A stretch of DNA of 56,631 nt from positions 1-56,631 of the forward strand of contig JAUVYV010000023.1 in the NCBI GenBank assembly GCA_030602885.1, given 5' to 3'. The stretch is from Phycisphaerales bacterium (GTDB lineage: Bacteria; Planctomycetota; Phycisphaerae; Sedimentisphaerales; Anaerobacaceae). This document shows positions 1 through 56,631 of this stretch, piece after piece (position 1 is the stretch's first letter; each line of letters opens with the position of its first letter). The translations under genes and the position numbers were made by a program. Under the pieces are notes generated by a model that saw nothing but the letters and a program-made list of their open reading frames with translations, did not search any database and was not told the DNA's origin.

Positions 1-570
1 AAACGGCCAGTGGCGGGGTCGAACTGGGCCCTGGATCGGAGTCCGGGGTCCCGCCGGAGGCGGGTAAACTGCGCCCGCCAAGGGAAAGGCGGGCAAGCTT
101 CGAGTTCGAATTGGGTCCCCGGTTTGAGGTCTGGGTAGAACCCCCGGCATAAAGCCGAGGGCTTTCGGCGGAAAATTGGGTTTGAATTGGGTTTGAATTG
201 GGTTCGTTTGGGTTCGTTTTTTTGCCGCATTTTCCAAGAAATTTTCTGTAAGTCCTTTTTGCGCATAGAGTTAAATGTTGTCTAATTATTTTGACATTGG
301 GTTCGTTTTGCATAAAAAGGTTGTAAATTGCCAGCAAGTTAAGTTGGGCAATATAGGCGGTTTGTTTTTAGACACTGATTGACACTGATTTTTGAAAAAG
401 TTCAAGGGCTGAGAAACAAAATATAACATCTTGTAAATGGGCGGTCATTTTCAAACCCTCCGAATTTTAGTTTTTTATCAAGCTTTCATATGTTAACTGG
501 GTATTATACAACATGGGAAGTTAGATGTCAAGTGAAATCTGATCGTCTCTCGTAACTCGGTAGGGTGGAG

Positions 571-605
571 AGTATCTCGTATCGCGTATTGCGTATCGCG
601 TAGTT
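571..605. repeat. Heptamer array, CGTATCG type
   Basis: Five consecutive 7-bp units read AGTATCT, CGTATCG, CGTATTG, CGTATCG and CGTAGTT. The units are imperfect but the 7-bp phase is exact. It belongs to a set of at least nine arrays in this window that share the period and not the sequence. Confidence 0.65.
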
Positions 606-740
606 CGTTTTGTGGACGCGGATTTCGCCGGCCCGCCAAAGGCGGGTAAAAAGCGGACAAGTACACGGATTAAAGGAAAAAAGCTGAAAAACCCGTGTCA
701 ATCCTTAGATTGTTCCTTCCGACTCTGCAACCTCGCGTCC

Positions 741-895
741 GACACAGAAAATGCTCCTGACCCCTTTTCTCCGACGACTCTGCAACCTCGCGTCCGACAC
801 AGAAAATGCTCCTGACCCCTTTTCTCCGACACAGAAAATGCTCCTGACCCCTTTTCTCCCCCGACACAGAAAATGCTCCTGACCCCTTTTCTCCC
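741..895. repeat. Tandem repeat with TGACCCCTTTTCTCC core
   Basis: A unit of about 33 bp that begins GACACAGAAAATGCTCCTGA and ends in a CCCCTTTTCTCC core starts at 741, 796, 828 and 863. Truncated copies of the CTGACCCCTTTTCTCC part continue to about 960. On the minus strand the core reads as GGGGTCAGGAGC, a motif type that I recall, without having checked it, as flanking REP-associated IS200-like transposases in environmental genomes. No transposase gene is present here. Confidence 0.7.
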
Positions 896-976
896 CTGAC
901 CCCTTTTCTCCCCCCTGACCCCTTTTCTCCCCCCCCTTTTCTCCCCTTTTCTCCCTTTTCTGACTCAAGGATTCGA

Positions 977-1025
977 CTGACGCCTGACTCCAGCCGCCCT
1001 ACGGGCTCCTTCCGTCAGGCGTCAG
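977..1025. repeat. Large extragenic hairpin, 12-bp perfect stem
   Basis: CTGACGCCTGAC at 977-988 is exactly complementary to GTCAGGCGTCAG at 1014-1025. The 25-nt loop holds a second short complementary pair (GCCC and GGGC). There is no T tract on either strand, so it looks like a REP-type palindrome and not an intrinsic terminator. It lies directly after the tandem repeat at 741-960. Confidence 0.6.
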
Positions 1026-1158
1026 CATCATAACTTATACCCTAATAGGTGTCTCACCATTACACGGGGCCAGTATACCCCCAACCTTTACCCGCCGCTC
1101 TGTCTGGCGGGTTTATCCGCCTCCGGCGGACCTGTTTCCACCATTTTTAACCAAAACC

Positions 1159-1210
1159 CAACCCAGCCACTCCAATTCCTGTCTCCGCTTAACCTCTGTC
1201 CTGTCAAGCA
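1159..1210. repeat. 52-bp inverted repeat, left copy
   Basis: This 52-bp stretch recurs in inverted orientation at 2304-2355 with a single mismatch (51 of 52 identical by eye). The two copies bracket the prenyltransferase gene at 1319-2293. The left copy ends 108 nt before the start codon. The sequence is not itself palindromic. Confidence 0.85.
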
Positions 1211-1318
1211 GTTAGCCCAGCCGCCAAAAAATCCTCGGTACATTCCATTTGCAATTCCCCCACCAGATAACGATAATGCCCCCTCCAGACCTGTCAGAAC
1301 TTAGGAAATCATAAGCGA

Positions 1319-2293
1319 ATGCAAGCCACTGTAAACAAACAAGTTACACCCGACCCGCCGTCGAGGTGTCAAGTCCTTGTAACACTTTTTTTGGCCTCGC
1401 GGCCCAAATTCCTCACGGCCAGTGCCGCCCCCGTCCTCGTCGGCACCGCCCTCGGCTACGCAGCCGCCGGCTCTCTGCAACTGCATCTCTTCATCTTAGC
1501 AGCACTTGCGATCATGGCTCTGCACGCCGGCGCCAACATCGCAAACGACTATTTCGACCACCTCTCCAGAAATGACTGGCTAAACACCAACGTAACCCCA
1601 TTCTCCGGTGGCCGACGCTTCATCCAACAGGGCGTAATGTCACCAGGAGCAACGCTGTTGGCATCCCTGTTTTTCCTAACCCTTGGCTGTGCAGTAGGTT
1701 GTGTCATCCTGCTTTTGACCGGCAGCGTGTTCATTTTGCTCCTTGGCCTGGTCGGTCTTGTCGGCGGATTCTTCTATACCGCGCCACCGGTCAAGCTCGG
1801 CTACCGCGGCGTCGGCGAAATCATCATCGGTATCCTGTTCGGCCTTTTGCCCGTCTATGGCTCTTACTACCTCCAGGCGCAAGTCATTGATATTACACCA
1901 CTTATACCGGGCTTGATCGTTGCGATACTGATCCTGCTTGTTATCCTGATAAACGAATTCCCCGACAGAGAAGCCGACGCCGCGGTCGATAAAAAAACGC
2001 TGGTTGTCGTTTTCGGAATCCCTTGCTGCACATGGATTTACAGAATCGCCCTTATCGCAACCTATTTTCTGGCAGCGGCATACACGCTTATTCACAAGCC
2101 ATTTCTTTGGGCCGGTGTAATTTATCTGCTTACCCTCCCCGTTGCGATTGTAGCCGTTAAGTTCGCAAATAGCAGTGACTTAGCGAAGCCGAGCAAAACT
2201 CAGCACCGCGCAAGCGCCGTCACAATCCTGCTGCACCTGCTCGGCTCAGTGGCCATGGCAGCCGGCTTTGTGATCTCAGCTTTGAGCGGGTGA
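1319..2293 (+). CDS. UbiA/MenA-family prenyltransferase
   Basis: This is a polytopic membrane protein of 324 residues, the usual length for 1,4-dihydroxy-2-naphthoate prenyltransferase (MenA) and related enzymes that join a polyprenyl chain to an aromatic ring in quinone synthesis. The two Asp-rich, Mg-binding motifs of the family are visible: NDYFDHLSRND at about residue 79 and NEFPDREADAAVDKKT at about residue 212. Hydrophobic segments fill the space between and after them. The second motif with its following KTLVVVFG is typical of MenA. No other menaquinone gene is nearby, so the aromatic substrate is inferred. The gene stands alone between the arms of a 52-bp inverted repeat. The start is an ATG with AGGAAATC about 12 nt upstream. 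Confidence 0.85.
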   Translation: MQATVNKQVTPDPPSRCQVLVTLFLASRPKFLTASAAPVLVGTALGYAAAGSLQLHLFILAALAIMALHAGANIANDYFDHLSRNDWLNTNVTPFSGGRRFIQQGVMSPGATLLASLFFLTLGCAVGCVILLLTGSVFILLLGLVGLVGGFFYTAPPVKLGYRGVGEIIIGILFGLLPVYGSYYLQAQVIDITPLIPGLIVAILILLVILINEFPDREADAAVDKKTLVVVFGIPCCTWIYRIALIATYFLAAAYTLIHKPFLWAGVIYLLTLPVAIVAVKFANSSDLAKPSKTQHRASAVTILLHLLGSVAMAAGFVISALSG

Positions 2294-2303
2294 TAGGGTT
2301 AAT

Positions 2304-2355
2304 TGCTTGACAGGACAGAGGTTAAGCGGAGACAGGAATTGGAGCGGCTGGGTTG
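2304..2355. repeat. 52-bp inverted repeat, right copy
   Basis: This is the inverted partner of 1159-1210, beginning 11 nt after the prenyltransferase stop codon and ending just before the end of the convergent gene at 2362. The only difference seen is GGAGCGG here against GGAGTGG in the complement of the left copy. Confidence 0.85.
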
Positions 2356-2361
2356 AGCGGG

Positions 2362-2778
2362 TCAGGTTGCGTATTCGATTGGGATGTGGTGCTTTTTTTG
2401 TTCGTTGATTTTCTCTCTGGCGGCTCTATTGTCGATGGAAGTTAAGACCAGGACAGCAAGCATGAGGAGAAGCACACCGCAGGTGAAGAGGAATGCGGCG
2501 AGGGATGCGTTCAATGCGGCGGAGGCAGATTGTTTCAGGCCGAGCGGGTCGGCGGTGGAGAGCTGTTGGAAGAATTCGGGCGGGAGGATTCTTTTGATGA
2601 GAACGGATGCGCGGATTGGCAGCCATGATTTTGTTTTTTGCCAGAGGTGTACCTGGTAGATGAGGACGCCGGCACCTGCGCCGAGGAATGCCCACGGGAT
2701 GAGGAGCAACAGTTTGCAGGGCAGGGAGCGGATTTTGTTGGTGATTGAGCCGGATTTGGTTTGGTTTTTGTCCAGCAT
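2362..2778 (-). CDS. Small membrane protein with two transmembrane segments
   Basis: I do not recognise this 138-residue protein. After a short basic N-terminus there is a hydrophobic segment at about residues 23-43 (LLLLIPWAFLGAGAGVLIYQV), a polar middle part of about 45 residues and a second hydrophobic segment at about residues 92-112. The C-terminal tail is charged and cytoplasmic or periplasmic depending on topology. The body is hydrophilic and lacks catalytic motifs. It converges with the prenyltransferase gene. Even amino-acid composition and clean helices make it a likely real gene, but no ribosome binding site is obvious. Confidence 0.55.
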   Translation of the reverse strand: MLDKNQTKSGSITNKIRSLPCKLLLLIPWAFLGAGAGVLIYQVHLWQKTKSWLPIRASVLIKRILPPEFFQQLSTADPLGLKQSASAALNASLAAFLFTCGVLLLMLAVLVLTSIDNRAAREKINEQKKHHIPIEYAT

Positions 2779-3114
2779 AGCTTTACATCTGTTAATCCGG
2801 TTGATGCGGCTTTGTGAGAATCTCGTTTGGGCTCCGATAAATTAGAGCAGTTTCGGGCAGCATCGGCGAGATTTGCGCTGCGCGGTCGGTAAATGTCAGA
2901 GGGTGTTAAATATCGCTTCTCCAATAGTAAAGGATACGATACAAACCGTCCGGATGGAAATCTTGGAGGCGTGTTTTGGGACTCGGGGGTTGTGTGGCAG
3001 AACTGCGGGATTGTTGAGCGGACAGGGAGGAGGCAGGGATGCCGAGGGTGTATGGGACCCATTAAAGGAATCCCTTATGGCATGTCCGATTGAGCTGGTT
3101 TTTGGGCTTGCCGA
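2779..3114. other. Gene-free gap
   Basis: This stretch of 336 bases separates two minus-strand genes. Its open frames are short, lack protein-like composition and overlap each other. I see no tRNA, hairpin or repeat that stands out. Confidence 0.5.
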
Positions 3115-3333
3115 CTACTTGTCCTCTTCGTTGCCAATAACGTAGCCGGCGCCTCCGCCAATGGCTGCTCCAACCACAGCCCCTCCAAAGCCCCCGGTTA
3201 CAGCCCCAATAACTGCGCCGCCGGTAGCTCCGACAGCACCATAGGTCTGAGCGTTATTTGCACAGCCCGTAACAAGCGTCAGATTGAGACTCAGGGCAGC
3301 AAGTATCAGGACTATCATTAAGCGTTTGGCCAT
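3115..3333 (-). CDS. Glycine-zipper lipoprotein, YMGG type
   Basis: The 72-residue product starts with a lipoprotein signal peptide ending in a lipobox (VTGC, Cys at about residue 24). The rest is a run of alternating Gly and Ala with GxxxG spacing, such as GAVIGAVTGGFGGAVVGAAI, ending in a short acidic tail. Such glycine-zipper lipoproteins are outer-membrane or periplasmic and are often linked to envelope stress, but their molecular role is generally unknown. A good ribosome binding site (GGGAGAACC) precedes the ATG. Confidence 0.8.
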   Translation of the reverse strand: MAKRLMIVLILAALSLNLTLVTGCANNAQTYGAVGATGGAVIGAVTGGFGGAVVGAAIGGGAGYVIGNEEDK

Positions 3334-3576
3334 TTAGGTTCTCCCATTTCAATAATGCTCCAATCGGCTTTTCTGTCCAACAATTATGCTATCGTCCACC
3401 TTCCTGCCTAATCTTTAGGTCTCGTGGCGATTAAAGGCCGGCAAGAGCTTATTTGCGAACAGCGGAGCATGCTACGTAATCTTACACGGCAGAGGTTTGA
3501 GGATATCATCTGAATGACAGGAAGTCAGGCATTGAAAGTGACGGCCTGGCAGTGGGTGTCTGTGCCAAAAGAGGAA

Positions 3577-3648
3577 AGCCAACGGTCGGAATCGAACCGA
3601 CAACCCCTGGTTTACAAAACCAGAGCTCTACCGTTGAGCTACGTTGGC
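3577..3648 (-). tRNA. tRNA-Thr (UGU)
   Basis: The minus strand folds into a full cloverleaf of 72 nt. The acceptor stem is GCCAACG/CGTTGGC, the D stem GCTC/GAGC, the anticodon stem CTGGT/ACCAG around the loop TTTGTAA (anticodon TGT, reads ACA), and the T arm GTCGG-TTCGATT-CCGAC. The discriminator base is U. CCA is not encoded. Confidence 0.95.
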
Positions 3649-3789
3649 GACAGGAGCGATGATAATAAATAATCGGCGATTGGTCAATGTTTCCCGGGGC
3701 GGTTTTGGCCAATTGGGAGGGTGTTTTTTGGTCGGGGGCGGTTTGGTTTTGAGAGCGGGAGGTTATCGGCAGGGGCAAGATTTGGGATA

Positions 3790-4827
3790 TCAGGTTTTGA
3801 TGAGTTTTTCGGGTTTGTAGGAGTTTTGGCCGATAGCGGTGAGGAATTTTCGGGTGATGATTTTTTCGAGCTCCGCCATTTCGGTTTTAGTCTTTTTCTT
3901 GAGAGGGATTTGTCCGCCGGCGTAAGCTGGGTGTCCACCACCGGTACCTCTTCTTGCGACGATTTTGTGCATGACCTGGTCCGCTCGCTTGCTCTGGTCG
4001 GATGTTCTCAGTGAGATAAGGAGTTTGTCCTGGGCGAATCCAGTGCACATAGTCCAGGTGACCTCTTCGGTTCTGAGCAGGAGGTCAGCGACTTCTGAGA
4101 TCATATCGGGGTTATCGACCTGACCGAGTGATGTGATAACGGCGTGTCCGCAGAGGCGTGCGTTTTTGAGGGCGTCGGCGAGCATTTGATAGTATGCGCG
4201 CGGGACCTCTCCTCGCTGGATTTCACTTAGCATTCTCTTGTTTGCGAGTGGGTATAGCAGTTCGATAGCTTTTACGTCGGCGGCGGCAGCGTCTCGTCCG
4301 AGGTCCTGTGTATCTGAGCGGATTGCATAGAGCAGTGCGGTAGCTAATGGGGCATCGGGGATTATTCGTGCGTTTTTGAGGTACTCGGCGAGGATGGTGG
4401 AGGTTGCGCCGTATCCGCCTCGAACGTCGGTGAAGGGGAGCTGTTTGGTTTGTTTTCTGCAGGGGTGATGGTCGATGACGATGTCGGGCCAGAGGTCAGG
4501 GGAGAGGGAGTTGTTCCCGGTGCCCGGCTGGGTATCGACCATGGCTATGAGGTCGAAGTTGTAGAATTCGATTTTGTCGCAGTTGTGCAGATTCAGGGCG
4601 AGGTATTTGACGAGAGCTCTGTTTTCTGCACGTCCTACGGTTCCGCCGTGTGTTATGTAGCACTGTATGTCGGCGAAGGTGTTTGCGATTTTTCTCAGAG
4701 CGACGGCGGCGGCGATGGAGTCGGGGTCGGGGTTGTCCTGCATTAGTATGACCATGCTCCTGTTGTCTTTCAGGAGCTCAGTGAGCTGCTGGAGCTTTGT
4801 CCTGGTTTTGTCGAGTTTGTTCGCCAT
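3790..4827 (-). CDS. DHH-family phosphoesterase, NrnA-like
   Basis: This cytoplasmic protein of 345 residues is a likely nanoRNase or pAp/cyclic-dinucleotide phosphodiesterase. It carries the DHH-family metal motifs in order: DNPDPDS near residue 30, DTQPGTG, VIDHHPC (the DHH signature), and a C-terminal DHHA1 motif RRGTGGGHPAYAGG. These are the Mn-binding and substrate-binding residues of the NrnA/RecJ-like families. Length fits NrnA. The open frame extends upstream to 4890, but the ATG at 4827 begins a sequence (MANKLDKTRTK) that looks like the true N-terminus. The exact substrate cannot be read from the sequence. Confidence 0.85.
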   Translation of the reverse strand: MANKLDKTRTKLQQLTELLKDNRSMVILMQDNPDPDSIAAAVALRKIANTFADIQCYITHGGTVGRAENRALVKYLALNLHNCDKIEFYNFDLIAMVDTQPGTGNNSLSPDLWPDIVIDHHPCRKQTKQLPFTDVRGGYGATSTILAEYLKNARIIPDAPLATALLYAIRSDTQDLGRDAAAADVKAIELLYPLANKRMLSEIQRGEVPRAYYQMLADALKNARLCGHAVITSLGQVDNPDMISEVADLLLRTEEVTWTMCTGFAQDKLLISLRTSDQSKRADQVMHKIVARRGTGGGHPAYAGGQIPLKKKTKTEMAELEKIITRKFLTAIGQNSYKPEKLIKT

Positions 4828-5001
4828 AGTTTTTTCACTGTTGAGTGTCGTAGTATAGTTTACCGGTTTGAAGGAGTCCTGAAAACACAATTGGTTTTGT
4901 TTATCGGTTTATTTTGGACGGTGTCTCAGGGCTATTTTGGTTGATTTGGGGGGTGGGGTGGCTGAGAATATGGTGGTAAGGTGTGGTTTTTGTGAGCGGC
5001 T

Positions 5002-5892
5002 ATGAAGAATATGGGCAGAAATCTGAGCAGGTACAGTGAGAAGGTTCGTCGGCTGTGGGAGGGGATGAATCCCTGTGAGCTGTGCCCACGGATGTGCAAG
5101 GTGAATCGGCGGGCAGGTGAGATTGGTTTTTGCGGGACAGGTGATATGGCGATAGTGAGCTCGGTGGGGCCTCATTTCGGTGAGGAGAGTGTGTTGGTGG
5201 GTAAGGGTGGTTCGGGGACGATATTTTTGGCGGGGTGCAATTTAGGTTGTGTGTTCTGTCAGAATTACGATATCAGTCATTTTCGCCACGGGCAGGCGCG
5301 GACGATGGAGCAGATAGTTGAGTTTATGTTCGATTTGAATGGTCATGGGTGCGGCAATATAAATTTTGTGACGCCGACGCATGTTGTACCAGCGGTGGCG
5401 GGGGCAATTGAACTGGCGAGGCAGAGGGGGCTGGAGCTGCCGATAGTGTATAATTGCGGGGGGTACGAGCTGGTTGAGACGCTTAGGTTGCTGGAGGGGT
5501 ACGTTGATATCTACATGCCTGATATGAAGTTTTCGGATTCAGCGGTTGCGAAGGAGCTTGCAGATGCGGCGGATTATCCGGAGGTTGCTTTTGCTGCGGT
5601 GAAGGAGATGCACCGGCAGGTTGGGGATTTGAAGGTCGGTGCGAACGGTGTTGCAAGTCGCGGGCTTTTGGTAAGGCACCTGGTGCTGCCGAACAAACAG
5701 GCGGGCAGTTTCAAGATTATGGATTTTCTGGCGGAGGAAATCAGTCCCTCTACGACGATCAACGTAATGGAGCAGTATCGGCCCTGCTTTAAGGCGTCGA
5801 GTCATCCTAAGATAAACCGGCGGTGTACTGCTGAGGAGATTGCAAAGGTGCGGGAGTACGCAGTGAGCAAGGGTCTGAACGTACTGAATTGA
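5002..5892 (+). CDS. Radical SAM protein, PflA-related (COG1313)
   Basis: This 296-residue protein has an N-terminal Cys cluster (CELCPRMC and a later GFCG) followed by the radical SAM [4Fe-4S] motif CNLGCVFC at about residues 79-86. This order is that of the PflX/COG1313 group, which resembles pyruvate-formate-lyase activating enzymes. The substrate of the group is not established. The later motif HLVLPN is also typical of the family. It is a single gene between two minus-strand genes. A second, related radical SAM gene lies at 44828-45859. Confidence 0.85.
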   Translation: MKNMGRNLSRYSEKVRRLWEGMNPCELCPRMCKVNRRAGEIGFCGTGDMAIVSSVGPHFGEESVLVGKGGSGTIFLAGCNLGCVFCQNYDISHFRHGQARTMEQIVEFMFDLNGHGCGNINFVTPTHVVPAVAGAIELARQRGLELPIVYNCGGYELVETLRLLEGYVDIYMPDMKFSDSAVAKELADAADYPEVAFAAVKEMHRQVGDLKVGANGVASRGLLVRHLVLPNKQAGSFKIMDFLAEEISPSTTINVMEQYRPCFKASSHPKINRRCTAEEIAKVREYAVSKGLNVLN

Positions 5893-5902
5893 GAGGGGGT
5901 GG

Positions 5903-6640
5903 TCAGGAAACGAGCAGTTTTTTCAGTGTTGCAGCGTTTTTTATTGCGTGGGCGGAGATGTCGTTGTTGAAGTATGCGTAGGCGGCGGTGACTTGGGGGA
6001 GTTGTGATTTAATCCATTTGGCCCAGTCGGCGAGGATTTTACCGGAGTAGTTTCCGCTGTATTTGCCTGTGGTGCCGTGGAAGCGGATGTAGATAGTTTC
6101 GGCGGTTATGGTTCGTGGGGTGGCAAGGTGGTCGAGGTCGTGGATGCAGAAGGCGGCGTTTGATTTATCGAGCAATTCGAAGGTGTCGTCTGTGTACCAG
6201 GTTTTGTGTCGGAATTCGAAGACAGCGAGGCGCTTTTTGGGAAGGAGTTTTATGAAGGCGGCGAGCAGGTCGAGATCCTTGTGCAGTGAAGGCGGGAGCT
6301 GGTAGAGGATTGGGCCGAGGTGGTCTTTGAGGAGGTTTACTCTTTCGAAGAAGCGAGCGACTTCATCTTTGGTGTCTTTCAATCTTTTTATGTGGGTGAT
6401 GTAGCGGTTTGCCTTTACCGTGTAGAGGAAGTTGTTGGGGGCCTGGGCGTGCCAGTTCTTGAGGGTTTGGGCTTTGGGGAGGTGATAGAAGGTATTGTTG
6501 ATTTCGACGGTGTCGAAGTGGTCGGCGTAGTATGGGAACCATTTTGATTTTGGGAGGTGTTCGGGATAGAAGCGTTTTTTCCAGTGGTCGTAATACCAGC
6601 CGGAGGTTCCTATTCGGATGTCGCATTTGGCTTTAGCCAT
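5903..6640 (-). CDS. DUF72 (YecE-like) protein
   Basis: This 245-residue protein has the features of DUF72/YecE TIM-barrel proteins: the N-terminal IRIGTSGWYYDHWKKRFYP, the VEINNTFYHLP strand, and FRHKTW and IYIRFHGTTGKYSGNYS near the C-terminus. The biochemical role of the family is not known. It ends 10 nt from the convergent radical SAM gene. It follows the DUF362 gene by 18 nt on the same strand with its own ribosome binding site, so the two are probably co-transcribed. Confidence 0.85.
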   Translation of the reverse strand: MAKAKCDIRIGTSGWYYDHWKKRFYPEHLPKSKWFPYYADHFDTVEINNTFYHLPKAQTLKNWHAQAPNNFLYTVKANRYITHIKRLKDTKDEVARFFERVNLLKDHLGPILYQLPPSLHKDLDLLAAFIKLLPKKRLAVFEFRHKTWYTDDTFELLDKSNAAFCIHDLDHLATPRTITAETIYIRFHGTTGKYSGNYSGKILADWAKWIKSQLPQVTAAYAYFNNDISAHAIKNAATLKKLLVS

Positions 6641-6658
6641 TGCGAGTCCTGCCGAATG

Positions 6659-7741
6659 TTACAGGTCATAGATTTCGGCCATGCGGTGATTCGGCTTAAA
6701 GTGGTAGAGGCACTCGTTCAGGGGTGTTCCGAGGACGTTTATCTTGTCGAGGTCGCCCTGGCCTATGCCTGCTTCATTCATAGTGCGAAGGTACATGATG
6801 CGGGTGGGGTCGAAGCCCATTACCTTCGTTGCGAGGGTATCGGCGGCGAGGGGGTCGGTGCTGGCGAGGGCAACTTTTGCATCGAAGGGTGTACCTCTTG
6901 TGGGGCCTTCGCCTTCCATCGCCTCGAAGCCGTCGATGACGGCGAGGTCGGGGTAGATTTCCTGAGCGAGGTGGAACATATTGTAGTGCAGGACGGTGTT
7001 GACTGCACGGCCGGTAGTATGGGTGAGAACTTTGTCGTTGCCGTTGTGGTCGCTGACGGGTGAGCCGAGGATAACGTTTTTGATTGAGAGGGTAGTGACG
7101 ACTCGGTCGTGAGTTTTCATTTGGGCGGCGGAGATGATGTAGAGGTCGGGGTCGAGAAAGGTCGAGATGATACGAATGGGAATGGCCTTGTTGCCTTCGC
7201 CGAAGACGTAGCGATACTGCCAGGGCTGGGCGTTGAAATCGACGAGGCGGACGTTGTATTCTTCGGCGAGAGCGGTGTAGCCATAAGTCTGGAAGCCCTC
7301 CATTGTACTGCCGAAGGCGGTTGATTCGCCGATGATGATTTGCTTTTTGTAGTGGGGGGTTAAAACATCGAGTATTGCGCGGACGGCGTCGGGGTGGGTG
7401 GCGCAGAGGGGGTTCCAGCTTGTGACCATGTTGGGTTTGATGAGGATTTTCCTGTTTCCGATTGAGGCAAGGACGTCGTCTTCAATCATCTTGAGGGACT
7501 GATAGACGATTTCGCGTCGGTTGTTTCCCTTGACGAGGGTAACTCTGGCGGGTTCGGTGAGTTTTTTAAAAAGCGGTTTTTTGCCGGCGGTAGTGGAGCG
7601 TGGTGTTTGCGAGTTTGCGTTTGTCCGGTTAGAGCAGCCGGGGAGGGTGAGGGTATTTGCGCCGAGTGCGGCAGCGGTGAGGCCTGAGCCGAGTCGGCTG
7701 AGGAAACGGCGGCGATTCAAAAGATTATTATGTGGTGACAT
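6659..7741 (-). CDS. Tat-exported DUF362 protein
   Basis: The 360-residue product opens with a twin-arginine signal (NRRRFLSRLG followed by a hydrophobic stretch and a GC pair at about residue 36), so it is exported folded and may be lipidated. The body matches DUF362, with IKPNMVTSWNP, AQMKTHDRVVTTLSIKN and DPLAADTLATKVMGFDP in the expected order. Members are often fused to ferredoxin domains, but no Cys cluster is seen here. The function of the family is unknown. The ATG at 7741 is preferred because it has AGGAAACC upstream and gives the Tat signal. An upstream in-frame extension would overlap the neighbouring gene. It sits 16 nt after the SMP-30 gene, in a likely three-gene operon. Confidence 0.85.
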   Translation of the reverse strand: MSPHNNLLNRRRFLSRLGSGLTAAALGANTLTLPGCSNRTNANSQTPRSTTAGKKPLFKKLTEPARVTLVKGNNRREIVYQSLKMIEDDVLASIGNRKILIKPNMVTSWNPLCATHPDAVRAILDVLTPHYKKQIIIGESTAFGSTMEGFQTYGYTALAEEYNVRLVDFNAQPWQYRYVFGEGNKAIPIRIISTFLDPDLYIISAAQMKTHDRVVTTLSIKNVILGSPVSDHNGNDKVLTHTTGRAVNTVLHYNMFHLAQEIYPDLAVIDGFEAMEGEGPTRGTPFDAKVALASTDPLAADTLATKVMGFDPTRIMYLRTMNEAGIGQGDLDKINVLGTPLNECLYHFKPNHRMAEIYDL

Positions 7742-7757
7742 ATCTGGTTTCCTTTTT

Positions 7758-9497
7758 CTATAGGCCTTTGGTTCGCATATCGAGCGAGTAGAGTGAGGTT
7801 CGAGCGGTGATGAAGAGCGTTTTGTTATCGGGGCCACCGAAGCAGACGTTAGAAGGTCGTTCCGGGATTTTGATGGTCTCAATTTTTTGGCCTTTAGCGT
7901 TATAGACCTTTACGGCGTCGGTGGTGAGATAGATGTTGCCTTCGTTATCGATTGTCATACCGTCCGAGCCCTCGTTGGCGAAGAGCTTCTTGTCGGAGAG
8001 GGTGCCGTCGGGATTTACTTTGCAAGCCCAGGTTTTGCTGTCACCGTGGTCGGCGATGTAGAGCAGTTTACCGTCGGCGGTGCCGATTAGGCCATTGGGT
8101 CGGACCATATCGTCGACGACACGAATGAGTTCACCGCCGCCGGGCGGGAGGTAGTAAACGTGCTCGCCGTCCTGTTCCATATTGTCTCTGCTGCGGCCAT
8201 AACGGGGGTCGGTGAGGTAGATTCCGCCATTTGGTGCTCGCCAGAGGTCGTTTAGGGAGTTTAGTTTTTTATCTTTGTAGTTGTCGGCAAGGATGGTCAC
8301 ATTACCCTTAGGGTCGATGGAGACCAGCTGTCTGCCGCCGCCTTCGCAGGCGAGGAGGTTGCCGTCGGGGTCGAAGTACAGGCCGTTTGCTCCGCGGGAG
8401 TTTTCGCGGAAGGTCGAGAGTTTTCCGTCTGTGGAGAAGACGTGGATGCGGTTGTTTGGGATATCGGTGAAATAGACGTTTCCTTTTGCATCGGCGGCGG
8501 GGCCTTCGGTGAATACGAAACCGCCGGAGAGTTTTTCGACTTTTGCGCCGGGTGCGACGACGGATTTGGCGGTTGGTTTTGTCCAGGTGACGCCTTTGTT
8601 TTTGCTTTTGACGGCGTAGAGTGAATCGGAGGCGGTGATGAAGAGTGTATCGAATTCAGGTCCGCCGAAGGTGATGTTCGCAGTCCAGCCCTCGTTGACG
8701 TCGATGTGGTCTATCTGCTCGCCGGCGGGATTGAAAACGGGGACACCTTTTCCGGTGAGATAGACGTTTCCTTTGTCGTCGATGGTCATGCCATCGGAGC
8801 CGGTTTCGCAGAAGAGCTTCTTATTTGAGAGCGTACCGTTGTCGTTGATGTTATAGACGTAAGTTTTCCATGCCTTGATGTCTGCGACGTAGAGCAATTT
8901 GCCGTCGTGTGTGCCTATGATGCCGTTTGGCTGTTCGAGGTCCTCGGTGACACGGATTAGTGTTTTTCGGTCTGGTTTCAGGTAGTAAACGTGCTGGCCA
9001 TCCTGTTCGGAGGGTCCTCTGTTCCAGTAGTCTCTTTTGTAAAATGGGTCGGTGAAGTAGATGCCGCCCTTTAGGTCCCGCCAGAGGTCGTTTGGCGCGT
9101 TTAGGAGCTTAGCTTTGTAGCTATCGATTAGGACGGTCATTTTGCCGTTCATATCGAATGAGACGAGCCGGTTGTAAAGGTCTGCACAGGCGAGGAGGTC
9201 GCCATTGGCGTCGAAGTAGAGGCCGTTGGAGCGTTCGCCGCCTTCGAGGAAGACGGAGAGTTTGCCGTCGGTTGAGAAGATATAGATTTTGTCATTGGGC
9301 TGGTCGGTGAAATAGACGTTGCCTTTTTTGTCTGCGGCGGGGCCTTCGGTGAATGAGAAGGCCTCGGCAAGGAGCTTTAGCTCTGCACCGGGGGCAATGA
9401 CGGAGGATTTGGCAGGGGTGGAGTCCTGAGCGGTAATAGTGTAATCGAGGGCAAACAAAACTGCTAAACTGCCCAACAATATAGCTGTTTTTCTCAT
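7758..9497 (-). CDS. Secreted tandem SMP-30/gluconolactonase protein
   Basis: This is a periplasmic or secreted protein of 579 residues with an N-terminal Sec signal (MRKTAILLGSLAVLFALDY). It contains two copies of the SMP-30/gluconolactonase beta-propeller unit, roughly residues 28-300 and 305-575. Each copy repeats the same landmarks: FTEGPAADKKGNVYFTD or close to it, NGLYFDANGDLLAC, NDLWR...GGIYFTDP and SDGMTIDDKGNVYLT. Single-domain relatives are lactonases for sugar lactones and need a metal ion. A direct duplication fused in one chain is less common. The ATG at 9497 is chosen because it begins the signal peptide and has AAAGGG upstream. Confidence 0.9.
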   Translation of the reverse strand: MRKTAILLGSLAVLFALDYTITAQDSTPAKSSVIAPGAELKLLAEAFSFTEGPAADKKGNVYFTDQPNDKIYIFSTDGKLSVFLEGGERSNGLYFDANGDLLACADLYNRLVSFDMNGKMTVLIDSYKAKLLNAPNDLWRDLKGGIYFTDPFYKRDYWNRGPSEQDGQHVYYLKPDRKTLIRVTEDLEQPNGIIGTHDGKLLYVADIKAWKTYVYNINDNGTLSNKKLFCETGSDGMTIDDKGNVYLTGKGVPVFNPAGEQIDHIDVNEGWTANITFGGPEFDTLFITASDSLYAVKSKNKGVTWTKPTAKSVVAPGAKVEKLSGGFVFTEGPAADAKGNVYFTDIPNNRIHVFSTDGKLSTFRENSRGANGLYFDPDGNLLACEGGGRQLVSIDPKGNVTILADNYKDKKLNSLNDLWRAPNGGIYLTDPRYGRSRDNMEQDGEHVYYLPPGGGELIRVVDDMVRPNGLIGTADGKLLYIADHGDSKTWACKVNPDGTLSDKKLFANEGSDGMTIDNEGNIYLTTDAVKVYNAKGQKIETIKIPERPSNVCFGGPDNKTLFITARTSLYSLDMRTKGL

Positions 9498-9817
9498 AAT
9501 TCGGCCCTTTCGGAAAAAGAGTTTTGGTTCGTAACGTATAATGACACAATAGTGACTGGAACGGTGGCAGTAAAGCGTAAAAGGGCGGCTGGGGCGATTT
9601 GCCGGTGGTGCGGGATGAGTCTTGTTTTTCGCAGGAGGGGATGTGGCAGGGAGGCAGGTAGTTGTAAGTGCCGTAGAAGTAAGGCTTTGACAATATGGGG
9701 CAGCAAATGATAGACTGAAAGTCCGGGCGTGTAAGGATAGCATGTCAGGCGGCAGGGATTAGGGTGGTGGTAAAGTTTGCGGAAGAGTTGTGAAGGGTTT
9801 TAGTGGAGTGAAGAGCT
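9498..9817. other. Divergent promoter region between SMP-30 and fhs genes
   Basis: These 320 bases separate genes read in opposite directions, so promoters for both should lie here. One plus-strand candidate is listed separately. Open frames in it are low-complexity and not convincing. Confidence 0.5.
9687..9716 (+). promoter_or_regulatory. Candidate sigma70 promoter for fhs
   Basis: TTGACA at 9687-9692 is a perfect -35 box. With 18 nt of spacing a weak -10, TAGACT, lies at 9711-9716, about 100 nt before the fhs start codon. Only the -35 box is strong. Confidence 0.3.
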
Positions 9818-11581
9818 ATGAATCTTGACCCGAAAAAGATGGCGGACTGGCAGATAGCAGAGGCGGCAGAGGAGAACATCAAGCCGATATTTCAGTTGGC
9901 AGACGAGATGGGTTTGGAGAAGGGCGAGCTGCTGCCGGTAGGTCACACGCTTGGGAAGGTTGATTTTATGAAGGTCCTGGGTCGGCTGGAGAATAGTCCG
10001 GCGGCGAAGTACGTTGACATTACTGCGATAACACCGACGCCGTTCGGCGAGGGCAAGACGACGACGACGATAGGTCTTGTGCAGGGATTGGCGAAGCGCG
10101 GCAAGCGGCCCATTGGGGCAATACGTCAGCCGAGCGCGGGGCCTACTTTCAATATAAAGGGAGGCGCCGCGGGTGGAGGACTTGCGCAGTGTGTTCCACT
10201 AATTCCGTTTTCGATACGGCTTACGGGTGACATTGATTCGGTGACTAACGCGCACAATCTCGCGATGGTTGCGTTGACGGCGCGTATGCAGCACGAGCGG
10301 AATTACGACGACGAGAAATTGGCGGCGCGGAATCTGAAGCGTCTGGACATCGACCCTGATTCGGTTCAGATCGGCTGGGCGATGGACTTTTGTGCTCAGT
10401 CACTGAGGAATGTGCGGATAGGGATGGGGGGCAAGATGGACGGCTACGAGATGGATTCGGGATTCCAGATGACGGTATCGAGCGAGGTTATGGCGGTACT
10501 TTCTGTGGCGAGGAGTTTGAAGGATTTTCGCGAGCGGATAGCAAGGATGGTGGTGGCGAGGGACAGGAAGGGCAAGGACGTAACGACGGCGGACCTTGAG
10601 GTTGACGGGGCGATGACGGCGTGGATGGCCGATGCGCTGAAGCCGAATTTGTTACAGACGATAGAGGGCCAGCCGGTGTTTGTTCATGCGGGGCCTTTCG
10701 CGAATATTGCGATTGGTCAAAGCTCTGTGATCGCGGATTTGGTTGGGACGAAGTTAGGTGACTATCATGTCACCGAGAGCGGGTTCGGTACTGATATCGG
10801 ATATGAGAAGTTCTGGAACCTGAAGTGCCGTCTGAGCGGATTGAAGCCGGCAGCGGTTGTGATAGTGGCGACGGCGAGGGCATTGAAGATGCACGGTGGG
10901 GGGCCTCCTGTGAAGCCGGGTGCGCGGCTTGACGAGGCGTATATGAAGGAGAATCTCGGTCTTCTCGAGAAGGGCTGTGAGAATCTTGTGGCGCATATCA
11001 ACATAGTGAAGAAGAGCGGGATAAAGCCGATAGTGTGTATCAACAGTTTCCATACGGATAGTCCTGCGGAACATGAGATTATCAAGATAATAGCCGAGCA
11101 TCACGGTGCGACGTGCGTGGTATCGGAGCACTGGCTCAAGGGCGGTGAGGGTGCGCTGGAGCTGGCGGACGCTGTGATTGAGGCATGCGAGCAGAAGAAT
11201 GATTTCAGGTTTCTGTATGACGGTGACATGTCTCTTCGGCAGCAGATAGAGCGGGTTGCGAAAGAGGTTTACGGAGCGAACGGGGTTTCATATACGGAGA
11301 AGGCGCTGGAGAAGATAAAGAAGCTGGAGGCCGATCCGGTGACGAGCAGATTTGGCCTTTGTATGGCGAAGACTCATTTGAGCTTGTCTTACGACCCGGG
11401 ATTCAAGGGCAGGCCAATCGGTTGGCAGCTTCCAATCCGTGATATTTTAGTGTATAAGGGGGCGGAGTTTGTGGTGCCGCTGGCGGGTGAGGTAAAGCTG
11501 ATGCCGGGTACGGGGTCGAATCCGGCGTTTCGGTATATCGACGTGGACGTTGAGACGGGTAGGGTACAGGGACTATATTAA
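9818..11581 (+). CDS. fhs: Formate-tetrahydrofolate ligase
   Basis: This cytoplasmic enzyme joins formate to tetrahydrofolate with ATP to give 10-formyl-THF. The 587-residue sequence has the family's nucleotide-binding loop TPFGEGKTTTTIGL at about residue 71 and the conserved blocks RQPSAGPTFNIKGGAAGGG, HAGPFANIAIGQSS and MPGTGSNPAF near the C-terminus. Length is slightly above the usual 555-560. folD follows on the same strand 149 nt downstream, so this is a C1 module feeding methenyl- and methylene-THF. Whether it serves purine synthesis only or an acetyl-CoA pathway cannot be told from here. Confidence 0.97.
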   Translation: MNLDPKKMADWQIAEAAEENIKPIFQLADEMGLEKGELLPVGHTLGKVDFMKVLGRLENSPAAKYVDITAITPTPFGEGKTTTTIGLVQGLAKRGKRPIGAIRQPSAGPTFNIKGGAAGGGLAQCVPLIPFSIRLTGDIDSVTNAHNLAMVALTARMQHERNYDDEKLAARNLKRLDIDPDSVQIGWAMDFCAQSLRNVRIGMGGKMDGYEMDSGFQMTVSSEVMAVLSVARSLKDFRERIARMVVARDRKGKDVTTADLEVDGAMTAWMADALKPNLLQTIEGQPVFVHAGPFANIAIGQSSVIADLVGTKLGDYHVTESGFGTDIGYEKFWNLKCRLSGLKPAAVVIVATARALKMHGGGPPVKPGARLDEAYMKENLGLLEKGCENLVAHINIVKKSGIKPIVCINSFHTDSPAEHEIIKIIAEHHGATCVVSEHWLKGGEGALELADAVIEACEQKNDFRFLYDGDMSLRQQIERVAKEVYGANGVSYTEKALEKIKKLEADPVTSRFGLCMAKTHLSLSYDPGFKGRPIGWQLPIRDILVYKGAEFVVPLAGEVKLMPGTGSNPAFRYIDVDVETGRVQGLY

Positions 11582-11583
11582 GA

Positions 11584-11618
11584 AAATTCTAAATCCGAAG
11601 CACGAAATACGAAACAAA
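11584..11618. repeat. Heptamer array, AAATCCG type
   Basis: Five 7-bp units (AAATTCT, AAATCCG, AAGCACG, AAATACG, AAACAAA) start 3 nt after the fhs stop codon. The phase is exact although units differ at several places. Confidence 0.5.
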
Positions 11619-11651
11619 TTCGAAGCACCGAAATTCAAATGACCAAAATGA

Positions 11652-11683
11652 GATTGCCACGTCCCTTGGGGACTCGCAATGAC
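11652..11683. repeat. Dispersed palindromic repeat, GATTGCCACG...CGCAATGAC
   Basis: The ends GATTGCC and GCAATG together with an inner palindrome (GTCCCTTGGGGAC) form a hairpin-capable element. A second copy with the same ends and a different inner palindrome lies in the opposite orientation at 35425-35460. Confidence 0.6.
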
Positions 11684-11690
11684 AATATTC

Positions 11691-11708
11691 GGTGGGGCAA
11701 GCCCCACC
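11691..11708. repeat. Perfect 8-bp stem hairpin before folD
   Basis: GGTGGGGC and GCCCCACC are separated by two bases. The hairpin ends 6 nt before the folD ribosome binding site (AAGGAG at 11715-11720), so it could affect folD translation, or it may be just another extragenic palindrome. Confidence 0.5.
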
Positions 11709-11730
11709 CTACACAAGGAGCAAACGACAG

Positions 11731-12618
11731 ATGACGGCGAAGATAATAGACGGCAAGCAGATAGCGGCGGATATGCGTGCGGAGCTGAAGGCGGAGGTGG
11801 CGAAGTTAAAGGACAAGGGTATCGTACCGGGGCTTGCTGTGATATTAGTTGGCGAGGACCCGGCATCGCAGTCTTATGTCACGGCGAAGGAGAAGGCCTG
11901 CGCCGAGGCGGGGATATATTCCGATGATAACAGGTTGCCGGAGGACACGACGCAAGAGAAGTTGATGGCGCTTGTGGAGCGGATGAACAAGGATGCAAGG
12001 ATAAACGGTATTTTAGTTCAGCTTCCGCTGCCGGGGCATTTGAATGAATGGGAGGTTCTGTTTGCGATAGACCCTGCGAAGGATGTCGATGGGTTTCATC
12101 CGGTCAATGTCGGCAAGATGGTCGTTGGTGAGAAGGGGTTTCTGCCGTGCACGCCGCACGGAGTTATTCAGCTTTTGATTCGCAGCGGGGTGAAATTAGA
12201 GGGGGCGGAGGTTGTTATCGTGGGGCGAAGCAATATAGTGGGCAAGCCGTTGGCAAATATGCTGATTCAAAAAAATAAGAAGGGCAATGCGACGGTGACG
12301 GTGTGTCATACGCGGACGAAGGATTTAGCGAGTCATACGCGGCGGGCGGATATTGTTATTGCAGCGGCGGGCAGGCCTAACACGGTGACAGCGGACATGA
12401 TTAAAGATGGAGCGGTGGTTATCGACGTTGGCGTCAATCGCGTTGAGGATGCTACGAAGAAAAAGGGATATCGGCTCGTGGGGGACGTGGATTTCGAGGC
12501 GGTTAAGGAAAAAGCGAGTTTTATTACGCCGGTTCCCGGAGGCGTCGGCCCGATGACCATCACCATGCTGCTGTACAACACCGTCGAATCAGCCAAACGC
12601 GCCGCAGGCATTGCTTAA
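11731..12618 (+). CDS. folD: Bifunctional methylene-THF dehydrogenase/methenyl-THF cyclohydrolase
   Basis: FolD interconverts 5,10-methylene-THF, 5,10-methenyl-THF and 10-formyl-THF using NAD(P). The 295-residue protein has the catalytic [10 protein letters not shown] motif (Tyr and Lys of the YxxxK pair), [22 protein letters not shown], the cofactor-binding [14 protein letters not shown] and the C-terminal [19 protein letters not shown]. The start at 11731 is fixed by AAGGAG 10 nt upstream. An in-frame upstream ATG at 11692 lies inside a palindromic repeat and is unlikely. It works with fhs just upstream. Confidence 0.97.
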
Positions 12619-12860
12619 GCTTATTCCTGAACAAGCAGGCAGATTTTCCGTATAGAGCGGTGTCTTGCTGTGGTTTCTTCGTCTCGGACGAGAACTACTG
12701 CCGCGACAATCATTTCTTCGGCAACAAGGTCGATTGCGCAGGAGCTGTACCGGCCCGGTAAATCGCCTCGTAACTGTTGACAGGGTGGGAGTGTATTTGG
12801 TACAATACTATCGGTTTTGCTGTCTGCCACACCCTTAATGGTTGGTTCGGGAATGCTGTT

Positions 12861-15629
12861 GTGAGACGTGTACGACCGAGTTTGCTTGCATTTGCCATGC
12901 TCATCCCCTTTGTGTGTTCTGCGCAGATGGTCCCGTTTGTCATTCCGGCTCAGCAGGACCCTAATTCGCTCATCGCCATTCAAAACGAACCTATTGATAC
13001 TACCGGCGAGTGGATTACAGTTGCCGGCGACCGGTTCGTGCTAAGCGGCGAGCGAGTCAAGATATGGGGGGTGAATCTATCGTTCGGGGGGAATCTGCCG
13101 AGTTCTGCCGACGCGCCGACGGTGGCTGAGCGTCTGGCGGCGGCTGGTATCAACTCAGTCCGGTGTCATCACCTTGATACTTCCAAGTATCCGAGTGGTA
13201 TATGGCACCCGACTACGGGACAGACGATATATCCCGAAGCGCTGGATCGGCTCGATTACTTTGTGAACGAGCTGGCTCAGAGGGGCATCTATGTCAATCT
13301 GAATCTGCACGTGGGTCGCGCGCACAGCCAATACATCGGCCTGCCGGACCCCGGGACCAGCTATGACAAAATAGTCGGACTGTTCGTGCCGCAGCTCATA
13401 CAAGCACAGAAGGATTACGCCCGGGATATGCTTGACCGGGTGAACCCCTATCGCGGAATGCGGGTAGCGGACGACCCGGCGGTGGGGTTTGTGGAGATAA
13501 CAAACGAAGACAGCTTCTTCATGTGGAACGGGGAGGAGAGTCTTCGAAATCTACCAAGCTATTACGCGGATATTTTGCAGGGGCAGTACAACGATTGGTT
13601 AGCTGATGAGTATGGTGACACGAATAGCCTGCGTGCGGTGTGGGATGCGAATGTGGAGCCATTAGGGCCGAATGTTGTTACGGGCTTTGTGGAACATTTC
13701 AATAATCCGGGGGCGAATGCGTGGGTATTGGAGGAACATGAGGGATGCGATGCTACGTTCGAGTTGGGGACGTACGACGGCAATACGGCGGCGAAGTTCA
13801 CGATCCATGTCACCGACAGCACGGGCTGGCACCTGCAGGTCAAGCACCCGCAACTCGAACTCGTGGAGGGGCAGTACTATACGCTGAGTTTTGACGCTGC
13901 CGCTGAGGGACCACGTACTGTCTGGTGCAGTGTAATGCAGGACCACAGTCCCTGGGCGAATCTGGGATTCAATCGGACGGTGGAATTAACGACCGAGTGG
14001 CAGACGTTCACATTCGGGTTTACAGCTTCTGCGGATGATAATGACGGCCGAGTGAACATCAGCTTTGGGGGTGGGGACACTACGACGTGGTACCTTAACG
14101 ACGTGCAGCTACGAACCGGTGGACAGGTCGGACTGGCAGAAGGAGAGAGCCTCGAAGCAGGTACCGTCCAACTGTTTGTCGATGCAGAAGTGAAGAAACG
14201 GGCCATCGACCGAATGCGGTTTCTGGCTGAGACGGAGAAGGCATATTTCGACGGGATGTATAGCTATATCAAAGACAATCTCGGTTATGACGGGCTTGTG
14301 ACGGGGACGATTGTTTTCGGCCCCCTGGGCTTGTATGCGCAAAGCGATATGGATTTCATAGACGGTCACGCGTACTGGCAGCATCCAGTGTTTCCGAACG
14401 TGCCGTGGGATCCGGATGACTGGTATATTCAGCAGAAACCGATGACCGATTATATCGACCAGGCCACTGTCTTCGCATTGGCGGCCGAGCGGCTCGGCAA
14501 GGGTTCGACGTATTCAGGCAAGCCGTTTACGGTCAGCGAGTACAACCATCCCGCGCCGCTGGATTCACAGGTATCGTGCGTGCCGATGCTCGCATCGTTC
14601 GCGGCTGCTCAGGACTGGGACGGCTTATGGCTTTACACGTACACGCACTCCGAAAACTCGTGGTACAACAACTACTTCCCGGCCTACTTCGACATCATGC
14701 ACAACGCTGCCAAGTGGGGGTTCATAACAGCAGGTGCGAATATCTTCCGATACGGCGGCCTCGGGCCGGTCGGCGATACGTATTCCTACGTGGGGCTGGC
14801 GAACCCCAATGACCCGCTGGGCGAGCTGGCGGATCTGCACCTTAAACACGGAAGCGGTATGTTTGGAGTGCTTGCAGAGAAGGCAGGTATTGCGCGCCAG
14901 GATTTGCTGAACAGTCGGATTGTTCATACTCTGTACGAGACGGGCGTTATTGATGAGTCGAACGAACCGAACACGACGGTGGTTTCTTGGCAGGTGGATA
15001 TCGACGGCAAGGGGATATATACGGCGGTCGGCCCTTCGGCAGGTGTATATGTGGGGCACAAGGGCAAGTTCGCCGCTGCGACGGGCAACACCGTCGAGGT
15101 CAACGAGCCGAATTATGCGGCGCTTACGATAACGTCTCTGTACAGCGGGGACGCGGTTTCTCCGCCGGAGTCGAAGCACAGGTTCTTGATTACGGCGTGC
15201 GGGCGGTGCGAGAATACGGGTATGGTATTTTCGCCGGACCGAACGACGGTGGGGACGAACTGGGGGACGGCGCCGGTGCGAATTGAGCCGGTAGCTGCGA
15301 CGATACGGTTCGGGTACAAGGGATTGACGTGCTATGCTTTGTCGCCTGATGGTACGATCAAGACAACGGTGCCGGTGCATGTCGAAAACGGCCAGACGGT
15401 GGTTGAGATATCGCCGGTGTATGAGACGATGTGGTATCTGCTGAGGGTATCAGGAGATGTCAACGGGGACGAGCAGACAGACTTCAGGGACTTCTGTAAA
15501 CTGGCCCAGCACTGGTTGCAGGATGAGGAGTCGGTCGATATAGCTCCGGTTCCTTTCGGCGACGGAGTAGTGGCCCTCGAAGACGCTGCAATTTGGGCAG
15601 ACAACTGGCTTCTTGGCGTTGGGCCTTAG
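12861..15629 (+). CDS. Secreted clan-A glycoside hydrolase with inserted CBM and dockerin-like tail
   Basis: This is a large exported polysaccharide-degrading protein. A GTG at 12861 gives a clean signal peptide (MRRVRPSLLAFAMLIPF... ending SAQ). A longer version starting with ATG at 12777 would bury it. The catalytic part is a (beta/alpha)8 barrel of the GH5-like clan: IWGVNLSFGG at the first strand, FVEITNEDS with the likely acid/base Glu at about residue 211, and FTVSEYNHP with the likely nucleophile at about residue 556. A beta-sandwich resembling CBM4/9 (about residues 276-418) lies between these two. The last 55 residues contain GDVNGDEQTDFRDFCKLAQH, a dockerin-like Ca-binding pattern common in planctomycete secreted proteins. 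The substrate is unknown. Confidence 0.75.
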   Translation: MRRVRPSLLAFAMLIPFVCSAQMVPFVIPAQQDPNSLIAIQNEPIDTTGEWITVAGDRFVLSGERVKIWGVNLSFGGNLPSSADAPTVAERLAAAGINSVRCHHLDTSKYPSGIWHPTTGQTIYPEALDRLDYFVNELAQRGIYVNLNLHVGRAHSQYIGLPDPGTSYDKIVGLFVPQLIQAQKDYARDMLDRVNPYRGMRVADDPAVGFVEITNEDSFFMWNGEESLRNLPSYYADILQGQYNDWLADEYGDTNSLRAVWDANVEPLGPNVVTGFVEHFNNPGANAWVLEEHEGCDATFELGTYDGNTAAKFTIHVTDSTGWHLQVKHPQLELVEGQYYTLSFDAAAEGPRTVWCSVMQDHSPWANLGFNRTVELTTEWQTFTFGFTASADDNDGRVNISFGGGDTTTWYLNDVQLRTGGQVGLAEGESLEAGTVQLFVDAEVKKRAIDRMRFLAETEKAYFDGMYSYIKDNLGYDGLVTGTIVFGPLGLYAQSDMDFIDGHAYWQHPVFPNVPWDPDDWYIQQKPMTDYIDQATVFALAAERLGKGSTYSGKPFTVSEYNHPAPLDSQVSCVPMLASFAAAQDWDGLWLYTYTHSENSWYNNYFPAYFDIMHNAAKWGFITAGANIFRYGGLGPVGDTYSYVGLANPNDPLGELADLHLKHGSGMFGVLAEKAGIARQDLLNSRIVHTLYETGVIDESNEPNTTVVSWQVDIDGKGIYTAVGPSAGVYVGHKGKFAAATGNTVEVNEPNYAALTITSLYSGDAVSPPESKHRFLITACGRCENTGMVFSPDRTTVGTNWGTAPVRIEPVAATIRFGYKGLTCYALSPDGTIKTTVPVHVENGQTVVEISPVYETMWYLLRVSGDVNGDEQTDFRDFCKLAQHWLQDEESVDIAPVPFGDGVVALEDAAIWADNWLLGVGP

Positions 15630-15650
15630 CGGGAGCCTGCCTTTACACAA

Positions 15651-16874
15651 TTACTCAGTGATTTTCAGCTTCTCCTTTTCCGGTAGTGGTGGGAATGGTG
15701 CGTGTGGCTCTCTCTGGTACCAGAATGCGACGGAGGAGAGGTCGTCTTTTAGTGGGAGGTATCTTCCGCCGTCCTGCCAGCCGAGCGCCTGCATGGTAAC
15801 GCGCAGGTCCTGCTCGAAGCGGATGGGGTCTGTTATGTGCCATCGGTAGAGCGAGAATCGCGGCGCCGGCTGGGTGTCGGAGGTGACTTTCTCGCCGATG
15901 ATTTGGCCGTCTCTAATGATTTTGCTTTTGACGGTTGGTCTGCGGTTGGTGTAGAGCATTTGGGGCATACCGACATAGGGAGTGGAGAACGTTTTATAGC
16001 CGCCGCCTTCGGGATTGTCGAAGCCGTACGAGCCGCAGAAGTAGTCTTCGGTGCCTGTGCCGCAGATGGTCGGAAAGTCGGTGTCACCATCGAGGTAGAA
16101 TTTGATTTCTCCTTCGCCCCACCAGCCGGGGCTCTTTGAGACCCAGGTCATATAGGTTCCGACGTAGTGGCCTTTGCCTTTGACGCCGTCGAGGATTGTG
16201 TAATCTTGTTTGTCCGGAAGGGGATTTACCCTTCTGAACTGTGCGTGGAGGTAGGCGGCTGTTTCGGGGACATCGGTGAGGGTGTAGTCTATCTGGTAGT
16301 AGAGGGTCATGCGCTTGTCGTTGATGTTTGTCATGGTGATTTTGCAGCTCTTGCGGAAGGGCATAACCCAGTAGCAGTTGAAGCCGCTTTTTGGGTTTAC
16401 ACATACGGCGAGGGAATTGACCTGTGCGTATTCGCCGAGTCCGCAGGCGAAGAAGTCGCCGACGGGACATTCGATGGAGGGGTTGTCTTCGCCGTCGTAG
16501 TAGAAGCGGAAGATGGTGAGGCGATTGTTGCCGGTTGGTGTCATCCAGATGTGCTGGATGGCGCCGGGGCCGGTGATATTTGCCATTGTGAAGGTCTGTC
16601 CCGGTTCGATGTGGACGTATGGGTTTACCTTCCAGCCCTGGCCGAGCTCTCGGGCGGCGTAGGAGGCGGAACCCTCTTCGAGTGTTGCCATGCCTCCTTT
16701 GCCTTTCTGGCCGGTGAAGTTTTCGGGGCTGATGGAGCGTGTCTTTGCGTTTGAGAGCAAGGGCAGGGTTCCCATATTCATATTGAGGCCATCGAATTTG
16801 ACTTCTTCTGCGACTGAGGCGTTTGCAAAGGCCAGGGTGACAATGATTGAACAAGTGAGCATTCTGAGTTTCAT
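15651..16874 (-). CDS. Secreted GH172 (DUF2961) protein
   Basis: This 407-residue exported protein belongs to DUF2961, now glycoside hydrolase family 172, whose studied members act on fructofuranose or arabinofuranose linkages. A signal peptide (MKLRMLTCSIIVTLAFANAS) is followed by FTGQKGKGGMATLEEGSAS, GPGAIQHIWMT, RFYYDGEDNPSIECPVGDFF, and the conserved YLDGDTDFPTICGTGTEDYF with its acidic residues. The start at 16874 has AAAGGAT upstream. It follows the UroD-like gene by 31 nt on the same strand. A paralogue of similar length lies at 35854-37080. Confidence 0.9.
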   Translation of the reverse strand: MKLRMLTCSIIVTLAFANASVAEEVKFDGLNMNMGTLPLLSNAKTRSISPENFTGQKGKGGMATLEEGSASYAARELGQGWKVNPYVHIEPGQTFTMANITGPGAIQHIWMTPTGNNRLTIFRFYYDGEDNPSIECPVGDFFACGLGEYAQVNSLAVCVNPKSGFNCYWVMPFRKSCKITMTNINDKRMTLYYQIDYTLTDVPETAAYLHAQFRRVNPLPDKQDYTILDGVKGKGHYVGTYMTWVSKSPGWWGEGEIKFYLDGDTDFPTICGTGTEDYFCGSYGFDNPEGGGYKTFSTPYVGMPQMLYTNRRPTVKSKIIRDGQIIGEKVTSDTQPAPRFSLYRWHITDPIRFEQDLRVTMQALGWQDGGRYLPLKDDLSSVAFWYQREPHAPFPPLPEKEKLKITE

Positions 16875-16905
16875 GACATATCCTTTCATTTTTCCAAGGC
16901 AACCA

Positions 16906-17913
16906 TTAGTGTGACTTGGCGTAATCGACAAGAACGCGGACGTTTTCGAGTGGTGTGTCGCGTGTGACTTCGCAGCCGGCACCGACGATGAATTTGTCGC
17001 CGGCGGCTTTATAACATTTCTCTATCGCTTCGTAAACATCTTCCGTGGAACCGTCCTGGAGAACGGAGACGGGGTTCATATTGCCGCAGATGACCTGGTC
17101 GGGGCCCATTTTTTCTCTTCCCAGAGCGACGGGGCAGGGGAAATCGAGGTCGACCATTTCGCAGTTGAGCCGGCCCATTCCATCGAGGATTGCGCGGGTA
17201 TCGCCGCAGATGTGAAGTCGAACGGCGGCACCCATTTCGTGGATGCCGTCGATGAGGCGTTTTTCGTAGGGCCAGATGAATTCTTCGTAGATTTTAGGCC
17301 CGACGAGAGAGGCAGCGGCATCACCGACGCCCATCAGGCAGACACCTGCTTCGATCTGGGCCTTTGCGAATTTGAGCTCCATCTCGATAACGAACTCGAA
17401 GAGGTCGTGGATGAAAGCGGGGTCTTCGAAGAAATCGATCATAATCGTATTTATTCCGCGCAGGTCCGCGCCTTCTGCGCAGGGGCCTTCGACCCAGCCC
17501 TCGATGATTTTGTCGCTGCCGACTTTTTGTTTGAAGAGTTCGGCGGCTTTGACGCGGTCGTGCATTCGGTTGCCGGCGAGCGGGTCGGGGACTTTGAGCG
17601 AGGCGAGTCTGGTTTTATCGGCGAGCAGAGCGTTTCTTTCGTCGATGTCGGGTGGAGTGTTTTCGTTGAAGCATATTGCAGCGCCGCAGTCGGCGGCTTC
17701 ACGTGCAGGGTCTGAGATGCAGCCGAGCTGGTCGAAATCAAACTCATCGGCGACTTTTAGCTGTCCGGCCACCAGCACACGGTAATCCGTTGCGTAGTCA
17801 TAGTATTTTCCGCCGATCATATCTGCGGCAAGCTGCATTGTAATCGGCATCAGCGGCAGGTGGTCAACCTCGGCGCCGTCGAACATGGCAAGGACTCTCT
17901 GTCGGCTGTTCAT
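16906..17913 (-). CDS. UroD/MtaA-family methyltransferase-like protein
   Basis: The 335-residue protein has the uroporphyrinogen decarboxylase fold as used by cobalamin/CoM methyltransferases: SRQRVLAMFDGAEVDHLP at the N-terminus, HICGDTRAIL with a possible Zn-binding His and Cys, and GAGCEVTRDTPLENVRVLVDYAK at the end. The HxC and late Cys favour a Zn-dependent methyltransferase over true UroD. No corrinoid protein or second methyltransferase is next to it. It precedes the GH172 gene by 31 nt, suggesting shared transcription, perhaps for removal of methyl groups from a sugar. That link is only inference from position. Confidence 0.8.
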   Translation of the reverse strand: MNSRQRVLAMFDGAEVDHLPLMPITMQLAADMIGGKYYDYATDYRVLVAGQLKVADEFDFDQLGCISDPAREAADCGAAICFNENTPPDIDERNALLADKTRLASLKVPDPLAGNRMHDRVKAAELFKQKVGSDKIIEGWVEGPCAEGADLRGINTIMIDFFEDPAFIHDLFEFVIEMELKFAKAQIEAGVCLMGVGDAAASLVGPKIYEEFIWPYEKRLIDGIHEMGAAVRLHICGDTRAILDGMGRLNCEMVDLDFPCPVALGREKMGPDQVICGNMNPVSVLQDGSTEDVYEAIEKCYKAAGDKFIVGAGCEVTRDTPLENVRVLVDYAKSH

Positions 17914-18004
17914 AGTTTTTGCTCCATGTCATTTAACACGAGTACAGTGCTATTATATGCGCAGATGGAGAAGTTCAAGCAGAAAAAACCAGGCCCCGTT
18001 GGAG

Positions 18005-18124
18005 CTACTTTAGATCCGCTATGTACAACGTCCCAACATGCTGCTCGGCAAGCCATCTTTTGATCGCATCAGCGTCCCGCAGCTTCTTAACAATCTGTTC
18101 CGGCGTGCGATTTTCCCTTTCCAT
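18005..18124 (-). pseudogene. Truncated IS3-family OrfA-like fragment
   Basis: A 39-codon frame with a ribosome binding site (AAAGGATG) begins MERENRTPEQIVKKLRDADA. This is the typical start of IS3-family transposase OrfA proteins, whose helix-turn-helix region opens with a TPEQI-KLREAD pattern. The sequence then diverges (RWLAEQHVGTLYIADLK) and stops before the rest of the helix-turn-helix. I take it as a residue of an insertion sequence. A genuine small protein that uses the same helix is possible. Confidence 0.5.
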
Positions 18125-18263
18125 GAGAGCATCCTTTCATAAAAAACCTACTCCTCTACCTTTGGCATAAATACCTGCGGCACAAGTTATCGGATACTCT
18201 CTAATTGGCAATGGTATAGTTTTAGGGGGTCAGGCCATCTTACCAATATCATGAGTGAGAACC

Positions 18264-18315
18264 TTAAATTTAGTATTTGACACGAAACAGCCGACGAGGA
18301 TATACTAAATTTTAA
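18264..18315. promoter_or_regulatory. AT-rich inverted repeat, possible operator
   Basis: TTAAATTTAGTAT at 18264-18276 is mirrored by ATACTAAATTTTAA at 18302-18315 with one extra T. A third TTAGTATTT half-site lies near 18331. These are within 150 nt upstream of the endonuclease V gene, so a dimeric repressor site is possible. Confidence 0.3.
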
Positions 18316-18407
18316 CGAATTAGTACGAAATTAGTATTTCCATAAGCCCTTTTAATTCAGGAGGCAATTACCTCAAGCCAACTCGCGGGCGCCGAACAGC
18401 CATTCCC

Positions 18408-19082
18408 ATGAAAACGAAAAAACTCCATAAATGGAACCTGTCGTACTCACAGGCCAGAACCCTGCAAACGCAGCTCGCATCAAGAGTCCGCTATACACCA
18501 ATAAAAAAACGGCCAACACTTGTCACCGGCCTGGACTGCGCCTTCACGAAAGACGGCAGGCGCATCATCGCCGCAGCAGTTGTCCTCAGTCTTCCCGGTT
18601 TCGATATTGTCGAAACGAAAACCGCGGTAAGAAAGCTCACCTTCCCATACATCCCGGGCCTGCTCTCATTTCGTGAAGCGCCCGCCTGTATCGCCGCAGT
18701 CGAGAAACTGCAAAATACTCCGGACGCTTTTCTAATCGACGGCCAGGGCGTCGCCCATCCCCGCCGACTCGGCATCGCAGCCCACTTAGGGCTGTTTTTC
18801 GACAGACCAACCATCGGCTGTGCCAAAAGCCGGCTCATCGGAACCTTCGATGAACCTCCTGAAGAAAAAGGCGGTCGCAGTCCCCTCAAAGACGACAACG
18901 AGACAATCGGCGCCGTCCTGCGAACACGCACCAATGTCAAACCCCTCTTTATCTCCGTCGGCAACAGATGCACGCTAAAAGATGCAATCAAAATTGTGCT
19001 CGCCTGCACAACAAAATACCGCCTGCCCGAACCGACCCGCCTCGCACACCAGCTCGTCAGCAAGGCCCGGCTGAACACATAA
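18408..19082 (+). CDS. nfi: Endonuclease V
   Basis: This DNA repair nuclease cuts near deaminated bases, mainly inosine. The 224-residue protein has the family blocks with the catalytic acids: VTGLDCAFTKDG (first Asp), YIPGLLSFREAP (Glu), FLIDGQGVAHPRRLG (second Asp) and TIGCAKSRLIG, with EPTRLAHQLVS at the C-terminus. Length is as expected. No ribosome binding site is directly upstream of the ATG. An AGGAGG lies about 45 nt further upstream, with no in-frame start codon after it. Confidence 0.93.
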   Translation: MKTKKLHKWNLSYSQARTLQTQLASRVRYTPIKKRPTLVTGLDCAFTKDGRRIIAAAVVLSLPGFDIVETKTAVRKLTFPYIPGLLSFREAPACIAAVEKLQNTPDAFLIDGQGVAHPRRLGIAAHLGLFFDRPTIGCAKSRLIGTFDEPPEEKGGRSPLKDDNETIGAVLRTRTNVKPLFISVGNRCTLKDAIKIVLACTTKYRLPEPTRLAHQLVSKARLNT

Positions 19083-19091
19083 CCGATACGC

Positions 19092-19592
19092 CTACCTTGT
19101 AAGCTTCAATATCAGCTCCCGCCGACCGGAATATCTTTCCAGCAATGCTTCTCTGCTGCCGAGCTCGAAATCATCAAACTCAAAACCCGGCACAACCGTA
19201 CAGCCCAACAGTGCAAACTTCCCGCCGGATTTAACGAGACTGCCCTGCCAGCTCCCGGCCGGAACCAATACCTGAACCCGCTCACCGCTCACTATGTCGC
19301 CGCCCAGGGTGACGACTTCGTTGCTGCCGTCCGGATGCAACTGCAGCATCGTGACAGGATCACCCAGATAAAAATGAAATATCTCGTCGCTTTTTAGTCT
19401 GTGCAGGGCGGAAAATGTCTCGGCAGTCAGAAGATACAATATGGCCGAGCCGAAGCGCCTCTGTCCGGTATAACCCGCCGGCAGCGCAGATTCGGCTATC
19501 TTTCCCTCCGCGCGATAAGTCTCTACGTAGAACCCGCCCTCCTCTTCCAGCTCCTTCAGCCCAAAAAACTCGATAATCTCCTCTGGCGTCAT
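19092..19592 (-). CDS. Cupin_5 (DUF985) protein
   Basis: This 166-residue single-domain protein fits DUF985: MTPEEIIEFFGL near the start, EEGGFYVETYRA, SAILYLLTAETFSALHRLKSDEIFHFY with the metal-type His and Glu residues, and GSWQGSLV later. The family's ligand is unknown. The ATG at 19592 matches family starts. A TTG at 19613 is an alternative. It follows the cyclophilin gene closely on the same strand and is the last gene of the long minus-strand block. Confidence 0.85.
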   Translation of the reverse strand: MTPEEIIEFFGLKELEEEGGFYVETYRAEGKIAESALPAGYTGQRRFGSAILYLLTAETFSALHRLKSDEIFHFYLGDPVTMLQLHPDGSNEVVTLGGDIVSGERVQVLVPAGSWQGSLVKSGGKFALLGCTVVPGFEFDDFELGSREALLERYSGRRELILKLTR

Positions 19593-19624
19593 ATCGGCAT
19601 CACAGCAGCACAATAGTGCACCAG

Positions 19625-20236
19625 TCAGTCTTCGGCGCCCGAAATCACCTTCGCCGACTTTATCACAACCGGCTCAACAGGAACATTTTGAAAATGGCCT
19701 TTGGTCGTCGTCTTCACACCGGCTATTGCATCAACAACATCCATCCCCTCAGCGACCCTGCCAAACACCGCGTATCCCGGATTGCGGCCCTCAACATAGT
19801 TGAGAGAATCGTTGTCAACGTGATTGACAAAAAACTGGCTCGTGGCGCTGTTGGGGTTATTTGTCCGCGCCATTGCAATTGTGCCGCGATTGTTCTTCAG
19901 GCCGTTACTCGCCTCGTTGACAATCGGCTCGTGCGCCTTCTTCTGGCGCATATCAGCCGTAAAGCCGCCTCCCTGTATCATAAAGCTCGGTATCACCCGA
20001 TGAAATACCGTCTCGTTGTAAAAACCTTCCTTCACATAGCGAAGAAAATTCGCCACGCTAACCGGCGCCCCGGCCTCATCGAGCTCGATAACAATATTGC
20101 CCTTACCTGTCTCAAGTCTGACCATCTTTTTCTCCACAACTTTGTTGTTCTCCTGCTCCCTGCCGCACCCGCACTGCAGGGCCGCCGCCACTGACGCAAC
20201 CACCAGGAACAACCACAACTCCAATTTGTATTTCAT
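19625..20236 (-). CDS. Cyclophilin-type peptidyl-prolyl isomerase, lipoprotein
   Basis: The 203-residue protein begins with a lipoprotein signal (lipobox ending in QCGC or GCGR at about residues 23-26), placing it on a membrane in the periplasm. The cyclophilin domain follows, with [15 protein letters not shown] carrying the catalytic Arg, Phe and Gln, [14 protein letters not shown] and [17 protein letters not shown]. It would speed proline isomerisation during folding of exported or outer-membrane proteins, which fits its position near bamA and skp. The gap to the gnnA-like gene is 55 nt. Confidence 0.9.
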
Positions 20237-20291
20237 AGAGAATACCCCAAAAAATCACAATAAAAAAATGCCGACACCATTTGCCTCGGCC

Positions 20292-21296
20292 CTAATCCCA
20301 CTTATGCTCTCTGACAGACGCCAGTATCGCCTCGGCACATTCCATCGCCGCCAGACCCTCTTCGGCGCTCACCGCAGGCCGAAGTGATTTGTCCGCCACC
20401 GCCTGCAAAAACGCCTCCTGCTCAAGACGAAGCGGCTCGGTGTCGTCAACGTCAAGCTTCTCAATATGCAACAGGTCCTGCCACTTCGTCTTCAAAAGCG
20501 CAAACTTGCCGCCCCTCTTCAGCTCCCTGATTTTCTCTATCATGTCAACGTTCGGGTCCGCCTTTATCACCGTCCCCGTCTTCTTGAGATAGTCAACGCT
20601 CAGGTACGCCTGCCTGCTGAACACCCGCACCTTGCGCTCGGTCTTCACCGCAAGCCGCGATGCCGTCACATTCGCTATACAGCCGTTCTCAAATACAATC
20701 CTCGCGTTGCATATATCCTCATTCTCGTCAATCACCCCGACCCCCACCGCATCCACCTTCACAACCCTGCTCGCCGCCAGCGACAGAATAATATCAATAT
20801 CGTGAATCATAATATCGAGCACAACACTTATTTCTGTGGAGCGAAAAGGATAGGGACTAATACGAGTGGCCTCGATAAACTTCGGCTCAATCTCCAAACG
20901 CTTCATCGCCTGAACAACAGGATTGCACCGCTCCGAATGCCCAACAGCAACAAGACAGCCCGTCTTCTTCGCAAGCTCGACTATCTCGGCGCCCTGCCCC
21001 ACGTCGGCGGCAAGGGGCTTTTCTATCAATACCGGCACACCCTCCTCGATAAACTGCTTCGCCAGCTCAAAATGGGCCGACGTCGGCGCCGATATCGTCA
21101 CCGCATCGACCTTGCCTAACAGCTCACTGCTGTCGGTAAACCAGTGACACCCGTACTTCTTCGCCAGACGCTTCGCCCGACTCTCGTCGGTATCGACCAC
21201 CCCGACAAGCCTGCTCTGCCCAAGCTTCGAGTAAACCTTCGCGTGAATCTCACCCATCTTGCCCGCGCCGACTACCGCAGTGAGTATCTTTTCCAT
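20292..21296 (-). CDS. Gfo/Idh/MocA oxidoreductase, GnnA-like
   Basis: This 334-residue NAD-dependent dehydrogenase has a Rossmann start (TAVVGAGKMGEIHAKVY), VLIEKPLAADV with the catalytic-type EKP, and DIMIHDIDIILSLAAS in the substrate region. Its place directly after lpxA matches known gnnA genes, where GnnA oxidises C3 of UDP-GlcNAc so that GnnB can aminate it for 2,3-diamino lipid A. No GnnB aminotransferase is seen in the window. The start at 21296 is chosen because upstream codons run into a terminator hairpin. That terminator means the gene may be expressed partly apart from lpxA. Confidence 0.75.
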   Translation of the reverse strand: MEKILTAVVGAGKMGEIHAKVYSKLGQSRLVGVVDTDESRAKRLAKKYGCHWFTDSSELLGKVDAVTISAPTSAHFELAKQFIEEGVPVLIEKPLAADVGQGAEIVELAKKTGCLVAVGHSERCNPVVQAMKRLEIEPKFIEATRISPYPFRSTEISVVLDIMIHDIDIILSLAASRVVKVDAVGVGVIDENEDICNARIVFENGCIANVTASRLAVKTERKVRVFSRQAYLSVDYLKKTGTVIKADPNVDMIEKIRELKRGGKFALLKTKWQDLLHIEKLDVDDTEPLRLEQEAFLQAVADKSLRPAVSAEEGLAAMECAEAILASVREHKWD

Positions 21297-21311
21297 AACG
21301 GCTTTCCGTAT

Positions 21312-21341
21312 AAAAAAGCCCCGTCCATCCGACGGGCTTTC
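21312..21341 (-). terminator. Intrinsic terminator after lpxA
   Basis: On the minus strand AAAGCCCGTC and GACGGGGCTTT pair with one bulged G around a short loop, followed by six T residues. It begins 2 nt beyond the lpxA stop codon and ends 16 nt before the gnnA-like start, so it can end or attenuate the long lpx transcript. Confidence 0.75.
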
Positions 21342-21342
21342 G

Positions 21343-22155
21343 TCAGTCCCTGAACCTCTCAAGATACCTGCCGAACCGATGCTCGCTGCTTCTGATTATC
21401 GCATCCAATACGGCCCTGACGTTCTCGTCGTGCCCGTCCTCGCCGGCCATTTCCTTCGCCGTCTCCAGCAGCGGCCTGTCACCCCGATACAACCTCTTGT
21501 ACGCCGCGACTACCGCCTGCTGCTGCTCCTCACTTAGCCCGGCACGGGCCAACCCACGCTTGTTCACGCCACGAACCTTTGGCGGATAATGACCGCTCAC
21601 TATCATAAAAGGCGGCACATCGTGATTAATCCCTGCAAGACCCGCCGCGTAACACCACGCCCCTATCGTCACGAACTGATGCAGCAGAACTACCCCGCTC
21701 AGCCACACCCCCTTCTCTATCTTACAGTGACCGCTTATCTGCGAGAAATTACTCAGAACTATATTATCTTCAAGCACGCAATCATGACCAATATGCACCC
21801 CTATCATAAGCAGATTCTCATTCCCTATCCTTGTCACTTCGCCCCTGTGCACGCTCGGATGGATTGTCACCTGCTCTCGAATCGTATTGTTGTCCCCTAT
21901 CAAAATGCCGCCGATCTCATCGTCCGGGCCCAGAGCAAGCAGTTGCGGCATACCCCCGACTACGCTGTTCGGATAAAAACGGTTGCCTTTGCCTATCTTC
22001 ACATCACCCTCGATTACGACATTCGGCTCAAGTACCGTCCCCTCACCAACCGAAACACCTCGGCCAACATAGCAATTGGGCCCGACAACTACATCTCCGG
22101 CCAGCTCAACGCCCCTGCCTACCACCGCGCTTGTGTGTATCTCAGCCATCTTCAA
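21343..22155 (-). CDS. lpxA: UDP-GlcNAc acyltransferase
   Basis: LpxA performs the first acylation of lipid A synthesis in the cytoplasm. The 270-residue protein is a left-handed beta-helix of hexapeptide repeats (EIHTSAVVGRGVELAGDVVV onward). It contains LLMIGVHIGHDC with the two His residues aligned to the catalytic pair of E. coli LpxA, and the C-terminal helical part GVNKRGLARAGLSEEQQQAV. Length is normal. It is preceded by lpxC-fabZ and followed by a GnnA-like gene, which makes the sugar nucleotide used (UDP-GlcNAc or its 3-amino form) an open question. Confidence 0.95.
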   Translation of the reverse strand: MKMAEIHTSAVVGRGVELAGDVVVGPNCYVGRGVSVGEGTVLEPNVVIEGDVKIGKGNRFYPNSVVGGMPQLLALGPDDEIGGILIGDNNTIREQVTIHPSVHRGEVTRIGNENLLMIGVHIGHDCVLEDNIVLSNFSQISGHCKIEKGVWLSGVVLLHQFVTIGAWCYAAGLAGINHDVPPFMIVSGHYPPKVRGVNKRGLARAGLSEEQQQAVVAAYKRLYRGDRPLLETAKEMAGEDGHDENVRAVLDAIIRSSEHRFGRYLERFRD

Positions 22156-22191
22156 TTCCCGAATTCAACTGCGCTGCTCGCAACTGCAACC

Positions 22192-23511
22192 CTAAATCTT
22201 CTCATTATCAACAAGCATAAACTTTATCTCACACTCGGCAACCACCGACTCGCCAACCATCGCCTTACATCGGCACTGGGCCGTGCGTTTCCTCGACCGC
22301 ACCGCCTCGGCGGTAAGGATAAGCTGATCGCCCGGCACCACCGCCTTGCGAAGCTTCACATCGTCCATGCTCAGAAGAACCGCTAATTTGCCCGTGTGCT
22401 CCAGCGTCTGAGCAAACAGCAAACCCGAGAGCTGCGCCATCGCCTCGACTATCAGCACACCGGGCATTATCGGTGTACCCGGAAAATGCCCCTGGAAAAA
22501 CTGCTCGTTGAACGTTACGTTCTTTATCCCTTTTATGAACCTGTCGCCTTCAATCTCAATCACCTTGTCCACAAGCAAAAACGGGTACCGGTGAGGCAGA
22601 ATCTTCGCAATCTGCCGAATATCCAAAAGAGCGTCTGTGCCGTACCTCGCCATCCGCTCCTGACGCTCTGCCTCCTCGTAAAGCTTCCTTACAAGCTGCT
22701 GATTCAAAGAATGCCCGCTCTTGTAAGATACTATCCTGCCCCTCACTGCCCTGCCCACAAGCGCAATATCTCCTATCAAATCGACTATCTTGTGCCTTAC
22801 ACACTCGTCGGGAAACCTAAAGCTGTTCTTGATGGGCCCGTCCGAATCTATCACTAAAATATCACGTGGACTAAGATGTGCACCCATACCGCGCGCCTGA
22901 AACTGCCGTGCCTCCGGCTCAAGCAGAAAAGTCCGCGCCCGTGCCAGATTCCTTTCAAACCCCTCCGGCGTCAACCGGCAGCTATATATCTGTCTGCCTA
23001 TACCCGTGTGCCCGCCGTAATCAAGATCGAACGTGATATTGAGCCGGTCATCCGCGTAGGCAAGTGCGTATATGCACGCATCACCTGCACTGACCGTTAT
23101 CGGCTCGCTTATCACAAACTCTTTTCGAGCCGCCTGCTGCTCGACCAGACCGGCACCCTTGAGCACCCTGAAATACTCGCTGCTGCTGCAGTCCGGACTC
23201 GGAAGCTCCGGCCCTTCGACCTCCACTATTATGTTGTCAATCTCTAAAGCACTTATCGCCGCCAGACAATGCTCAACCGTCTCTATGCTCACCGCCCCCT
23301 TCTTTATCGTCGTCCGTCTGCTCCGCTCGGCGATGTTCGGCGCTATCGCCTTTATCCGAACCTGCTCCGGAACATCCGTCCGTACAAATACCACCCCCGA
23401 ATCGGCAGGGCCCGGCTTAAATACTACCTTCGCCTCCTTGCTCCCGAACAAACCCTTACCGCTTATCCTGCACTCACTTTGTATCGTCTTCTGCAGCTTC
23501 AAGCTTATCAA
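22192..23511 (-). CDS. lpxC/fabZ: Fused LpxC deacetylase-FabZ dehydratase
   Basis: This single 439-residue chain joins two enzymes. Residues 1 to about 285 are LpxC, the Zn deacetylase that commits UDP-acyl-GlcNAc to lipid [10 protein letters not shown] (Zn His81), [15 protein letters not shown] (Zn His240 and Asp244) and [11 protein letters not shown] (His267). From about residue 295 it is FabZ, the 3-hydroxyacyl-ACP dehydratase: [25 protein letters not shown] (His342) and EAMAQ (Glu356). The fusion couples lipid A synthesis to fatty-acid supply and is known from Bacteroidetes and some planctomycetes. Its start overlaps the lpxD end by 38 nt. Confidence 0.96.
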
Positions 23512-24514
23512 CCCTCTTGATAAGACGCTTTAACTGTTCAGCTAACTTCGGCAAACGATAAACCATCGTAATAGCACGAAATGCCTCTCGTATCTCCTTC
23601 GCCGGCGTCCCGAACATCCGCTTGCCCGCCTCAACATCCTTCATCACAGCGGACCCTCCTGCCACCATTACCCCGTCACCTATCTCGATATTGTCTATCA
23701 GCCCTGCCTGACCGCCAATTACCACGCCGTCGCCAATCTTACAACTGCCGCTTATACCAATCTGACCCGCCAGCAGACAGCACTTACCGATAATCACGTT
23801 ATGGGCAATATGAACAAGATTGTCTATCTTCGTCCCCGCCCCGATTCGCGTCTGGCCGAACTTCGCTCTGTCAATACAGCAATTCGCACCCATCTCCACA
23901 AAATCCTCTATCACCACCGTACCGTTATGAGGTATCAGTTTATGGGCCCCGTCTATGAAAGAGTACCCGAAGCCCGTCGAGCCAATCGTGCAGTTCGCCT
24001 GAATTATAACATTATCACCAATCGTGCAATTGTGATACACAACAACGTTGCAGTCAAGACGACTGTTATGCCCGATTCTCGAATTCTCACCTATCTTGCA
24101 CCCGCTGCCTATAACCGTCCTGTCTCCAATCACCGCTCCGTCATCAATCACCACATTGGCGCCAACAGATACTCCTTTTCCAATCTCAACACGCTCTGCG
24201 ACCTTCGCACTCGCATCTATTCCCTCAACCGGCCCCAACAGTGGCGGCGCAAAAATCTGCAAAACCTCTATCAACGCCGCATTAACCTCTTTCACTACAA
24301 GCTGCGGCTTATCTAAACCTTCAACCCGCTGCCCGACTATCAGCGCAGCCGCTCCGCATTTCTTCGCCTCAGACAAATGCCTCTTGTCGGAAACGAACGT
24401 AACATTATCGCCGTCGGCGGCGGCAATAGGACCGATGCCTGTTATTCTAATGCTGCCCTCGCCGATAAGCTCCGCGCCGATTCGCTGCGCCAATTCCGCA
24501 ACCGTAAGTTCCAT
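23474..24514 (-). CDS. lpxD: UDP-3-O-acyl-glucosamine N-acyltransferase
   Basis: LpxD adds the N-linked acyl chain in lipid A synthesis. The 346-residue protein has the N-terminal uridine-binding domain ([40 protein letters not shown]) and a long hexapeptide beta-helix, with [17 protein letters not shown] holding the catalytic His. The C-terminal coiled part ([20 protein letters not shown]) is typical. It lies 1 nt after the skp-like gene and overlaps lpxC-fabZ. Confidence 0.95.
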
Positions 24515-24515
24515 C

Positions 24516-25109
24516 TCATTCTACCGCATCTAACCGGGCCATTACTGCATCCGTTATATCCTCACAGCCGCCGCTATACAGAACCTTGTGCGTGCTTATA
24601 GTAAGCGTCAGCTCGTTGCCGCCGCTCGCCGGAAGCTCCGGCTCACTCCTCTCTAACACCATGTCAAGCCCCTTCTCCTTCGCAACCTCCTCGGTCGCCT
24701 TGAGCAAATCCTTGAAAAGCTGCTCTATCACCGCCTGCTCCTTAAACGCCATCTGCTGCTTAAAATACTCCTGCTGCGCCTGTAGCTTCGCCTGTTTCTC
24801 AAACACCTCCTTCATCAAAGCCGAGTAATCACTGCTGCCCGGCCTGAGCGTCTTTAAGCCCGCCTTGTCAAGCTCAATCTCCTTCGAGAGCTTATCGAGG
24901 TCCGCCCCCACCTTATCCCGCTCGGCAAACGCCTCCTGGCGGTACCTCGCATTACGCTTGCACTCCTGAAATACCCTGCGAACACTCACTACACCTATGC
25001 GCAGACATCTGTCCTCTGCCGCCGCATTCGCCCGGCTCTGCTCCAAACACACCCCTGCCACCAAAACCACTACCAACACACAAAGCGAAACCGTTTTTTC
25101 AATTTTCAT
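24516..25109 (-). CDS. skp: OmpH/Skp-family periplasmic chaperone
   Basis: The 197-residue protein starts with a signal peptide ([18 protein letters not shown]) and then the Skp pattern: [20 protein letters not shown], a long charged helical region suited to the tentacle-like coiled coils (about residues 50-140) and [14 protein letters not shown] before the C-terminus. Skp binds unfolded outer-membrane proteins in the periplasm and hands them to BamA, whose gene is directly upstream. The C-terminal extension beyond the usual Skp length has no known motif. Confidence 0.85.
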
Positions 25110-25140
25110 AAATTATCCTTCCGCGTTTTATCCCCCGATT

Positions 25141-25182
25141 GATAACTCAATAATCAACTATCAATAATCAATCATCAGTTAA
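25141..25182. repeat. Heptamer array, CAATAAT type
   Basis: Six 7-bp units (GATAACT, CAATAAT, CAACTAT, CAATAAT, CAATCAT, CAGTTAA) lie between bamA and the skp-like gene. The last unit contains the bamA stop codon (complement of TTA at 25179-25181). Confidence 0.6.
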
Positions 25183-27533
25183 AACAGTCTTCCAATAGAA
25201 AAACTGAACACCTGTATCTCGTCCCCCTCTTCCTTCATCAGCGGCGCCGCTAACTCGAACCGCATCGGTACCGGCCCAAACCACTGAGGGATAAGTATCT
25301 GGATACCCGTCCCCACAGCCGCTCGATACCCGCCCGTATCAATCGCACCGCTGTCCACAAATACCAGCCACGAAATATTGTCCCCCACCAGTGGAACCGT
25401 CACCTCGGCATTTGCCAGAAATACCCAGTCACTGCCTATCGGGTCCCTGTACTCGGGAACATTAGGATCAACAATATTGGTCTGCAGACCCCGCGTGCTC
25501 ACGCCGCGATATTCAAAACCCCGCATCCCGTAAGTGCCCGTGCCGCCCGCATAGAATTTCTCAAAAGGCGGCGCGTTGCCCACCGTCGTCGCTGCCAGCA
25601 GCTTCGTCGTAAGAACCGTCTTGCGCTCGGCCAAATCCTCGCCCAGCGTTTTGTACCTGCGGTAAACACCACTGACAATTCCAAACGTATGGTCGCCGCC
25701 GACCTGCTCGTAACTTACGTTGAAACTACGCCCTTCGCTCGGATTGTAGATATCGTCCGTAAGCTCCCTGCCGAGGCCAAACCGAATGCCGGCAAGGAGA
25801 TTGTCGCCCTCGACGTCGATAATCTCCTGCGGCGCATCCGAATCAAGATTCTCGACAGAAACGTTTTCCGTTCTAAAGCCGATGCTCCTGCGCCATTTAT
25901 TCTTGTAGCGCTTCTGGAGCCCGACAGAGCCTTTTGTTCTCCCCTCATCGTAACTTTCGCGCCACCGCTCCCAGCTCGAACCGACCAAATCGAGCCCGAT
26001 CGGCTTATCGTTCAGATACGGCTCGCTGAAGCTAACCGAATACTCACTTATTTGCGTTCCCGGCGACAGCGAAATCCGCAAGCTCTGCCCTCCCCCCTTG
26101 AAGGCATTGCCGGTGATAAAATCCATAAAGCTCTCCGGCTTGTCACTGATGTCGAAGTTCCGCTGCTCAAACATGAGCTGCCCGATAACGCCGCTGTCAC
26201 TGGTCACCCCGGCGCCTAACATCACCATCCCCGTCTTGCCTTCCATTACGTTGACCCGGGCATCTTTCTGGCCCGCCACCTCCCCGACAGCCGTAATCGT
26301 CGCGCCCTCCCGCTCTGTAAGAATCATTCTCTGAAGCCTTCTTTCCAGACTTCCCCTGCCGTCACCACGCGCAATGTCCGCATTGTACCACTTGCCCGGC
26401 TGAAAATCATATTCGTCAAGTATCCGACGTATCACCTTGTCCTGCGTCTGCTCATTGCCGGTTATGATTACCTGCCCAATCCGAAAACGCTCACCTTCCT
26501 TCACCGTAAACTCGACCGACACGCTGTTCTCGGAAATAAACCTTATCCCCTGCTCGACATCGGCGTCGATAAAGCCGTTCTCACGGTACAATCTCAAAAG
26601 CCCCTTTACATCCAGCTCCGCCGTCGGCTCACTGTAAATCCCGCCTCGCTGCGATTTCACCTCTGAGGTAAGTTGCGCATTGTCAAACTGCTCGTTGCCG
26701 AGAAAGACTATTTTCTCAATCGTGTAAACCGACCCTTCCTCGATATCAAAGATGATACGAACTTTGCTTCTGTCGGCATTGTATTCGTGCCTGACCTCCA
26801 CCTTCGAATTCAAAAAACCCCTCTTCTGATACGCCCTCTGCAGCTTCACAATGTCTTCGGCAACCTCCTCCTCACGGTAATACTTCGACCAGAAAACCCA
26901 CGTCCGCGTCTTGCTCTTTATCGCCTTCTTAAGAGAGCCCGTCGCCAGCTTCGAGTTACCCCTGAGCTTCACGGAATCTATCTTGACCCTCGGCCCTTCT
27001 TCGACCATGTAAATGACCTTACCCAAAGACAGCTCCGAGCGGTCGAGAGAAACCTCTACAAACGCATACCCCTTCTTGCGAATAAACTCCCCGATCGTAC
27101 TCGAATAAGTCTCCGCCAGCACCGGGTCGAGATAATCGCCCACCTTGAACCCCAGCTTGCCCAGCAGCGTCTTGCTCTTGAATTTCTTGTTGCCCACAAA
27201 CTCAATCGCGCGGATGACCTCCCTTTCCGCAACAACAAAAGTCAGTTCAATCCCGTCCTCGCCTCCCTTGGTATTATAATAGCTGTACTCGACCCCCTCC
27301 AATTTCGCTATCCGCTTGGCGTCCTCGGCAGCGACGGCCGCATCAAACGGCTCACCAACCCTGCTGCGTATCCTCGACAAAACCCGGCTGGACTCAATCC
27401 GCACATTGCCCTCCACGCCGATGCTTACTATCTTAACCCCAGCACCATCACCCACAAGCTGACCCTCCGCATTGGCGCAAAACAGATTTATGCAGAACCC
27501 AAAAATGCAGATAGAATTAAAAAATCGTTTCAC
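25179..27533 (-). CDS. bamA: Outer membrane protein assembly factor BamA
   Basis: BamA inserts beta-barrel proteins into the outer membrane. The 784-residue protein has a signal peptide, about five POTRA repeats between residues 30 and 420 (for example SIGVEGNVRIESSRVLSRI and IEKIVFLGNEQFDN), and a C-terminal 16-strand barrel. The barrel carries the conserved GGTGTYGMRGFEYRG (lid-lock type RGF motif) and ends in a phenylalanine, the expected beta signal. Translation begins at a GTG with AAAGGGA a few bases upstream. Confidence 0.93.
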   Translation of the reverse strand: MKRFFNSICIFGFCINLFCANAEGQLVGDGAGVKIVSIGVEGNVRIESSRVLSRIRSRVGEPFDAAVAAEDAKRIAKLEGVEYSYYNTKGGEDGIELTFVVAEREVIRAIEFVGNKKFKSKTLLGKLGFKVGDYLDPVLAETYSSTIGEFIRKKGYAFVEVSLDRSELSLGKVIYMVEEGPRVKIDSVKLRGNSKLATGSLKKAIKSKTRTWVFWSKYYREEEVAEDIVKLQRAYQKRGFLNSKVEVRHEYNADRSKVRIIFDIEEGSVYTIEKIVFLGNEQFDNAQLTSEVKSQRGGIYSEPTAELDVKGLLRLYRENGFIDADVEQGIRFISENSVSVEFTVKEGERFRIGQVIITGNEQTQDKVIRRILDEYDFQPGKWYNADIARGDGRGSLERRLQRMILTEREGATITAVGEVAGQKDARVNVMEGKTGMVMLGAGVTSDSGVIGQLMFEQRNFDISDKPESFMDFITGNAFKGGGQSLRISLSPGTQISEYSVSFSEPYLNDKPIGLDLVGSSWERWRESYDEGRTKGSVGLQKRYKNKWRRSIGFRTENVSVENLDSDAPQEIIDVEGDNLLAGIRFGLGRELTDDIYNPSEGRSFNVSYEQVGGDHTFGIVSGVYRRYKTLGEDLAERKTVLTTKLLAATTVGNAPPFEKFYAGGTGTYGMRGFEYRGVSTRGLQTNIVDPNVPEYRDPIGSDWVFLANAEVTVPLVGDNISWLVFVDSGAIDTGGYRAAVGTGIQILIPQWFGPVPMRFELAAPLMKEEGDEIQVFSFSIGRLF

Positions 27534-27560
27534 ACGTCCCTTTCTATTCTATTTTCTTGC

Positions 27561-27599
27561 AGGGCTCCCATTTTGCGATTCTTCGCAAAATGGGGACCC
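27561..27599. repeat. 39-bp hairpin repeat, copy A
   Basis: A near-palindrome with a stem of CCCATTTTGCGA and TCGCAAAATGGG around TTCT, extended by GGGCT and GACCC flanks. Its exact inverted copy is at 29412-29450. The pair brackets dnaB, copy A starting 32 nt past the dnaB stop codon. There is no T tract. Confidence 0.85.
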
Positions 27600-27631
27600 G
27601 CGCACAATCACTTTTCTCCCATACCGGCCTC

Positions 27632-29149
27632 TCAAAACGGCGCCGCCTCACCCTCGCCGCCCCCGCGGGCCGAATCGACCGGCTCGGCAAAACCGCCGCC
27701 GGAAACGCCGGCGTACGAAGCGTTCTCGAACCGCGCAAGTTTCTCTCTGAATATAAGCCCCACCGTCCCCGTCGGGCCGTTACGCTGCTTCGCTATTATC
27801 ACCTCAGCCGTGTTGTTCTGTTCGTAATCCTTCTCGCCCCGATGATAATAGTCCTCCCGATGCAGCAGCATCACAACGTCGGCGTCCTGCTCAATGCTCC
27901 CGCTCTCACGCAAATCACTCATCCGCGGACGATGTCCCTCCCTGCCCTCCGGAGACCGGTTCAACTGGCTCAGCACCACCACCGGAACATTCAGCTCCCG
28001 TGCCAGACCCTTCAGGTAGCGCGATATCGTCGTTATCTCCTGCTGACGAGATTCGACCCTGCCGCCTAAATGCATCAACTGAAGATAATCCACTATTATG
28101 CATCGTATCCCGTGCTGAGCCCTAATCCTTCTGGCCTTCGCTCGCAATGCCAGCGGCGTAAGCGACGACGTGTCGTCAATGTAGATCGGCGCCTCCGACA
28201 ATACTCCGCACGCCTCAACTAATCGCCTGTGGTCCTCCGTGCTCAGCATCCCCTTGCGCACCCGCTGCGTCTCAACCTCGCTCGTGCTGCACAAAAATCG
28301 CTCCGCTAATTGCTGCTGACCCATCTCTAATGTGAATACCGCCACCGGTATCTTCTCCACAACGCCTATATGCTCGGCTATGTTTAGAGCAAGAGATGTC
28401 TTTCCCATGCTCGGCCGGCCCGCAATGATTATCATCTCGCCGTTCTGCAAACCGCACGTCAGCTCGTCAAGCTCGAAGTATCCCGTCGCTAATCCCGTCA
28501 CATGCTTGCCGTCTCGTTTCTCAATCAGCTCATAAGCGCCTGTCACCAAAGCTTTCAGACTCGCCACATTGCCGCTTATCTTCGCCTCGGCTAAAGCAAA
28601 TATCTTCCGCTCCGCCTCGTCTAAAATCTCGCTCGCATCACCACGCGGCTCATAAGCATCATTCAAAATCCCCGTCGCCGCTTCTATTGTCTCACGAAGC
28701 AGCTGCTTGTCCTTCACAATCTTCGCATAATACGTCACGTTCGCTGAGCTCGGCACGGACTCCATCACCCGCGCAAGATACTCGACTCCGCCCACCTCCT
28801 CCAAAACTTTGCGACTCTCTAATTCATCCCGAACTAATACACCGTCTATCCCCTCACCCCGGTTCCTCTCGTAAAGTGCAACAACAACGTCAAAAATGAG
28901 CTGGTGCTCAACGCGATAAAATGAATCCCGCTCAAGCAGCTCAACAACGTCGCCGATACACTCCGGGTCGATTATCATCGATCCTAAAACCGCCGCCTCT
29001 GCCGCTAAGGACTCCGGCATCCTCCGCGAAGGAATATCTCCACCACCCAAACCACTTCCCCCCGAAGGCCGAAGCGCCTCCGCTTTGCCCTTGCCGCCTT
29101 TAACTTTACCCGCACTAAGCGGGCTATCTTCCTTCACTGCCCTTGCCAT
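27632..29149 (-). CDS. dnaB: Replicative DNA helicase DnaB
   Basis: DnaB unwinds the chromosome at the fork as a hexamer. The 505-residue protein has a Gly/Lys-rich N-terminal extension of about 40 residues, the N-terminal helical domain (PESLAAEAAVLGSMI), and the RecA-like domain with Walker A GRPSMGKTS near residue 245, Walker B CIIVDYLQLM, and the DnaB motifs LSQLNRSPEGRE and IAKQRNGPTGTV. It lies after rplI as in the classic rpsF-ssb-rpsR-rplI-dnaB cluster. The C-terminal tail is Gly-rich. No intein is present. Confidence 0.97.
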   Translation of the reverse strand: MARAVKEDSPLSAGKVKGGKGKAEALRPSGGSGLGGGDIPSRRMPESLAAEAAVLGSMIIDPECIGDVVELLERDSFYRVEHQLIFDVVVALYERNRGEGIDGVLVRDELESRKVLEEVGGVEYLARVMESVPSSANVTYYAKIVKDKQLLRETIEAATGILNDAYEPRGDASEILDEAERKIFALAEAKISGNVASLKALVTGAYELIEKRDGKHVTGLATGYFELDELTCGLQNGEMIIIAGRPSMGKTSLALNIAEHIGVVEKIPVAVFTLEMGQQQLAERFLCSTSEVETQRVRKGMLSTEDHRRLVEACGVLSEAPIYIDDTSSLTPLALRAKARRIRAQHGIRCIIVDYLQLMHLGGRVESRQQEITTISRYLKGLARELNVPVVVLSQLNRSPEGREGHRPRMSDLRESGSIEQDADVVMLLHREDYYHRGEKDYEQNNTAEVIIAKQRNGPTGTVGLIFREKLARFENASYAGVSGGGFAEPVDSARGGGEGEAAPF

Positions 29150-29525
29150 CTTACACGCGACTCCTGCCCAAAATTCACACGCAATACCCTGTCAAAAAAA
29201 ACACCTCTGCACAACACAAACCAACATTTTAGACCTCCCCCACCAACCTGTCAAAACTTTTGTTCTCGCCCCCTTAGAGTATCTTCTCTCCTCTAACGGC
29301 CCTCACTTGCCATCGGCTGGGCCGTATCCCGCCGACTTCACTCCACAAATAGCCGCATACACTCCCTTACAGCGCATAAGAACACCCCTGTGACCTGACT
29401 TGAGGAGAAGAGGGTCCCCATTTTGCGAAGAATCGCAAAATGGGAGCCCTAAAGTTTGCCCGCACCCCTGTTTGATAACTTAGCCGCCCAACCTCCCGGC
29501 TTTTTCGCCCTCGCCCGCCCCCTCG
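29150..29525. other. Gap between rplI and dnaB with hairpin repeat
   Basis: These 376 bases hold the second 39-bp hairpin repeat (29412-29450). The remainder is C-rich sequence without a convincing frame. The gap is long for an operon of this kind and the hairpin may stop or slow transcripts into dnaB. Confidence 0.5.
29412..29450. repeat. 39-bp hairpin repeat, copy B
   Basis: Exact reverse complement of 27561-27599. The small asymmetry of the arms (GGGTCCCC on one side, GGGAGCCC on the other) shows that the two copies face each other. Confidence 0.85.
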
Positions 29526-30143
29526 TTATTTGCCGCCCTCGCCCTCGCCCCTCTTTTCATCCTCCACTTCGCCCTCCGCCTCACCTGCCTGCACACTGTC
29601 CTGCCCAACCTCCTGCCCCTGCTTCTTACTCTGTTCCCTCGCCTCCTGCTCCGCTGCCTTGAACGCTTCAACATCTGCACCCTCCGGAACGACAACAACG
29701 CTCACCGTCGCCGTCAAAGAGCCGGCGGGCTCTTCTCCATGTGCAGCAAACTCTAAGCCAACCTCATACGTCCCGACCTCCTTGATATTCTCCGCTAAGC
29801 AAACATATTCGTCACGAACTTCAAAACCCTGCGCACGCAGATTCGCTGCAATATCACGCGCATGAACCGCCCCGAACAAATGCCCCTGCTCGTTCGCCGC
29901 TGCCGCTATCACCGCCTCCGCACCTCCTGTCCGCTCGGCCGCCTTCTCAAGCCGAGCACGCTCAAAACACCGCTGCTCCGCCCTCGACGCCTTCACCTCG
30001 GCTATCGCCCGTATATTCACCTCCGTCGCCGCCCGGGCAAGGCCCTGCGGCAAAAGATAATTCCTCGCGAAACCATCCGCTACCTCCACCACATCCCCCA
30101 GCCAGCCGAGCCGGCCCACATCGCTCGTCAGCAAAACCTTCAT
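29526..30143 (-). CDS. rplI: Ribosomal protein bL9 with acidic tail
   Basis: This large-subunit protein begins MKVLLTSDVGRLGWLGDVVEV and contains the bL9 signature GFARNYLLPQGLAR. The C-terminal domain (EVGTYEVGLEFAAHGE) ends at about residue 155, and about 50 extra residues rich in Glu, Gly and Gln follow. Typical bL9 is about 150 residues, so the tail is an extension. The start at 30143 is the family start; an in-frame TTG-like extension upstream is ignored. It lies between rpsR and dnaB. Confidence 0.95.
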   Translation of the reverse strand: MKVLLTSDVGRLGWLGDVVEVADGFARNYLLPQGLARAATEVNIRAIAEVKASRAEQRCFERARLEKAAERTGGAEAVIAAAANEQGHLFGAVHARDIAANLRAQGFEVRDEYVCLAENIKEVGTYEVGLEFAAHGEEPAGSLTATVSVVVVPEGADVEAFKAAEQEAREQSKKQGQEVGQDSVQAGEAEGEVEDEKRGEGEGGK

Positions 30144-30210
30144 ACGCTTTTTCTCCAAATACAACTACTGCACCTCAACTACCTACCTGCAACCTGCTTT
30201 CCTGCCATCT

Positions 30211-30256
30211 GATTCTTGATTCCATTTTGATTTTTGATTTTTGATTCTTGATTTTT
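30211..30256. repeat. Heptamer array, GATTTTT type
   Basis: Six 7-bp units (GATTCTT, GATTCCA, then after a 4-base slip GATTTTT, GATTTTT, GATTCTT, GATTTTT) lie 10 nt beyond the rpsR stop codon. Confidence 0.55.
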
Positions 30257-30265
30257 CTTTTCTGC

Positions 30266-30529
30266 TCACGCACAATAAGGCAGCAACGCCATAAACCGTG
30301 CACGCTTGATCGCCTTCTTCACCTTCCGCTGGCAGCCCGCACAGTTGCCGCTGCGCTTCCGAGAGTATATCTTGCCGCGGTGCGTCAGCAGCTTGCCAAG
30401 CGTCTCGATGTCCTTGTAGTCCACATACTCCGTTTGTCTCCTGCAGAACCGACACTGCGTCCGATGCGGTATCGCCATCTTACGATTCGCCCCAAAAGGC
30501 CCTTTCCTTACTGTCTTTAACACTGCCAT
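30266..30529 (-). CDS. rpsR: Ribosomal protein bS18, Zn-binding form
   Basis: The 87-residue small-subunit protein carries [19 protein letters not shown] and the [20 protein letters not shown] block. The two CxxC pairs indicate the Cys-plus, zinc-binding form of bS18. The ATG at 30529 has AGGAAAG upstream. It lies after ssb in the standard order. Confidence 0.95.
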
Positions 30530-30570
30530 AATCTTTCCTGCACCTGTCTTTCCTTTTTCCGTTCCTGTCC

Positions 30571-30605
30571 AATATTAAATATTAAATATTAAATATTCAA
30601 TACTA
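30571..30605. repeat. Heptamer array, AATATTA type
   Basis: Five 7-bp units (AATATTA three times, AATATTC, AATACTA) lie between ssb and rpsR. The last unit contains the ssb stop codon (complement of CTA at 30603-30605). Confidence 0.7.
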
Positions 30606-31040
30606 AAACGGTATATCGTCTTCACCGCCCTGTCCTCCCCTGCCCGGGCTTGTCGAGGGCTCCCCTGCCGAAGGGCCCTGCCCATCGCCGCTCTGGCGGC
30701 CCTCGCCCGTCGGCGCACCTAAAAACTGACAATTCTCCACCGTAACCTTGTGCCTGCTCCGCTTGCTGCCGTCCTGGGCCGTCCACGTATCGAAGGTAAG
30801 CCGACCCTCGACAAACAAAGGACGACCCTTACGCATATATTTGTTGATATTCTCCGCAAGCCGACCAAACGCTCGACAATCTATAAAACACGTCTCCTCA
30901 CGATTTTCACCCTCCCTGCTCTTCCACCTTCGATTCACCGCAAGACCGAAATCAACCACCGGCGTCTCACTCGGCAGATAGCTCAACTGCGGATCACGAG
31001 TCAAATTCCCTATCAACAAAATCTTATTGTAATTAGCCAT
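30603..31040 (-). CDS. ssb: Single-stranded DNA-binding protein
   Basis: SSB coats single-stranded DNA in replication and repair. The 145-residue protein has an OB fold (NKILLIGNLTRDPQLSYLPS, FGLAVNRRW, RKGRPLFVEGRLTFDTW), a Gly/Ser-rich linker and the acidic tip DDIPF that binds partner proteins. It sits between rpsF and rpsR. Confidence 0.97.
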   Translation of the reverse strand: MANYNKILLIGNLTRDPQLSYLPSETPVVDFGLAVNRRWKSREGENREETCFIDCRAFGRLAENINKYMRKGRPLFVEGRLTFDTWTAQDGSKRSRHKVTVENCQFLGAPTGEGRQSGDGQGPSAGEPSTSPGRGGQGGEDDIPF

Positions 31041-31088
31041 AATAAACTCCGCCTCTTTGCACCCAACCCAATACTCAATAGTAAATCG

Positions 31089-31757
31089 TCAATTCTGAAC
31101 GCCCGACTCCCCCCCGGGGCCCTTGCGGGACTGCTCGCCCTCTGGCTCACCGGCATTGCCGCCCTCGACGCCCGACTCTGACTCCCCCTCGACGGCCTTC
31201 GCCGCTTCTTGCTCTGCATCCTCGCCCGCCTGCGCCTTGGCCGCTTCTTGCCCTGCATCCTCGCTCGCCTGCGCCTTGGCCGCTTCTCGCCCTGCGTCCT
31301 CGCTCACCTGCGCCTTGGCTGCTTCCTGCCCTGCGTCCTCGCTCGCCTTCGCCGCTTCTTGCTCTGCGTCCTCGCTCGTCTTCCTCTCCTGACGCCTCTG
31401 CCTCTCTGTCTCCAGACGCGTTGAAGGAGTATCCTTTGCAATATCATCTTCGCTCATCTGCTCGGTACTCAATATCAATGCCCGCATAATCCGCTCCGAA
31501 AGCTTGATCTCCCGCTCAATCTCCCGAATCCGCTGAGCATCGACCCTGAAATACGCAAGGATATACGTCCCCCGAGCGACCTTGCCGATCTCATACGCCA
31601 AAGGCCTCTCATCCCACTTGCGAACCGATACTATCTCCGCCTCGCTCCGGCTCAGTATCGTATCTATCACCTTCAGCAAACCATCCCAGTCCCTCGCCGC
31701 CTCTGCCGAGTCCACCAAAAACATCCCTTCGTAAAGTCGTTTTGTCACTGTTTCCAA
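31089..31757 (-). CDS. rpsF: Ribosomal protein bS6 with repeat extension
   Basis: The first 95 residues or so are a normal bS6: YEGMFLVDSAEA, WDERPLAYEIGKVARGTYIL and a helix IREIEREIKLSERIMRALI. About 120 further residues follow, containing five tandem copies of an 11-13 residue unit such as SEDAGQEAAKAQA, then a Gly/Glu-rich end. Bacterial bS6 is usually 95-135 residues, so the protein is nearly doubled. The start is read as the TTG at 31757, which has GGAGG exactly 8 nt upstream; no ATG lies in a better position. Confidence 0.93.
   Translation of the reverse strand: METVTKRLYEGMFLVDSAEAARDWDGLLKVIDTILSRSEAEIVSVRKWDERPLAYEIGKVARGTYILAYFRVDAQRIREIEREIKLSERIMRALILSTEQMSEDDIAKDTPSTRLETERQRRQERKTSEDAEQEAAKASEDAGQEAAKAQVSEDAGREAAKAQASEDAGQEAAKAQAGEDAEQEAAKAVEGESESGVEGGNAGEPEGEQSRKGPGGESGVQN
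31201..31380. repeat. In-frame 39-bp tandem repeat inside rpsF
   Basis: Units start at 31201, 31240, 31279, 31318 and 31351, giving periods of 39, 39, 39 and 33 bp. They encode the Ala/Glu-rich units of the bS6 tail. The period is a multiple of three, so copy number can change without breaking the frame. Confidence 0.85.
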
Positions 31758-31815
31758 GTCAATTACCTCCAACTACCTAAAACTTCTCGTCCTCTTAATC
31801 GGACACCTTAAATTA

Positions 31816-32415
31816 TCACGTCGGCGCAAAATTGAATCGCGCCATCGTCTCGTCAGCACCATTTTCCACCCAGCAAAGCGCTGCCTCTTTCGCTCTGCCG
31901 ATACCATCGGCAATCAACGCCCTCTGCTCTTTGCTCGGCCTGCCCAAAACATAATCCACCGAATCTATCGCCCTTTCCCGCTCCTGGGCCGCCTCATCGC
32001 TTTGACCTATCCCTATTCGCAACCGCACCACTTCGTCCGTACCAAGCTTCTCAAGCACGTCAGCCAGCCCGTTATGGCCACCCGAAGAACCCTTCGCTCT
32101 TACCCTAATCCTGCCCGGCTCAAGCCACATATCATCGGACACAACAAGCACGTCACCCACCGAAAGTCTGTAAAAACCCGCCGCCGTCGCAACCGGCTCG
32201 CCACTGCGATTCATGTACAACTGCGGCTTCAACAATATCACCTTCTTTCCCGCATACTCACCTTCACCAAAGCGAGCGCCGAACTTTCTCTTTTTTACAT
32301 CTGTCCCAAGGACCTCTGTAAGCAAATCAACCACCTCAAAACCTGCATTGTGCCGCGTCCCTGCATACTCCTTTCCCGGATTGCCAAGGCCCACTATAAG
32401 CTTCATCTCTGCCAT
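31816..32415 (-). CDS. pth: Peptidyl-tRNA hydrolase
   Basis: Pth frees tRNA from peptidyl-tRNA dropped by ribosomes. The 199-residue protein has the family blocks KLIVGLGNPGKEYAGTRHNAGF with the catalytic His, LLKPQLYMNRSGEPV with Asn, VVSDDMWLEPGRIRV and GSSGGHNGLADV. It lies between rplY and rpsF, a common order. A second ATG at 32406 is an alternative start. Confidence 0.97.
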   Translation of the reverse strand: MAEMKLIVGLGNPGKEYAGTRHNAGFEVVDLLTEVLGTDVKKRKFGARFGEGEYAGKKVILLKPQLYMNRSGEPVATAAGFYRLSVGDVLVVSDDMWLEPGRIRVRAKGSSGGHNGLADVLEKLGTDEVVRLRIGIGQSDEAAQERERAIDSVDYVLGRPSKEQRALIADGIGRAKEAALCWVENGADETMARFNFAPT

Positions 32416-32439
32416 AAAACAAGCTCGCCAAACATAGCT

Positions 32440-33090
32440 CTATTTGGCCTCTTCTTCCGAACCTTCCTCCTCCGGCTTCGCTTCGGTGATAACCTCAGGT
32501 GCCACAGGCGCTTCTTCCTCAAGCTCTTCGGTCGTCTTCGCAGCAGCAACCAGATGGCACGTCGCCAAAAGTGTATCCGGCGAGCTGACAAGCTTGATTC
32601 CCTCGGCAAGCTCAATGTCGCCCGCGTGAAGAGCATCGCCGACATCTATCTCTTTCACCGACACAACTATGCTCTCCGGGATATCAGTCGCCCGGCACTC
32701 TATCTCCAGATGGTCCGCATGCTCCTCGACGATACCGCCCTCGTGCGTACCCTTGGCAGTACCCTTAAGCTCGATGGGCACACTCACCTTCACCATCTCC
32801 TTTATGTCCACGCGCATAAGGTCGGCGTGAACAATATCCTTGCCTAAATGGTCATACTGCACGTCCTTGACTATCGTCTTGACCTTCTTTGAACCTATCT
32901 GCACATCAATCAACCGATGCCCCTGGTGCAATCCTTCCACAAACGTATGAGCGTTCACTGAAATCGCCACCGGCTCCTTCTTGTGGCCGTACACAATCGC
33001 CGGAATCCGGCCTGCCCTGCGAAGCCGAACCGCATCCTTCGACCCTGTACGCTCACGAATCTCAGCTTTCAGCACCAACGTCTTAGCCAT
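32440..33090 (-). CDS. rplY: Ribosomal protein bL25 (CTC form)
   Basis: This 5S rRNA-binding protein of 216 residues has the N-terminal L25 domain (LKAEIRERTGSKDAVRLRRAGRIPAIVYG) and the C-terminal TL5/CTC beta domain (SVPIELKGTAKGTHEGGIVE, IPESIVVSVKEIDVGD). The last 30 residues are strongly acidic. It lies between prs and pth. Confidence 0.96.
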   Translation of the reverse strand: MAKTLVLKAEIRERTGSKDAVRLRRAGRIPAIVYGHKKEPVAISVNAHTFVEGLHQGHRLIDVQIGSKKVKTIVKDVQYDHLGKDIVHADLMRVDIKEMVKVSVPIELKGTAKGTHEGGIVEEHADHLEIECRATDIPESIVVSVKEIDVGDALHAGDIELAEGIKLVSSPDTLLATCHLVAAAKTTEELEEEAPVAPEVITEAKPEEEGSEEEAK

Positions 33091-33190
33091 AAACTACCTC
33101 TCAAAATCGCCGCTTCAAAATACCCTCACCTAAACACCGCTGCTAAATGCTTGCCACGCACTAATTTTCCCAAGCCCTCAGTCGTAAAGT

Positions 33191-34162
33191 TCAAACTCCC
33201 TCAATTGTTGCGGTGTGAGTAAACAGACTGCTTACCGACTCGTTCCTGTGAATCCGCTTTATCGCCTCACCCAACATCGATGAAACACTCAACAGTTTTA
33301 TGCTCTTTAGTTTCTGCACCTCCTCACTCAACGGCACAGTATCCGTCACAACAACCTCGTCAATCGGCGCTTCGCTAATCCGCTTGACGGCAGAACTCGC
33401 AAAGACACCGTGCGTAGCCCCCACATATACCTTCTCGGCCCCGCGGTCCTTGACCAACCTCGCCGCACTGCACACCGTCCCAGCCGTCGTTATCATATCG
33501 TCGCACATCAGAACATTTCGCCCCTCAACGCTGCCTATCAGCTCCTGCGCTTCCACTTCCTTGCCGCTAACCCGCTTCTTGTGAACTATCGCCAATTGCC
33601 CCCCTAAATGAGACGCATAACGCGCCGCTATCTTCATATTACCGACATCAGGTGACACCACAGTCACATTGTCTATTCTTTTGCCCAAAAAATACCTGCT
33701 CAGAACAAGCTCGCCCGTCAAATGGTCAACCGGTATATCAAAAAAACCCTGAAGCTGCGGTGCGTGCAAATCTATCGCCAGCACCCTGTCCGCTCCCGCC
33801 GTCGTAATCAGATTCGCAACAAGCTTCGCAGTTATAGGTACACGACCCTCGTCCTTGCGGTCCTGCCTCGCATAGCCAAAATACGGAACCACCGCCGTTA
33901 TACGCATCGCACTGGCGCGCCTCAGACAATCAAGATATATCAACAGCTCCATCAGGTGCTCATCCACAGGCCTGCACGTCGACTGAATGACAAAGCAGTC
34001 CCTTCCGCGAACGTCGTCCTCAATCCGGATCATCTTCTCCCCGTCCGGAAAACGCTCTATCTCAACTCCGCCTAACGGTATCCCAAGATACTTGCACACC
34101 GCACCGGCCAGCGGTTCGTTGCTGCTGCCCGAAAATATCTTTATATTGTCGCTTAAAAACAT
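33191..34162 (-). CDS. prs: Ribose-phosphate pyrophosphokinase
   Basis: Prs makes PRPP from ribose 5-phosphate and ATP for nucleotides, His and Trp. The 323-residue protein has IKIFSGSSNEPLA, RFPDGEKMIRIEDDVRGRD, the loop VPYFGYARQDRKDEGRVPIT, the Mg-binding VLAIDLHAPQLQGFFDIPVD and the PRPP loop MCDDMITTAGTV. AAGGAACG precedes the ATG. It is 9 nt after glmU. Confidence 0.97.
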   Translation of the reverse strand: MFLSDNIKIFSGSSNEPLAGAVCKYLGIPLGGVEIERFPDGEKMIRIEDDVRGRDCFVIQSTCRPVDEHLMELLIYLDCLRRASAMRITAVVPYFGYARQDRKDEGRVPITAKLVANLITTAGADRVLAIDLHAPQLQGFFDIPVDHLTGELVLSRYFLGKRIDNVTVVSPDVGNMKIAARYASHLGGQLAIVHKKRVSGKEVEAQELIGSVEGRNVLMCDDMITTAGTVCSAARLVKDRGAEKVYVGATHGVFASSAVKRISEAPIDEVVVTDTVPLSEEVQKLKSIKLLSVSSMLGEAIKRIHRNESVSSLFTHTATIEGV

Positions 34163-34171
34163 CGTTCCTTC

Positions 34172-35410
34172 TCACTCCTTCTTATCAACATCCTTGCACA
34201 ACCCGTTTATACTGTCCTGCGAAACAACCGCCCCCGCATTGATGTGAGTGCCCGCCTCAAGCGTAAGCGGCGCTATCAAAACCGAACCCGAACCAATGTA
34301 GCAGGCGTCACCTATCTCGGTCCGGTTGATTTTCTTGCCGTCGTAGTTCGCCGTTATCGAACCCGCACCCACGTTCACATCCTTGCCCACCGTCGCATCA
34401 CCCAAATAACTGTGGTGCCTCGCACGCACGCCATCGGCCAGGCTCGAATTCTTCACCTCGGTAAACACACCAAGCACTACGTCGTCGCCAAGAACCGTCC
34501 CGCTCCGCAAAAACGCAAAAGGCCCAACCCTGCAGTTGCCGCCAATCTTCACCTCACCGTGAATATACGTAAACGGCTCGATAACCGTATCCTGACCAAT
34601 CTCCGCCCTCGCATCAATCCACGTATTCGGCGGATCAACTATCGTCACACCATTCTCCATAAGCCGACCTTGTATCCGATCCTGCATTATCTTGCCCGCT
34701 TCGCTGAGCTCAGCCCTGCTGTTCACCCCCATCGCCTCCTCGGGACGAACCGCCGTCACCGCAACCACCTTATGACCGCTCGCTATCATCAACGCCAGCG
34801 CATCCGTCAAATAATACTCACCCTTGACATTATCCGGCTCAATCTTTTCCAGCGCCTCAAAAAGTGGCTTGTTATCAAACAGATAATAGCTCGGATTGAC
34901 TTCCCTTATCTTCAACTGCTCGTCAGTACAGTCACTGTGCTCGACAATCCCCTGAAGATTGCCGTAGGCATCCCGGATTATGCGCCCATAGCCGGCCGGG
35001 TCATCGAGTACCGCTGTAGCTAACGTCGCCGCCGGCTTCTCCGACTCGCCCTTGTCGATAAGTGTCCGTAGTGTCTCAGTCCGAATCAAAGGCCCGTCCC
35101 CGCAGAGTATCAGCGTCTGGCCGTCGAAATCCTGCAAATACTCCCTGCAGCACATCACCGCATTAGCCGTCCCCTTCTGCTCATGCTGCGTAACCCACAC
35201 GACATCATTCGCATCCTTGAAACGCTCTTCAACGTGCTCCGCACTGTACCCGACTACGACATATATCTTATCTACACCCACTCCCCGGCAGGCATCAAGC
35301 ACATACCAAAGCATAGGCCGACCGCACACCTCGTGCAGCACCTTTGCAAGCTTCGTATTCATCCGCTTGCTTATCCCCGCAGCCAAAATTATCGCTACCC
35401 TGTCCGCCAT
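34172..35410 (-). CDS. glmU: GlmU-like UDP-GlcNAc pyrophosphorylase/acetyltransferase
   Basis: GlmU acetylates GlcN-1-P and joins it to UTP, giving UDP-GlcNAc for peptidoglycan and lipid A. Residues 1-230 are the nucleotidyltransferase: AAGISKRMNTKLAKVLHEV with the Arg and Lys of the family loop, LILCGDGPLI, and NVKGEYYLTD. The rest is a hexapeptide beta-helix with VRARHHSYLGDATVGKDVNV, where the catalytic His of GlmU is kept, and GAGSITANYDG. At 412 residues it is about 45 shorter than E. coli GlmU, mainly from missing early coils. The usual GxGTRM loop reads GISKRM. The position before prs is classic. Confidence 0.9.
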   Translation of the reverse strand: MADRVAIILAAGISKRMNTKLAKVLHEVCGRPMLWYVLDACRGVGVDKIYVVVGYSAEHVEERFKDANDVVWVTQHEQKGTANAVMCCREYLQDFDGQTLILCGDGPLIRTETLRTLIDKGESEKPAATLATAVLDDPAGYGRIIRDAYGNLQGIVEHSDCTDEQLKIREVNPSYYLFDNKPLFEALEKIEPDNVKGEYYLTDALALMIASGHKVVAVTAVRPEEAMGVNSRAELSEAGKIMQDRIQGRLMENGVTIVDPPNTWIDARAEIGQDTVIEPFTYIHGEVKIGGNCRVGPFAFLRSGTVLGDDVVLGVFTEVKNSSLADGVRARHHSYLGDATVGKDVNVGAGSITANYDGKKINRTEIGDACYIGSGSVLIAPLTLEAGTHINAGAVVSQDSINGLCKDVDKKE

Positions 35411-35424
35411 CTTTCCTCAAAAAT

Positions 35425-35460
35425 GTCATTGCGAGCGAACCAAAGGTTCGCGTGGCAATC
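35425..35460. repeat. Dispersed palindromic repeat, second copy
   Basis: GTCATTGCGAG at one end and CGTGGCAATC at the other match the ends of 11652-11683 in reverse orientation. The middle is a different palindrome (GCGAACC-AAA-GGTTCGC). Confidence 0.6.
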
Positions 35461-35473
35461 TATGTCTTTTCCT

Positions 35474-35508
35474 CAATTTTGATATTTGATTTTTGCTCTT
35501 CGATTTTT
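35474..35508. repeat. Heptamer array, GATTTTT type, after tRNA-Gln
   Basis: Units CAATTTT, GATATTT, GATTTTT, GCTCTTC and GATTTTT keep a 7-bp phase. The array lies 10 nt past the 3' end of tRNA-Gln and 63 nt before glmU. Confidence 0.45.
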
Positions 35509-35518
35509 TTTCTCAAAC

Positions 35519-35590
35519 CTACCCGGCCAGGACTCGAACCTGGAATGTAGGCACCAAAAGCCCATGTGTTACCAATTACACCACCGGGTA
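35519..35590 (-). tRNA. tRNA-Gln (UUG)
   Basis: The minus strand forms a 72-nt cloverleaf: acceptor TACCCGG/CCGGGTA with U1-A72 and discriminator G73 as usual for tRNA-Gln, U8, D stem GTGT/ACAC, anticodon stem TGGGC/GCCTA (one G-U) around TTTTGGT (anticodon TTG), and T arm CCAGG-TTCGAGT-CCTGG. CCA is not encoded. It is directly upstream of glmU and probably in the same transcript. Confidence 0.95.
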
Positions 35591-35793
35591 GCAACTGTCA
35601 CAAACAATACTACCCAACAGCCAAAAAAACAATCCATGTTCTTAGCAAAAGCTGTCACGGAGGCCGAAAAAGACTCAGGCCTGACCTGACCCCGTCGGAG
35701 GCTTGAGTCAGCCACGCCGTGATTCTGCTGACCCCAATAGCCGCTGGCACGCGACCACCGCCACCCCGTGCGACGGAGCATATCAAAACGGGT

Positions 35794-35823
35794 AATATAA
35801 TATATTGCCCCGCCTCGATTCAA
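35794..35823 (-). promoter_or_regulatory. Candidate sigma70 promoter for tRNA-Gln/glmU block
   Basis: On the minus strand TTGAAT (35818-35823) is followed after 18 nt by TATATT (35794-35799), five of six -10 bases correct, in an AT-rich patch within GC-rich surroundings. It is about 200 nt upstream of tRNA-Gln, heading into the long gene block. Confidence 0.45.
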
Positions 35824-35853
35824 CAGTTTTTCTCGATTTCTGAAAAAAAGCCT

Positions 35854-37080
35854 TCATAGCCCCTTCACCCGCTCTTCCACGGGTGCCAGCGGCGGCAGAT
35901 TGCTCACCGGCTTGTCTAAGTAAAAATAAGCGCAGCTCGACCAGTCGTCCTGCCTCTCGAAAAGCGGTACGTCCTTCTGCATCTCCCAGTCAATCTCAAC
36001 AAGCCCCGGCCCGGTCTTGTGAAGCACCTGCTTGCGGGCCTTGAACTTATCGAACGTACCTCTGTCCGCCGCCCCTATCTGTTGAATCGTCACCCGTATA
36101 TCGTTGCTGAAATAAACCGGGTCCGGTATATGCAGCCGGTAAAAACAAAACTGCATGTTCTCATGGTCGGCTAAGTGACAACCCTCGTAAGGCTGTGCAT
36201 ACCGCCCCTGTCCCCACCCCGTACCGATGTAATCCTCCGTCCCCGTCCCGCAAAGCGTCGGGTAATCCGTGTCGCCGTCAAGGTATATCTTCACCTCCCC
36301 CTCACCCCACCAGGAATTAAGGTACTTTTCCGTATCCGCAATCACTCCCACGTTCACACCCAGAAACCTCCCGGCCCCCTCCACCTTCGGCAAAAACTCG
36401 TAATCCTTCTGCAATGTCGTCGGATTCTCACGCCGCCAGTGTGCATGAAAATACATCACGTCGTCGCCGAGCTTATCGCCGACCGTGTAATCAACCTCGA
36501 AAAACAGCGCCCAAAGACCGTGCTCGGTCTCGTTCGTTATCTCAATCTTCATCCCCTTCTTAAACGGCATCGGAATACTGCAGTTAAAGCTCCTCCCCTC
36601 CGGACTTGAAAAAAGCGCCGAGTTGAACTTCGACATCTTCCCCAGCCCGTGACAGAAAAAATCCCCCAAAGGCGCCGATACCGCTGGCTTGTCCTCCCCA
36701 TCCCAGTACATATCAATCCGCGCTCCACGCAGCATCTTACCTAATCGCTCCCGTTCTTCTTTCGGCCCCCACTCCCAGCAGCCGATTATCGTACCCCATA
36801 TCCGCCGAACCATCCCGCTCTGTCCCTTAACCTCCGCCACAACCTGGCTTTTACCCGGCTCCAGGCCGAAACACGGCGTACCCTTCCTGCCTCCCTTGGT
36901 CTTTCCGCCTGCACCCCTCTCTGCCTTCGGGTTCTCCGCCGTAGCCCATCGAGTCTGAACACCTTTCGGCAATACATAAAGCGGCGTTGAATCCCCCGCC
37001 AATACCGACTCATCCTTTCCCATAACGTACCCCGCACTGCAAACAACAACCAATGTCACAAAGGCCAAATAACTCTTCAT
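35854..37080 (-). CDS. Secreted GH172 (DUF2961) protein, second copy
   Basis: The 408-residue exported protein has a signal peptide (MKSYLAFVTLVVVCSAGYVM) and the family blocks GQSGMVRRIWGTIIG, IDMYWDGEDKPAVSAPLGDFF and EVKIYLDGDTDYPTLCGTGT with EDYIGTGWGQGRYAQPYEG after it. Acidic residues of the catalytic region are in the same places as in 15651-16874, but overall the two proteins differ widely. The ATG at 37080 has AAGGAG 8 nt upstream. It is the last gene of a five-gene sugar cluster and follows the Gfo/Idh gene by 27 nt. Confidence 0.9.
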   Translation of the reverse strand: MKSYLAFVTLVVVCSAGYVMGKDESVLAGDSTPLYVLPKGVQTRWATAENPKAERGAGGKTKGGRKGTPCFGLEPGKSQVVAEVKGQSGMVRRIWGTIIGCWEWGPKEERERLGKMLRGARIDMYWDGEDKPAVSAPLGDFFCHGLGKMSKFNSALFSSPEGRSFNCSIPMPFKKGMKIEITNETEHGLWALFFEVDYTVGDKLGDDVMYFHAHWRRENPTTLQKDYEFLPKVEGAGRFLGVNVGVIADTEKYLNSWWGEGEVKIYLDGDTDYPTLCGTGTEDYIGTGWGQGRYAQPYEGCHLADHENMQFCFYRLHIPDPVYFSNDIRVTIQQIGAADRGTFDKFKARKQVLHKTGPGLVEIDWEMQKDVPLFERQDDWSSCAYFYLDKPVSNLPPLAPVEERVKGL

Positions 37081-37107
37081 AACCAATTCTCCTTATCAAA
37101 AAGGAAA

Positions 37108-38475
37108 TCACAAATGCCACGGACTCCGCATAGAACGACTCAGATAGCGGCTCGCCTCATCATCACCAACAAACCGCTCCTCCACCGGATCCCACTTTAG
37201 CTTCCGCTCCAGCTTCATAGAAATGATGCCAAGATGACCAATAGAAATCGACCGCTGCCCAACCTCAGCCGGAGCTATCGTCTGCTTACGACTGCGAACG
37301 CAGTCCACGAAATTCCGCTTATGGTTGTCACTTCGGTAAAGATGAATCTCATCAGGGCCGAATCTCTCTCGAACCAGCGATTGCGGATAAACAGCCAGCC
37401 CCGACCGATTGACCTGAACCCAACCGTCCTCACCCTCGAATAATACGCCAATTGTCCGACCGGAAGAGCCCGACGCAAACTTAATCCCGTCTCGCCCGCT
37501 CGGAAACTGCTCCGCATCCGTTACTATCATCGTAAATCCCTCCGCGTAGCGACACTCGAACCGATAACTAACTATCGTGTCCCAAAAACCGCCCTTCAAA
37601 AACTCCCCCTCTCCTTCAACCTCAACAGGCCCGGTCAGCTCCGTCCCCATACCCCATTGCGCGATATCACAGTGATGACCCGACCAATCCGTTATCGACC
37701 CGCCCGCGTAATCGCTCTTCCAGCGGAAATTGCCGTGAACCGTCCACTTGCAATAAGGCCGCCACGGAGCAGGGCCTAACCACATATCGTAATCAAGCTC
37801 CTCAGGAACCGGCTCAGGTACCAGCGGCCCGGTCCACCCTCCACCACGCGGCAGCCCCACTCGAACCGTCCTGACCTTCCCGATTCGCCCGTTGCGTACT
37901 AATTCACACGCAAACCGAAATATCCCCCACGACCGCTGCTGACTGCCAACCTGAAAAACCGCACCGTATCTTCGCACCGCCTCAACCACCGCTTGCCCCT
38001 CCACAACACTGTAGGCCAACGGCTTCTCACAATATACATCCTTGCCCGCTTCAACCGCAGCTATCGAGGTTAGCGCATGCCAGTGGTCCGGAGTCGCCAC
38101 CATCACCGCGTCGATATCGCCCCGCGCCACCAGCTCGCGAAAATCCCCGTACGCCGCGCAGTCCTTGTTCCCGTACTTCTCATTCACAACGTCAATCAGC
38201 CGCTGTCGGTTGTTTGCATCCACATCGCAGGACGCGACGACCTGAACCTCTGGTTGGCCGAGAAAACCGCCCGAAGGCGTCCCCGAATAATCGCTCCCCA
38301 CCATATTTCCAAGGCCCTGGTGGCCAACTCCGATACCGGCCATCACGATTCGCTCACTCGCCGCAACAGCCCCCCACTTGCCAAGCGCAGCCGACGAAAC
38401 AATATATGGAAACCCCACGGCACTGGCCGCCGCCCGCCCAAGAAACTCACGCCTCGATATTCTGCCTGTCGCCAT
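37108..38475 (-). CDS. Tat-exported Gfo/Idh/MocA oxidoreductase
   Basis: The 455-residue protein begins with a twin-arginine signal (RISRREFLGRAAASAVGF), so it is exported folded with its cofactor. The Rossmann domain follows (IVMAGIGVGHQGLGNM), then VMVATPDHWHALTSIAAVEAG and YCEKPLAYSVVEGQAV with the catalytic Lys. The C-terminal half contains GGSITDWSGHHCDIAQWG, typical of planctomycete family members. Such enzymes oxidise or reduce sugars with bound NAD(H), often at C3. Its neighbours (isomerase, DUF1080) support a 3-keto sugar role. Confidence 0.88.
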   Translation of the reverse strand: MATGRISRREFLGRAAASAVGFPYIVSSAALGKWGAVAASERIVMAGIGVGHQGLGNMVGSDYSGTPSGGFLGQPEVQVVASCDVDANNRQRLIDVVNEKYGNKDCAAYGDFRELVARGDIDAVMVATPDHWHALTSIAAVEAGKDVYCEKPLAYSVVEGQAVVEAVRRYGAVFQVGSQQRSWGIFRFACELVRNGRIGKVRTVRVGLPRGGGWTGPLVPEPVPEELDYDMWLGPAPWRPYCKWTVHGNFRWKSDYAGGSITDWSGHHCDIAQWGMGTELTGPVEVEGEGEFLKGGFWDTIVSYRFECRYAEGFTMIVTDAEQFPSGRDGIKFASGSSGRTIGVLFEGEDGWVQVNRSGLAVYPQSLVRERFGPDEIHLYRSDNHKRNFVDCVRSRKQTIAPAEVGQRSISIGHLGIISMKLERKLKWDPVEERFVGDDEASRYLSRSMRSPWHL

Positions 38476-38526
38476 CACATCACCTGCCCTGACAAACCTT
38501 ACTCAAATAGCTCCTGACGGATTATA

Positions 38527-38561
38527 AATCGAAAATCGTAAATCGAAAATCGAAAATCCGC
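38527..38561. repeat. Heptamer array, AATCGAA type
   Basis: Five 7-bp units (AATCGAA, AATCGTA, AATCGAA, AATCGAA, AATCCGC) lie 22 nt beyond the stop codon of the isomerase gene and upstream of the Gfo/Idh start. Confidence 0.7.
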
Positions 38562-38583
38562 CCATCTGTCATAACAACAAAAC

Positions 38584-39441
38584 TCACCTCAGCCCCGCAG
38601 CCGCCCACTGCTCCTGCAAAAACCTGGCGCTCTCGGTATAAACCTCTTCCGCACTGTCGAAAAAGTCACGCCACACCCGCGTCGCCGCCGCCAAGTCCGG
38701 CAGCGCTCGCCCGAACGCCTCAACCGTCAGCCACCCATCGTAACCACTCGACCGCAACGCCTTGAACGTCCCCGCCCAGTCAATATGCCCCCTGCCCGGA
38801 ATCCCCCGGTCGTTCTCCGATATGTGCACGTGCTTTATCTGCTCGATATTGCGCCCGATACAGCCCACCGGGTCGCGCTCTTCGATGTTCGCGTGGAACG
38901 TATCAAACAACAGACCGAAGTTCTCACGCCCAACCTTCCTCGCATACGCCGCAGCATCATCCGTCAGATTCATAAAGTAGCACTCGAACCTGTTCAGCGC
39001 CTCTAATCCAAGCACAACATTCGCAGCCGCCGCATAATCAGCCGCCTGCCGATGCACCTCAACACCCCGCTCTATCTCCTCACCACTCGCCCCCTCACCG
39101 GTAAAAACTCCTAACGGCTGATAGAATGGCCCGCACAAAACCTCGGACCTAACCGCTTCCGAACAGTCAATCGCCCACTTCAGATGGTCCAGACCACCCT
39201 GGCGATGATTCGCATCGGCGCTTATCGGATTGTGCTCCTCATCCGGTATCACCGTCACCGTCGTACACCCCAGCCCGTTGTCTTTGAGCGCCTCACCGAC
39301 CTTCTCGAAGTCAGATACCTCCCCGGCGAATACCGGTATCTCAACACCATCGAAACCCGCCGACTTGAGCTTCTCAAACAGCACGAAGTCATCCTCAGTC
39401 ACGTGCGTCGTCCAGAGCAGCATATTGAACCCCGTCTTCAT
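38584..39441 (-). CDS. TIM-barrel sugar isomerase/epimerase
   Basis: The 285-residue protein is an AP-endonuclease-2-like TIM barrel of the sugar phosphate isomerase/epimerase group (tagatose 3-epimerase or hydroxypyruvate isomerase relatives). Metal-ligand positions are visible: VLGLEALNRFECYF (Glu), LLFDTFHANIEERD (Asp and His), HVHISENDRGIPGRGHIDW (His, Asp) and GWLTVEAFGR (Glu). The same fold also occurs in 3-keto-sugar-processing enzymes, which fits the cluster. AGAGGAATT precedes the ATG. Confidence 0.85.
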   Translation of the reverse strand: MKTGFNMLLWTTHVTEDDFVLFEKLKSAGFDGVEIPVFAGEVSDFEKVGEALKDNGLGCTTVTVIPDEEHNPISADANHRQGGLDHLKWAIDCSEAVRSEVLCGPFYQPLGVFTGEGASGEEIERGVEVHRQAADYAAAANVVLGLEALNRFECYFMNLTDDAAAYARKVGRENFGLLFDTFHANIEERDPVGCIGRNIEQIKHVHISENDRGIPGRGHIDWAGTFKALRSSGYDGWLTVEAFGRALPDLAAATRVWRDFFDSAEEVYTESARFLQEQWAAAGLR

Positions 39442-39468
39442 ACCGAATTCCTCTCAACTATAAAGTAG

Positions 39469-39487
39469 CACGGGCATCCTGCCCGTG
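39469..39487. repeat. GCACGGGCA palindrome between isomerase and DUF1080 genes
   Basis: CACGGGCA and TGCCCGTG pair perfectly around three bases. It resembles the extragenic palindromes elsewhere in the window. The plus-strand side is followed by ATTTTAG, the minus-strand side has no T tract, so it is a poor terminator for the minus-strand genes. Confidence 0.5.
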
Positions 39488-39502
39488 ATTTTAGAAGGCT
39501 GA

Positions 39503-40147
39503 CTACAACTGCTTTAAAACAATGTCCTTGTACCATATCTCGCTCGGCCCGCCACCGTGTACCTGCAGCCCAATCAGCCCCACCTGCTCAATCGACCCAT
39601 CCTGCTCGACATAATCAATCGTCTTATAACCGTTAAGCCATAACTCTATCCGCTTGCCCTCGCACCTTATACGATAATCGTTCCAGCCGTCGCGCCTCAG
39701 CACCTTCTCTAATTCGCCTGCATCAGGCTTGGCCAACATCCGGTTCCGCCGCGACTCATCATACAGGGCCCCCCAGCAACCCATTCCAATATCCGCCTGA
39801 TACCCAATCATCTCATGACCGCCCGCAACGCGCCTGCTGCGAATCTGTATCCCCGCGTTGCCATCCCCAACTAACTTAAAACTCAGCCGAAGCTCAAAGT
39901 CACCATACTCCTTTAGCGTACACAGAAATTCATTCCGCGGTATCGCCTTCTCAAGCGACCCGCCAACAATCGCCCCATCGGCAATCCTGAAACTGCTCTT
40001 GTCCCCCTCCCAACCTGCAAAACTCTCCCCGTCGAACAATCGCACGAATCCCTCCTTCTCAAGTGCCGCGTACGGACACTCGGAAACGCCACCACAGCCG
40101 CAAAGCAATACACCAAAAACCGCAATACTCATAAATCTGGTCATCAT
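39503..40147 (-). CDS. DUF1080 (3-keto-disaccharide hydrolase-like) lipoprotein
   Basis: The 214-residue protein has a lipoprotein signal (SIAVFGVLLCGCGG, lipobox LCGC) and one DUF1080 lectin-like beta-jellyroll: FVRLFDGESFAGWEGD, SFRIADGAIVGG, NEFLCTLKEYGDFELRLSFK, NAGIQIRSRR and DGWNDYRIRCEGKRIELWLNG. The family contains hydrolases that split glycosides oxidised to the 3-keto form. It precedes the isomerase and exported dehydrogenase genes on the same strand. The ATG at 40147 has AGGAG at proper spacing. Confidence 0.88.
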   Translation of the reverse strand: MMTRFMSIAVFGVLLCGCGGVSECPYAALEKEGFVRLFDGESFAGWEGDKSSFRIADGAIVGGSLEKAIPRNEFLCTLKEYGDFELRLSFKLVGDGNAGIQIRSRRVAGGHEMIGYQADIGMGCWGALYDESRRNRMLAKPDAGELEKVLRRDGWNDYRIRCEGKRIELWLNGYKTIDYVEQDGSIEQVGLIGLQVHGGGPSEIWYKDIVLKQL

Positions 40148-40277
40148 AAACACTCCTAAACCAATTTTCCGGCCCTGCAAAACAGATTCCCTAAAAAACC
40201 CTTTTGACCTGTCGTCCTGCCTGAATTAAACTCGTTATTTCGTCTTTATACAAGGGCAAAATAACAGGGGCCGACCA

Positions 40278-41429
40278 ATGCGAACACAAATAACACTACT
40301 GCTTGTAACCGCAGCCATATCACTCGCCGGCTGCTCACAACAAAACCTCGCCTTCCAAAAAACCAGAATCGGCAATGTAACCTATGAAGCCGTCTCCATC
40401 TTCGACGTCGATAAGGACAGCCGGCTCGACATCGTCTCCGGCGAATACTTCTTCCCCGGCCCAGACTTCAAAAAACAGCACAAAATCTGCGACGTCGCAC
40501 CAAACGAAGATTACTACGACGACTTCGCCGACTACCCCCTCGACGTTGACGGCGACGGTTACCTCGATATCGTCACAGGCGGCTGGTGGGGACAGACACT
40601 CCGATGGCGTCAAAACCCAAAAGGTAAAACCACCGAATGGACCATCCACGACATCGATAAGTGCGGCAGCATCGAAACCATCCGATGCTGGGATATCGAC
40701 GGCGACGGAATCGTCGAAGTCGTCCCCAACCTCCCCGGAAATCACCTCTTCGCCTATAAACTCATCACCGACAGCTCCGGAAAAGGTACGGGCAAATTCA
40801 AAAAGCTCCTCATCTTCAACCAGAACCAGGGCCACGGACTCGGATTCGGCGACATCAACTGCGATGGCCGCGCCGACTTCATCCTCGCCGCCGGATGGCT
40901 CGAAGCACCAAAAGACGACCCCCTGAACAACAAATGGAAATGGCACGGCGAATTCAACCTCGGCACCGCTTCCGTCCCCATCCTCGTTTACGATGTCAAC
41001 CAAGACAAGTTCCCCGACCTCATCCTCAGCAACGCCCACGATTACGGCCTCTACTGGCTCGAACAGAAAATCAAAGACGGCAGGAGAACCTGGATAAAAC
41101 ACGACATCGACCCCCACCGCTCACAATACCACGACCTCCAGCTACACGACATAGACAATGACAGCCAACCTGAGCTAATCACAGGAAAAAGATACCGCGC
41201 CCACCTCGGCAAAGACCCCGGCTCAGCAGACCCCATCGGCCTGTACTATTTCGAAATCAACGGTGGAAAATTCGACCGCGTCACACTCGACTTCGGCCCG
41301 CCATCACAGGCAAGCGGAGCAGGCATCTACTTCTGGGTCGAAGACCTCGACAACAACGGATACAAGGACATCATCGCACCCGGAAAAGAAGGACTCTACC
41401 TGTTCAAAAACCTCGGCCCTGAAAAATAA
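40278..41429 (+). CDS. FG-GAP/VCBS repeat lipoprotein
   Basis: The 383-residue protein begins with a lipoprotein signal (LLLVTAAISLAGCSQ). The body is a run of beta-propeller FG-GAP blades with Ca-binding DxDxDG-like loops: FDVDKDSRLDIVSGEYFF, LDVDGDGYLDIVTGGWW, WDIDGDGIVEVVPN, GDINCDGRADFILAAGW, YDVNQDKFPDLILSN and EDLDNNGYKDIIAPG. Such proteins bind ligands or partners at the cell surface. It is divergent from the DUF1080 gene with a gap of 130 nt and probably belongs to the same sugar locus. Confidence 0.85.
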   Translation: MRTQITLLLVTAAISLAGCSQQNLAFQKTRIGNVTYEAVSIFDVDKDSRLDIVSGEYFFPGPDFKKQHKICDVAPNEDYYDDFADYPLDVDGDGYLDIVTGGWWGQTLRWRQNPKGKTTEWTIHDIDKCGSIETIRCWDIDGDGIVEVVPNLPGNHLFAYKLITDSSGKGTGKFKKLLIFNQNQGHGLGFGDINCDGRADFILAAGWLEAPKDDPLNNKWKWHGEFNLGTASVPILVYDVNQDKFPDLILSNAHDYGLYWLEQKIKDGRRTWIKHDIDPHRSQYHDLQLHDIDNDSQPELITGKRYRAHLGKDPGSADPIGLYYFEINGGKFDRVTLDFGPPSQASGAGIYFWVEDLDNNGYKDIIAPGKEGLYLFKNLGPEK

Positions 41430-41445
41430 CAGCGGACCAAAAAAC

Positions 41446-42447
41446 CTACTGCAAAGACGCCGGCTGATTACCGTCTGCCACTGCCGGCTCCGCACGCTCG
41501 CTCATCTCAAAAGTCACGACACGGTGCGTCTTCACCAGCTCAGTTGTACTCTCACGCCGCCGTATAGGCCCGCCCGGTACGACCCGCATCTGCTCTTTTG
41601 TCTCCTGCGTCACCTCGCTGTGAATAATCATACCGCTCGACTCCTCTATCTCTATCAGCCCAGTACCCGTCCCTGAAATCTCACGCCGCATCTTCACACC
41701 CCTCACATCAACCGGCTCGGCCTTGGGATTCGACTTCACAACTATACCCACTTCGACAACCACCACTCCGTCCTTGACCTCCTTCACCAGCCATGTCGTC
41801 TCCACAATCTGCGCAGAGACCTCAGATGCCGGCGGCTTTCGGCTCCACGACTCACCTACCCCCACCGCCTTGTCCGGATATATCGCAAAGTAACCCTCCA
41901 GCTCGCGACTTACCGTGCCCTCATTAAGCTGCCGCTTCATAGACTCTAATATCTGTGCCTTTTGACGAACATTAGGAATCTTGCCCCGCACGCTGCTCAG
42001 CATCGTATCAAGACCGTTGATCTTCTCAACCCCGCCGTCAGGCGCCATCTTAATATAGAAACTCTCACCCAATATCAGGGCAAAACCAATCGCCTCAATC
42101 GGAACCGTCGTCTTTTTGTCCTTCGAGTCAAACTCTACATCCACCCCGGGCCCCTTCAACCTCAGGCTCGACTCCCTGTAAGCGTAGTTTATCCACGCAC
42201 TCCCGTCCGGCTCAACGTCCTGCACATCAAAATCGCTCACCATCTCCGTCACCTGATCGAGAGTATGCTCGCCGCCGCCAACCACCCTCGTAACCCGCTG
42301 CTCAACAACCTTCCTCAGCCGATACTTCTTGCCCGCCTCGAATCTCATCCGGTACTCGACCTTCTCCGCACCCGCACACAAGCCGATACAAGAAACAGCC
42401 GCAAACACCACAAATAAAACCGCTTTTCTGATTAACGCATCTCGCAT
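41446..42447 (-). CDS. Secreted protein of unknown function (DUF6263-like)
   Basis: The 333-residue protein has a signal peptide (MRDALIRKAVLFVVFAAVSC) and a beta-rich body: EYRMRFEAGKKYRLRKVVEQ, TEMVSDFDVQDVEPDGSAW, FYIKMAPDGGVEKINGLD, YPDKAVGVGESWSRKPPAS and GTGTGLIEIEESSGMIIHSE. This arrangement resembles secreted proteins annotated DUF6263, but I am not certain. The start at 42447 has GAGGATTTGAG upstream. It follows the PfkB gene by 23 nt. Confidence 0.65.
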   Translation of the reverse strand: MRDALIRKAVLFVVFAAVSCIGLCAGAEKVEYRMRFEAGKKYRLRKVVEQRVTRVVGGGEHTLDQVTEMVSDFDVQDVEPDGSAWINYAYRESSLRLKGPGVDVEFDSKDKKTTVPIEAIGFALILGESFYIKMAPDGGVEKINGLDTMLSSVRGKIPNVRQKAQILESMKRQLNEGTVSRELEGYFAIYPDKAVGVGESWSRKPPASEVSAQIVETTWLVKEVKDGVVVVEVGIVVKSNPKAEPVDVRGVKMRREISGTGTGLIEIEESSGMIIHSEVTQETKEQMRVVPGGPIRRRESTTELVKTHRVVTFEMSERAEPAVADGNQPASLQ

Positions 42448-42470
42448 CTCAAATCCTCGCAAATCTTTTC

Positions 42471-43424
42471 TCACAATTCCTTCACCTCGACCTTCACTTG
42501 CTCCTTTACTTCCGTCCACCTCTTGCTCTCCCACCAGCCCCACGCACGCGCCGTCGCTGCCTGCAATCCCACCTTCAGCGCCGAGCCAATGTCCCCGCCT
42601 TCTCGCAGCCCGGCTAAAAAACCCGCCACCAAATAATCACCACAGCCGACCGTCGAGACCGCCTCCCTGCAACCACCGACTAACCGACCCTCATACGCCC
42701 CTTCATCCGTAACCAACACCGCCCCCCTACCGCCGCGACTGACCAAAACCATCCCAGCCCTGTCAAGCAGCGCCCTCGCCGCCTTCGCTAAGCTCGCCGC
42801 CCTGTCCTCAATCCGCTCACCCAACAGCTCGCGCAGCTCTTCCACGTTCGGCTTTATCAGCCACAATCCTCCCCCATCAACCAATTTGCTAAACGCCGCC
42901 CCCGACGTATCAACCGCAACTCGCCCACCGCCGGCGCCGCAGACCTTAACTACTCTAATCACTTCACCCAGCAGCTCACCATCCCCCATAGCCCCCGCAA
43001 AAACGCAGACACTCCCTCTGCTAAGAACACCTCTCAAATCGCCCCTCAACCTCCGCAACGAACCCCTCGTCGCAAGCTCGCTTCTGCTGCGAAGGTGCAT
43101 CTCCCTCTTCCTCGCCGTATCCACAACCGTAACATTCCGTCTCGTCGCTCCTGCAACAGCCGTCATCTTCACCTTAATAAACCCCTTCAAAGGCCGCAGC
43201 CCCTCGACCATCTGCTCATAGTCCGACCGTCCCCACAAACCCGCCGCCGTGCTCGCCTGCCCCATCCACGCAAGCGCACGCGATATATTCAGCGCCTTAC
43301 CCGCAGGCCGACAGCTCGTCTCGCCGATTACCTTGTGCTCGCCCCACTCAAGATGCTCACCCTTGCACGTAATGTCCCACGCAGGACTCAATCCAACCGT
43401 CACTATCCCAAACCGCCTACCCAT
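42471..43424 (-). CDS. PfkB-family sugar kinase, FruK/LacC-like
   Basis: The 317-residue protein belongs to the ribokinase/PfkB family in its phosphofructokinase branch: GLSPAWDITCKGEHLEWGE at the start, RPAGKALNISRALAWMG, WLIKPNVEELRELLG, LVSRGGRGAVLV and the ATP/anion-hole motif STVGCGDYLVAGFLAG with the catalytic Asp. Fructose 1-phosphate or tagatose 6-phosphate is the expected kind of substrate. The ATG at 43424 has AAGGAA 6-7 nt upstream. Confidence 0.85.
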   Translation of the reverse strand: MGRRFGIVTVGLSPAWDITCKGEHLEWGEHKVIGETSCRPAGKALNISRALAWMGQASTAAGLWGRSDYEQMVEGLRPLKGFIKVKMTAVAGATRRNVTVVDTARKREMHLRSRSELATRGSLRRLRGDLRGVLSRGSVCVFAGAMGDGELLGEVIRVVKVCGAGGGRVAVDTSGAAFSKLVDGGGLWLIKPNVEELRELLGERIEDRAASLAKAARALLDRAGMVLVSRGGRGAVLVTDEGAYEGRLVGGCREAVSTVGCGDYLVAGFLAGLREGGDIGSALKVGLQAATARAWGWWESKRWTEVKEQVKVEVKEL

Positions 43425-43524
43425 TCTCACTTCCTTGTCCTGAGTTTATCCTCGAGCAGCTCTATCTTACCATGGCTACAGAGGAAGTGCTGCTCACTTG
43501 ACCCGCTACAGGGGATCCATTCTT

Positions 43525-43594
43525 ACTTCTAACTTCTAACTTCTTACTTCTTACTTCTGACTTCTGACTTCTCACTTCTCACTTCCCACTTCCA
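43525..43594. repeat. Ten-unit heptamer array, ACTTCTN, at the rlmN 3' end
   Basis: Ten consecutive units of ACTTCTN (the last two ACTTCCN) run without a slip. The seventh base goes A, A, T, T, G, G, C, C, C, A, so neighbouring units are identical in pairs. The array supplies the stop codon and final residues (GSGK) of rlmN. Confidence 0.85.
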
Positions 43595-44598
43595 AGTTGT
43601 CCGCAAGCCGCCTTTATCCCACGCCCCATCCGAAATCTGACCGTCGTCTCAATCCCCGCTTGCTTAAGTATCTCGGCAAACCTCCCTATCGCCTCCTTAC
43701 TGCTGCCGGCAAAGCCGCACCCCTCATGCGGGTTATACTCTATCAAATTCACATTACACATCACGCCACGCAAAACCTTCACTAACATCCGCCCGTGCAG
43801 CGACGAATCATTCACTCCCTTTATCATAACATATTCGAAACTCACCCGCTGTCGCGTCTTCGCCTGGTAGCCCCGCACTGCCCGCAGAACCTCACTTAGC
43901 GGATGCCGCGCCGCCGCCGGCATCAGCTTCACCCGCAGCGCATCGCTCGGCCCATTCAAAGATATCGCAAGCCGAGGCCGAATCTCTTCCCCACCAAGCC
44001 GCTCAATCCCTTCCACAATACCGCACGTACTTATCGTAATATGACGTATCCCAATCCCCACACCCGCGGGATGATTCAATATCCGAACCGACTTCAACAC
44101 CGCCTCGTAATTCTCAAACGCCTCGCCCATACCCATATATACGACATTACCCACCCGCTCACCTTCGCGCCGGGCCGCTATCACCTGCTCGATAATCTCG
44201 CCCGCCGTCAGATTGCGGCTCAGCCCCAACCTCCCCGTCGCACAGAACACGCACCCCATACCACAGCCGACCTGCGAAGACACGCACAGCGTCCGCCTGC
44301 CCTTGTCAAACAGAAGAACACTCTCTATCCGCCCACCGTCTCCCAATTCGAACACATACTTGACCGTCCCATCCCTATCTTCGAGCTTCTCAACCAACCT
44401 AACGCTCGATATATAATACCCCTCATCACCTAACTTGGCCCGAAATTGCTTACTCAAAGGCGTTATCTCGCCTATTTCGCTGACCCACTTCGCCTGAACA
44501 AAGTTGAATATATACTTCGCCGTATATCTTGGCTGCCCAAATTGCTCCACTACCCCCTCTAACTCACTCAACGTCAAGCTCTTCAAATCAATACTCAT
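43579..44598 (-). CDS. rlmN: 23S rRNA/tRNA adenine-C2 methyltransferase RlmN
   Basis: This radical SAM enzyme methylates C2 of A2503 in 23S rRNA and A37 in tRNAs. The 339-residue protein has the SAM motif CGMGCVFCATG, GEIIEQVIAARREGERV, NVVYMGMGEAFENYEAV, HITISTCG, and the late catalytic Cys in IKAACGQLG. The N-terminal helical domain (LTLSELEGVVEQFGQPRYTAKYIFN, interrupted here) is also typical. The C-terminus runs into a heptamer array, so the last residues may differ from relatives. Confidence 0.96.
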   Translation of the reverse strand: MSIDLKSLTLSELEGVVEQFGQPRYTAKYIFNFVQAKWVSEIGEITPLSKQFRAKLGDEGYYISSVRLVEKLEDRDGTVKYVFELGDGGRIESVLLFDKGRRTLCVSSQVGCGMGCVFCATGRLGLSRNLTAGEIIEQVIAARREGERVGNVVYMGMGEAFENYEAVLKSVRILNHPAGVGIGIRHITISTCGIVEGIERLGGEEIRPRLAISLNGPSDALRVKLMPAAARHPLSEVLRAVRGYQAKTRQRVSFEYVMIKGVNDSSLHGRMLVKVLRGVMCNVNLIEYNPHEGCGFAGSSKEAIGRFAEILKQAGIETTVRFRMGRGIKAACGQLGSGK

Positions 44599-44639
44599 AC
44601 CCCCATTTTACCAAATCACCGCCCAAAACCAAACCTCCT

Positions 44640-44667
44640 CCTTCTCGACTCTCAACTCTCAATTCTC
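44640..44667. repeat. Heptamer array, AACTCTC type
   Basis: Four 7-bp units (CCTTCTC, GACTCTC, AACTCTC, AATTCTC) lie upstream of rlmN, about 160 nt beyond the AmrS-like gene end. Short, so less certain than the others. Confidence 0.4.
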
Positions 44668-44827
44668 TGTCAAGTCCTGACTAAAAGTTGCCACTTTCCT
44701 TTTCCATGTTCTATATCGTTAAACGTAAACCTAGCTGATCTAACCCCGAATTATGTACCACACTCGATTGGAGAATTATCCATGTTCCTCGTCCTGCAAT
44801 CCGGCAGGTGCGACGCAGCCGACCTCG

Positions 44828-45859
44828 CTAAATACCGACCCCTGCCACTTCAGTCGCGCAATCGGGGCACTTCGAATCCCGCAAATAGTTCGCCGCTATC
44901 TCGTACCCAATCCGCTCAATCACCAGCCGACCGCAATTATAACAGAAAGTGCTCTCCGTTTTCGACCCCGGCACATTACCCAGATAGACATAATGAAGCC
45001 CCGCTCCTTTCCCAATCTCGTACGCACGCTCCAAATTCTCTATCGGCGTCGGCACCGAATCCAGATACTTATACTGCGGATGAAACCGACTTATATGCCA
45101 CGGAACATCCGCCCCCGCCTTGGTCACTATGAACTCCGTCAGTTTCTTCAATTCCTCCTCAGAATCATTCTCGCCCGGCACAAGCAGCGTCGTTATCTCA
45201 ATCCATATATCCGTGTGCTTTGCAATATACTCAACAGTCTCCAGCACAGGGGCCAACCTCGCCTTACACAACCGTTTGTAGTAGTCTTCACTGAACGCCT
45301 TCAAATCCACGTTTATCCCGTCCAGCCACTCACTCGCAAAATCAATCGCCTCACGCGTCTCATACCCGTTACTCACAAACACATTGCTAAGCCCTTCTTC
45401 CTTAGCAAGCCGCCCGCATTCCGCGCACAACTCCATAAAAACTGTCGGCTCGGTGTAAGTATATGCGATACTCTTGCACCCGCTGCGCACCGCCGCACTG
45501 ATTATTCGTTCAGGCGTTATCGGCTCACCGTCAATCCCCCCGCTCTCAATCGCCGCCTGGCTTATCTGCCAGTTCTGACAGAACTCACAGCGAAAATTAC
45601 ACCCCATCGTCGCTATCGAAAAGCTCCTGCTGCCAGGCTGAAAATGAAACAACGGCTTCTTCTCTATCGGGTCGGGATTCGCACTAATGACCTTATCGTA
45701 ATTCAGCGAATACAACACCCCCCCCATATTCTGCCGAACCCGACAAAAACCCAGCTTCCCTTCCCCAATCACACAACCATGCGCGCACAACTTACACCGC
45801 ACCTTCGTATCCTCCGCCCCCTCCCAGAGCACAGCTTCTTTAAGTCCCACCTTGTCCAT
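44828..45859 (-). CDS. amrS: AmmeMemoRadiSam-type radical SAM enzyme (AmrS)
   Basis: The 343-residue protein has an N-terminal Cys group (CKLCAHGCVIGEGKLGFCRVR), the SAM motif MGCNFRCEFCQNWQIS and SYTYTEPT-like IAYTYTEPTVFMEL. A C-terminal Cys pair with FCYNCGRLVIER and KCPDCATE suggests a second metal site. These mark the radical SAM member of the conserved AmmeMemoRadiSam trio of unknown function. The AMMECR1 and Memo partners are not in the window. The ATG at 45859 has GAAGGAA upstream; a TTG at 45868 is too close to it. Confidence 0.88.
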   Translation of the reverse strand: MDKVGLKEAVLWEGAEDTKVRCKLCAHGCVIGEGKLGFCRVRQNMGGVLYSLNYDKVISANPDPIEKKPLFHFQPGSRSFSIATMGCNFRCEFCQNWQISQAAIESGGIDGEPITPERIISAAVRSGCKSIAYTYTEPTVFMELCAECGRLAKEEGLSNVFVSNGYETREAIDFASEWLDGINVDLKAFSEDYYKRLCKARLAPVLETVEYIAKHTDIWIEITTLLVPGENDSEEELKKLTEFIVTKAGADVPWHISRFHPQYKYLDSVPTPIENLERAYEIGKGAGLHYVYLGNVPGSKTESTFCYNCGRLVIERIGYEIAANYLRDSKCPDCATEVAGVGI

Positions 45860-45874
45860 TCCAAACAATTCCTT

Positions 45875-45994
45875 CTAATGTCTGTTCACATAATCAATCC
45901 TATCGCGCAACGCCTCTTCATCAAAACAATACCTCTTACCTGCCCTCGAGGCAAGCTCCCTTGCATCAGCAAACCGAGGGTCATACCCACTCAC
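45875..45994 (-). CDS. 39-residue coupled micro-ORF before amrS
   Basis: A GTG codon overlaps the TGA of the preceding membrane-protein gene (GTGA) and opens a 39-codon frame whose product has a mixed, protein-like composition: YDPRFADARELASRAGKRYC followed by FDEEALRDRIDYVNRH. It ends 15 nt before the amrS ATG. It may be a small protein made by translational coupling, or the C-terminus of the membrane protein displaced by one frameshift. I do not recognise the sequence. Confidence 0.45.
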   Translation of the reverse strand: MSGYDPRFADARELASRAGKRYCFDEEALRDRIDYVNRH

Positions 45995-46509
45995 CCACCC
46001 AACACATACACCACAAAGAACCATATCCCGAACACAACCGGTACGACAAATATGACAATCTCGATCACCGTCCCAACAACACTGCCAACCTCCCCACGCC
46101 TTATACGCAACCCACGATTCAAAATCGCCAGCAAAGGCGACAGCACAAACCAGCACAACACCGCTCCTCCCATCAGAAATGACGCACTCGGAACGAAGCT
46201 GACCAGCACAAACGCCACTCCAAGGATAAAGACCATCTCCGTCGCAAAGCCGAGCCCGCTCGTCGCTCCAGCCCTGAACCACAGATACCTCGCCACGCCT
46301 TGAGTCAGAATAAGCACAACCAAAAACACCGGCAGCAGATAATCAGCCGCACCCCATTCCAAAACCGCCGCAACAATCCACACGATAAACGCCAAAAACC
46401 CCGCCCCCTGCAGACCCAGACACCACCACCCCAAACTCGCACTCATCTCCCCCTCGCGATCACCTTCGCATCCCCCCTCCAACATCTCATCTTGCCCCTT
46501 CACTTCCAT
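45991..46509 (-). CDS. Membrane protein with about four transmembrane segments
   Basis: I do not recognise this 172-residue protein. After an acidic N-terminus of about 25 residues there are hydrophobic segments: LQGAGFLAFIVWIVAAVLEW, YLLPVFLVVLILTQGVARYL, VFILGVAFVLVSFVPSASFL and, after a basic loop (NRGLRIRRGE), VGTVIEIVIFVVPVVFGIWF. It ends in GG and a TGA that overlaps the next GTG. The start at 46509 has GGGAGA upstream. A GGCCGACGT...ACGTCGGCC palindrome lies just before that. Confidence 0.6.
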   Translation of the reverse strand: MEVKGQDEMLEGGCEGDREGEMSASLGWWCLGLQGAGFLAFIVWIVAAVLEWGAADYLLPVFLVVLILTQGVARYLWFRAGATSGLGFATEMVFILGVAFVLVSFVPSASFLMGGAVLCWFVLSPLLAILNRGLRIRRGEVGSVVGTVIEIVIFVVPVVFGIWFFVVYVLGG

Positions 46510-46523
46510 CCATATCTCCCTCA

Positions 46524-46546
46524 GGCCGACGTCACCAACGTCGGCC
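46524..46546. repeat. GGCCGACGT palindrome upstream of membrane protein gene
   Basis: GGCCGACGT and ACGTCGGCC form a perfect 9-bp stem around five bases, directly before the ribosome binding site of the membrane-protein gene. A further palindrome, TCCGCC-tct-GGCGGA at 46609-46623, matches a copy at 1116-1130 in all but one base. Confidence 0.55.
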
Positions 46547-46641
46547 ATGTTTAACCACGGGTTCCACCCGCTTCTCGCCATCGACCACACTGACAAACCG
46601 CAACTTTATCCGCCTCTGGCGGACCGCAACATCTAATATCT

Positions 46642-49518
46642 CTACCCAACCCCGTACGCCCGCGCCAACACCTTCACAGGATGTTGAACCCTCTTCGAAG
46701 AGATATGCTCTATCTGCATTCCGCAGGCAGCGCACTCGGTAAGCACGTACTGTGCGTCGCACTTCTCCAGCACCTCTTTCAAGCTCTCTGCTATCGCCGA
46801 CGAAAGCTCGTAATTCTTCTTCTGCATCCCGAACGTGCCGGCTAAGCCGCAGCACCCCGCCTTCAAATCCCTCACCTCAATCCCGCACACCTGACGCAGT
46901 ATCTCGATACTCGCCCCATACCCACCTATCGCAAACAAATGGCACGGCGTATGATAAACATACTCCCGCGAAATCTTCTTCGCCCCTTTCTTCAATTTGC
47001 CCTGCTTCGCTAATGCAAGCAGATACTCCATCAATTCAAACGTATTCTCGCTTACTAATTTCGCATCCTCCCCCGACACATAATGCCTCAGCTCCTGCTG
47101 CAAACACAGTGTTGCGCTCGGCTCCGAGCATACAACCTTGTACCCGTCCCTAACCGCCTTCGCCAGGTGCTTGATACTGTACGCCAAATCCCGCTTAGCC
47201 GTCTTGACATCCCCATACACAATCGCCGGCAAGGGAGCAGGCCGTTGCTTCGGCAGTATCACCTCAACGTTATTCGCCCGCAGAACATTAACCACCGCAT
47301 ATCCCAATTCGTGGTCGTTGTAATTCGCATACGTATCCACAAAATACGCCACCTTATCGATGGGCTTCTCAACAGGCCCCTGTACATCCAGATACTTCCG
47401 CCCCGCCTTCAAAAACGACCCCCACGCAAATCTCGGCATTCCCCGCCGCCTGTCTATCCCCGTCGCCTTCTCCAGCATCCACTTCGTTACCCCCAAACCC
47501 ATCACAAAATTCGATATCGGGCTAAACAAGCTCCCCATCCGGCTCAGATACCGATTACGCCCTAATACAAACTCGGTCCGCCGCAGGCCCTTGCGCCTCA
47601 CGTATTCCGCACGAGCCGCCGCCACCACCTTCGACACATCAACACCCGATGGGCAATCAAGCGCACACGCCTTGCAGTTCACACACAAATCCAGAAATTT
47701 GCGAAACTCCACCGACTCCAAATCCCCATCCTCCAACTGCCCCGTCGCCCAGAACCTCAAAACGTTTATCTTCGCCCGCGATGTATCCAGCTCCTCACCA
47801 TAAGCCCGAAACACCGGGCACATCCTAAGCTGCCTCTCTGTGCTCCTGCAAATCCCGCACCCGCTGCACTGCTCTAATTCCAGCTCAATCTCATCGCCCT
47901 CGAAGAGCATCCCGCTTTTCCCGAACGTCCGCTCCGGCAGGACGCGCTTTTGCGCCTTGAGATTCTTGACCATCACATTCTCGTCATCGTTGATTATCTT
48001 ACCCGGATTCAGCACCCCTTCCGGGTCGAATATCTTCTTCACCCTACAAAGCAAATCGTAAAACTCATCCCCATACTGCCGCCGAATAAACGCCGCCCGC
48101 ACTAATCCATCGGCATGTTCACCGCTTATCGACCCGCCCAACGACCACGCCAACGTAAACACATCGTTCGCAATCCGCTGCATCTTCTCGACGTCACCCG
48201 CCTGGCCCAAATCCAGGTAAGGCCGTATATGAAGCTCCCCGTCTCCCGCATGACCATAAAAGCTCATCGCAATCTTGAAACGGCGACCAATCTCCTCTAA
48301 TCCCGCTATGTACTCCGCTAACTTCGTATTCTCAACCGAAACATCCTCGATAAACGGCACAGGCCGACGCCTCCCCTTGACCCTGTCCAGAAGAGGAACC
48401 GCATCCTGCCGCATCCGCCACAGCCGCTTCTGCCTCTCCTCATCCAACACAACCATCCGCCCACAAGCTAACTCCCCAACCGCCTTATCCGTTTCCTCTA
48501 TTCTTTCTTTGACCTCCTGCTCCGTCTGCCCGGTATGCTCAACCAGCAGCGCCGCTGCACAATCCTCAGGCAGAATGTCCCTGTACGCCTCCAGATGCTC
48601 CCTCGCCATATCCATCAGGCTCCTGTCCATCAGCTCGCACGCCGATGCCCCGCTCTCAACAATTACAGGAACCGCTTTCGCCATCTGCTCGAACGACTCG
48701 AACTCAAGCTGCACCAACCCCTTCACCTTTGGCAGCGTCACCGTCCGCAGCGTTATCTTCGTAAAGATGCCTAACGTCCCCTCAGAGCCCCCCATCAATC
48801 TCGCCAAATCCACTCGTCCCCCGTGACATACCCCCGTTATCGTGTACCCGCTGCGATTGCGCTTCGTCTCCGGAAGCGCCTTGGCGATTATCTCTTGCTT
48901 ATCCGAAAGCAAATCAAAGACCTCTTTGGCAACAGCCCTTACCCTCTCATCTTTCGCGCTCGCAGCGTCAACGTTATTCTCAAGCTCCACCACTCTCCCG
49001 TCCGCCAATACCGCCTCAACGCTCTCAACGTAGTCCCCCATATACCCATAGTCCAGCGAATGTGCCCCCGTCGCATTGTTCGCAACACAGCCACCTATCA
49101 CCGCCCTGTTCGCCGTCGAAGGGTCAGGCCCTATCTGCCGTCCATACCCCGCTAAATAATCATTCAAATCGCCTAACACCACACCCGGCTCACACGTCAG
49201 CGTTTCCCCGTCCTCGCCAACGCCTATAATCCTGTTCATATAACGCGCCATATCCAGGACTATACCCGCACAAAGCGATTCACCCGCAACTCCGCTCCCC
49301 GCGCCCCGCGCTGCTGTCGGCACGCCCTTCTGACGCGCATACTTCACCACCGCCGCAACATCATCCGTATCACGCGGCGCTACAACGCACGCCGGAACTA
49401 TCCCGTATATGCTCGCATCACTGCTGTACGCCGCCCGTGTCAGCTTATCTGAAAAAACATCCCCCTTAATCATCCCTGCCAGATCGACCGCGATTCGCTC
49501 TGATGCCTCGTCTCCCAA
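46642..49518 (-). CDS. FAD-linked oxidase fused to Fe-S (CCG-domain) oxidoreductase
   Basis: The 958-residue protein joins a GlcD-type flavoprotein to a GlpC/GlcF-like iron-sulphur part. Residues 40-180 form the FAD domain (CVVAPRDTDDVAAVVKYAR, TAARGAGSGVAGE, IGPDPSTANRAVIGGCVANN). The FAD-oxidase C domain follows, then two 4Fe-4S clusters near residues 550-630 (CSGCGICRS...CP and CVNCKACALDCP) and CCG-type motifs near the end (HTPCHLFAIGG, KAGCCGLAGTFG, TECAACGMQI). Such fusions oxidise D-lactate, glycolate or D-2-hydroxyglutarate and pass electrons to the membrane. A TTG at 49518, 5 nt past the mlaF stop codon, opens the frame; an ATG at 49476 is the alternative start. Confidence 0.9.
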   Translation of the reverse strand: MGDEASERIAVDLAGMIKGDVFSDKLTRAAYSSDASIYGIVPACVVAPRDTDDVAAVVKYARQKGVPTAARGAGSGVAGESLCAGIVLDMARYMNRIIGVGEDGETLTCEPGVVLGDLNDYLAGYGRQIGPDPSTANRAVIGGCVANNATGAHSLDYGYMGDYVESVEAVLADGRVVELENNVDAASAKDERVRAVAKEVFDLLSDKQEIIAKALPETKRNRSGYTITGVCHGGRVDLARLMGGSEGTLGIFTKITLRTVTLPKVKGLVQLEFESFEQMAKAVPVIVESGASACELMDRSLMDMAREHLEAYRDILPEDCAAALLVEHTGQTEQEVKERIEETDKAVGELACGRMVVLDEERQKRLWRMRQDAVPLLDRVKGRRRPVPFIEDVSVENTKLAEYIAGLEEIGRRFKIAMSFYGHAGDGELHIRPYLDLGQAGDVEKMQRIANDVFTLAWSLGGSISGEHADGLVRAAFIRRQYGDEFYDLLCRVKKIFDPEGVLNPGKIINDDENVMVKNLKAQKRVLPERTFGKSGMLFEGDEIELELEQCSGCGICRSTERQLRMCPVFRAYGEELDTSRAKINVLRFWATGQLEDGDLESVEFRKFLDLCVNCKACALDCPSGVDVSKVVAAARAEYVRRKGLRRTEFVLGRNRYLSRMGSLFSPISNFVMGLGVTKWMLEKATGIDRRRGMPRFAWGSFLKAGRKYLDVQGPVEKPIDKVAYFVDTYANYNDHELGYAVVNVLRANNVEVILPKQRPAPLPAIVYGDVKTAKRDLAYSIKHLAKAVRDGYKVVCSEPSATLCLQQELRHYVSGEDAKLVSENTFELMEYLLALAKQGKLKKGAKKISREYVYHTPCHLFAIGGYGASIEILRQVCGIEVRDLKAGCCGLAGTFGMQKKNYELSSAIAESLKEVLEKCDAQYVLTECAACGMQIEHISSKRVQHPVKVLARAYGVG

Positions 49519-49523
49519 TACCC

Positions 49524-50423
49524 CTAACCCTCACTCGAATGGTGAACTGAATTACCCGCACTCGCCGACCTCAATTGTTCCAGGTCCTTCTTGCTCACTT
49601 CCCCCTTGATGAACTGCTGCACTATCGTGTTCGGATGATTCCGAATATGCTCCGCGTCACCATCCGCGATAATCTTGCCGTGATGAAGCATCACTATCCG
49701 GTCCGCTATCTTATACGCACTCTTCATATCGTGCGTCACCGCAACGCTCGTCACACCCAGCTCCCCCTCAAGCTTCAATATCAGCTCATTGATAATATCT
49801 GCCCGAATCGGGTCGAGACCCGTCGTCGGCTCGTCATACAGTATCACCTCCGGCCCCATCGCTATCGCCCGAGCCAATGCCACACGCTTCCTCTGACCAC
49901 CGGAAAGGTTCGCAGGATAAAAGTCCTGAAACCCGTTCAAACCAACCATCGTCAGCTTCTGCTTCACAAGCTCCTCCACCTCGCTCCACTTCGTTATTCT
50001 GCAGTGCTGCCGCACCGGAAACATTACATTCTCCGCCACACTCAAGCTGTCGAACAGCGCCCCCTCCTGAAAGAGATATCCAAAATGAGCACGCACCTTG
50101 TTCAGCGCCTCGTCATCAACATCGTCGATCCGCTGCCCCTTAAAGTAAATCTCACCGCCGTTCGGCCGATGCAGCAGTATCATATGTTTCAGCAGCACCG
50201 TCTTGCCGCAACCGCTCGGCCCTATCACCACCGTCGTCTTGCCCTTCTCTATCGCCAGGCTCAGACCATCCAGAACCACCTGCTCGGCGAACCTCTTCGT
50301 CACATCCTTCAGAACAATAAGGCCGTTGTTCCCGCCGACACCGGCACCCCTCTCCGGCCTACTCTCCGGCTCCTCGTTTTTACCGACGCCATCTGCCACT
50401 TTTCCCTCGTCTCTTTCTGCCAT
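49524..50423 (-). CDS. mlaF: ABC transporter ATPase, MlaF-like
   Basis: This is the ATPase of a phospholipid transporter between the inner and outer membranes. The 299-residue protein has a polar N-terminal 35 residues, Walker A GPSGCGKTVLLKH, the Q loop YLFQEGALFDSL typical of MlaF/Ttg2A, signature LSGGQRKRVALARA, Walker B ILYDEPTTGLDP and the His loop VTHDMKSAYKIADR. It follows the permease gene by 20 nt. An MCE-domain substrate-binding gene (mlaD) is not in the window. Confidence 0.92.
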   Translation of the reverse strand: MAERDEGKVADGVGKNEEPESRPERGAGVGGNNGLIVLKDVTKRFAEQVVLDGLSLAIEKGKTTVVIGPSGCGKTVLLKHMILLHRPNGGEIYFKGQRIDDVDDEALNKVRAHFGYLFQEGALFDSLSVAENVMFPVRQHCRITKWSEVEELVKQKLTMVGLNGFQDFYPANLSGGQRKRVALARAIAMGPEVILYDEPTTGLDPIRADIINELILKLEGELGVTSVAVTHDMKSAYKIADRIVMLHHGKIIADGDAEHIRNHPNTIVQQFIKGEVSKKDLEQLRSASAGNSVHHSSEG

Positions 50424-50443
50424 CCTCTAACACCTTCACTACG

Positions 50444-51256
50444 CTAACCGAGCAGGCTCTGCACAGGCCAGAATGTACTGTAAATTGCCTTAAATATCAC
50501 TACCAGCGCGAAATCTATCATCAGTATCGATATGAAGCTCGCCACAAACGCCTCCGTGCACGCCTGCCCCACACCATGTGCTCCCTCCCTGCAGTGAAAA
50601 CCCTTGTAACAGCTTATCACCGCAATTGCACCCGCGAAGAAAAGCCCTTTAATCAGACCACACACCACATCCCACATCTCAATACCAAAAGCGCTGAAAC
50701 TCCAGTATGCCCCTGCGTTGATTTCCAGCTCCACAACACTCATATACCAGCCGCCCCATATACCCAGCAGGTCCGCATACACAATCAGAGCAGGTGTCAA
50801 CAGCAGACACGCCAACAACCGAGGCGCCACAATATACCGAACAGGGTCCGTCCCCATACTCTCAATCGCATCAATCTGCTCCGTCACCTTCATCGTCCCC
50901 AATTCCGCCGTCAGTGCCCCTCCAACCCGACCGGCCAACATAACCGCCGCAAGAACAGGACCCAATTCCTTCACCACCGATACGTTTATCAATACCCCTA
51001 AATGCTCCTCCAGACCCATACCCGCAAGCTGGTCGTAAGAACCATAAGCTAACGTCATCCCCACAAAGGCACCGGTTATCAGCATCACAGGCACGCTGCG
51101 AACACCGATAATCCACATCTGAGTCCATATCAAAGGATAAGTTTCACGCATCCCGATACTTCGGGCCGATGCTGCCATCGACCGCCACGCGAACCTGCCG
51201 AACTGACCTGCGTTATATACCCCCATTACCGTATTGCTTCCAAGCACACCTATCAT
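50444..51256 (-). CDS. mlaE: MlaE-family permease
   Basis: The 270-residue membrane protein matches the MlaE/YrbE permease family: SVPVMLITGAFVGMTLAYGS, VSVVKELGPVLAAVMLAGRV, GGALTAELGTMKVTEQIDAI and a C-terminal CYKGFHCREGAHGVGQACTE. About five transmembrane helices are visible. With MlaF it would move phospholipids or other lipids across the envelope. GAGGTG lies upstream of the ATG. It is the first gene of a likely operon with mlaF and the FAD/Fe-S fusion. Confidence 0.92.
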   Translation of the reverse strand: MIGVLGSNTVMGVYNAGQFGRFAWRSMAASARSIGMRETYPLIWTQMWIIGVRSVPVMLITGAFVGMTLAYGSYDQLAGMGLEEHLGVLINVSVVKELGPVLAAVMLAGRVGGALTAELGTMKVTEQIDAIESMGTDPVRYIVAPRLLACLLLTPALIVYADLLGIWGGWYMSVVELEINAGAYWSFSAFGIEMWDVVCGLIKGLFFAGAIAVISCYKGFHCREGAHGVGQACTEAFVASFISILMIDFALVVIFKAIYSTFWPVQSLLG

Positions 51257-51379
51257 AATCGCACCTCAGGAATATGCCCCATTAGCTCAATCACAATACC
51301 CGCCCAGAATACTAAATCCTATCACCACAACCGTCAACCACATTCCCACACCACCCGAATCTCGTAGCGCAGCGCAGAT

Positions 51380-51528
51380 CACGGCGCTCGTCTCGGCGAA
51401 GGATGGAGCCGTAGCCGGGTAGCGACAGACCTTCTTAATGATCTTGTCGAGCGAGGCGTCAAGCCGGACCGCCTTCGCCTGTTCGTGATTGACGGCAGCA
51501 AGGCTTTGCGACGTGCAATTGATGCGGT
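51380..51528 (+). mobile_element. IS256/mutator-type transposase fragment
   Basis: One frame reads GEGWSRSRVATDLLNDLVER and continues GVKPDRLRLFVIDGSKALRR then AIDAV. This matches the central block of IS256-family (mutator) transposases, where a LVERGL segment precedes LFVIDGSKALRKAI and the Asp belongs to the catalytic core. No start codon, upstream half or downstream half is present, and the match ends before a G tract. It is a decayed piece and not an active element. Confidence 0.7.
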
Positions 51529-51947
51529 GGCGGTCTGCGCGGGGGGGGGGTAGTATAAGTATAGCTTATAGTAGGTTTAAAAAGAGGTTGGAGGGGGTTA
51601 GGTGCGGGGGGTGGAGGAATGGGCGGGACGGGCGAATTCGGGGTCGAGAGGGGCAAACGGGGTGGGTTTTGACGTGCGGCGAAACGTGCGAAAGTTTGAA
51701 AAAAATTGAAAAAATTTGCGAAAAATGGCAGTGAAAAGGCAAAAAAACGCGAAAAAAAGGGGTTTTTGAGAGAATTCTTTGGAAGATTTGGGGGCCTTAC
51801 TATTAGAAAAACTAATAGTAGGAGCAGGTCAGAGGGGCCCGTCAAACGGCGGGTCGGGATAAACTTTGGCGATTGTGGCCTTGCCAAGCCAGGGGGAGTG
51901 GTCGGGGCCTAATTGTAAAAAAAAGTGATAAAAAGCATAAAATTTGC

Positions 51948-51976
51948 TTGACAAGTCGGCTTCCAAGTGCTATAGC
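51948..51976 (+). promoter_or_regulatory. Sigma70-type promoter upstream of leader
   Basis: TTGACA (51948-51953) is followed after exactly 17 nt by TATAGC (51971-51976). The -35 box and spacing are perfect and the -10 box has four of six bases. Transcription would start near 51983 and run through the leader toward the subtilisin-like gene at 52560. Confidence 0.5.
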
Positions 51977-52044
51977 TACGGCCGGTTAGTATGGGGGGCC
52001 CTGTTAGAGACGCGAGCGCTTTAGCGGGGTGAAGGCAAAGAGGA

Positions 52045-52170
52045 GAAAAGCAGGTGCAAAGGGCAAAAACACACTTAGGGGGCGAGGCGCAAAGTGGAGG
52101 TCTATCAATTTTTAATTATCCCGGCGGTGATGGTCTATGTACCGGCCTGCTGTGTAAGCAGGTTGGGTTT
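52045..52170 (+). promoter_or_regulatory. Structured leader, possibly riboswitch-like
   Basis: The leader contains AAAGGGCAAA (52058 on), GGCGCAAAG, GGTCTATCA pairing with TGATGGTCT across a loop, GATGGTCTATGTACCG and a perfect CCTGC-tgtgtaa-GCAGG hairpin. Some of these pieces resemble conserved parts of class I cyclic-di-GMP riboswitches (GGCAAA, GACGCAAAG, GGNCTA, GATGG...ACCG). The first internal hairpin with its GNRA loop is not visible, so a match to that class is doubtful. Confidence 0.25.
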
Positions 52171-52224
52171 TGGAATGAATGGTGTTTGTTGCGAAATGTT
52201 AAGAGTTTTTTGGAGGACAGAAAA

Positions 52225-52295
52225 ATGAAAAAACATCAGTAACTACTGCAATCCTTGTTTCTGGCTGTGCGCCGAGTACGTTTGTAGTGCTATAG
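52225..52295 (+). pseudogene. Broken lipoprotein start, frameshift in A tract
   Basis: GGAGGACAG lies at good distance from an ATG at 52225, but the frame reads only MKKHQ before a stop. With one extra A in the following six-A run the same sequence would read MKKTSVTTAILVSGCAPST, a clear lipoprotein signal with lipobox VSGC, stopping five residues later at 52295. It may be a remnant of a lipoprotein gene, a phase-variable start, or chance. Confidence 0.35.
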
Positions 52296-52559
52296 GCGAG
52301 TGACTGTTTCGTCCAATATATTCAAAATACCCGTGAACGGTTACTACTCTGGCTAAGTTTAACGATTGTATGTTTAGTAGAGAGCCAGGGCTATGGATGT
52401 TTTTAGCAACAATGTTTGGTTGTAATAAGCGGAGGATATGATGAGTTGTCACATTTATTTGCATCCGCCTTAACCTGTCCGTATGCGTAAAAAAAGGTCT
52501 AAGCAAAAACGATTATGTGCGTTGTGGGATATAATGAACTTGTTAGAGGAGATAAAGAG

Positions 52560-55553
52560 ATGTGGACACAAAAAACTTATTTGTTTTTCAAGATAATTTC
52601 GTTAATAACATTGTTTGCTCCAATTGTTTACGCAGACACTCCTGTTGTGAATGTTTTGGCCCCTGATGTTTTTGTCAGAGACAAGGGAGAGCCGTTTATT
52701 GAGGAAATAGCTCTTGAAGTGCCTCTGGCCGGTAGCGCTATACTGGACATAAAAAATGGGGCAGAAAATGATGATTCTACGGGGGAAAAAGTAAGCAGCT
52801 CAATTATTATGCTGAATGGTATTTGTGTTGTTGGACCTAATAACTTCAATCAGAACATAGACGCCGTTCAGGTTCCTGTTGAATTGCAAGCTGGTGAGAA
52901 TGTGCTCGGAGTTGAACTTCGAGGTAAACCTGGGGGATGCATCTCAATTAAGATTTCTGCGCCCGTCGATTCAATAGACTTGGTGCCGATTACAGAGCCA
53001 ATTGAACTTGGAGTAGACCCGTTGATCTGTCAGGCAACTGTGACAGGACTTGGTGTGCCTGCAGAAGGGGTAGATGTTTTATTCGAAGTGTCAGGATTTG
53101 GCAGTATTCCACCTTTGGCTGACCAAACAGACTCAACTGGCACAGCAAATGTAACTTTTGATCCATTTACGACTATCGGGACAGGAGTTGTTACTGCTAC
53201 AGTTGTTGGTTCTGATCCTGTTCTAAGCGACAATGAAAGCTTTGAAGTCAAAAAATTTCAAGAAATAACCTTGGATCAGGGTTTAACCATTATGAATGTT
53301 GAAGTCGGAAGCTCCCAATATATAGCTTATACCGTCAGTTTGGCTGGGGCAGGTGGGCAAACATTTAATGTGTCATTTGACCAAAACATATCACCGGATA
53401 ATGGCGGTATCAGTTTGAGTAGTGATTATCCCGGTGGATGGTCAGCTTCAATTGACACGACTTGGCTTGTGAATGAATTCATAACTGGTGTTACACCCGG
53501 AACATACACTGCTACAAGCACTGCCACTATTGTTGAAACAGGTGACGTAGTGACATCAGAACTTATTGTTAATGTTTTCGTCCTAGGAGCGGAAATACCG
53601 GCGTTCGGATCACCCGGAGCTGAGCCCGATGGTATCGAACCAAACAATCCAACGGACGTGACTTTTTCGGTTCTTGTTACAGGTGTTTCTTTGCCTTTGG
53701 CTATGCGGTTAGAAAACATAGATGAAGAAGACAATGTTAACCTTATGGGCAACCTTTCAGATGATGGATTAAACGGTGATTTGTTAGCTGGTGACAATGT
53801 TTATTCCGGAACATTCACCATCGAAGCCAACAGTCTTGGAAAGCTTTATTATCGTGCGGCGACAAGCCTTGGAGGCTACGATTATGTTTCAGAAGAAGGT
53901 GCACTGACTATTACTGGCCTACCAGTAGGACCCGGTCTGTCTGATCCGTGTTCTCTGGTTGAAGACCCATGTACAGGAGAACTCCTGTATTCTGACGAGA
54001 TAATCGTAGCATTCTTTGACCTTATTTCAGAAGATAGAATACAGGAGATTGTTGCTGCTGAAGGTGGCACGATTGTTGGCACTATTCCTGCTCTTAATCT
54101 TTATCAAATAAGTATTCCGGGCGATGGAACCATCGCAGGCGTACAAGCTGCTATAGAGGCTTTTGAAGCATATGTTGAGGTAGTCAGTGCAAGTCCAAAC
54201 CACGACATGCAGCCCGACGCATTTCCTCAACCTGATAGTACTTTGCAACAAGATGTATTTGAGGATATTCGCCTCGATGAAGCATGGCTCGTTAGTAAAC
54301 ACGCCTCTAATATAATTGTTGCTGTCTTGGACACTGGGGTTGATAGCGCACATCAAGACCTTTCCGTTATAGGTAATTCGACCGACAATGTTGGACACGG
54401 TACAATTGTTGCCGGTATTATCGCTGCTCAATATAATGGTGTTGGAATTTCCGGAGTCTCCCAAGCACGCATCCTACCAGTTAAAGCACTGGGAAGCGCT
54501 TTTAGGATGGCTTGGGCTTTGCTCCACGCTGTCAAAAACCAAGCCAAGGTTATTAATATAAGTCTCGGTAGCGAAAACTGGTTAGGAGATGCGCATTTAC
54601 ATATTATTTTACCGGCTGTGTGGTATGCACAAAGTAAGGATTGTTTGATTATTGCCGCGGCTGGAAACCAAGGTGTTTCAACAAAGCGATATCCAGCAGC
54701 GTTTTCAGAAGTCATGGCTGTAGGTGGAACTAATATAGGTACAGATACACGCTGGAGTTTTAGCCAATTTGGTGATTGGATAGAAATTGCAGCACCCTCG
54801 AATGGAGTTTACTCCATCGAACCAGGCAGTACAACCCCCACTCCTCATTGGGGTACATCTTTTGCAGCTCCACAAGTTGCTGGTGCAGCTGCAAGGGTGT
54901 GGAGTATGCACTCGGACTGGACACCAACGCAAGTTAGAGAGCGACTAAAAGCAACAGCAAGACCATTACCATCAACGGAGCAGTTAGGAGCCGGCTGTCT
55001 TGATGTCTTTGAAGCGGTTTTCAACGGTAGCTTTGAAATCGGTGATCTATCTGAATGGTCTAAAACAGGTACATGCAGCAGCCTGGAAAGTCTCGGTGCT
55101 CTTGTGCCACAACACAGGAAACGTATGGGTTATGCCAGTACCGGTCCTGCTGGTGACCAGGTTGCTGCTACGCTTGAGAAGACTTTTACCTTCCAATCCG
55201 GTGTCAGCAGCATCCCAATTAAGTTTGAGTATAATTTTGTTACAGAGGAATATCCTGAATGGGTTGGCACAATTTATGATGATGCTTTAACGATAACACT
55301 TATTGCCCCCAATGGTACACAGACCGTACTTGCGACAGAGACGATAAATACTTCGTCATTTACTATGTACACTGCTTCACCAGCTATAGATTTTCCTGGT
55401 GGCGACAGCACTGTGGGGCAAACAGGGTGGAAAACTGTTTCAGCAACAATACCTGTTACTCAAGGCAGCGGACAGTATAAGATTAACATTACTGATGCAG
55501 GTGATGATATATATGATTCGGTAGTTTTGATTGACAACATTCGCCTGAAGTAA
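52560..55553 (+). CDS. Secreted subtilisin-like serine protease (S8)
   Basis: The 997-residue exported protein has a signal peptide (KTYLFFKIISLITLFAPIVY, cleavage after ADA-like VYADT), several beta-sandwich and Ig-like modules (about residues 30-480), a prodomain-like segment (about 490-575) and a subtilase domain: VAVLDTGVDSAHQDL (Asp near 590), NVGHGTIVAGIIAA (His), IIAAAGNQG (oxyanion Asn) and WGTSFAAPQVAGAAARVW (Ser near 764). A C-terminal beta domain contains EFNFV-like YNFVTEEYPEWVGT and DAGDDIYDSVVLIDNIRL, resembling choice-of-anchor L modules. The ATG at 52560 has GAGGAG upstream. Its codons are far richer in A/T than those of the rest of the window, which suggests transfer. Confidence 0.88.
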   Translation: MWTQKTYLFFKIISLITLFAPIVYADTPVVNVLAPDVFVRDKGEPFIEEIALEVPLAGSAILDIKNGAENDDSTGEKVSSSIIMLNGICVVGPNNFNQNIDAVQVPVELQAGENVLGVELRGKPGGCISIKISAPVDSIDLVPITEPIELGVDPLICQATVTGLGVPAEGVDVLFEVSGFGSIPPLADQTDSTGTANVTFDPFTTIGTGVVTATVVGSDPVLSDNESFEVKKFQEITLDQGLTIMNVEVGSSQYIAYTVSLAGAGGQTFNVSFDQNISPDNGGISLSSDYPGGWSASIDTTWLVNEFITGVTPGTYTATSTATIVETGDVVTSELIVNVFVLGAEIPAFGSPGAEPDGIEPNNPTDVTFSVLVTGVSLPLAMRLENIDEEDNVNLMGNLSDDGLNGDLLAGDNVYSGTFTIEANSLGKLYYRAATSLGGYDYVSEEGALTITGLPVGPGLSDPCSLVEDPCTGELLYSDEIIVAFFDLISEDRIQEIVAAEGGTIVGTIPALNLYQISIPGDGTIAGVQAAIEAFEAYVEVVSASPNHDMQPDAFPQPDSTLQQDVFEDIRLDEAWLVSKHASNIIVAVLDTGVDSAHQDLSVIGNSTDNVGHGTIVAGIIAAQYNGVGISGVSQARILPVKALGSAFRMAWALLHAVKNQAKVINISLGSENWLGDAHLHIILPAVWYAQSKDCLIIAAAGNQGVSTKRYPAAFSEVMAVGGTNIGTDTRWSFSQFGDWIEIAAPSNGVYSIEPGSTTPTPHWGTSFAAPQVAGAAARVWSMHSDWTPTQVRERLKATARPLPSTEQLGAGCLDVFEAVFNGSFEIGDLSEWSKTGTCSSLESLGALVPQHRKRMGYASTGPAGDQVAATLEKTFTFQSGVSSIPIKFEYNFVTEEYPEWVGTIYDDALTITLIAPNGTQTVLATETINTSSFTMYTASPAIDFPGGDSTVGQTGWKTVSATIPVTQGSGQYKINITDAGDDIYDSVVLIDNIRLK

Positions 55554-55584
55554 AATAATGTCTATATAACTGTAAAACAGTTGT

Positions 55585-55613
55585 CAGGCGTGTCTTATGT
55601 TTGGGCACGCCTG
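55585..55613 (+). terminator. Hairpin after the protease gene
   Basis: CAGGCGTG at 55585-55592 pairs with CACGCCTG at 55606-55613 around a 13-nt loop, 32 nt past the protease stop codon. No T tract follows, so termination is likely but not certain. Confidence 0.45.
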
Positions 55614-56631
55614 GCAGCTAAGAGCCTATCCGAAAACCGGCTCTATTGCGGCCGGTGAGCAAAGCCCGATGCCTGCATTGTCGGGACAAAATGGCAGCGA
55701 CCTCCTCTGCTGCAAGACCAAAGTAGCGACTTCTCGAGGATGAACTCAGGGTAAGGAAGTGAGAGGTGAGAATGGGGGGGGATTTGCGATTTTCGATCCC
55801 CGCTTACTACCTGCGGGGACAGGTTTTCGATCCCCGCTTAGGGCATGCGAGGACAAGTTTACGATTGGGGATTTACTGAAGTCAAGTAAGAATGGGTCCT
55901 CTGTAGCCAATCCAAAGAATATGGTTCCCCGACAGAAGGCCTCTGGAGCAACCATCGGGGACCCTCCGTTTGCAGTTTCTACGAAGCTCACCTCGAGGGT
56001 AAGCAACCGGGGGGAAGTGGAAGCAAGCAAAGCTTGCGGATTTTTATAACCCGCGCAATAAAATTGCGGGGTTAAATATGTCGCCGGCGGGGCCGGTGAG
56101 GAAGGGTAAGCATACCTCATGCCTGCAACCCCCGGTGAAACCGGGGGCTAAGGTCGCCTGCGAGCAGGCGAAGTTGGGGGGGAAGCATACCTCATGCCTG
56201 CAACCCCCGGGGGAACCGGGGGCTAAATATTTCGCCTGCAGGCAGGCGATGATGGGGGGAAGCATACCTCATGCCTGCAACCCCCGGTGAAACCGGGGGC
56301 TAAGGTCGCCTGCGGGCAGGCGAAGTTGGGGGTAAGCATACCTCATGCCTGCAACCCCCGGGGAAACCGGGGGCTAAGGTCGCCTGCGGGCAGGCGCAGG
56401 TGGGCGGAAGCCTACCTCACCCTCTGCTGCAGGCCACGTAAGAATCTGTTCCTCAGCTGCAGGACCAAAGGAGCATGGTTCCCGCGGAAGCTGCGGGCGG
56501 TGGCAGCCAGCAGAGGGTGCGGATGGTTATAACCCGCGCAATCAAATGGCGGGGCTCCCCCGCTCGCCTGCGAGCAGGCGAGGAGGGGGGCGCACAGCGC
56601 TAGAAAAGCGTTGCCGGGGGGTGGAAATTAG
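55614..56631. other. Palindrome-rich gene-free end
   Basis: No gene is supported. The stretch carries duplicated blocks: GATTTTCGATCCCCGCTTA at 55789 and again at 55826, a TATAACCCGCGCAAT module at 56045 and at 56528 (the first forming a hairpin with ATTGCGGGGTT), degenerate CCTC-GCTGCA-GACCAAAG modules near 55700, 55900 and 56455, and the tandem array at 56108-56407. Confidence 0.6.
56108..56407. repeat. Four-unit tandem array with two hairpins per unit
   Basis: Units of 75, 77, 74 and 74 bp start at 56108, 56183, 56260 and 56334, each opening AAGCATACCTCATGCCTGCA. Every unit contains two inverted repeats: CCCCCGG-n-CCGGGGG and CGCCTGC-n-GCAGGCG. A partial fifth unit starts at 56408. There are no unique spacers, so it is not a CRISPR array. 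Confidence 0.85.

Follow-up and report, generated by a model that had tools for sequence, protein, structure and literature searches.

A unique inverted repeat around menA in a planctomycete genome, probably the result of a local inverted duplication

In a Phycisphaerae-like planctomycete, a menA-type prenyltransferase gene is flanked by two inverted copies of a 60-nt sequence, and the presence of this inverted repeat was confirmed. Sequence comparison suggests that the pair is probably a lineage-specific local inverted duplication, and not a mobile cassette or a switch. This explanation is favoured because the arms are unique in the genome, because they are absent in relatives and because a second pair surrounds dnaB, a gene in its ancestral place. 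The window analysed is an entire contig (C78, 56.6 kb) of a MAG of 3.2 Mb in 128 contigs.

The left arm runs from position 1159 to 1218 (+ strand, on which it is pyrimidine-rich) and the right arm from 2296 to 2355 (- strand), in the gap between two convergent genes. The arms are 60 nt each, match at 57 of the 60 positions (95%) and enclose a spacer of 1077 nt; the right arm differs from the left one at arm positions 11, 53 and 57. The sequence-only reading had reported a 51/52 inverted repeat, and the outer 52 nt (1159-1210 / 2304-2355) indeed match exactly as it described. Beyond this core the repeat extends inward by 8 nt, with 2 further mismatches, and it did not grow longer when 290-300 nt around each arm were aligned with gaps allowed. 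When the window was shuffled 100 times with its dinucleotide composition preserved, the longest such repeat to arise was 23 nt, against 60 nt in the real sequence, showing that the repeat is not due to chance. An artefact of the assembly or of a fold-back read is unlikely, since the arms are not 100% identical but differ at 3 of the 60 positions. A role of the single arm as terminator hairpin was also considered and rejected: the arms alone do not fold clearly better than shuffles.

Between the arms lies the gene that had been recognised from the letters as a quinone-type prenyltransferase. Profile and homologue searches identified it as an intact MenA-type UbiA gene of 324 aa (1319-2293, + strand; Pfam PF01040, E 2e-28; TIGR00751 menA, above its cut-off), with the Asp-rich motif DREAD at residue 216. 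The gene, which belongs to the vitamin-K pathway, is present in a single copy, and its protein is the sole match of its type in the genome. Its nearest relatives are found in its own taxonomic family (57-68% identity); among named genomes, the closest ones come from planctomycetes, chiefly Phycisphaerae and Sedimentisphaerales. Within the family this menA type is patchy. About half of the family genomes searched contain it at 47-68% identity, and others, including some with a close dnaB, contain only a divergent homologue or none. Such a distribution is compatible with gene exchange or loss in the distant past, but not with a recent cassette.

The left arm ends 100 nt before the ATG of menA. 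In this interval lies the only sense promoter-like match ahead of the gene, a sigma-70-like sequence (1248-1277, + strand; a consensus match only and not a mapped promoter), which is therefore located inside the arms, at a distance of 41 nt from the ATG. The right arm begins 3 nt past the menA stop codon, which ends at 2293. It takes up most of the 68 nt that separate menA from a convergent hypothetical ORF of 138 aa (2362-2778, - strand). This ORF has no Pfam or NCBIfam match and is nearly an orphan: among 88 other genomes of the family, just 2 gave weak matches.

The DNA upstream of the left arm (1-1096) is noncoding and rich in repeats, pieces of which recur about 60 times in the genome. 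These genome-wide matches stop at 1096, so that the left arm lies outside them. One element of the region is a noncoding repeat of about 375 bp (163-538), of which more than 20 copies exist; these are roughly 70-96% identical and are frequently located at contig ends. Another is a tandem array (720-960) in which the units shrink stepwise (55, ~35, 19 and 14 nt) around the motif CTGACCCCTTTTCT. Just 5' of the left arm a stable hairpin with 23-nt arms is found (977-1025, z -6.4). The first 141 nt of the window are identical to the ends of contigs C103 and C65.

A second inverted repeat in the same contig served as an internal control. Its arms (27561-27599, + strand, and 29412-29450, - strand) match at 39 of 39 positions, are likewise unique in the genome and bracket dnaB (505 aa; 27632-29149, - strand). 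The gene is part of an rplI-dnaB-bamA context, whose order and orientation are the same in relatives throughout the family, wherever their fragments are long enough to show it. On the basis of this gene order, dnaB is neither moved nor left flipped, yet it is bracketed. Since a gene in its ancestral place and orientation can be enclosed in this way, bracketing as such is weak evidence for mobility. A neat bracket of inverted repeats resembles a cassette or a switch, yet caution is needed, as it can form around a core gene that was not moved or flipped. The left arm of the dnaB pair is internally a hairpin and the right arm is likewise a strong one, and for this reason the menA and dnaB pairs may differ in origin.

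The arms around menA occur at just two sites in the 3.2 Mb genome (the core was searched with up to 3 mismatches), and no copy of the arm sequence was found in 98 related genomes or in viral contigs. A dispersed repeat or MITE was rejected on these grounds. Many scattered copies of the 52-mer, which according to the sequence-only reading would make the pair accidental, were looked for and the arms proved unique. Without further copies the pair is not accidental in that sense, yet the expectation for a mobile element fails as well. One explanation put forward had been a minimal cassette, mobilised in trans and bounded by terminal inverted repeats, and both the arrangement, which resembles terminal repeats, and the patchiness of the menA type within the family would suit it. 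However, mobile cassettes and MITE-like elements are expected to have a target-site duplication and multiple copies or filled sites. The menA pair has neither: no 4-12 nt match was present within 8 nt of either outer end of the repeat, no second copy exists in the genome and no relative carries the arms. As the closest menA relatives in addition sit in the same family, we regard such a cassette as extremely improbable. Another proposal, an invertible segment, is also improbable; here a trans-acting recombinase would invert the stretch with menA that the arms enclose, giving phase variation. The genome contains 33 tyrosine-recombinase domain matches, and recombinases can act from elsewhere in the genome, as do Mpi and RecV (PMC5903667). 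On the other hand, the earlier observation that no recombinase is adjacent holds for the whole 56.6 kb contig, in which no recombinase match was found; no serine recombinase was found in the genome, and the tyrosine recombinases are mostly on small contigs, those examined belonging to a phage-like element family. Invertons are likewise bounded by inverted repeats, but the repeats of known phase-variable switches are typically 10-20 nt and surround a promoter, usually with a recombinase nearby (PMC5903667). The arms around menA enclose an entire gene of housekeeping type rather than one for a surface trait, along with its probable promoter, so that a flip would carry promoter and gene along together. 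The pair could also be the relic of a past event in which the menA segment was inverted: staggered breaks, fill-in and religation in reversed orientation would have left an inverted duplication at both ends. The same footprint has been described for inversions in Drosophila (PMC7584159). The orientation around dnaB is ancestral, however, and none of the neighbours of menA in the window was found beside menA in relatives; we consider a past inversion about as improbable as a switch.

The arms might instead act in RNA. A transcript from upstream of 1159 to past 2355 could close a highly stable panhandle of about 50 pairs, which, by analogy with the pairing of the 5'- and 3'-UTR of icaR, would protect the transcript ends or be cut by RNase III. 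Of the explanations in the sequence-only reading, folding of the mRNA stood up as physically possible: the arms would lie in the UTRs, their predicted duplex has an energy of -128 kcal/mol, and they pair with each other in the minimum-energy fold of 1140-2380, which spans the whole transcript. It did not stand up as a conserved feature. Complementarity between the 5' and 3' flanks was judged by alignment scores, each locus being compared with its own shuffles; at this locus the score was 105 vs 22, but none of 34 related menA loci (0/34) scored above its shuffles. The differences between the arms are three transitions, two of them G-U compatible in the menA sense strand, which is uninformative. 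The panhandle is possible provided that the transcript, with its putative start, begins upstream of 1159, whereas the best promoter-like match lies 3' of the left arm, which may thus escape transcription. In icaR of Staphylococcus aureus, complementary sequences also flank a single coding region on both sides, and the pairing, which has been shown experimentally, can regulate expression (PMC3868564). There the pairing covers the Shine-Dalgarno sequence and high conservation is reported for the 3'-UTR (PMC3868564), whereas the left arm of menA stops 100 nt short of the ATG and is not conserved. A function in RNA is therefore rather unlikely; if true, the locus would provide a simple, naturally occurring case in which to test whether paired UTRs close an mRNA. 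Very improbable is a broader version, in which single core genes (menA, dnaB) would tend to acquire or retain unique inverted repeats in this lineage and the resulting panhandles would set mRNA stability.

Under the favoured explanation, a stretch of about 60 bases on one side of menA would have been copied by the polymerase during replication or break repair, and the copy would have ended up inverted on the opposite side, either by a template switch or by fill-in of staggered breaks. Both arms would have landed in intergenic gaps, so that nothing was broken and the duplication could be tolerated, and they would since have drifted apart to the present 95% identity. As expected for a local duplication, the arms are unique in the genome and lineage-specific among the 98 relatives and 34 menA loci. 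All sister genomes are too distant to reveal the state before the duplication; we infer the molecular event, the lack of function of the arms and which of the two is the original. The pair is similar to other close or spaced inverted repeats of bacteria that are attributed to local duplication, in having short unique arms about 1 kb apart that are intergenic, lineage-specific and recombinase-free. It differs from these in that its arms bracket exactly one gene and in that no sister genome shows the event. Among open papers, no description of the same arrangement in planctomycetes was found.

To estimate how common such pairs are in the genome, 80 stretches were sampled, and pairs of 30 nt or more lying no further than 8 kb apart were counted in 0.96 Mb outside the window. 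They proved rare, being present in two places, L077 and L088. Arbitrarily chosen stretches of five relatives, 0.8 Mb in all, contained none; the menA- and DHH-gene regions of relatives contain a few. Noncoding DNA that was locally duplicated in direct orientation is also present in this genome. Two pairs in one contig of 56 kb are a mild excess, more than the local-duplication account predicts.

The pair in L077 (7246-7292 / 13819-13865) is a unique-looking 47-nt inverted repeat (94%) located in two gene-start regions. It flanks an operon with a DeoR-like regulator, named by eye from the sequence and not by profile, and may be a duplicated operator. In L088 (contig C22), imperfect inverted arms of about 580 bp (1-583 / 3179-3759) surround ftsW- and murG-like genes, also named by eye, and part of the arm sequence recurs elsewhere in the genome.

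Small contigs of G000 (L095, L073, L072, L113, L057, L080, L054, L115 and others) form a related family, each with a short tyrosine recombinase. Some encode a tail-collar-like protein or ParB, and conserved proteins with no Pfam or PHROGs match are found as well. The family has the appearance of a repeated element of phage-like or satellite type, or else of foreign contigs that were binned with the genome. In L057, L074 and L092 (contigs C95, C110 and C43), the two contig ends are exact direct repeats of 141 nt, which is what an assembly with k=141 would be expected to give for a circular or tandem molecule.
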